Source of the DNA: a virus
DNA length: 22,526 nucleotides
IMG/VR virus record: IMGVR_UViG_3300005529_000104
Location: 1-22,526 of that record
Reading direction: 5' to 3' (one strand)
Positions 1-22,526 of the stretch are shown one piece after another. The translations under genes were made by a program, and so were the position numbers. The notes below the pieces were generated by a model. That model had not been told where the DNA came from, did no database searches, and saw only the letters and a program-made list of their open reading frames with translations. Each line of letters starts with the position of its first letter. Position 1 is the stretch's first letter.

Positions 1-1
1 C

Positions 2-106
2 ATGGAGATGCTGATCGTCAATCCTGCCGCCTCTCAGATGTTTTTCGACGCGTCCATCGGGCAGGAGTTTGATTTGCTCATCGCGCCCGTAGGCGAGGCA
101 CACTAA
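2..106 (+). CDS. C-terminal end of an unknown protein (5' partial)
   Basis: An open frame runs from the window edge to the TAA at 104-106 and gives 34 residues beginning MEMLIVNP. The ATG at 2-4 may be internal, because the true start could lie outside the window and no ribosome binding site can be seen. The visible part mixes short hydrophobic stretches (MLIV, FDLLIAPV) and ends in GEAH. I recognise no family. It is followed by a 97-base gap with a hairpin before the next gene. Confidence 0.45.
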   Translation: MEMLIVNPAASQMFFDASIGQEFDLLIAPVGEAH

Positions 107-142
107 CACGGCTCCTGCTCGCTTTCGTTCTCCTTGTCACGT

Positions 143-190
143 CGAGGACCAGGGTACGCTGCCGGGGGCGTGCGTGATCCTGGTGCCTCG
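143..190 (+). repeat. Imperfect inverted repeat (possible RNA hairpin) before the first complete gene
   Basis: CGAGGACCAGG at 143-153 pairs with CCTGGTGCCTCG at 179-190, apart from one bulged G, and ACGC at 156-159 can add pairs with a GCGT further in. The element fills the centre of the only gap near the left edge. It ends directly before the GGGAGGTGATGG ribosome binding site of the gene at 204. There is no T run, so it is not a typical intrinsic terminator. It could be an mRNA-processing or stability element, or chance in GC-rich DNA. Confidence 0.35.
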
Positions 191-203
191 CGGGAGGTGA
201 TGG

Positions 204-392
204 ATGGCAATCGACACACACGCCTATAAGCACGCGCTCTATCCGCTGGGCACGCCGCCACATTTGAGCGATGAGGATATCGCGATGCAGCTCGACAAGA
301 GCGCAAAGCATAGCCGGGCCGCGCACAAAGCACAGGAACGCCGGCGGCAGAGATTAGCAGAAAAACAGAACGCACAGGAGAAGCAGGCATGA
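204..392 (+). CDS. Small highly charged hypothetical protein
   Basis: This 62-residue protein has a strong ribosome binding site (GGGAGGTGATGG) just before ATG 204. The second half, from about residue 28, is a Lys/Arg/Glu/Gln/Ala-rich predicted helix (for example KAQERRRQRLAEKQNAQEKQ) that could form a coiled coil or bind nucleic acid. There is no membrane segment or known motif. Its stop overlaps the start of the next gene (ATGA), so the two are probably translated together. Small charged proteins upstream of terminases are common in phages and mostly of unknown role. The reading frame is likely real; function unknown. Confidence 0.6.
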   Translation: MAIDTHAYKHALYPLGTPPHLSDEDIAMQLDKSAKHSRAAHKAQERRRQRLAEKQNAQEKQA

Positions 393-502
393 TCGTTTTA
401 CTCATTCTCGGCGGTATCGTCGTCCTGAGCCTGATCTGGCTCGCCTGGATGTCTCATGCACTCAAGCACGCGCCCCGGCCACCGGAAGGAGAAATGTGGT
501 AA
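389..502 (+). CDS. Single-helix membrane mini-protein (37 aa)
   Basis: ATG 389 overlaps the previous stop (ATGA), and TAA at 500-502 is followed directly by the ATG of the next gene. Residues 2 to about 21 form a hydrophobic helix (start MIVLLILGGIVVLSLIW), followed by a short tail with HALKHAPRPPEGEMW. This is a one-pass membrane peptide with a basic and proline-containing end. Together with the next gene it forms a pair of tiny membrane proteins. Possible roles are a holin-like or superinfection-related membrane peptide, but nothing in the sequence decides this. Confidence 0.5.
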   Translation: MIVLLILGGIVVLSLIWLAWMSHALKHAPRPPEGEMW

Positions 503-652
503 ATGATCGCATACATCTTTGCCTGGATCGCCCACAACTGGCCGACCTTGCTCATCTGGATGACGGTCGCCGCCGCGCTCACGTGCTGCGTGGTTGGTGG
601 CTATCTTACCTGGCGCGAGTGGCGTTTGCGAGAAGTGGAGGCCAGCGAGTGA
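503..652 (+). CDS. Single-helix membrane mini-protein (49 aa)
   Basis: ATG 503 follows the previous TAA with no gap, and translation ends at TGA 650-652. The 49 residues include a Trp-containing hydrophobic stretch, roughly residues 4-35 (IAYIFAW at the start, then WMTVAAALTCCVVGGYL). A charged tail follows (TWREWRLREVEASE). Two adjacent Cys sit within the helix. The pattern suggests one membrane span with the charged tail in the cytoplasm. The tight spacing to the neighbouring 37-residue membrane peptide suggests a functional pair. The function is unknown. Confidence 0.5.
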   Translation: MIAYIFAWIAHNWPTLLIWMTVAAALTCCVVGGYLTWREWRLREVEASE

Positions 653-921
653 GCGAGCACGATGAGATGAGTGGAATTCCTGATATCCATGAGGAGTCCT
701 ACGCAGCCATACGGAAAAGCATTTCGGTCCATAATGCGCTGTACGAACATCTCTCGGGCGAGGTCCGTGACTTGTTGCCAGAATCCCATGCTCAGGATAT
801 CGAAGATGCGCTCAACATGACCTGCGTGGCGTTCAACAATCCGCCGTTGGAAACGTTCCTGCTCATCCATGAGTTTCTGCGCAATGTTACCAGTATCACA
901 AGCCGGCGGAATGGAGGGTGA
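649..921 (+). CDS. Hypothetical acidic protein (90 aa)
   Basis: I chose the GTG at 649 because it overlaps the previous stop as GTGA, a junction type used repeatedly in this window. An upstream ATG at 496 in the same frame would run through the membrane peptide gene and is less likely; ATG 667 is another option. The 90-residue protein is acidic and mostly helical in appearance (SYAAIRKSISVHNALYEHLS, then IHEFLRNVTS). There is no membrane segment or known motif. Its first residues (SEHDEMSGIP) resemble an internal segment of the next gene (MSEHETTSE and SGIP). Function unknown. Confidence 0.55.
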   Translation: MSEHDEMSGIPDIHEESYAAIRKSISVHNALYEHLSGEVRDLLPESHAQDIEDALNMTCVAFNNPPLETFLLIHEFLRNVTSITSRRNGG

Positions 922-925
922 GCAA

Positions 926-1510
926 GTGACTGATGCTCGCAACGCCTATCCGCGCCTTTGCTGGGGGTGCCTGGGGATAATTGAGGACTGTACCCATGAT
1001 CGTGCCCTGCTGACGTATGGCGGCTATTGTACCGATTGCTTTATGAGCGCAGATGGTGAGAAGTCAGGGTTGCGCGAGGCCCTCTGCGGGATGACAGAGC
1101 GCATGAACAATGTGTTCGAACGAGAGAACCTGCTGCAAGGCATTCGCCTCTGGGATGCGCAGGATGCTGACAAGAAAGAGGAACACATGAGTGAGCACGA
1201 GACCACCAGCGAGTTGCTGCATGCGAGCGGCATTCCACAGGCGGACGAGCCGTCTAATCGCGGCATTGCCGGTCACTTCTTCATCGGCGAGATACCGGAG
1301 CCACGCCCGCCGTCGCCGTCAGAGTTGGTGCATCCACCATACTACCCGTGGGCCAGCGAGCAGCAGTTGCGTCACTTCGTGGAGCGATGCGTGCGCGAGG
1401 CGCTGGATGATCTGGCCGTCGAGATGCGCACGCATGCGGCCCTGAGACCGTCAAGGCTGGCAGGCGGGATCGATGAGCAAACCACCGCGCCCACAGAGCG
1501 GAGGGAGTGA
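926..1510 (+). CDS. Hypothetical protein with an N-terminal Cys-pair (zinc-ribbon-like) domain
   Basis: GTG 926 is preferred because GGAGG lies 8 bases upstream; ATG 911 in the same frame is the alternative. From GTG 926 the protein has 194 residues. The N-terminal region carries Cys 12, 15, 22, 35 and 38 (CWGC ... CTDCF), a spacing typical of a small zinc-binding fold. Residues about 88 onward are acidic and proline-rich, followed by a helical segment (WASEQQLRHFVERCVREALD) and a charged tail. An internal ATG at 1187 with AAGAGGA upstream could start a 107-residue product. The protein sits just before the terminase, where DNA-binding accessory proteins are common, but no function can be assigned. 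Confidence 0.55.
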   Translation: MTDARNAYPRLCWGCLGIIEDCTHDRALLTYGGYCTDCFMSADGEKSGLREALCGMTERMNNVFERENLLQGIRLWDAQDADKKEEHMSEHETTSELLHASGIPQADEPSNRGIAGHFFIGEIPEPRPPSPSELVHPPYYPWASEQQLRHFVERCVREALDDLAVEMRTHAALRPSRLAGGIDEQTTAPTERRE

Positions 1511-1511
1511 G

Positions 1512-2018
1512 ATGCCCCGCGTCTGTACAATTTGCTATCACCCTGAGCGTATTGCCATAGAGGCGGAAATCATCGCAAGAACGCCGTTACGAAACATAGC
1601 GGAACGCTTTTCGATTGGGTATGTTTCGGTTCAACGGCATGCAACCAACCATCTTGTACAGGCAATAAAGGAAGTTCGACAAGAGCAGGCCATACAATCG
1701 GGTTCTCACGCTCTCGATCGTATGGCTAAAGGCGAAAAGATTGTCGATGAAATCGTCGTGTACTCGTGGGGCGGCGAAACAGGCAAAGAGGCAAAGATGC
1801 CAGAGTTAGCGCTCAAAGCGCTGGCAGAGCAACGTCGTCAGGTAGAACTGCGGGCGAAGATAGAGGGTGAGTTGGATGAGCGCTCTCTCACCATTACGGC
1901 AATTCCTGAGTGGAGAGAATTGCGCACGTTGCTCTTAGAGGCACTGGCGCTGCATCCACAGGCAAAGATGGCCGTGATTCGGGCACTGGAGGCATACGAT
2001 CATGAACAAAGCGCCTAG
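1512..2018 (+). CDS. Putative terminase small subunit / helix-turn-helix DNA-binding protein
   Basis: ATG 1512 has GGAGGGAGTGAG directly upstream and gives 168 residues; an earlier in-frame ATG at 1473 overlaps the previous gene more deeply and is less likely. The N-terminus has CTICYHPER (Cys 5, Cys 8, His 10). A predicted helix-turn-helix follows at about 24-48 (RTPLRNIAERFSIGYVSVQR, then HATNHL). The rest is helical and charged. Small terminase subunits bind the packaging site of the phage DNA with such a motif and pass it to the large subunit. The position immediately before the large terminase supports this role. The CxxC...H start is less usual for the family, so a regulatory DNA-binding protein is the alternative. 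Confidence 0.65.
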   Translation: MPRVCTICYHPERIAIEAEIIARTPLRNIAERFSIGYVSVQRHATNHLVQAIKEVRQEQAIQSGSHALDRMAKGEKIVDEIVVYSWGGETGKEAKMPELALKALAEQRRQVELRAKIEGELDERSLTITAIPEWRELRTLLLEALALHPQAKMAVIRALEAYDHEQSA

Positions 2019-2820
2019 CCTGATCGAAGACTTCCATTTAGCGATTGACCCGGCCCACTTCTCGCGCAAGGTGGGACTTCCGCCCGATGATTGGCAAGCG
2101 CGACTCCTGCAATCCAACGCGAAGAAAATTCTGCTCAATTGTAGCCGGCAATCTGGCAAGACCACGACCATCGGCACACTGGAGGCCCATGCGGCCATCT
2201 ATCATGACGGTATCCAGATTATCAATGTTGCGCCCGGACTGCGTCAGAGCCGGGAACTCTTCCGCAAGGTCATGACGGCCTATCGGATCGCTGGGAAGCC
2301 TATCCGCGCCCGCGTGGAGAACAAGCTGGAGTTGGAGTTGGTCAACGATTCGCGAGTTGTGGCATTGCCCGGGAGCGAGGGCACCATTCGCGGGTTCTCG
2401 GGGATTGACTGGCTCATCTTCGAGGAGGCATCTCGTATCCCCGATGCCCTGTATCATTCCGTGCGACCAATGATCGCCACCCGTCCCGATGCGCGCATCA
2501 TCATTCCCTCGACGCCTTTTGGCTCACGCGGCTTCTTCTATGAACAATGGCTGGAAATCGTCGGAAAGAAACTCAACAAGGCATTCGGGGATATCATCGG
2601 GAAGACCTCGATGGACGATTGGGAGTATTTTGAGGTGCGAGCTGAAGACTGTCCACGCATTTCCCAGGAGTTTTTAGAGGAAGAGCAGGCAAGCATGGGA
2701 GACTGGTGGTATCAGCAGGAGTACGGTTGCAAGTTTCAGGATGCGCAAGGGGCTGCGTTTCGCTCAGAGGATATCGCACGCATCGTGAGCCAGGGGGTGA
2801 GCTCGTGGCAATTCTCGTAG
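2002..2820 (+). CDS. terL: Terminase large subunit, ATPase half
   Basis: This is the motor that drives DNA into the procapsid using ATP. The 272-residue frame contains a Walker A at 47-55 (CSRQSGKTT), a Walker B-like stretch at 137-142 (WLIFEE) and a coupling motif at 167-174 (IIPSTPFG). It ends soon after the usual ATPase-domain end (WWYQQEYGCKF at 236-245). The normal acidic D-E pair of Walker B is E-E here. The nuclease domain expected on the same chain lies in the next frame (-1), starting within the last bases of this gene. The final residues, SSWQFS, look like frame run-on. The gene is either a true split, a frameshifted fusion or a sequence error at G5 (2793-2797). It overlaps the end of the small-subunit gene by 17 bases. 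Confidence 0.9.
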   Translation: MNKAPSLIEDFHLAIDPAHFSRKVGLPPDDWQARLLQSNAKKILLNCSRQSGKTTTIGTLEAHAAIYHDGIQIINVAPGLRQSRELFRKVMTAYRIAGKPIRARVENKLELELVNDSRVVALPGSEGTIRGFSGIDWLIFEEASRIPDALYHSVRPMIATRPDARIIIPSTPFGSRGFFYEQWLEIVGKKLNKAFGDIIGKTSMDDWEYFEVRAEDCPRISQEFLEEEQASMGDWWYQQEYGCKFQDAQGAAFRSEDIARIVSQGVSSWQFS

Positions 2821-3563
2821 AGCAACTCAACCCGGTCTCCGTGGGGATCGACGTAGGACAGGTGACGGACCCCACGGCACTCTGCATCACCGAGTGCATC
2901 CGGCGCGACACGGGCAGAATTCGCTATGCTAGAGAGCAGGAGATGGCGCGATACAGCCCGAAAGGTGAATGGATTCCTTCGAAAGGGGCTGATCCTGTAT
3001 TTGTTACCGACTATACCGTGCGTCACATTGAACGTTTGTCACTCGGGATGAGTTATCCCGATCAAGCTGCCTACCTTGCCGATGTTCTCTGCAATCCGTT
3101 GCTCAGGCAACGTCGTGTTACCGTGCGCATTGATGTGACCGGTGTGGGAAGACCGGTCTATGAGAGTTTGCTCGGAGAGTTCAATATTCGCAAGTACGGT
3201 CGGTACCGGCCGAACGGCACCTTTCAGCCGCCACGAGAGATGTGTGAGGCGTACTTCCTTCCCATCACATTTGTGCATGGCGAGACCTATAACCGGCGTA
3301 CGGGATCGCTCGGGAAGTCGTTCCTGGTGAGCAAACTGCAATCTCTCCTGCAATCAGGGCGTGTTCACGCTCCCGACACGCCAGAGGTCCGTGCAACACT
3401 CGATGAGATGCGGGTGTATGAGCGAAGGATGAGCCAGGACGGCGTGGATCAGTACGGCGCATTCAAAAAAGGCACACATGATGATCTCGCGACCGCGCTC
3501 GGGCTCTCGTGCCTGGAGGACCCGTTTTTAGAGAAAGCGCGCACCGGCGCGCGCGTGTATTGA
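2805..3563 (+). CDS. terL: Terminase large subunit, nuclease half (RNase H-like)
   Basis: This 252-residue product cuts concatemeric phage DNA at the start and end of packaging. Acidic residues typical of the RNase H-like terminase nuclease are visible: Asp 16 in VGIDVGQVTDPTA, Asp 110 in VRIDVTGVG and Asp 226/227 in GTHDDLATAL. GTG 2805 is the likely start if the gene is separate, with GGGGGTGA 4 bases upstream acting as ribosome binding site. The frame is open back to 2706, so a -1 shift from the ATPase frame at the G5 run would make a single chain of about 520 residues, a normal length for the family. The start is uncertain; the domain assignment is strong. Confidence 0.85.
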   Translation: MAILVEQLNPVSVGIDVGQVTDPTALCITECIRRDTGRIRYAREQEMARYSPKGEWIPSKGADPVFVTDYTVRHIERLSLGMSYPDQAAYLADVLCNPLLRQRRVTVRIDVTGVGRPVYESLLGEFNIRKYGRYRPNGTFQPPREMCEAYFLPITFVHGETYNRRTGSLGKSFLVSKLQSLLQSGRVHAPDTPEVRATLDEMRVYERRMSQDGVDQYGAFKKGTHDDLATALGLSCLEDPFLEKARTGARVY

Positions 3564-3573
3564 GGATAAACCG

Positions 3574-3816
3574 ATGGAGATGTCGCAGGATACAGCGGCC
3601 ATGTTGCCGTCAGGAGACTTTGAAAAGCTCGACAAGCACGAACGCGAAGAGTTTCATGCCTTGCAAGAGCGCATGGCGAACTACTTAATCCAGGCCAGCA
3701 ACCACTTTCAGGTGCAATTCCCGCATTTGCACATCGAGTGGAAGTTCCAGGCGGAAGTGTACCAGAGCCCGCAAGCCAGGCCATCGACCGTGCGCTACTC
3801 TGGCCGAGTGTATTAA
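3574..3816 (+). CDS. Small hypothetical protein between terminase and portal
   Basis: An 80-residue protein with GAGGATAAACCG before its ATG, 10 bases after the nuclease stop. The first half is helical and charged (EKLDKHEREEFHALQERMAN). The second half has aromatic and His-rich stretches (FQVQFPHLHIEWKFQAEVYQ). No Cys, membrane segment or known motif is present. It ends nine bases before the portal start and shares the AAGGAGG region. The position suggests a packaging or portal-associated accessory protein, but this is inference. Confidence 0.6.
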   Translation: MEMSQDTAAMLPSGDFEKLDKHEREEFHALQERMANYLIQASNHFQVQFPHLHIEWKFQAEVYQSPQARPSTVRYSGRVY

Positions 3817-3825
3817 GGAGGAATC

Positions 3826-5301
3826 ATGATGCAGACGCCCACGCAGACGCCCACGGACGCACCGCCACAGCCTCGCTACACCGTCACCGACAAGGACAAA
3901 GCGAGGCAGGAGCAGATACGCCTTGCCTGGAAAGCGTACAATGGCGAGTTTGATAAGCCACTCGAAAAGATGCCCGATCAGCCTGATGATAATGTGATCG
4001 AAAATCAGTGCGCAGGTGTCGTCGATGGTGGGTCCAACTTCCTCTTCGGGCTCGAACTCGAAATCACCGTCGAGGAAGACGCGCCGCTAGGTGCGCAAGA
4101 CTTTCTGAACACAACCTGGGGACGCAAAGAGCGGCGTATCCCGCTGCTCCAGGACCTCGCCATAAATGGCGCGATTGCGGGGACGGCGTTCTTACGCATC
4201 GTGCCGGCGAAACGAGGGAAGCAATTCCGGCTCATCACGGTTGACCCTGCGATCGTGAGCGTGCAAACAGCGCCGCAGGATTGTGAGACGGTGCTGCTCT
4301 ATCACCTGGAGTACTGCGAGAAGCAGGAAATCAATGGCAACGAGCAAAACGTCTACTACTGCGAAGAAATGGCCCTCAACGATCCCGATGACGACGAGGC
4401 CGATCATGGTGATAATGAGATGGCGGATATCGATGCATCCTGGACCATCGGGCACTGGACGCGCGTGGGCGACCGGGGCGCATGGACGCCGGCCGGGGAC
4501 CCGATTGTGTGGCCGCATCCGTTTGCACCGCTCTTTTCCTGCAAGAACTTGCCACGTCCGAACAGCTTCTGGGGCAAGCCGGACATCACGCCGGATATTG
4601 TCGGGCTCAACAATGCGCTCAACCTCAACGAGAGCGACATTAACCGCCTGGGCAAGATTAACGGCGGCCCGATTATCACCGCTGTTGGCGTTGGTGACTC
4701 GCGAATTGACCACAAACCAGGGCAAATCACGGTGCTACCAACATTGGAAAGCAAGTTGGAGGCATTGCACATTGCCGGTGACATCACCAGCATGCGGGCG
4801 TTCAGCGAGGACCTGCGCAGTAGCATCGATGAGATAGCCGCGTTCCCAGGCGTCGCGACCGGGCGGCTCACTGCACAACCGCGTGGAGATATGAGCGGCG
4901 TAGCCATCGAACTCTTGTTCATGCCAGCACTCAAAAAAACGCAGGGGAAGCAGTGCCGGTATGGCGAATTGATTCTCGATGTGAGCCAGGCGCTGCTCAT
5001 CCTTAACGGCATGAGCGGCGATATCGATATCACGCTTAACTGGTCTAATCCGCTCCCGCATGACGATCTGCCAGCAGTGCAGGGCGCGGTCGCGAAGATG
5101 GGCATCGGCATCAGTAAGGCGACGCTGATGCGCGAGTTGGGCTATGACCCGGACGAGGAGGCCGACTTGAACGCAGCAGAGGACCAGAGAACCGTGACCA
5201 TGTTCAGTCGCGGGCAAGGCATGCCGCCTCCACCTCCACACCCAGCACCACCGGGACAGGAACAGCAACCGACACAGCAGCAGGGGGGTGAACAGCAGTG
5301 A
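3826..5301 (+). CDS. Portal protein (SPP1 gp6-like family)
   Basis: The portal forms the dodecameric ring at one head vertex through which DNA enters and leaves, and it docks the terminase. The 491-residue length fits the family. The N-terminal part has the typical early segments (VIENQCAGVVDGGSNFLFG, then ITVEEDA). A central wing region follows (LLQDLAINGAIAGTAFLRI), then the long-helix region near 265-345 (NNALNLNESDINRLGKINGG and RSSIDEIAAFPGVATGRL). The C-terminal tail from about 465 is Pro/Gln-rich and probably disordered. A strong AAGGAGG precedes ATG 3826; ATG 3829 is equally possible. The order terminase, portal, gpF-like protein supports the call. Confidence 0.88.
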   Translation: MMQTPTQTPTDAPPQPRYTVTDKDKARQEQIRLAWKAYNGEFDKPLEKMPDQPDDNVIENQCAGVVDGGSNFLFGLELEITVEEDAPLGAQDFLNTTWGRKERRIPLLQDLAINGAIAGTAFLRIVPAKRGKQFRLITVDPAIVSVQTAPQDCETVLLYHLEYCEKQEINGNEQNVYYCEEMALNDPDDDEADHGDNEMADIDASWTIGHWTRVGDRGAWTPAGDPIVWPHPFAPLFSCKNLPRPNSFWGKPDITPDIVGLNNALNLNESDINRLGKINGGPIITAVGVGDSRIDHKPGQITVLPTLESKLEALHIAGDITSMRAFSEDLRSSIDEIAAFPGVATGRLTAQPRGDMSGVAIELLFMPALKKTQGKQCRYGELILDVSQALLILNGMSGDIDITLNWSNPLPHDDLPAVQGAVAKMGIGISKATLMRELGYDPDEEADLNAAEDQRTVTMFSRGQGMPPPPPHPAPPGQEQQPTQQQGGEQQ

Positions 5302-5495
5302 GCGAGGATCAAGCCAAATGGCAGCCAGTGATGCTCGTCAAACAAAGGCGGCTCGAATGCGCTTGTGGAATACTTGCCATCTTTGTGTGCCTGGAAGAGG
5401 TTATTGACTACGATGGTGACACGCTCTTCGACTATACCGCATGGTGCCAGGACTGCTTCAGTAAGGCGCAACAGGAGCAGGAGGAAATGCAGTGA
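5298..5495 (+). CDS. Small Cys-pair protein (putative zinc ribbon)
   Basis: GTG 5298 overlaps the portal stop (GTGA). The 65-residue protein has Cys at 21, 23, 30, 50 and 53, as RLECACGI near the N-terminal third and AWCQDCFSKA near the C-terminus. It ends in a Gln/Glu-rich tail. The pattern RLxC, then CxDCF at the end, resembles the first 40 residues of the protein at 926-1510 and may reflect a shared small zinc-binding fold. It lies between the portal and head morphogenesis genes and is coupled to both by 4-base overlaps. Its function is unknown; assembly chaperoning or transcription control are possible but unsupported. Confidence 0.55.
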   Translation: MSEDQAKWQPVMLVKQRRLECACGILAIFVCLEEVIDYDGDTLFDYTAWCQDCFSKAQQEQEEMQ

Positions 5496-6538
5496 AAGGC
5501 CGTCACCAGAAAGCCATCCTGCACTATCGCCGGCAACTGGCCGCCCGCGAGAAGCAAGCCGTTGCTCAACTCGAAGCGGCGTATGCACACGTGCTCACAA
5601 CGCTCCAGCCTGCACTCGACCACCTGTACAAGCAGATGAGCGACATCCTTAATCGCGGTGGGATCGTCTCACCGCACTTCCTCTATGAGGCGAACCGACT
5701 TGAAACCATTAAACACCTGATCTCGCAGTCCATCGACCACTTTGGCGCGCTTTCTCGTGTGGAGACGGCACAGGTCCAACAGTTCGCGGCGCACCTCGGG
5801 CAGGAGTCGGCGCAACAGATGATGCAGGCAACCGTACCTCAAGGCGTGCATTGGACATTCGGTATTCCGTCGCCCGCTGCCATCGCGAACATCGTCGGAG
5901 CTACGCAGGCAGGCACGCCGCTCTCTGACCTGTTCAACGGTTTCGGGCGAGAAGCGGCAGACCTCGCAGGCAAGGCGCTCATACGCGGCGTGACGCTTGG
6001 CATCAATCCGCGCCAGATCGCCAGAGATGTGATGCAGGAGTTGGGGACATCGCGGGCACGGGCGCTCACCATTGCGCGCACGGAGATGATACGCAGCTAC
6101 CGGGACATGCAGATAGAGAACTTTCGCGCGAATGACGACGTGGTGAACGGTTGGACCTGGGTATGCTCGCTCTCAAAAAGCTCATGTGCTGCTTGCGTTG
6201 CGATGCATGGCACGCATCATGATTTGAGCGAGACATTAGACGAGCACGCAAACGGGGCGTGCAGTATGGCACCCGATACGAAGTCGTGGGCGGATATTCT
6301 CGGTCCTCTTGGCATCGACACGAGCGGAATCGAGGACACGGGTAGTGATATCCAGAGCGGCGTCTCCTGGTTCGATGAGCAGGACGAGGCGACGCAGCGC
6401 GCCATCCTGGGACCGGGCAAGTTCGCGGCATGGAAAGATGGGCAGTTCTCGCTCGCTGACGTGGTGGGCTATGACGAGGATGAGGATTGGGGCACAAGTA
6501 TCAAAGAAAAATCGTTGAAAGCACTGGTGAACGCATGA
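5492..6538 (+). CDS. Phage head morphogenesis protein (Mu gpF / SPP1 gp7-like)
   Basis: The 348-residue protein starts at GTG 5492 in a GTGA overlap. Its N-terminal half is helical (residues 1-75). The C-terminal part has the family signature ARTEM at about 191-195 (TIARTEMIRSYRDMQ), then a Trp-containing strand (NGWTWVCSL) and a Cys/His cluster (CAACVAMHGTHHDLSE, then HANGAC). Proteins of this family bind the portal and take part in early head assembly; in SPP1 the homologue is a minor head protein ejected with DNA. The genetic position right after the portal is typical. The C-terminal 80 residues beyond the Cys cluster (GPGKFAAWKDGQFSLADVVG) are also typical of the family. Confidence 0.85.
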   Translation: MKGRHQKAILHYRRQLAAREKQAVAQLEAAYAHVLTTLQPALDHLYKQMSDILNRGGIVSPHFLYEANRLETIKHLISQSIDHFGALSRVETAQVQQFAAHLGQESAQQMMQATVPQGVHWTFGIPSPAAIANIVGATQAGTPLSDLFNGFGREAADLAGKALIRGVTLGINPRQIARDVMQELGTSRARALTIARTEMIRSYRDMQIENFRANDDVVNGWTWVCSLSKSSCAACVAMHGTHHDLSETLDEHANGACSMAPDTKSWADILGPLGIDTSGIEDTGSDIQSGVSWFDEQDEATQRAILGPGKFAAWKDGQFSLADVVGYDEDEDWGTSIKEKSLKALVNA

Positions 6539-6657
6539 AAACCCTACTTCAGCCGACTTTTATCATCCTGCTCTTTGTCTTGGTGCGCGCGGGCGATTTC
6601 GCCATTAGCGCGGCCATCGCAAGGATACCGTACGCGCAATCGCGTATGGCATCGTAG
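6535..6657 (+). CDS. Short membrane peptide, probably a frame-broken two-helix protein
   Basis: ATG 6535 overlaps the previous stop (ATGA) and the frame stops at TAG 6655-6657 after 40 residues. Residues about 4-28 make a membrane helix (TFIILLFVLV, then AGDFAISAAIA). The C-terminal residues RIPYAQSRMAS look unlike a natural end. In the -1 frame, from about 6609 to TAA 6702-6704, a second clear membrane helix is encoded (AYGIVAVLALIAVIILLFGL). Joining the two near 6620 would give a two-helix protein of about 57 residues. This may be a recent indel, an assembly error or a programmed shift. A holin-like size is noted but not proof. Confidence 0.45.
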   Translation: MKTLLQPTFIILLFVLVRAGDFAISAAIARIPYAQSRMAS

Positions 6658-6704
6658 CGGTGCTGGCCCTGATCGCGGTGATTATTTTATTGTTTGGTTT
6701 ATAA
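6609..6704 (+). pseudogene. Out-of-frame second membrane helix of the preceding gene
   Basis: Between TAG 6606-6608 and TAA 6702-6704 this frame has no good start codon of its own, yet codes for RKDTVRAIAYG followed by a 20-residue membrane helix ending at the stop. The helix is too clean to look like a random frame. One extra base in GCAAGG near 6619-6624 would join it to the gene starting at 6535. The next gene's ribosome binding site (AAGGAGACGGGAG) lies immediately after the stop, as expected if this stop is the original gene end. Confidence 0.4.
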
Positions 6705-6721
6705 GGAGACGGGAGAAACGA

Positions 6722-6868
6722 ATGAATTATTTCCCCACAGAAAATGACGCGCACACGGCATCCTACGAATGCGTACACGTGCGCAATCCCAAGCTATCCA
6801 TTGCGGTTGAAGTAGAGCGAGAGCGATACGAATATCTCATAAAGAAGGAACAACGATGGCAGGAATAG
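6722..6868 (+). CDS. Small hypothetical protein (48 aa)
   Basis: ATG 6722 is preceded by AAGGAGACGGGAGAAACGA, a good ribosome binding region. An earlier in-frame start at 6575 would run through the membrane peptide gene and is rejected. The 48 residues begin MNYFPTENDAHT and end in a charged helix (EVERERYEYLIKKEQRWQE). One Cys is present and there is no motif. It overlaps the next gene by 13 bases. It is one of a run of tiny unknown genes between the head morphogenesis gene and the scaffold gene. Confidence 0.5.
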   Translation: MNYFPTENDAHTASYECVHVRNPKLSIAVEVERERYEYLIKKEQRWQE

Positions 6869-7065
6869 AGCCGATCACGCTGCCCGTCAATCTGGAAATC
6901 ACGGAATCGGGCAAGGCGCTGATTCGAGGACAGGTAGCCGAAGTGCTGCTCAACGATTTGCAAAAGGGCGAGGGCAGCGACATTCGCGCATTCATTCGCA
7001 CGGAAGTGCGCAAGGCGCTGGCTGAGATCGTCCTCGACATTCGGAAAGGGGTTCATCATGAGTGA
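6856..7065 (+). CDS. Small hypothetical protein (69 aa)
   Basis: ATG 6856 follows AAGAAGGAACAACG, a usable ribosome binding site. The protein alternates a short strand region (ITLPVNLEITESGKALIRG) with an amphipathic helical region (AFIRTEVRKALAEIVLDIRK). It has no Cys, no membrane segment and no recognised domain. It overlaps the previous and following genes by a few bases, so these small genes are likely translated as one coupled unit. Function unknown. Confidence 0.55.
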   Translation: MAGIEPITLPVNLEITESGKALIRGQVAEVLLNDLQKGEGSDIRAFIRTEVRKALAEIVLDIRKGVHHE

Positions 7066-7306
7066 AGAAGAGCAACCCGCCGGGGAGGCCTTGCCGTTCC
7101 CGCGCACGCATTTTCAGTTTGGCCCGCTCGACGGCGGCTTTGCGATCAACGTCATGCTTACCAATGACCTCATCATCACAAAAGTCGTTGATGCACAGGC
7201 AGAGGAGCAAATCTGCGATATCATGATCCAGCGTCGCAAGGAGCGGAGAGAACGGCAGAGGAACGAACTCGCGGTGATCCGCAACATTCGTCAATCAAAA
7301 AACTAA
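7058..7306 (+). CDS. Small hypothetical protein with a basic C-terminal helix (82 aa)
   Basis: ATG 7058 overlaps the end of the preceding gene by 8 bases, with GGAAAGGGG upstream. The N-terminal half is mixed strand-like and hydrophobic (FQFGPLDGGFAINVMLTNDL). The C-terminal third is strongly basic (MIQRRKERRERQRNELAVIR), suggesting a nucleic-acid or acidic-partner contact. No known family is recognised. It ends 12 bases before the gene at 7319, whose ribosome binding site begins right after this stop. Confidence 0.55.
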   Translation: MSEEEQPAGEALPFPRTHFQFGPLDGGFAINVMLTNDLIITKVVDAQAEEQICDIMIQRRKERRERQRNELAVIRNIRQSKN

Positions 7307-7318
7307 GGAGGAGACGAG

Positions 7319-7402
7319 ATGGGAGGCAAACCATCAAAAGGCACGAAGAAAGATATGCGGCTGAAAGAAAATCAACCGAAGCCGCCAGTGAAGAAGGGGT
7401 GA
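7319..7402 (+). CDS. Lysine-rich micro-protein (27 aa)
   Basis: ATG 7319 is preceded by AAGGAGGAGACGAG, one of the strongest ribosome binding sites in the window, which argues that this 27-residue frame is translated. The product begins MGGKPSKGTKKDMRLKENQ and ends PPVKKG. It has nine Lys and one Arg, is probably disordered and has no hydrophobic core. Its stop (TGA 7400-7402) lies next to the following start at 7406 and within that gene's GGGGTGAG leader. It could bind DNA, RNA or an acidic partner; the function is unknown. Confidence 0.5.
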   Translation: MGGKPSKGTKKDMRLKENQPKPPVKKG

Positions 7403-7405
7403 GCA

Positions 7406-7627
7406 ATGGCATTCACCGATAGCAACTACAAGGACACGGATGCCTACTGTGCAGCCTGCCTCATCGATCTCAACCCGGCGGGCAAAGATAAGGTACAGGC
7501 GCTCTGCAAGCTGCCAGTGAAAACGCAGGACGGCGACTACAACACCAATGCGATGTCCAGCGCGGCAGGCGTCCTCTATGCACAGGCGAAGATGGATGTG
7601 CCGCCTGCACTGAAAGGAATGGGGTAA
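7406..7627 (+). CDS. Small hypothetical protein with three Cys (73 aa)
   Basis: ATG 7406 follows AAGGGGTGAGCA. The 73 residues contain CAAC near the N-terminus (Cys 15 and 18) and a third Cys at about 34 (QALCKLPVK). The remainder is small-residue rich (NTNAMSSAAGVLYAQAKM). There is no membrane helix and no family that I recognise. It ends with TAA and the next gene begins at the very next base, which indicates coupled translation. Its place shortly before the scaffold and capsid genes would allow a minor structural role, but nothing proves it. Confidence 0.55.
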   Translation: MAFTDSNYKDTDAYCAACLIDLNPAGKDKVQALCKLPVKTQDGDYNTNAMSSAAGVLYAQAKMDVPPALKGMG

Positions 7628-7849
7628 ATGGGACGTGCAACTCTCGCCATAAGCATACATGTGATTGAGGAACTCTTACACATTCCGCTCAACTACTCCC
7701 TGGTTTCAGCCTTTGTCGAGGCAGAGTATAGCAGGGAAGTCACATTCGTTGTTGAGTCTCCTGAGATCCCTGAGAGTCCTGCTGGTACCCCGCTCAAAAA
7801 AGGACAACTGATTCTCACACAAGCGATTGGAAGAATAGAGGTAGATTGA
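7628..7849 (+). CDS. Small hypothetical protein, mostly strand-like (73 aa)
   Basis: It starts at ATG 7628 directly after the previous TAA and ends directly before ATG 7850. The protein alternates hydrophobic and polar residues in a way typical of beta strands (ATLAISIHVIEELLHIPLNY and REVTFVVES). A proline-containing loop follows (PEIPESPAGTPLKKG), then a final strand (QLILTQAIGRIEV). There are no Cys, no membrane segment and no known motif. Function unknown. Confidence 0.55.
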   Translation: MGRATLAISIHVIEELLHIPLNYSLVSAFVEAEYSREVTFVVESPEIPESPAGTPLKKGQLILTQAIGRIEVD

Positions 7850-8320
7850 ATGGCAGCACGCAAACCGCAAGAGCGCGCAGTGGGAGAGATCGTGAATACA
7901 GACGAATCGTTTGAGGGACTATTGCCTTCTATTAAAGAAGTTGCAGCAAACCCTGATACTGCTATCCTTGCTCAGATACGCACACTCGCGGCAAAAATTG
8001 AAGATCAAGGGATCGCATTAGCCGAGCATAGACGGGTGATCGAAAACCTTATTCACCCGTTGATGATTGAACCAGAACCGGAGGGCAATTCCGAACGTCC
8101 GAAAGTCGTACGCCGCCGCTCCCTCGATGCGATGCAGTTCGCGCTCCAGCGCCTGGCCTCAGGCGAGCCACGCCCGGCAGACGATGATAGCCTGCGGGTG
8201 ATCGAGGACGCCATCAACGAAGTGATCGCCTTGCGCCAGATCATGAACGACCTGATGCAGGCAAGTTCCAACGTCTACCAGCACGGACTGATCGCCATTC
8301 GGAGCATGACCACCCCGTAG
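7850..8320 (+). CDS. Hypothetical helical protein before the scaffold gene (156 aa)
   Basis: ATG 7850 abuts the previous stop. Predicted helices occupy most of the protein: about 36-70 (AILAQIRTLAAKIEDQGIAL and onward) and 92-150 (LDAMQFALQRLAS ... VIALRQIMNDLMQASSNVYQ). A Pro/Glu-rich linker with a basic patch (KVVRRRSLD) lies between them. The pattern allows oligomerisation through coiled coils. It closes the run of small genes; after it comes a 67-base gap with promoter-like sequence. A role in head assembly is possible by position only. Confidence 0.55.
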   Translation: MAARKPQERAVGEIVNTDESFEGLLPSIKEVAANPDTAILAQIRTLAAKIEDQGIALAEHRRVIENLIHPLMIEPEPEGNSERPKVVRRRSLDAMQFALQRLASGEPRPADDDSLRVIEDAINEVIALRQIMNDLMQASSNVYQHGLIAIRSMTTP

Positions 8321-8335
8321 TTTTTACTCAGTTAT

Positions 8336-8353
8336 TGACTGATATGCAAGTCA
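8336..8353 (+). repeat. Short inverted repeat TGACT-N8-AGTCA (possible operator)
   Basis: TGACT at 8336-8340 and AGTCA at 8349-8353 are perfect 5-base arms with an 8-base spacer, just upstream of a TTGACA -35-like hexamer. A dyad beside a promoter is the arrangement of many repressor or activator sites. The arms are short, so chance is quite possible. Confidence 0.2.
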
Positions 8354-8357
8354 TCTC

Positions 8358-8386
8358 TTGACAGAAGACAAAGGATACCGCATAAT
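8358..8386 (+). promoter_or_regulatory. Sigma-70-like promoter candidate before the scaffold/capsid genes
   Basis: TTGACA at 8358-8363 matches the -35 consensus exactly. A 17-base spacer follows, then CATAAT at 8381-8386, which matches five of six bases of TATAAT. It lies in one of the few gaps in the window, before the two proteins needed in greatest amount. The difficulty is that transcription would start at about 8393, inside the scaffold frame that begins at ATG 8388. It could therefore drive the capsid gene rather than the scaffold gene, or be fortuitous. Confidence 0.35.
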
Positions 8387-8387
8387 T

Positions 8388-9086
8388 ATGGAAGAAAACA
8401 CACCCTCAACTGGTGCGGGCGCGACGCCTACGACACCAGTTCCGCCCGCGACGGGTACACCTGCTCCAGGGAGCGCGACGCCCCCGGCAGTCACGAGCTT
8501 GACGCTTGAGGAAGCGATCAAGAAACTTGCTGATTTAGAACATTCTCATGGCAATGCCAAAGAGGAACTCGATCGCCATCGCAAGAAACTCTCCGCTTAC
8601 GAAAAGGCGGAGGCCGAGCGGGAATCAGCCAAGAAAGCCGCCGAAGAGGCGCAGCTTTCGGAAATCGAACGGATCAAAAAGCAGCACGCCGACATTCAGG
8701 CGCAGCACGATGCGGTGCTGGCCGAGTTGCGCGAGACGCGCCTGCAACACGCAGTCGAACGAGTCGCGCACACACTGGGCTTTCTCCATCCTGAGATCGC
8801 CGGGCGACTGCTGGACCGGGCCGAAATCGAGTATGGGGACAACGGTACACCAAAGAACGTGAAGCCACTCCTGGAGAAAGTGTTGAAATCCATGCCGGAA
8901 CTGGCTCGCACAGAAACCCCTGCCGAGCAACCCGCGATCCCTCAGAGTGCCGTGCCGTCTGCGCCCACGCGACCCGGCACGCCCACCATTCCCGCGATGA
9001 ATCCGGGCCGAACGGTGATTACACCGCCCGGGCAAGCACTTCCTCCTGGCAGGCCAGTGCGCCTGGCTGATATCCGGCGCCGATAA
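8388..9086 (+). CDS. Putative capsid scaffolding protein
   Basis: Scaffold proteins line the inside of the procapsid and guide shell assembly. From ATG 8388 the product has 232 residues. The first 38 are Pro/Thr/Gly-rich and probably disordered. A long charged coiled coil follows at about 38-125 (DRHRKKLSAYEKAEAERESA and onward). Then comes a compact part (HTLGFLHPEIAGRLLDRAEI) typical of siphophage scaffolds, and a Pro-rich tail ending in basic VRLADIRRR. Such a basic C-terminus often binds the capsid protein. The ribosome binding site is weak (AGGA, 13 bases away). A TTG at 8358 would lengthen the N-terminus by 10 residues but has no binding site. The position immediately before the capsid gene strongly supports the role. 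Confidence 0.78.
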   Translation: MEENTPSTGAGATPTTPVPPATGTPAPGSATPPAVTSLTLEEAIKKLADLEHSHGNAKEELDRHRKKLSAYEKAEAERESAKKAAEEAQLSEIERIKKQHADIQAQHDAVLAELRETRLQHAVERVAHTLGFLHPEIAGRLLDRAEIEYGDNGTPKNVKPLLEKVLKSMPELARTETPAEQPAIPQSAVPSAPTRPGTPTIPAMNPGRTVITPPGQALPPGRPVRLADIRRR

Positions 9087-9141
9087 ATGACATCTTGTAT
9101 CTCGTCCTGAGCACCTGGCACGATCAGATGCTTTGGAGGGG

Positions 9142-9165
9142 ATAGTCAGGAGCTCCTATGACTAT
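9142..9165 (+). promoter_or_regulatory. Palindrome spanning the ribosome binding site and start codon of the capsid gene
   Basis: AGGAGCTCCT at 9148-9157 is a perfect palindrome and includes the AGGAG ribosome binding site, 5 bases before ATG 9158. The flanks ATAGTC (9142-9147) and GACTAT (9160-9165) are also complementary, leaving two unpaired bases at the start codon. In mRNA this could fold into a 6+3 base-pair hairpin with loop AGCU that hides both the binding site and part of the AUG. A second GGAGGGG at 9135-9141 is too far from the start to serve alone. Confidence 0.4.
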
Positions 9166-10201
9166 TGCAGCCAACAGCATGACGTTGGCGGACTACGCAC
9201 TCACGAGCAATAGCGAGTTAGTGCGCGCCGTCACGTACTCGCTGATTGACAATGGCAGCGTCATCCAGGACGTGCCACTCACCAATAAAAAGACCCTTAT
9301 CGCTAACGGCGTGCGCTTCGAGGGCAATCTGCCGACCGTGAACTGGAGCCCACTCAACGCCGAGGGCGTCACCACCAAAGGCACGCCCACGCCCTATCAG
9401 GAACAGTTGTTTCTCGTTCGCAACTACATCGACGTGGACAAAATCTATGTTGAAGAAGAGAATGCGATCGTCAATCCGCGCGCCGTCCAGGAAGAGGCGT
9501 ACCTCAAGGCGCTCACCTACGACACGAACTACAAATTCTTCAATAACGACCACATTGCCGGGGATACCAACTCATTCATCGGGCTGAAATACCGCATCGA
9601 TAATGGTGGCACCTATGGCGTGCGCCCGGAGAACAAGATCGATGCCGGGGGTACCGACATTTCACTGGCCGGTGTGAGCCAGGCCAACGCTAACAAGTTC
9701 CTCGTCTACATAGATCAGCTTCTGTGGAGCGTGGCTAGCCCGGACGGCACTGGCGTCGTCTTGTACATGAACGAGGTCATGAAGAGGCTCTTCGCCTCTG
9801 CAATCCGTACGATGGGCACCTCAGGCGGCTTCACCGTGATGCAGGACCAGTTCAACCGCACCATCCAGATGTATAAAGGCGCCATTGTGCGCGATCCTGG
9901 CTACAAGGCCGACCAATCTACCCGCATCATCGCGGGCAACGGCCTGTCCGGCTCCAGCGCGACCGGCGAAACCAGCGCGGGTGCTACCTCCACAGGCGCA
10001 AGCGCGGTCTACACCAGCGTTTACGCCGTCAACTACAGCGACGGCCACTTCAATGGCTGGCAGTTCGAGGACCCGAATGTCCTTGACCTCGGACTGATTA
10101 ACAACGGCGTGATCTACCGCACGGTGATCGATTGGGCCATTGGCTTCATTAACAACAGTACCCGCTCTATTGGCCGTTTGTACGATATCAAGATCGCCTA
10201 G
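9158..10201 (+). CDS. Major capsid protein (HK97-fold, predicted)
   Basis: This 347-residue protein should form the icosahedral shell. The N-terminus lacks a long charged segment, in keeping with a separate scaffold. A strand-rich N-terminal region includes NYIDVDKIYVEEENAIVNPR at about 89-108, where an E-loop or spine-helix approach would lie. The spine-helix region (VQEEAYLKALTYDTNYKFFN) follows at 110-129. The A-domain-like part has VYIDQLLWSVASPDGTGVVL and LFASAIRTMG. Residues 261-282 are a Gly/Ser/Thr/Ala-rich loop, probably exposed. Ends such as RSIGRLYDIKIA are usual in this group. The call rests on position after the scaffold, length and general pattern, not on one invariant motif. 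Confidence 0.82.
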   Translation: MTIAANSMTLADYALTSNSELVRAVTYSLIDNGSVIQDVPLTNKKTLIANGVRFEGNLPTVNWSPLNAEGVTTKGTPTPYQEQLFLVRNYIDVDKIYVEEENAIVNPRAVQEEAYLKALTYDTNYKFFNNDHIAGDTNSFIGLKYRIDNGGTYGVRPENKIDAGGTDISLAGVSQANANKFLVYIDQLLWSVASPDGTGVVLYMNEVMKRLFASAIRTMGTSGGFTVMQDQFNRTIQMYKGAIVRDPGYKADQSTRIIAGNGLSGSSATGETSAGATSTGASAVYTSVYAVNYSDGHFNGWQFEDPNVLDLGLINNGVIYRTVIDWAIGFINNSTRSIGRLYDIKIA

Positions 10202-10212
10202 AGGAGAAGCGC

Positions 10213-10437
10213 ATGCCGAACATCACGATGCTTCCTGACGAGTTGCGTACGCTCATGGCCGATATTGCGCACGTAAAATTGCAAGATTTCCACCTGGGAC
10301 GCGTGCTAGAGACGCTTGCGACGCATCTTGCACATGCTCATGGGCTTGAGCCCTCCGCGACGCCGGACGAGCCAGCCCCCGAGGCGGAAACCGACGAGGC
10401 CTCCGCTGCGCCGAAACCCAAAGGAAAGGGGAAATAA
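10213..10437 (+). CDS. Small hypothetical protein after the capsid gene (74 aa)
   Basis: ATG 10213 follows AGAGGAGAAGCGC. Residues 1-45 appear helical (LPDELRTLMADIAHVKLQDF). Residues 46-74 are Pro/Ala/Glu-rich, ending in a short Lys/Gly tail (KPKGKGK), and are probably disordered. There are no Cys or membrane segments. A small protein with a flexible charged tail between capsid and decoration-like genes is common in siphophages, where it may be a minor head or connector-associated protein. The function is not known. Confidence 0.55.
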   Translation: MPNITMLPDELRTLMADIAHVKLQDFHLGRVLETLATHLAHAHGLEPSATPDEPAPEAETDEASAAPKPKGKGK

Positions 10438-10440
10438 CCA

Positions 10441-10833
10441 ATGGCAGTAGACGCTCTTATCCAATTGCAGGCCAGCGTCACAAAGACCGCGACATTCAAT
10501 GGCGCCGCGCTGACGCTTCCCGGTGGCACTCCGCGCCGGGGGTTGGTTGCCCGCGTGCTCTATAGCGCGGCTTCCGCCTCGCAGACGGGCGACACCGTGA
10601 CGTTTTCCGTTGATGTCTCCTATGATGCCGGTTCGACGTGGAACACTGATTTTGTCGCACCTGCGACCGCGTTGCCCACATCTGCTGCAAGTGGAGAGAT
10701 TTTCATCCCGTTCAGCATCAGCCCGACGAGCGTGGCAAACGGAACACAGATCAGATGCTCTGCGACGTTTTCGAGCACGGCGCACACTGACACCATCACG
10801 TATCAGGCAGACTTGCAGCTTGGCAGGCCGTAG
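10441..10833 (+). CDS. Putative head decoration or minor structural protein
   Basis: A 130-residue protein with AAAGGAAAGGGG upstream of ATG 10441. It is Thr/Ser/Ala/Val-rich with alternating beta-strand patterns, for example RGLVARVLYSAASASQTGDT and VTFSVDVSYDAGSTWNTDFV, later FSISPTSVANGTQIRC. This suggests an immunoglobulin-like beta sandwich. There is no signal peptide or membrane segment. The place between the capsid and connector genes, together with this fold pattern, fits a capsid decoration protein. A tail or neck protein is the alternative. Confidence 0.55.
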   Translation: MAVDALIQLQASVTKTATFNGAALTLPGGTPRRGLVARVLYSAASASQTGDTVTFSVDVSYDAGSTWNTDFVAPATALPTSAASGEIFIPFSISPTSVANGTQIRCSATFSSTAHTDTITYQADLQLGRP

Positions 10834-10845
10834 GAGGAAGAAGCG

Positions 10846-11454
10846 ATGGCGGTACGACCCACGATGACTGCCCTGATAGGCAGCGTCCGCGTTCTGATCA
10901 ACGACTCTGCTGGGCCTGGTCAACACTTTGACGATCAGACCATTCAGGATGTGATGGATGAGTCACGCATAGACGTGCGCAACCAGGTGCTCAAGGCAAC
11001 GCCCACATTCTCAGGGAGTACGATCCAATATCTGGACTACTTTTCAGAGTTGGCTGGCTGGGAAGATGGCTACGTCCTGAAGCAGTACCTGATCACGCCT
11101 GTCACGCCCTCGTTGCTTGAGCCCATCGCCGGGCACTGGCAGTTCGCGACGTCCACGCTGCCACCAGTCTATATCAGCGGCTCGCTCCATGATCGGTACC
11201 GTGCAGCGGCTGACCTGCTGGAGCGCATGGCTGCGCGGTGGGTGCTGCGCTACAACATGACGGTCGATGGACAGAGCCTGCAACGCGGCACCGTCACCGC
11301 GCAACTCCAGGCTCTGGCGAAGACGTACCGCATGAAGCAGCGCGCAGGGGCAATCCAGATGAGTCGTACCGATGTCAATGCGCCATCGACATCCGTTTCC
11401 ATCGGATTGCAGGCAACGGCGCTCGATTATATGGCTGATGGCAACGGGAGGTAG
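10846..11454 (+). CDS. Head-tail connector / adaptor protein
   Basis: The 202-residue protein has AGGAGGAAGAAGCG before ATG 10846. It opens with a helical part (ALIGSVRVLINDSAG ... DQTIQDVMDESRIDVR). The C-terminal half has the pattern seen in connector proteins of this type: AAADLLERMAARWVLRYNMT, then VDGQSLQRGTVTAQLQALAK. Adaptor proteins of this kind form a ring below the portal and receive the closure protein. The position directly before the closure, gp10-like and terminator genes supports the assignment. Confidence 0.75.
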   Translation: MAVRPTMTALIGSVRVLINDSAGPGQHFDDQTIQDVMDESRIDVRNQVLKATPTFSGSTIQYLDYFSELAGWEDGYVLKQYLITPVTPSLLEPIAGHWQFATSTLPPVYISGSLHDRYRAAADLLERMAARWVLRYNMTVDGQSLQRGTVTAQLQALAKTYRMKQRAGAIQMSRTDVNAPSTSVSIGLQATALDYMADGNGR

Positions 11455-11457
11455 CAC

Positions 11458-11823
11458 GTGGCACTTGATGCATCCGAACTCGCGTCTATCCAGGCAGACC
11501 TGGCCGAGCAGGTCTGCGACAAAACGTGCGTCATTCAGCGATCGGCGAAGTCGCCTGATGGGCTTGGCTCGAAGACGGAGACGTATAGCACGGTTGTGAC
11601 GACGAAGGCCGGGATGCAGCAACCATCTAGCGGGCTCCTCTCCAACTATGCCTATCGGCTCGAATCGCTCAATGCGTGGCACGTGTTGCTGCCTTACGGG
11701 ACCAACGTGCTGGAAGGCGATCAGCTTCTGATCGAGGGACAAGTCTTGAACGTGCATGTGTTGCTCGATCCGCATAGTGTGCCTGGCTTGACGCCCGTTC
11801 TGGCAGCGGAGTTAAAACCATGA
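11458..11823 (+). CDS. Head closure / head-tail joining protein
   Basis: The start is GTG 11458, four bases after the previous stop, with AACGGGAGG upstream. The 121-residue protein is mostly strands: KTCVIQRSAKSPDGLGSKTE, then YSTVVTTKAGMQQP and NVLEGDQLLIEGQVLNVHVL. This TCxIxR...G-rich start with a GD-containing centre resembles the SPP1 gp16/HK97 joining family, which closes the head after packaging and links it to the tail. The stop overlaps the next start as ATGA. Confidence 0.75.
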   Translation: MALDASELASIQADLAEQVCDKTCVIQRSAKSPDGLGSKTETYSTVVTTKAGMQQPSSGLLSNYAYRLESLNAWHVLLPYGTNVLEGDQLLIEGQVLNVHVLLDPHSVPGLTPVLAAELKP

Positions 11824-12230
11824 CCGAGTCTTTTAATCATTTTCCTGAGATCATTGATGCCTTTGACCAGGCACAGGCCCTGGTGGTCAAAAAAACCGCC
11901 TTTGACTGCCAGGCGCACATCCAGAGTCAGATCAGAGCTAACGGACAAATCGACACGGGATTTATGGTCAATGGCATTTATGTGGTGACGGCGGACACCA
12001 GCACCTATGGACAGGCAGGCTCCCCATCGGGGGACGCCTCGCTTTTGCCAGAGGTTGCCCGCCCCCCGGATAACAAAACCGCCTATATTGGCGCAGGGGC
12101 GAACTATAGCATCTACCAGAACAATGGGACGCGGTCTCTGCCCGCGCGCCCGTTCTTCGAGCCGGGAGTAGAGGCGACACGCCCCAGTTTTGAGGCAGCC
12201 ATGCGCGCGATAGAAAGCCAACTGACGTGA
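11820..12230 (+). CDS. HK97 gp10-like tail completion (neck) protein
   Basis: This 136-residue protein starts in an ATGA overlap at 11820. It begins with helices (FPEIIDAFDQAQALVVKK). It has the typical middle IDTGFMVNGIYV, then AYIGAGANYSIYQNNGT, and ends with LPARPFFEPGVEATRPSFE, the hallmark ARPF-type region of this family. Proteins of this group sit at the neck between closure and tail tube. The gene is coupled to the terminator gene by a GTGA overlap. Confidence 0.78.
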   Translation: MTESFNHFPEIIDAFDQAQALVVKKTAFDCQAHIQSQIRANGQIDTGFMVNGIYVVTADTSTYGQAGSPSGDASLLPEVARPPDNKTAYIGAGANYSIYQNNGTRSLPARPFFEPGVEATRPSFEAAMRAIESQLT

Positions 12231-12667
12231 GTGCGCACGAGATAGCCCTGGGGCTGACGTTCCTGAACAATCTGCTTGCAAACGATAGCACGCTGTCTGG
12301 CCTCGCGCCCGGTGGCGTCTACCGCTCACTCGCTGATCCCGACGCTGCGACGCCCTATGTGGTCTTTAATTTTCAAGCAGGATCAGATGCGGGAACGATG
12401 AATGGCGTGCGTATGCTGGTCGAGGCCACATTCCAGGTCAGGGCCGCAGGACCTGCAAGCCAGACCGCCGCGATTGCGCAAGCAGCAGCGCAAATTGATG
12501 CGCTGCTGGGTGGAGAGCAAGGACTGCGCAACCAGATGACCATAGGCGGCTATATCCACGCCGTGTGGCGTGAATCGCCGTTGTGGGTCGATGAGCCACC
12601 GATCAATGCCGTGGTGTGGAGCAACGCAGGTGGCCTGTACCGCATGCAACTCGAACAAAGCTCATAG
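12227..12667 (+). CDS. Tail terminator protein (DUF3168-like, predicted)
   Basis: GTG 12227 overlaps the previous stop (GTGA) and gives 146 residues. A helix region (LGLTFLNNLLANDSTLSGLA) is followed by GGVYRSLADPDAATPYVVFN, a usual early signature. Next come VEATFQVRAAGP, a helix rich in Ala (AAIAQAAAQIDALLGG) and a final strand region with VWRESPLW. Tail terminators form a hexameric ring that ends tail tube growth and fits onto the neck. The position before the tube protein supports this. Confidence 0.7.
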   Translation: MSAHEIALGLTFLNNLLANDSTLSGLAPGGVYRSLADPDAATPYVVFNFQAGSDAGTMNGVRMLVEATFQVRAAGPASQTAAIAQAAAQIDALLGGEQGLRNQMTIGGYIHAVWRESPLWVDEPPINAVVWSNAGGLYRMQLEQSS

Positions 12668-12686
12668 ATAAAGGGAGAGAACAGCG

Positions 12687-13700
12687 ATGACGTTCACACC
12701 CGAAGTCACGACCATTAATCAGCAGGTCCAGATAGGACCTGAGACCACCATCGGAACCGCTGTAGCTGCAGGCAAACGACTGGAATGTTTTGATTGGACG
12801 CCGGCGATCCAGGCAGATATCGCGCAATACACACCGACCGGTCATAAATATATCGCCGAACAAGAGGAGAACACCGAGTGGATCGAAACCACGATAAGCG
12901 GGTATCTTGACTACAATGGCGTGGTGTATCTGGCCGGCGGCGCGATGGGCGCAGTGACCCCGACCGCGCACGGTGCCTCATCGTCCGCAAAGGATTGGAC
13001 ATACAAGCCGCCCATTACCGGGAGCGTTGCTCCGCAGACCTACACGGTGCAGCAAGGGGATAGTGTACGCGCCCGATCATGGGCCTACGGGCTCGTGAGC
13101 GAATTCGGCTATAAAGGCGACCGGAAGAGTGCCTTCACGATCAGTGCGAAAATGCTGGGCCAACCCCTCTCTGATGGTATCTCGCTGACCAGTAGCCCGA
13201 CGACTGTTGCGCTCGCACCGGTGGTCGGCAAGCACTTCAACGTGTATCTGGACACGACCTCTGGCAGCATTGGCACGACTCAGTTGCTGCGCGTGCTCTC
13301 GCTCGAATTTTCCATGACCAACATCTACGGCCCGTTCTGGGCGCTCAATCGCGCGACGGTTGGCTTTGGCGGGCATGTGGACCAGATGCCAAAGTCAACC
13401 TTTAAGCTGCTGCTTGCCGCAGATGCCAATGGGATGTCGCCGTTGTCGTATCTGCAATCCGGGGCAACGGTCTATCTCCGTGTCCAGGCGCAGGGCAATC
13501 AGATCGCCTCGGATGGCCCGGGCGCGATCAATAATACGCTCCAGCACGACGCCGCTGTCAAAGTCGGCAAGCCCGACCCGTTCAGCGATAGTCAGGGTAT
13601 TTATGCGATTGGCTACGAACTGACCGTCGCCGAAGACCCGGCCTGGTCCAGCGGACAGTCACAGTTACTTACCATCACGAATCTCATCACAGCCTTATAA
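12687..13700 (+). CDS. Major tail tube protein
   Basis: A 337-residue protein with AAAGGGAGAGAACAGCG before its ATG. The start, TTINQQVQIGPETTIGTAVA, then KRLECFDWTP, is the type seen in siphophage tube proteins that open with a strand-loop segment. The bulk is rich in beta strands with Thr/Ser/Gly (YTVQQGDSVRARSWAYGLVS and SAFTISAKMLGQPLSDG). Its place between terminator and chaperone/tape measure genes is the classical one. It is longer than lambda gpV (246 residues), so an extra surface domain is possible, but none is clearly marked. Confidence 0.78.
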   Translation: MTFTPEVTTINQQVQIGPETTIGTAVAAGKRLECFDWTPAIQADIAQYTPTGHKYIAEQEENTEWIETTISGYLDYNGVVYLAGGAMGAVTPTAHGASSSAKDWTYKPPITGSVAPQTYTVQQGDSVRARSWAYGLVSEFGYKGDRKSAFTISAKMLGQPLSDGISLTSSPTTVALAPVVGKHFNVYLDTTSGSIGTTQLLRVLSLEFSMTNIYGPFWALNRATVGFGGHVDQMPKSTFKLLLAADANGMSPLSYLQSGATVYLRVQAQGNQIASDGPGAINNTLQHDAAVKVGKPDPFSDSQGIYAIGYELTVAEDPAWSSGQSQLLTITNLITAL

Positions 13701-13709
13701 AGGAGTGCT

Positions 13710-14108
13710 ATGCCTGTCACACTTTCCCAGATTACCAAAGACATCGCCAGGACAACGATCACGTACCCGGACGGCGATCTCAACATCGAGTACCATCCTT
13801 CGCGGATCACGCGGCAGATGCTGGCTCAACTGGACGCATTCAACACGATGGATGAAGATCGCTTGCTTGAAAACATCGACGGATTGATCGATCTGGTGCT
13901 CAACGTTGTGAGCACCTGGGACCTGTTGGAAGACGACGGGACGACCACCATTGCGCTCACCAAAGAGCGACTTGCGACCGTTTCGATCCTGGTCCTCTCT
14001 CAGACTCTCCGGGCTGTCTATGGCAACACACGCCCGGAAGCACCGGCGGCGCAGGAAACGAACGAGACGAAAGTGTTGAACTCGTCGAACTGCGCCGCCA
14101 TCTCGTGA
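13710..14108 (+). CDS. Tail assembly chaperone (gpG-like position)
   Basis: AAAGGAGTGCT precedes ATG 13710. The 132-residue protein is mostly helical and acidic (RQMLAQLDAFNTMDEDRLLE, then IDGLIDLVLNVV and LATVSILVLSQTLRAVYG). Chaperones at this position bind the tape measure protein and prepare it for tube assembly. In many siphophages a longer form is made by a -1 ribosomal frameshift near the end of this gene. Here the following frame is indeed -1 and is open across the last 130 bases of this gene, but I see no classical slippery heptamer. The low-complexity end (SSNCAAIS) looks like frame run-on. Confidence 0.72.
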   Translation: MPVTLSQITKDIARTTITYPDGDLNIEYHPSRITRQMLAQLDAFNTMDEDRLLENIDGLIDLVLNVVSTWDLLEDDGTTTIALTKERLATVSILVLSQTLRAVYGNTRPEAPAAQETNETKVLNSSNCAAIS

Positions 14109-14287
14109 CGAACGGACTCATGGGGTCCGTCCCGGAGTATTATCCGCTCGTGACAGCGGCGCGTTACTATGGCGTTGCCCCGTGGGACCTCGCCACACAA
14201 TGTGTGTGGTGGGAAGACATTGCGCATATCTGTCGGAGTGCAGAGGTGCAATCGCAAGCAGAAAAAAGCACTCATCGCCCGTATTAA
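14105..14287 (+). CDS. Tail assembly chaperone, second part (gpT-like position)
   Basis: The frame is -1 to the preceding gene. It could start at GTG 14105, which overlaps the previous stop as GTGA and gives 60 residues. It could also be joined upstream by frameshift: the same frame reads ESVELVELRRHL just before the GTG, which looks protein-like. The C-terminal part (ARYYGVAPWDLATQCVWWED) has the Trp-rich, helical character usual for the extension of tail chaperones. It is followed directly by the tape measure gene. I cannot tell coupled initiation from frameshifting by eye. Confidence 0.65.
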   Translation: MTNGLMGSVPEYYPLVTAARYYGVAPWDLATQCVWWEDIAHICRSAEVQSQAEKSTHRPY

Positions 14288-14296
14288 AGGAACACG

Positions 14297-16594
14297 ATGC
14301 CGATCGTTGCCGCTCAACTCGTCGCACAAGTCGCAGTGCAAGGGTCAAGTGCCGCAAAAAGCGAACTGACCAGCGTCAGCCAGACCGTCAAGGAGACCTC
14401 CGGCGGTTTTAAGTCCATGCTGAGCAATGCGCTTTCGTTTGTCTCAGGGCAGGTGGTGTTTCAGGCCGTCGGGGAGGCGATTGGCTTTCTCAAAAATCAA
14501 ACGGTTGACGCCATTCGCGAGGCAATTGCGCATCAGCAAGTCCTGGCGCAAACGGTCCAGGTGCTCAAATCTACGAAGGATGCGAGCGGGGAAACCTCCA
14601 CGTCTCTTGCGGCTTTAGCCGAGTCCCTCTCCCAGCTCACGCCCGACTCCGAGGACGCCATTGAGCAGGTCGAAAACCTGGAGTTAACCTTCACGAACAT
14701 TGGAAAGTCCGTCTTCCCGCAAGCCACACAAGCCATCCTTGACGTGAGCCAGTCGATGGGCCAGGACCTGAAATCGAGCGCGATCCAGGTTGGAAAAGCC
14801 CTTGGCGATCCGCTCACCGGCATGACCGCGCTGCAGCGCATCGGCGTGACATTTACTGACACGGAAAAACAACAGATCAAGACGATGATGGCACACAATG
14901 ACATCATCGGAGCACAGAAAATTATCCTGCATGAACTCACGACCGAGTTCGGCGGGAGCGCAGAGGCTGCGGGAAAAACGCTCGGCGGGGCACTCGATAT
15001 CCTGAAAAATAAGTTTGAGGACCTGAAAATCAAAGTAGGAACCGCAGTGCTTCCGATCCTGGCCAATCTCGTTGGACTGGTATCCAACGATATCCTGCCC
15101 GCCTTCGACCATCTCGGTGACGTGTTCCACTATGTTGGCAACGTGATTCGCTCCGTCAACTTTACCGGCCTGGCGCAAGCCTGGAACGATGTACGCGGCG
15201 CGGTCGGCCAACTCCTGTCCCCACTCTCACAACTGGGGGGACTCTTTCGGAACGTGGGGACCGATGCCGACCCGATCGCCGATACCATCACACGCCTGGT
15301 GCATGGCGGTCTGAATATCCTGACGCCGCTTTTACACGGAGCCGCCGATGCGATCCGGGGAATCGGTCAGGCGTTCTCTGGTAGCGGTGCCACCGGGTTT
15401 CTCACCTCGCTCCGAGATGGATTCCAGCAGGTCGGCGCCATCGTCGGTGGCCAGTTGCAGGCCAACTTCAAGACATTTTCAGGCATTATCCAGAATCTGG
15501 GTCACTGGTGGCAAACCACCATGCAACCGGCCATCGCGCAGGCCATGCCCGGATTCGAACATCTCGGCTCGATCATTGCCTCCAACGTCGCGCCCGCGTT
15601 CGCCAGAATCTGGGCTGTTGGTCAACAGGTGGCACGGGAGGTTCTTCCACCACTGACAAAGGCGTTTGAGGCCATCGCCCCCATTGTGGTCAAAGTCGCC
15701 GGGTTTCTCGCGAACCAACTGGGGCAGGCGCTCAAATTTATCATGCCGTTTGCCGTCCAGGCAGCACAGGCCATCGGACAATTCGCCGGGGAAATCATTT
15801 CCCGGGTGCAACCCATCATTCAAATGCTCTGGACGTCGCTGAAAGGCTTTCTTGACTGGATTAAGCCCTACTGGCCATCTATTTGGCGCGGAATTCAGGA
15901 AATCTTCACTTTTGTATGGGACACCATCAAAGGCGTCGTCCAGATTGCCTGGTCGTTTGTCTCCAATCTGATAAAAATTGGTCTCGATATTTTTTCGGGC
16001 AACTGGAAAAATGTGTGGGAAGACGTGAAATCGCTTTTTTCGGGCGTATGGGAGGGAATCAAGTCGATTGCATCGGGAATCTGGGCGCTGATCTCACAGC
16101 CGATCATGAACGGGGTCCATACATTCCAGAACTGGTGGTCAAGCACCTGGTCATCAATTAAGAACACATTTTCTAATGTCTGGTCCAGTTTGTCTGGCAT
16201 TGCTCAAGGTGCCTGGAATGCGGTCGGAGGGGCAATCAGATCAGGAATCAATGTGGTGATCGGGCTCATCAATGACTTTATCGGGGGAATCGATTCAATC
16301 GGCATTGATATTGGCTCGGTCCATGTCCATCCGTCTATTCCGAAAATCCCGTATCTCGCTTCTGGTATCGAGAACTTCCAGGGCGGACTTGCCTATGTGC
16401 ATCAGAACGAGTTGCTCGTGAACATGCCGGCGGGGACGAGCGTGATCCCAGCGAGCAGGAGCGGTGCGTCATCCGGCGGACCGCCACTTATCGTGCAGGC
16501 AGTTCTCGCCGTTGATGGTCGCCTCCTGTCCCTTGCGCTCTTGCCGCATCTGTCGAATGTCGTACGTCACACCACCGGAATCTGGAGCGTCTAA
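14297..16594 (+). CDS. Tape measure protein
   Basis: The 765-residue protein sets tail length and is ejected before DNA. Its start (VAAQLVAQVAVQGSSAAKSE) and helical repeats with Leu/Val heptads (VLAQTVQVLKSTKD, LAALAESLSQLTPDSED, QATQAILDVSQSMGQDLKSS) fit the TP901-type tape measure group. A Trp-rich helical repeat region lies at about 519-641 (IWRGIQEIFTFVWDTIKGVV and related segments). The C-terminal region at 688-723 has the characteristic GG(A)Y..NELLVNMPAGTSVIP type motif. With about 1.5 angstrom per residue a tail near 115 nm is inferred. It ends in TAATG, overlapping the next start. Confidence 0.92.
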   Translation: MPIVAAQLVAQVAVQGSSAAKSELTSVSQTVKETSGGFKSMLSNALSFVSGQVVFQAVGEAIGFLKNQTVDAIREAIAHQQVLAQTVQVLKSTKDASGETSTSLAALAESLSQLTPDSEDAIEQVENLELTFTNIGKSVFPQATQAILDVSQSMGQDLKSSAIQVGKALGDPLTGMTALQRIGVTFTDTEKQQIKTMMAHNDIIGAQKIILHELTTEFGGSAEAAGKTLGGALDILKNKFEDLKIKVGTAVLPILANLVGLVSNDILPAFDHLGDVFHYVGNVIRSVNFTGLAQAWNDVRGAVGQLLSPLSQLGGLFRNVGTDADPIADTITRLVHGGLNILTPLLHGAADAIRGIGQAFSGSGATGFLTSLRDGFQQVGAIVGGQLQANFKTFSGIIQNLGHWWQTTMQPAIAQAMPGFEHLGSIIASNVAPAFARIWAVGQQVAREVLPPLTKAFEAIAPIVVKVAGFLANQLGQALKFIMPFAVQAAQAIGQFAGEIISRVQPIIQMLWTSLKGFLDWIKPYWPSIWRGIQEIFTFVWDTIKGVVQIAWSFVSNLIKIGLDIFSGNWKNVWEDVKSLFSGVWEGIKSIASGIWALISQPIMNGVHTFQNWWSSTWSSIKNTFSNVWSSLSGIAQGAWNAVGGAIRSGINVVIGLINDFIGGIDSIGIDIGSVHVHPSIPKIPYLASGIENFQGGLAYVHQNELLVNMPAGTSVIPASRSGASSGGPPLIVQAVLAVDGRLLSLALLPHLSNVVRHTTGIWSV

Positions 16595-18144
16595 TGGCAC
16601 TCGCAGCCTATACCCTGACCATTGGCGGTGTTTCCTATACCCCGCTTGCCGGTTCGCTCAAAATCGACCTGAGCGTGGGCAAAAAGTCCCAGGCGGCGTT
16701 TACCCTGCGCACCAACACCAGCACGTTTTTCCAGCAATTCCAACAAGTCCAGGTGTACGATGGCGCAGGTGCGCTCGTCTTCGTGGGCTATCTCAATCCG
16801 GCACAAGCCGCGAAACCCGGCTTTCAGTCCTCGCTTGTGTGGACTCTGACCGCGATGGGGCAGGACTATCTCGCGAAGAAGCGGGTGGTGCAGGCCAGCT
16901 ACGATACCAAGACGCCAGGCTTTATCGTACGGGACATTCTGAACAGCGTGCTCGCAGCGGAGGGCGTGACAGCGGGCACGATTTACGATGGGCCAACGTG
17001 CTCGAACACGCTTTATTGCTCGAACACGCTCGTGTGCGATGGCAATGCCGTGCTCGATCATATCGACCTCTTCTGCAAGGCGGCTGATGCGCTGGACACG
17101 CTTGTCCAGAACGCAAGCGCGGCAGGCGTCTCGTATTACTGGTCCATCAATCAGGTCAAAGCCCTGGATTTTGCTCCATACGGCACTGTCATCGGACCGA
17201 CGATCGATGATACGACCATCGATCAAAAAGGCAATCCACCCACGATCACCTTTGGGAATGCGAACTATCGCAATGGCCAGTATGTGACCGGCGGGGTAGC
17301 GCAAACACTGACACAAACTGAAACGCGTGTGGGGGACGGCAATACCACCTCGTGGGCAATGGGATTCCAACTCGCCAGTGCGCCAACGGTTAGTATCAAT
17401 CTCGGCAATGGCTCAGGCGGCTATCTGGGTTGGTCCCCACAGACCGTTGGACTCAAGGGCACCACGGGGGCGCAGTGGTACTGGGCACAGGGTGACAACA
17501 CCATTGCTCAGGATAGTGGCGGGACCAAACTACGAGGCACGGTCGGCTCGACGATCTACAACGACTTACTTCAAGTGGTCTACATTGGCCAGTATCCGAA
17601 CACGGCGATTGTCTACAATGCCGCGCAGATTGCCTATCAGGCCGACCTCGACGGGACAAGTGGGATCAATGAAGAAATCGCCACCGATAACACGCTCACG
17701 AGCGCAAGCAACGCACTCACCGAGGCGAGCAACTACCTGAATCGTTTCTCGGCACAGGGCGCGCAGCTGCAACAGGCCACCACGCGCACGAGCGGATTTG
17801 CGCCGGCACAACTGTGCCCGGTCAACATGCCGTACTTCAATCTGGTGAACACGCAGATGCTCATCGAAACCGTCTCGATCCAGGACCTGGACGGGGTCAA
17901 TATCTGGTATGTGCTGACGGGCGTCCAAGGGCCATACGACACCACCTGGGTGGATTTCTGGTCGCGTATTCTCTCGCCACAGGCCCCGGCCAATAGCGGC
18001 AATGCGCAGTCGAGCACGAGCACATCCACGCTGGTGGACCTGACCTCGACCCTTTCGCCATCGGACACGCTCGCTATCAGCGTGTTCGCCTGCTTGCTCA
18101 CGAGCAATTCCACGCTCTGTGGAAATTCTATCGTTGTGTGCTAA
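16594..18144 (+). CDS. Tail hub / baseplate protein (516 aa)
   Basis: ATG 16594 overlaps the tape measure stop (TAATG). The N-terminus (YTLTIGGVSYTPLAGSLKID and VQVYDGAGALVFVGYLNPAQ) resembles the first domain of siphophage tail hub proteins, which close the tube tip and bind later fibres. Domains then appear in the order: strand domain 1-100, Cys-containing segment 130-150, middle domain 150-400, and C-terminal part. Residues 136-148 read CSNTLYCSNTLVC, with Cys every six residues, coded by an 18-base tandem repeat. The last 17 residues hold three further Cys (500, 509, 516). The central part has QWYWAQGDNTIAQDSGGTKL, probably an exposed strand-turn region. No peptidase motif was seen. Confidence 0.7.
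   Translation: MALAAYTLTIGGVSYTPLAGSLKIDLSVGKKSQAAFTLRTNTSTFFQQFQQVQVYDGAGALVFVGYLNPAQAAKPGFQSSLVWTLTAMGQDYLAKKRVVQASYDTKTPGFIVRDILNSVLAAEGVTAGTIYDGPTCSNTLYCSNTLVCDGNAVLDHIDLFCKAADALDTLVQNASAAGVSYYWSINQVKALDFAPYGTVIGPTIDDTTIDQKGNPPTITFGNANYRNGQYVTGGVAQTLTQTETRVGDGNTTSWAMGFQLASAPTVSINLGNGSGGYLGWSPQTVGLKGTTGAQWYWAQGDNTIAQDSGGTKLRGTVGSTIYNDLLQVVYIGQYPNTAIVYNAAQIAYQADLDGTSGINEEIATDNTLTSASNALTEASNYLNRFSAQGAQLQQATTRTSGFAPAQLCPVNMPYFNLVNTQMLIETVSIQDLDGVNIWYVLTGVQGPYDTTWVDFWSRILSPQAPANSGNAQSSTSTSTLVDLTSTLSPSDTLAISVFACLLTSNSTLCGNSIVVC
16999..17030 (+). repeat. 18-base tandem repeat in the hub gene
   Basis: TGCTCGAACACGCT occurs at 16999-17012 and again, identically, at 17017-17030, giving an 18-base period that codes for the hexapeptide CSNTLY/CSNTLV. 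The frame is kept, so the repeat changes protein length by whole units of six residues. Confidence 0.6.
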
Positions 18145-18153
18145 GGAGATGCT

Positions 18154-18543
18154 ATGCCAGTTGTCGCACTTGTCCTGACCAATGACGGACACAACTACCT
18201 GCGCGATTTGCTGATTGGCGCAGATAGCGCCAATACCCTGTACTTTGCCGTGGGCAATGGCACCTCCACCCCGTCGGCAACGCAGCACACGCTGGACAAT
18301 GAGCAATTTCGAAAGACTATCACCAGCAAAACGACCGGCGTAAGCGTTGGCGAGGGACTTATTAATTGCATGCTCCTGGACAGCGATGCAGTCGGGCTGG
18401 ACATCGAGGAAATCGCGGTGTTTTGCGGGAACACGGCCACACACGCAAGCAATACCGGAAAAATGCTCGGGCGCGCTCTTTGGAGCCACAACCCGAAGAC
18501 AGCCACCGAATCCATCCAATTGCAACTCGACTACATCACATAG
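18154..18543 (+). CDS. Distal tail / fibre-associated protein (129 aa)
   Basis: AAGGAGATGCT precedes ATG 18154. The sequence begins VALVLTNDGHNYLRDLLIGA, then LYFAVGNGTSTPSATQHTL and NEQFRKTITSK. This pattern is known to me from the N-terminal or short adaptor proteins of tail fibres: a 'new item plus value type' segment followed by strands that cap a trimer. The 129-residue length and the place after the hub suit an adaptor that links hub and fibre. The C-terminus (TESIQLQLDYIT) ends in a strand. Confidence in the exact role is moderate. Confidence 0.6.
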   Translation: MPVVALVLTNDGHNYLRDLLIGADSANTLYFAVGNGTSTPSATQHTLDNEQFRKTITSKTTGVSVGEGLINCMLLDSDAVGLDIEEIAVFCGNTATHASNTGKMLGRALWSHNPKTATESIQLQLDYIT

Positions 18544-18553
18544 GAAAGAAGAG

Positions 18554-19123
18554 ATGACGCTCACAACTTTTAATGACACGACCGCGCCGAGCGGATTCGT
18601 CAACGGGGTCACTGCCCTGAACGCCACGAACATGGAAGCCTTCCGTGATTTTTGCAAAGCCGCAGGCGCCATGTGGGACAGCAATGTGGCCTGGGATGGC
18701 AACGGGCGGCTGAATGCCACTGTCGCCTCTACGGTCCTCAACGGCGGGAACGCGGGTACTGCCACGCTCTACCAGACCTCCATCGGGTCGTATAAATACG
18801 CCATGATCATCCTGAGCGGATTCCGCACAGGCGGATCAAATCAAACCATTGCGCTGCCAACGGCGTTTACCGTCGGAGCCAATATCCGTACCGGACACAA
18901 CGGAAGCGCGACCGGATTCAACGGATTCCAATTGCTCAGTAGCGGCAGTGCGCAAACGATCAACGTGATCACATCGCTCAGTAGCGGCGGAGGGTCGACC
19001 AGTGGGATTACAACCATGTTCGGAGACAGCTTTGGCAGCGTGCAGCATACCTTTGATACGATCCAATTCATGAGCAGTTCGTCGAGTACCGCAAACGGTC
19101 TTATCGAACTTTCTGGCCAGTAA
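18554..19123 (+). CDS. Putative tail tip / fibre protein with Ser/Gly-rich beta domain
   Basis: ATG 18554 follows GGAAAGAAGAG and gives 189 residues; an upstream in-frame start at 18347 would overlap the previous gene almost completely and is rejected. The N-terminal part (FNDTTAPSGFVNGVTALNAT, then MEAFRDFCKAAGAMWDSN) is typical of phage tail structural proteins. The rest is strand-rich with Ser/Gly/Thr and repeated motifs: LSSGSAQTINVITSLSSGGG and FMSSSSSTANGLI. It probably forms a trimeric, shaft-like or jelly-roll structure at the tail tip. It may bind host surface sugars, but no specific site is visible. Confidence 0.55.
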   Translation: MTLTTFNDTTAPSGFVNGVTALNATNMEAFRDFCKAAGAMWDSNVAWDGNGRLNATVASTVLNGGNAGTATLYQTSIGSYKYAMIILSGFRTGGSNQTIALPTAFTVGANIRTGHNGSATGFNGFQLLSSGSAQTINVITSLSSGGGSTSGITTMFGDSFGSVQHTFDTIQFMSSSSSTANGLIELSGQ

Positions 19124-19134
19124 AGGAGTACAAC

Positions 19135-19350
19135 ATGGCATATGTTCTCAATACTGATCTAACTGACAGCTATATCCAGTCGCTCATCACGCGCAACGGA
19201 TTCTCCAACATTGTCAGCCAGAGTCCCTATAACGAATTTGGCTGGATGTACGCGATCGAGGACCTCAACGGCAATGTCGCAGGCTTCACTGATTTGCCCA
19301 GCGCGCGCGACTGGCTTATTCAACAATATGTGATTATCCAGAATAGCTAG
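19135..19350 (+). CDS. Small hypothetical protein between fibre genes (71 aa)
   Basis: AAAGGAGTACAAC precedes ATG 19135, a strong ribosome binding site. The protein begins MAYVLNTDLTDSYIQSLITR and has an aromatic centre (YNEFGWMYAIEDLNGNVAGF). It ends LPSARDWLIQQYVIIQNS. There is no membrane segment or Cys. A fibre chaperone or connector is possible because it lies between two fibre-like genes, but the sequence does not decide. Confidence 0.5.
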   Translation: MAYVLNTDLTDSYIQSLITRNGFSNIVSQSPYNEFGWMYAIEDLNGNVAGFTDLPSARDWLIQQYVIIQNS

Positions 19351-19359
19351 AGGACGCGC

Positions 19360-20835
19360 ATGACAGATTACGGAACCACCGACACCAGCACCACTGTTCT
19401 GGCAGCCAATCAGTTCCCGGTCGGCGCGGTCTTTGTGCCTGGCGATAGCAAACTGACAGCGGCGCAGGGCGGACCAAAGGGCACGGACAGCAACGGAAAG
19501 ACGTACGCCCCCGCCGCCATCTATCTCCCCGATGGGAACGATGCCACGCAGGGCACGAGCACCGATGCCGCTTGGAGCGGATCAGGAGCGGCCACAAGCA
19601 TTGCTCTGCTCAAGAAGCTTGTGGCTGAGTTAGCTGGGACACTGAGTGTTTCGGGTGCAATAACCGCAAATGCAGGCACCAATCTCAACACATCCCCGCT
19701 TGCTCTGGAGTCAGGCGGCAATCTCGCATCACTCAAAACCGATGCCGATGCGATCAATACCGCTATCGGCGCGCAAGCCGATGCGGCGTGGTCAGGAAGT
19801 GGCAGTGGTTCTGAGATAGCTATCCTCAAAAAAGTCGTGGCGTTACTCGCAGCCACACTCACCGTGAGCGGGACAGTCACGAATCAGCAGAGCAACGTGC
19901 AGAGCGACTACGACACTGGCGCGGGAACGCAGAACATGACCATGTTCGGTGTCGCTCTGCCAGCCTCTGGCGGCGCGGTCGCGGGCGGCACGACAAGCAA
20001 CCCGATGCGCATTGATCCGACCGGTACGACCACGCAACCGGTGAGCGCCGCGTCTCTGCCGCTCCCGACCGGCGCGGCGCAAGAGGGCGGGAACCTCGCG
20101 AGTATCTCGTCGAATACGAGCAATACCGCGACGGTGGCCGGCGCAACGGCTGACGCAGCCGTGACGGGAGACAACGCCGGGACGCTCTCGGCCAAACTGC
20201 GCGGATTGACGAAGATATTGGCGGATATCTGGGACAGCGTGAACCACCGCATCAAGGTGGATGGATCAGGCGTCACGCAGCCCGTTAGCGGGACGTTCTG
20301 GCAGGCAACGCAGCCAGTATCGGGGACCGTCACCGCGAACCAGGGCGGTGCTCCGTGGGCAGAGAACATCACACAACTCGGCGGCACGGCGATCGATACC
20401 AACTCCGGCAACAAAAGCGCAGGGACCTTGCGCGTGGTGCTGGCCACTGATCAACCAGCACTCACCAATACGCAGCCAGTCCAGGATAAGGTTGCTTCAT
20501 CGGGAGGCGAAGTACCGTATCACAATCTCTCAGCGAATACAACAAACTTCACCAATGTGAAAGGCGTGGCATGCCAACTCTACGGTTTTGATCTCTCAAA
20601 CACCAGTTCATCCACGATCTTCGTGAAGTTTTACGATAAGGCGACGGCGCCCAGTACAGGCGACACACCAAAGCGCACAATTCAGGTTCCAGCCAACAGT
20701 ACCGTTGCCCGGACGATCCCCAAAGGAATGCAGTTCGCAAGTGGATTCGGCTGGGCCGCAACCGGCGCCGTCGCCGATAACGACACTACCGCGATCGCGG
20801 CGAGCTGCGTGATCGATTTCGATTTGAATAGCTAG
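19360..20835 (+). CDS. Putative tail fibre protein with internal repeats (491 aa)
   Basis: AGAGGACGCGC precedes ATG 19360. The N-terminal 65 residues are mixed; residues 68-102 and 140-174 are repeats of each other (TDAAWSGSGAATSIALLKKL and ADAAWSGSGSGSEIAILKKV). A weaker third copy starts near 264 (ADAAVTGDNAGTLSAKLRGL). GGNLAS occurs at 119-124 and 243-248, and TQPVSGT/TQPVS at 225, 306 and 317. These motifs are common in fibre-type tail proteins with coiled-coil and beta segments. The C-terminal domain (about 385-491) is a likely beta sandwich (FVKFYDKATAPSTGDTPKRT, then IPKGMQFASGFGW), probably the host-contact or trimer-end domain. Confidence 0.68.
   Translation: MTDYGTTDTSTTVLAANQFPVGAVFVPGDSKLTAAQGGPKGTDSNGKTYAPAAIYLPDGNDATQGTSTDAAWSGSGAATSIALLKKLVAELAGTLSVSGAITANAGTNLNTSPLALESGGNLASLKTDADAINTAIGAQADAAWSGSGSGSEIAILKKVVALLAATLTVSGTVTNQQSNVQSDYDTGAGTQNMTMFGVALPASGGAVAGGTTSNPMRIDPTGTTTQPVSAASLPLPTGAAQEGGNLASISSNTSNTATVAGATADAAVTGDNAGTLSAKLRGLTKILADIWDSVNHRIKVDGSGVTQPVSGTFWQATQPVSGTVTANQGGAPWAENITQLGGTAIDTNSGNKSAGTLRVVLATDQPALTNTQPVQDKVASSGGEVPYHNLSANTTNFTNVKGVACQLYGFDLSNTSSSTIFVKFYDKATAPSTGDTPKRTIQVPANSTVARTIPKGMQFASGFGWAATGAVADNDTTAIAASCVIDFDLNS
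19561..19881 (+). repeat. Two tandem copies of a ~35-residue repeat inside the fibre gene
   Basis: Protein segments at 19561-19665 and 19777-19881 are related over about 35 residues, with the repeat starts 216 bases apart. Both begin DAAWSGSG, have a run of Ile/Leu/Lys (IALLKKLV and IAILKKVV) and end in TLSVSG or TLTVSG. The DNA differs at many third positions, so the duplication is old rather than a recent copy. Confidence 0.6.
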
Positions 20836-20842
20836 GTGGCAC

Positions 20843-21481
20843 ATGAGCACGACGTACGGCGCTGACACGGCGCTGACCGGCGGGAGAGGCACGCCCGACG
20901 CCTGGTCTCCTGGGAGTGACGGGCATAACTGGACGCAAACGCGAGGCAATCAAACGCTCTCCTATGATAGCGTCAATCATCAACTGGTTTTGACCTTTAA
21001 CGGATCGACGACCAGCGGCGTGATGACCTACGCAGGTCTCACCGTCGCTGACTGCGAGATCACCGTAAACGCGGTGCAGACCGGCGCAAGTGACATTATC
21101 GGTCCTGCTATGCGCGTGGTCGATGCCAACAACTATATCCAGCTCGTGATCGGCAACTCGGCCAATCTGCTTGAACTGCGCAAGGATGCGGCCAGCACAT
21201 TCACGACGGTGGCCTTCGCCGCCTTTACCGTCAGCGCCGGGACAAAGTACAGCTTTCGCTTTCGAGCGATCGGCTCGACGTATTGGGGTAAGGTCTGGTC
21301 AGGCGCGGAGCCTGCTGCCTGGAACATCGGGCCATTTGTCGATACCAGCCTGACCAGCGGGCTTTTCGGCGTTGCGGGACGACCAAACGCGACCGGCAAC
21401 ACGACCAAATATGACTCGTTTCTTGCTCAGTCGCCCGTGCGCGCAGCACTCTTCGATGGATATGGAGGCATGTTCTCGTGA
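20843..21481 (+). CDS. Lectin-like (LamG/concanavalin-type) tail protein
   Basis: A 212-residue protein with TAGGTGGCAC before its ATG. The order of segments is that of LamG-type beta sandwiches: WTQTRGNQTLSYDSVNHQLV, then MTYAGLTVADCEITVNAVQT, GPAMRVVDANNYIQLVIGNS, LLELRKDAASTFTTVAFAAF, TKYSFRFRAIGSTYWGKVWS and the end SGLFGVAGRPN...TTKYDSF. Such domains usually bind carbohydrates. At a tail tip the likely job is host-surface attachment. The first 30 residues may be a linker to the tail. Sugar-binding residues cannot be named from the sequence alone. The stop overlaps the next start (GTGA). Confidence 0.65.
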   Translation: MSTTYGADTALTGGRGTPDAWSPGSDGHNWTQTRGNQTLSYDSVNHQLVLTFNGSTTSGVMTYAGLTVADCEITVNAVQTGASDIIGPAMRVVDANNYIQLVIGNSANLLELRKDAASTFTTVAFAAFTVSAGTKYSFRFRAIGSTYWGKVWSGAEPAAWNIGPFVDTSLTSGLFGVAGRPNATGNTTKYDSFLAQSPVRAALFDGYGGMFS

Positions 21482-21669
21482 TTTATGTGCCTCGTGTGTG
21501 GGGCGGCACGATCATTCTGAATAGTGCGCCGCCAGTCGTGCAGGTCCCCGGTCTTGCCACGATCAGTGACCAGGCACATGCCCTGGTGGCAATCAGTGAT
21601 GCGCTTATTGATCAGGCGACGGCAAGTGATACCGAGGTTGGCAATGCGGCTATTTCAGATCAGGCATGA
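21478..21669 (+). CDS. Small protein with ISD-type repeats (63 aa)
   Basis: GTG 21478 overlaps the stop of the lectin-like gene. The 63 residues start MIYVPRVWGGTIILN and continue as an Ala/Ile/Asp/Ser-rich run in which ISDQA, ISDAL and ISDQA recur at 29, 39 and 59. The regular spacing suggests a short beta-helical or extended segment. It follows the tail tip proteins and may be an accessory of the fibre or a spacer. A common family is not recognised. Confidence 0.5.
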   Translation: MIYVPRVWGGTIILNSAPPVVQVPGLATISDQAHALVAISDALIDQATASDTEVGNAAISDQA

Positions 21670-21677
21670 GGTGAGTT

Positions 21678-21971
21678 ATGGCAAACGTGTATGCGAAAGA
21701 CAATCTGGTACGGATCAGCACGGTCTTCACGCTAGCGGGCGTGGCTACTGATCCAAGCATCGTCAAGGCGTTTTACAAGGACCCGAACAACACCGTAACC
21801 ACGCTCACCTACGGGACGGACACAGCGCTGGTCAAAGACTCGGTAGGCAACTACCACGTCGATATCTCGGTCGCGGTTGCCGGGAACTGGTGGTATCGGT
21901 TTGAGGGAACCGGGGACTGCGTGGCGGCGAATGAAGGCGAGTTTGTCGTGTCCTTGAGTCAGATCATATAA
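21678..21971 (+). CDS. Immunoglobulin-like tail or structural protein (97 aa)
   Basis: ATGAGGTGAGTT precedes ATG 21678. The protein pattern is NLVRISTVFTLAGVATDPS, then VKAFYKDPNNTVTTLTYGTD and VKDSVGNYHVDISVAVAGNW, ending in WWYRFEGTGDCVAANEGEFV. This strand order, with the final W-YRFEGTG and EGEFV block, is a recurrent small beta-sandwich in phage late regions. Its job is not established; it may be an accessory baseplate protein. The next gene begins ten bases after this stop with AAGGAGACATC. Confidence 0.6.
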   Translation: MANVYAKDNLVRISTVFTLAGVATDPSIVKAFYKDPNNTVTTLTYGTDTALVKDSVGNYHVDISVAVAGNWWYRFEGTGDCVAANEGEFVVSLSQII

Positions 21972-21980
21972 GGAGACATC

Positions 21981-22184
21981 ATGGACTGGCTAGCGCTCGT
22001 GCGCATCGCAATCTGGCTCACGTTTCTCTTGCTCATCGCCGGAGAAATCGCCGGCACGATCTGGGCCGTGCGCTTTGCCGTCACTTATGAGCGGCGGCAC
22101 CAGGAACTCAACCGCCGCGTCGAAGTGAATGAGCGGCGGATTCTCCTGGTCGAACAGCATCTGCACGAGGACGAAGCGCAATGA
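21981..22184 (+). CDS. Membrane protein with one helix and a charged coiled coil (67 aa)
   Basis: AAGGAGACATC precedes ATG 21981. A hydrophobic helix occupies about residues 5-32 (LVRIAIWLTFLLLIAGEIAG and onward). A charged helix follows at about 36-62 (RRHQELNRRVEVNERRILLV), with heptad-like spacing. The last residues overlap the next start (ATGA). One helix plus a coiled coil immediately after tail genes is where holins, pinholin-like proteins or XhlA-like partners usually sit. The orientation and the lytic role are not proved by the sequence. Confidence 0.6.
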   Translation: MDWLALVRIAIWLTFLLLIAGEIAGTIWAVRFAVTYERRHQELNRRVEVNERRILLVEQHLHEDEAQ

Positions 22185-22513
22185 GCACGCTCACCGGGTG
22201 GCTGACCATTTTCAACCTCATCATTCTGGTGGCCGGGGCCGGTGGCGGCATCTGGGCATTTCGCTCTGCGCTCTCACGGGCAGAGAACGATGTGCAGGCG
22301 CGCGTGCGTGATGCACTCGCGGCCGAGAATGGCCTGTTGCAGGCACGCGTAGCACGCCTGGAAAAAGACAACAAGCGGCTAGAAAACCTGATGCAACTGC
22401 TCATCGCGCTCCTGAAGAAGACGCATCACATTGAAGTAGAAATCGACGGCGATATCGTAACCCTGCGCTCGTCCAACGGGACGCATAGCGGTCGCATCTC
22501 GAATGCGCCATAG
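22181..22513 (+). CDS. Membrane protein with one helix and a long coiled coil (110 aa)
   Basis: ATG 22181 overlaps the previous stop (ATGA). A hydrophobic helix at about 8-28 (IFNLIILVAGAGGGIWAF) is followed by an alpha-helical, charged coiled coil at 32-80 (LLQARVARLEKDNKRLENLM and onward). A short strand-like end follows (HHIEVEIDGDIVTLRSSNGT). The design is similar to its upstream neighbour, so the two may act together, for instance as a two-component holin-type pair or as a spanin-like membrane spacer. No signal peptidase site or lipobox is visible. Confidence 0.55.
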   Translation: MSTLTGWLTIFNLIILVAGAGGGIWAFRSALSRAENDVQARVRDALAAENGLLQARVARLEKDNKRLENLMQLLIALLKKTHHIEVEIDGDIVTLRSSNGTHSGRISNAP

Positions 22514-22522
22514 GAGGAGATT

Positions 22523-22526
22523 ATGC
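22523..22526 (+). CDS. Start of the next gene, cut by the window end
   Basis: ATG 22523-22525 lies ten bases after the stop at 22513 and is preceded by the strong ribosome binding site AGGAGGAGATT. Only the first codon and one base are present. By position this would be a good place for an endolysin, but nothing of the product can be read. Confidence 0.4.

Follow-up and report, generated by a model that had tools for sequence, protein, structure and literature searches.

The stretch of DNA analysed here (the window) is an IMG/VR virus record of 22,526 bases, in which a block of head and tail genes was recognized through Pfam and PHROGs matches to portal, Mu F-like, major capsid and tape measure proteins. 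The large terminase subunit appears to be encoded by two genes on the plus strand. The first (2002..2820; ATG at 2002, TAG at 2818-2820) encodes an ATPase of 272 residues, and the second (2805..3563; GTG at 2805, stop codon at 3561-3563) is read as encoding an RNase H-like nuclease of 252 residues, with an overlap of 16 bases in the sequence (2805..2820, plus strand). As computed, the nuclease frame has a -1 relation to the ATPase frame; from stop to stop it is open from 2646, and its earliest start codon is a GTG at 2706. A run of five G residues (2793-2797) is included in GGGGGTGA (2793..2800, plus strand), the predicted Shine-Dalgarno sequence of the nuclease gene, while the predicted GTG start (2805..2807, plus strand) overlaps the codon of a conserved tryptophan (GTGG). 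The original prediction, made from the sequence alone, had placed an ATPase frame at 2002-2820 and a nuclease frame open from 2706 with its stop at 3563, in a -1 relation and with GGGGG at 2793-2797, and all of this is borne out by the sequence.

Its assignment of the two halves to an ATPase and a nuclease also holds, as the ATPase ORF matches Pfam family Terminase_6N (E 3e-9) and the nuclease ORF Terminase_6C (E 3.6e-5); NCBIfam gave nothing useful for either half. The clearest family match of the ATPase ORF is with phrog_7579 (239 positions, named terminase large subunit; E 4.8e-50), and there is a weaker match to phrog_9. An ATPase profile built from relatives matches T4 gp17 and, as its best sequence match, 4zni (E 1.1e-20). 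The segment SRQSGKTT (2143..2166, plus strand), which we take to be a Walker A-like motif, contains four residues (R49, Q50, G52 and K53) that are invariant in 49 aligned rows including the window, and FEEA at 2419-2430 is presumably the Walker B-like motif. Altogether, 21 ATPase columns and 10 nuclease columns are invariant, the window itself contributing to their definition.

Phrog_27743 (233 positions) is listed as of unknown function, and it matches all 53 aligned nucleases, which suggests a terminase nuclease function for this family. By length, phrog_7579 and phrog_27743 each span one half only. Several aspartates stand out in the nuclease alignment of 53 rows including the window: Asp 16 (2850..2852, plus strand) and Asp 110 (3132..3134, plus strand) are invariant, and in the pair Asp 226 and Asp 227 (3480..3485, plus strand) the first is nearly invariant and the second invariant. 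A profile of the nuclease matches the terminase nuclease structures 5m1q and 5m1f with E about 7e-15. The AlphaFold model of the protein read from GTG 2805 has a mean pLDDT of 88.9, and its first strand is formed by residues 11-16. The best PDB match of the predicted structure is the nuclease of phage G20c, 5m1f (E 2.4e-7; TM-score 0.49 by query and 0.65 by target), in agreement with the profile search. The protein read from GTG 2805 is thereby predicted to be a complete terminase nuclease. The two domains are found in separate ORFs, each of which holds its whole domain. In the best matches of both halves, 5m1f and 4zni, the deposited chains are short (186-191 and 274 residues, respectively), and both presumably derive from single-gene terminases.

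Single-sequence scans of viral contigs with the window proteins gave no confirmed relative. Alignment queries were used to collect viral loci by ATPase (the best 80 of 100) and by nuclease (64, two of which were already in the set), as well as genome loci (the best 80 of 115). The collected loci were classified by HMM searches on the stop-to-stop frames of 235 sequences: 146 are non-duplicate split loci and 24 duplicate split loci, 15 non-duplicates and one duplicate have both domains in the same ORF, 42 have a long ATPase ORF without a nuclease match, four are cut and three lack an ATPase. Since the queries were mostly split, the sample leans to split forms, and these figures are counts rather than frequencies. 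The long ORFs are probably fused terminases, judging from a Pfam scan of 14 of the 42, in which all 14 matched Terminase_6N and ten also Terminase_6C. A few loci are miscounted: L140, counted as fused, and L012 and L103, counted as split, have an ATPase that is already divided over two reading frames before the junction is reached (in L140 at 2248-3717), either by errors or by decay, and L182 and L185 have broken frames as well.

The 146 split loci comprise the window, 84 other viral loci, 55 loci on genome contigs and six on plasmids. Their nuclease frame is in a -1 relation to the ATPase frame in 103 cases (window included), in a +1 relation in 24, and in the same frame behind an intervening stop codon in 19. 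In 30 loci the ATPase stop is passed before the nuclease frame becomes open, and in 13 the start of the nuclease domain lies more than 250 bases beyond this stop. Split loci were found in genome contigs whose titles name several phyla, with examples such as Acidobacteria (L155), Chloroflexia (L183), Planctomycetota (L186), Lysobacter (L161), Arthrobacter (L206) and Rhodothermia (L233), many genome contigs being metagenome bins of uncertain host. Searching plasmid records by protein recovered five loci that are annotated as two consecutive CDS with this split, namely pSR31, pSR11 and pSR14 (overlaps of 4, 8 and 4 bases), Streptomyces virginiae and Rhodobacteraceae SC52 (4 bases each); the relation is +1 in pSR11 and -1 in the other four. 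Single-gene forms occur in Rhodococcus pDJL3 and in phages Riverbug, MMP17 and HGTV-1.

The original prediction favoured a fused product, arising either from a -1 slip at the G run or from a miscalled G, and regarded the last ATPase residues as run-on. The end of the ATPase was compared within the clade of 23 rows that contains the window, anchored on the FR motif; L103, whose ATPase frame is broken upstream, was dropped, leaving 22 rows. Rather than run-on, the residues in question form a conserved C-terminus (AFRSEDIARIVSQGVSSWQFS, 2755..2817, plus strand), with a tryptophan at a constant distance from the FR motif in all 22 rows and at most three residues after it in 19 (the exceptions being L018, L101 and L106). 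Examples of such tails are IARIVSQGVSSWQFS in the window, IERIVKPGVEQWLLN in L013, IERIVDPGVEQWAL in L017 and IEQIVKPGLEVWDI in L110. A stop codon interrupts the -1 frame between the FR motif and the tryptophan in 17 of the 22 rows, and 11 rows have such a stop on the G-run codon itself or behind it; when three loci whose nuclease does not overlap in the -1 frame (L096, L099 and L113) are dropped, these counts become 15/19 and 10/19. The constant tryptophan and the frequent stops in the -1 frame indicate that what follows the G run is conserved as ATPase sequence. The tryptophan near the ATPase end characterizes this clade rather than split loci in general, as one within the final eight residues is found in only 76 of the 146 split ATPases.

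Programmed -1 frameshifting, by slippage on GGG at the G run to give a fused terminase, would draw on several properties of the window, namely its -1 relation, its G5 run and an overlap that is open in the nuclease frame through that run. The -1 relation is also the commonest among the split loci, and fused relatives of normal length exist, such as those of Riverbug (417 residues) and MMP17 (415 residues). Beyond the conserved tail, however, the relatives argue against slippage. Among 27 close rows including the window, the G5 run is present only in the window and in L013, and in L013 it is followed immediately by a TGA in the nuclease frame and then by an ATG. A heptamer of the type X XXY YYZ is absent from the window overlap, as the original prediction had partly anticipated in calling the heptamer imperfect, and is present in only three of the 103 loci with a -1 relation; homopolymer runs of the sizes counted occur in 15 of them. 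Neither the frame relation nor the open overlap is conserved: relatives also have the nuclease at +1, in the same frame or in a gene set apart, and the -1 frame is closed before the tryptophan in 17 of the 22 clade rows. We consider frameshifting very unlikely, although a low level of fused product may be made in the window, where the nuclease frame stays open through the G run.

The same comparisons bear on a sequencing or assembly error in the G run that would have split a single gene. Homopolymers are error-prone in sequencing, the record is an IMG/VR virus contig, and frame-broken ATPases do occur (L140, L103 and L012). In addition, joining the halves at the G run would give a linker of about 20 residues, which is not unusual beside the roughly 17 of Riverbug (both counted by eye). 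Such an error can nevertheless be practically dismissed, as numerous independent records, including those of complete plasmids, have the same split, and the ATPase C-terminus is conserved past the G run.

In contrast to the fused product, the alternative mentioned in the original prediction, a true two-gene terminase with a nuclease start at GTG 2805 behind GGGGGTGA, gained support. The duplex of GGGGGTGA with the anti-Shine-Dalgarno sequence before this GTG has an energy of -10.7 kcal/mol, a value as low being reached at 1.0% of 1582 gene-pair positions. This is the best of the four in-frame start candidates that were scored, the others being GTG 2706 (-7.3), TTG 2727 (-6.9) and GTG 2841 (-2.4). 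Where the window has its GTG, an in-frame ATG of the nuclease overlaps the tryptophan codon in ten of the 22 remaining clade rows; others have either an ATGA overlap at the ATPase stop or a start further downstream. Judged from these signals, the downstream gene has a putative start and ribosome-binding site of its own. The position of the GTG, one base ahead of the TGG codon, accounts for the -1 relation. Thus the original prediction stands as regards the two halves, the imperfect heptamer and its alternative, but not as regards the fused product, against which also speaks that relatives keep a separate nuclease frame whichever of the three relations applies and however far it lies from the ATPase. 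The check that it had named, whether relatives have the gene single or split in the same place, went against the fused product, with 146 split loci and the G5 run confined to two of the close rows.

A third explanation would be decay of a once fused terminase by a recent frameshift mutation, in favour of which there are single-gene relatives in the same ATPase tree. We regard this as highly improbable, as the window lies within a clade of 23 rows that are all split, and as both halves share the invariant columns described above. Beside this it may be noted that the FEEA segment of the window (2419-2430) has a Glu at the position where Asp 141 is nearly invariant in the ATPases of relatives.

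We are therefore left with little doubt that the locus holds a two-gene large terminase with overlapping ends, in which the G run is part of a Shine-Dalgarno sequence, as far as can be read from sequence comparison. The first gene (2002-2820) would produce a complete packaging ATPase and the second (GTG 2805-3563) a complete RNase H-like nuclease. With the ribosome-binding site GGGGGTGA inside the end of the ATPase gene and the GTG over the tryptophan codon, one mRNA would serve for both proteins, the probable mechanism of nuclease translation being coupling of termination and reinitiation. The two proteins presumably assemble on the portal and act as one motor. The split is kept in relatives, both across the 146 non-duplicate loci and throughout the clade of the window. 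Some observations count against this two-gene reading: the nuclease frame of the window is open through the G run, the -1 relation is kept in 20 of the 23 clade rows, the start is GTG and not ATG, the linker would be of ordinary length if the halves were fused at the G run, and the tryptophan near the ATPase end is limited to part of the split loci. As a rule for this Terminase_6-type family, the split is native, and annotation should accordingly name one ORF as the ATPase subunit and the other as the nuclease subunit. A false frameshift candidate is thereby removed. A motor from which the nuclease can be taken away with the ATPase untouched would, moreover, be useful for studying how cutting and pumping are coupled.

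Large terminases in two genes are known from most Arthrobacter cluster AY phages, as stated in two reports (PMC11920828, PMC12820723). The record of one of these phages, BillyTP, contains two CDS with a 17-base overlap in a +1 relation. Cluster AY (BillyTP and BlueShadow) resembles the window in having two genes, but the best families of its proteins are different ones, namely phrog_19179 and phrog_21277, and Pfam TerL_nuclease for the nuclease. The ATPases of cluster AY and of the window share a weaker match to phrog_9. HMMs of the window's family gave E 0.057 for the cluster AY ATPase and E 0.0083 for the nuclease, the latter nominally below the HMMER inclusion limit, though in a search of two proteins. 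Close homology to the cluster AY halves was thus not found in this comparison, and distant common descent may link the two. Since the two-gene kind is already known and the best families differ, the lineage of the window represents a separate, widespread instance of it; it is an ordinary case except for how broadly the lineage is spread. The limited literature collection that was searched yielded no paper dealing with it.

Among the closest known parallels are the Salinibacter ruber plasmids pSR31, pSR11 and pSR14, in which homologous halves are encoded by two successive CDS that overlap, with the split at the position seen in the window. Identity with the window is 40-43% for the ATPase and 30-34% for the nuclease; the overlaps of 4 or 8 bases, the +1 relation of pSR11 and the annotation of the nuclease as hypothetical distinguish them. 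The ATPases of Thermus phage Riverbug and Meiothermus phage MMP17 are 41.2% and 39.1% identical to that of the window, respectively, but in these phages the terminase is a single gene, in which the nuclease is detected by the HMM of the window's family. Three nuclease queries gave no match at E 1e-5 among 50,697 phage records; as the nuclease of Riverbug was missed too, this result does not imply that phage isolates are without such a nuclease. At E 1, the only match of the window nuclease among the same records was a Campylobacter phage record pair (0.07).

Family tree analysis of 195 ATPases (140 split) with FastTree gave five changes between split and single-gene forms, against a mean of 48.2 for shuffled labels, and the starred branches force at least two such changes. 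The larger set around the window, i.e. the all-split clade of 23 rows, is well supported (99). A second tree, from which ten rows were removed (L140 and L103, plus eight with long branches or flagged next to rows of that type), gave four changes. In this tree the single-gene locus L229 falls inside an otherwise split set of 20 (support 97), which suggests, at the level of sequence, a later fusion of the split form. The terminase of L229 (4662-6512) has about 80 residues between its ATPase and nuclease matches. The backbone of the tree is poorly supported and its root is a midpoint, so it does not give the direction of change between split and fused forms.

We tentatively propose, as a possibility rather than an expectation, an old lineage of Terminase_6-type motors in which ATPase and nuclease are made separately and come together only once the motor is assembled. 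If so, this lineage would span prophages, phage-like plasmids and uncultured phages of several phyla, the ratio and timing of ATPase and nuclease could be set separately, and some single-gene forms within it (L229 and perhaps others) would be later fusions.

Some loci carry additional sequence. The genes for ATPase and nuclease are separated by inserts of about 150 bases in L099 (about 1559-1707) and about 230 bases in L113 (about 2751-2979). By eye these inserts looked tRNA-like, but ARAGORN identified no tRNA in the eight loci scanned, and Rfam gave no match for L099 and a single weak one for L113 (E 0.46; 17.9 bits against a gathering threshold of 42.5), so a tRNA-like nature is rejected. 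In L080 (1648-4824), matches to the ATPase profile (237 positions) are spread over residues 50-1045 of an ORF of about 1059 residues; the ATPase seems to be interrupted by a large in-frame insert, possibly an intein. In the window itself, GGGGGTGA occurs twice against 0.54 expected, which is no excess, as at least two copies were present in 10 of 100 shuffled sequences. The second copy (5284-5291) lies in a segment with a six-G run (5283-5300), ahead of a GTG at 5298 that overlaps the stop codon of the portal gene by four bases.
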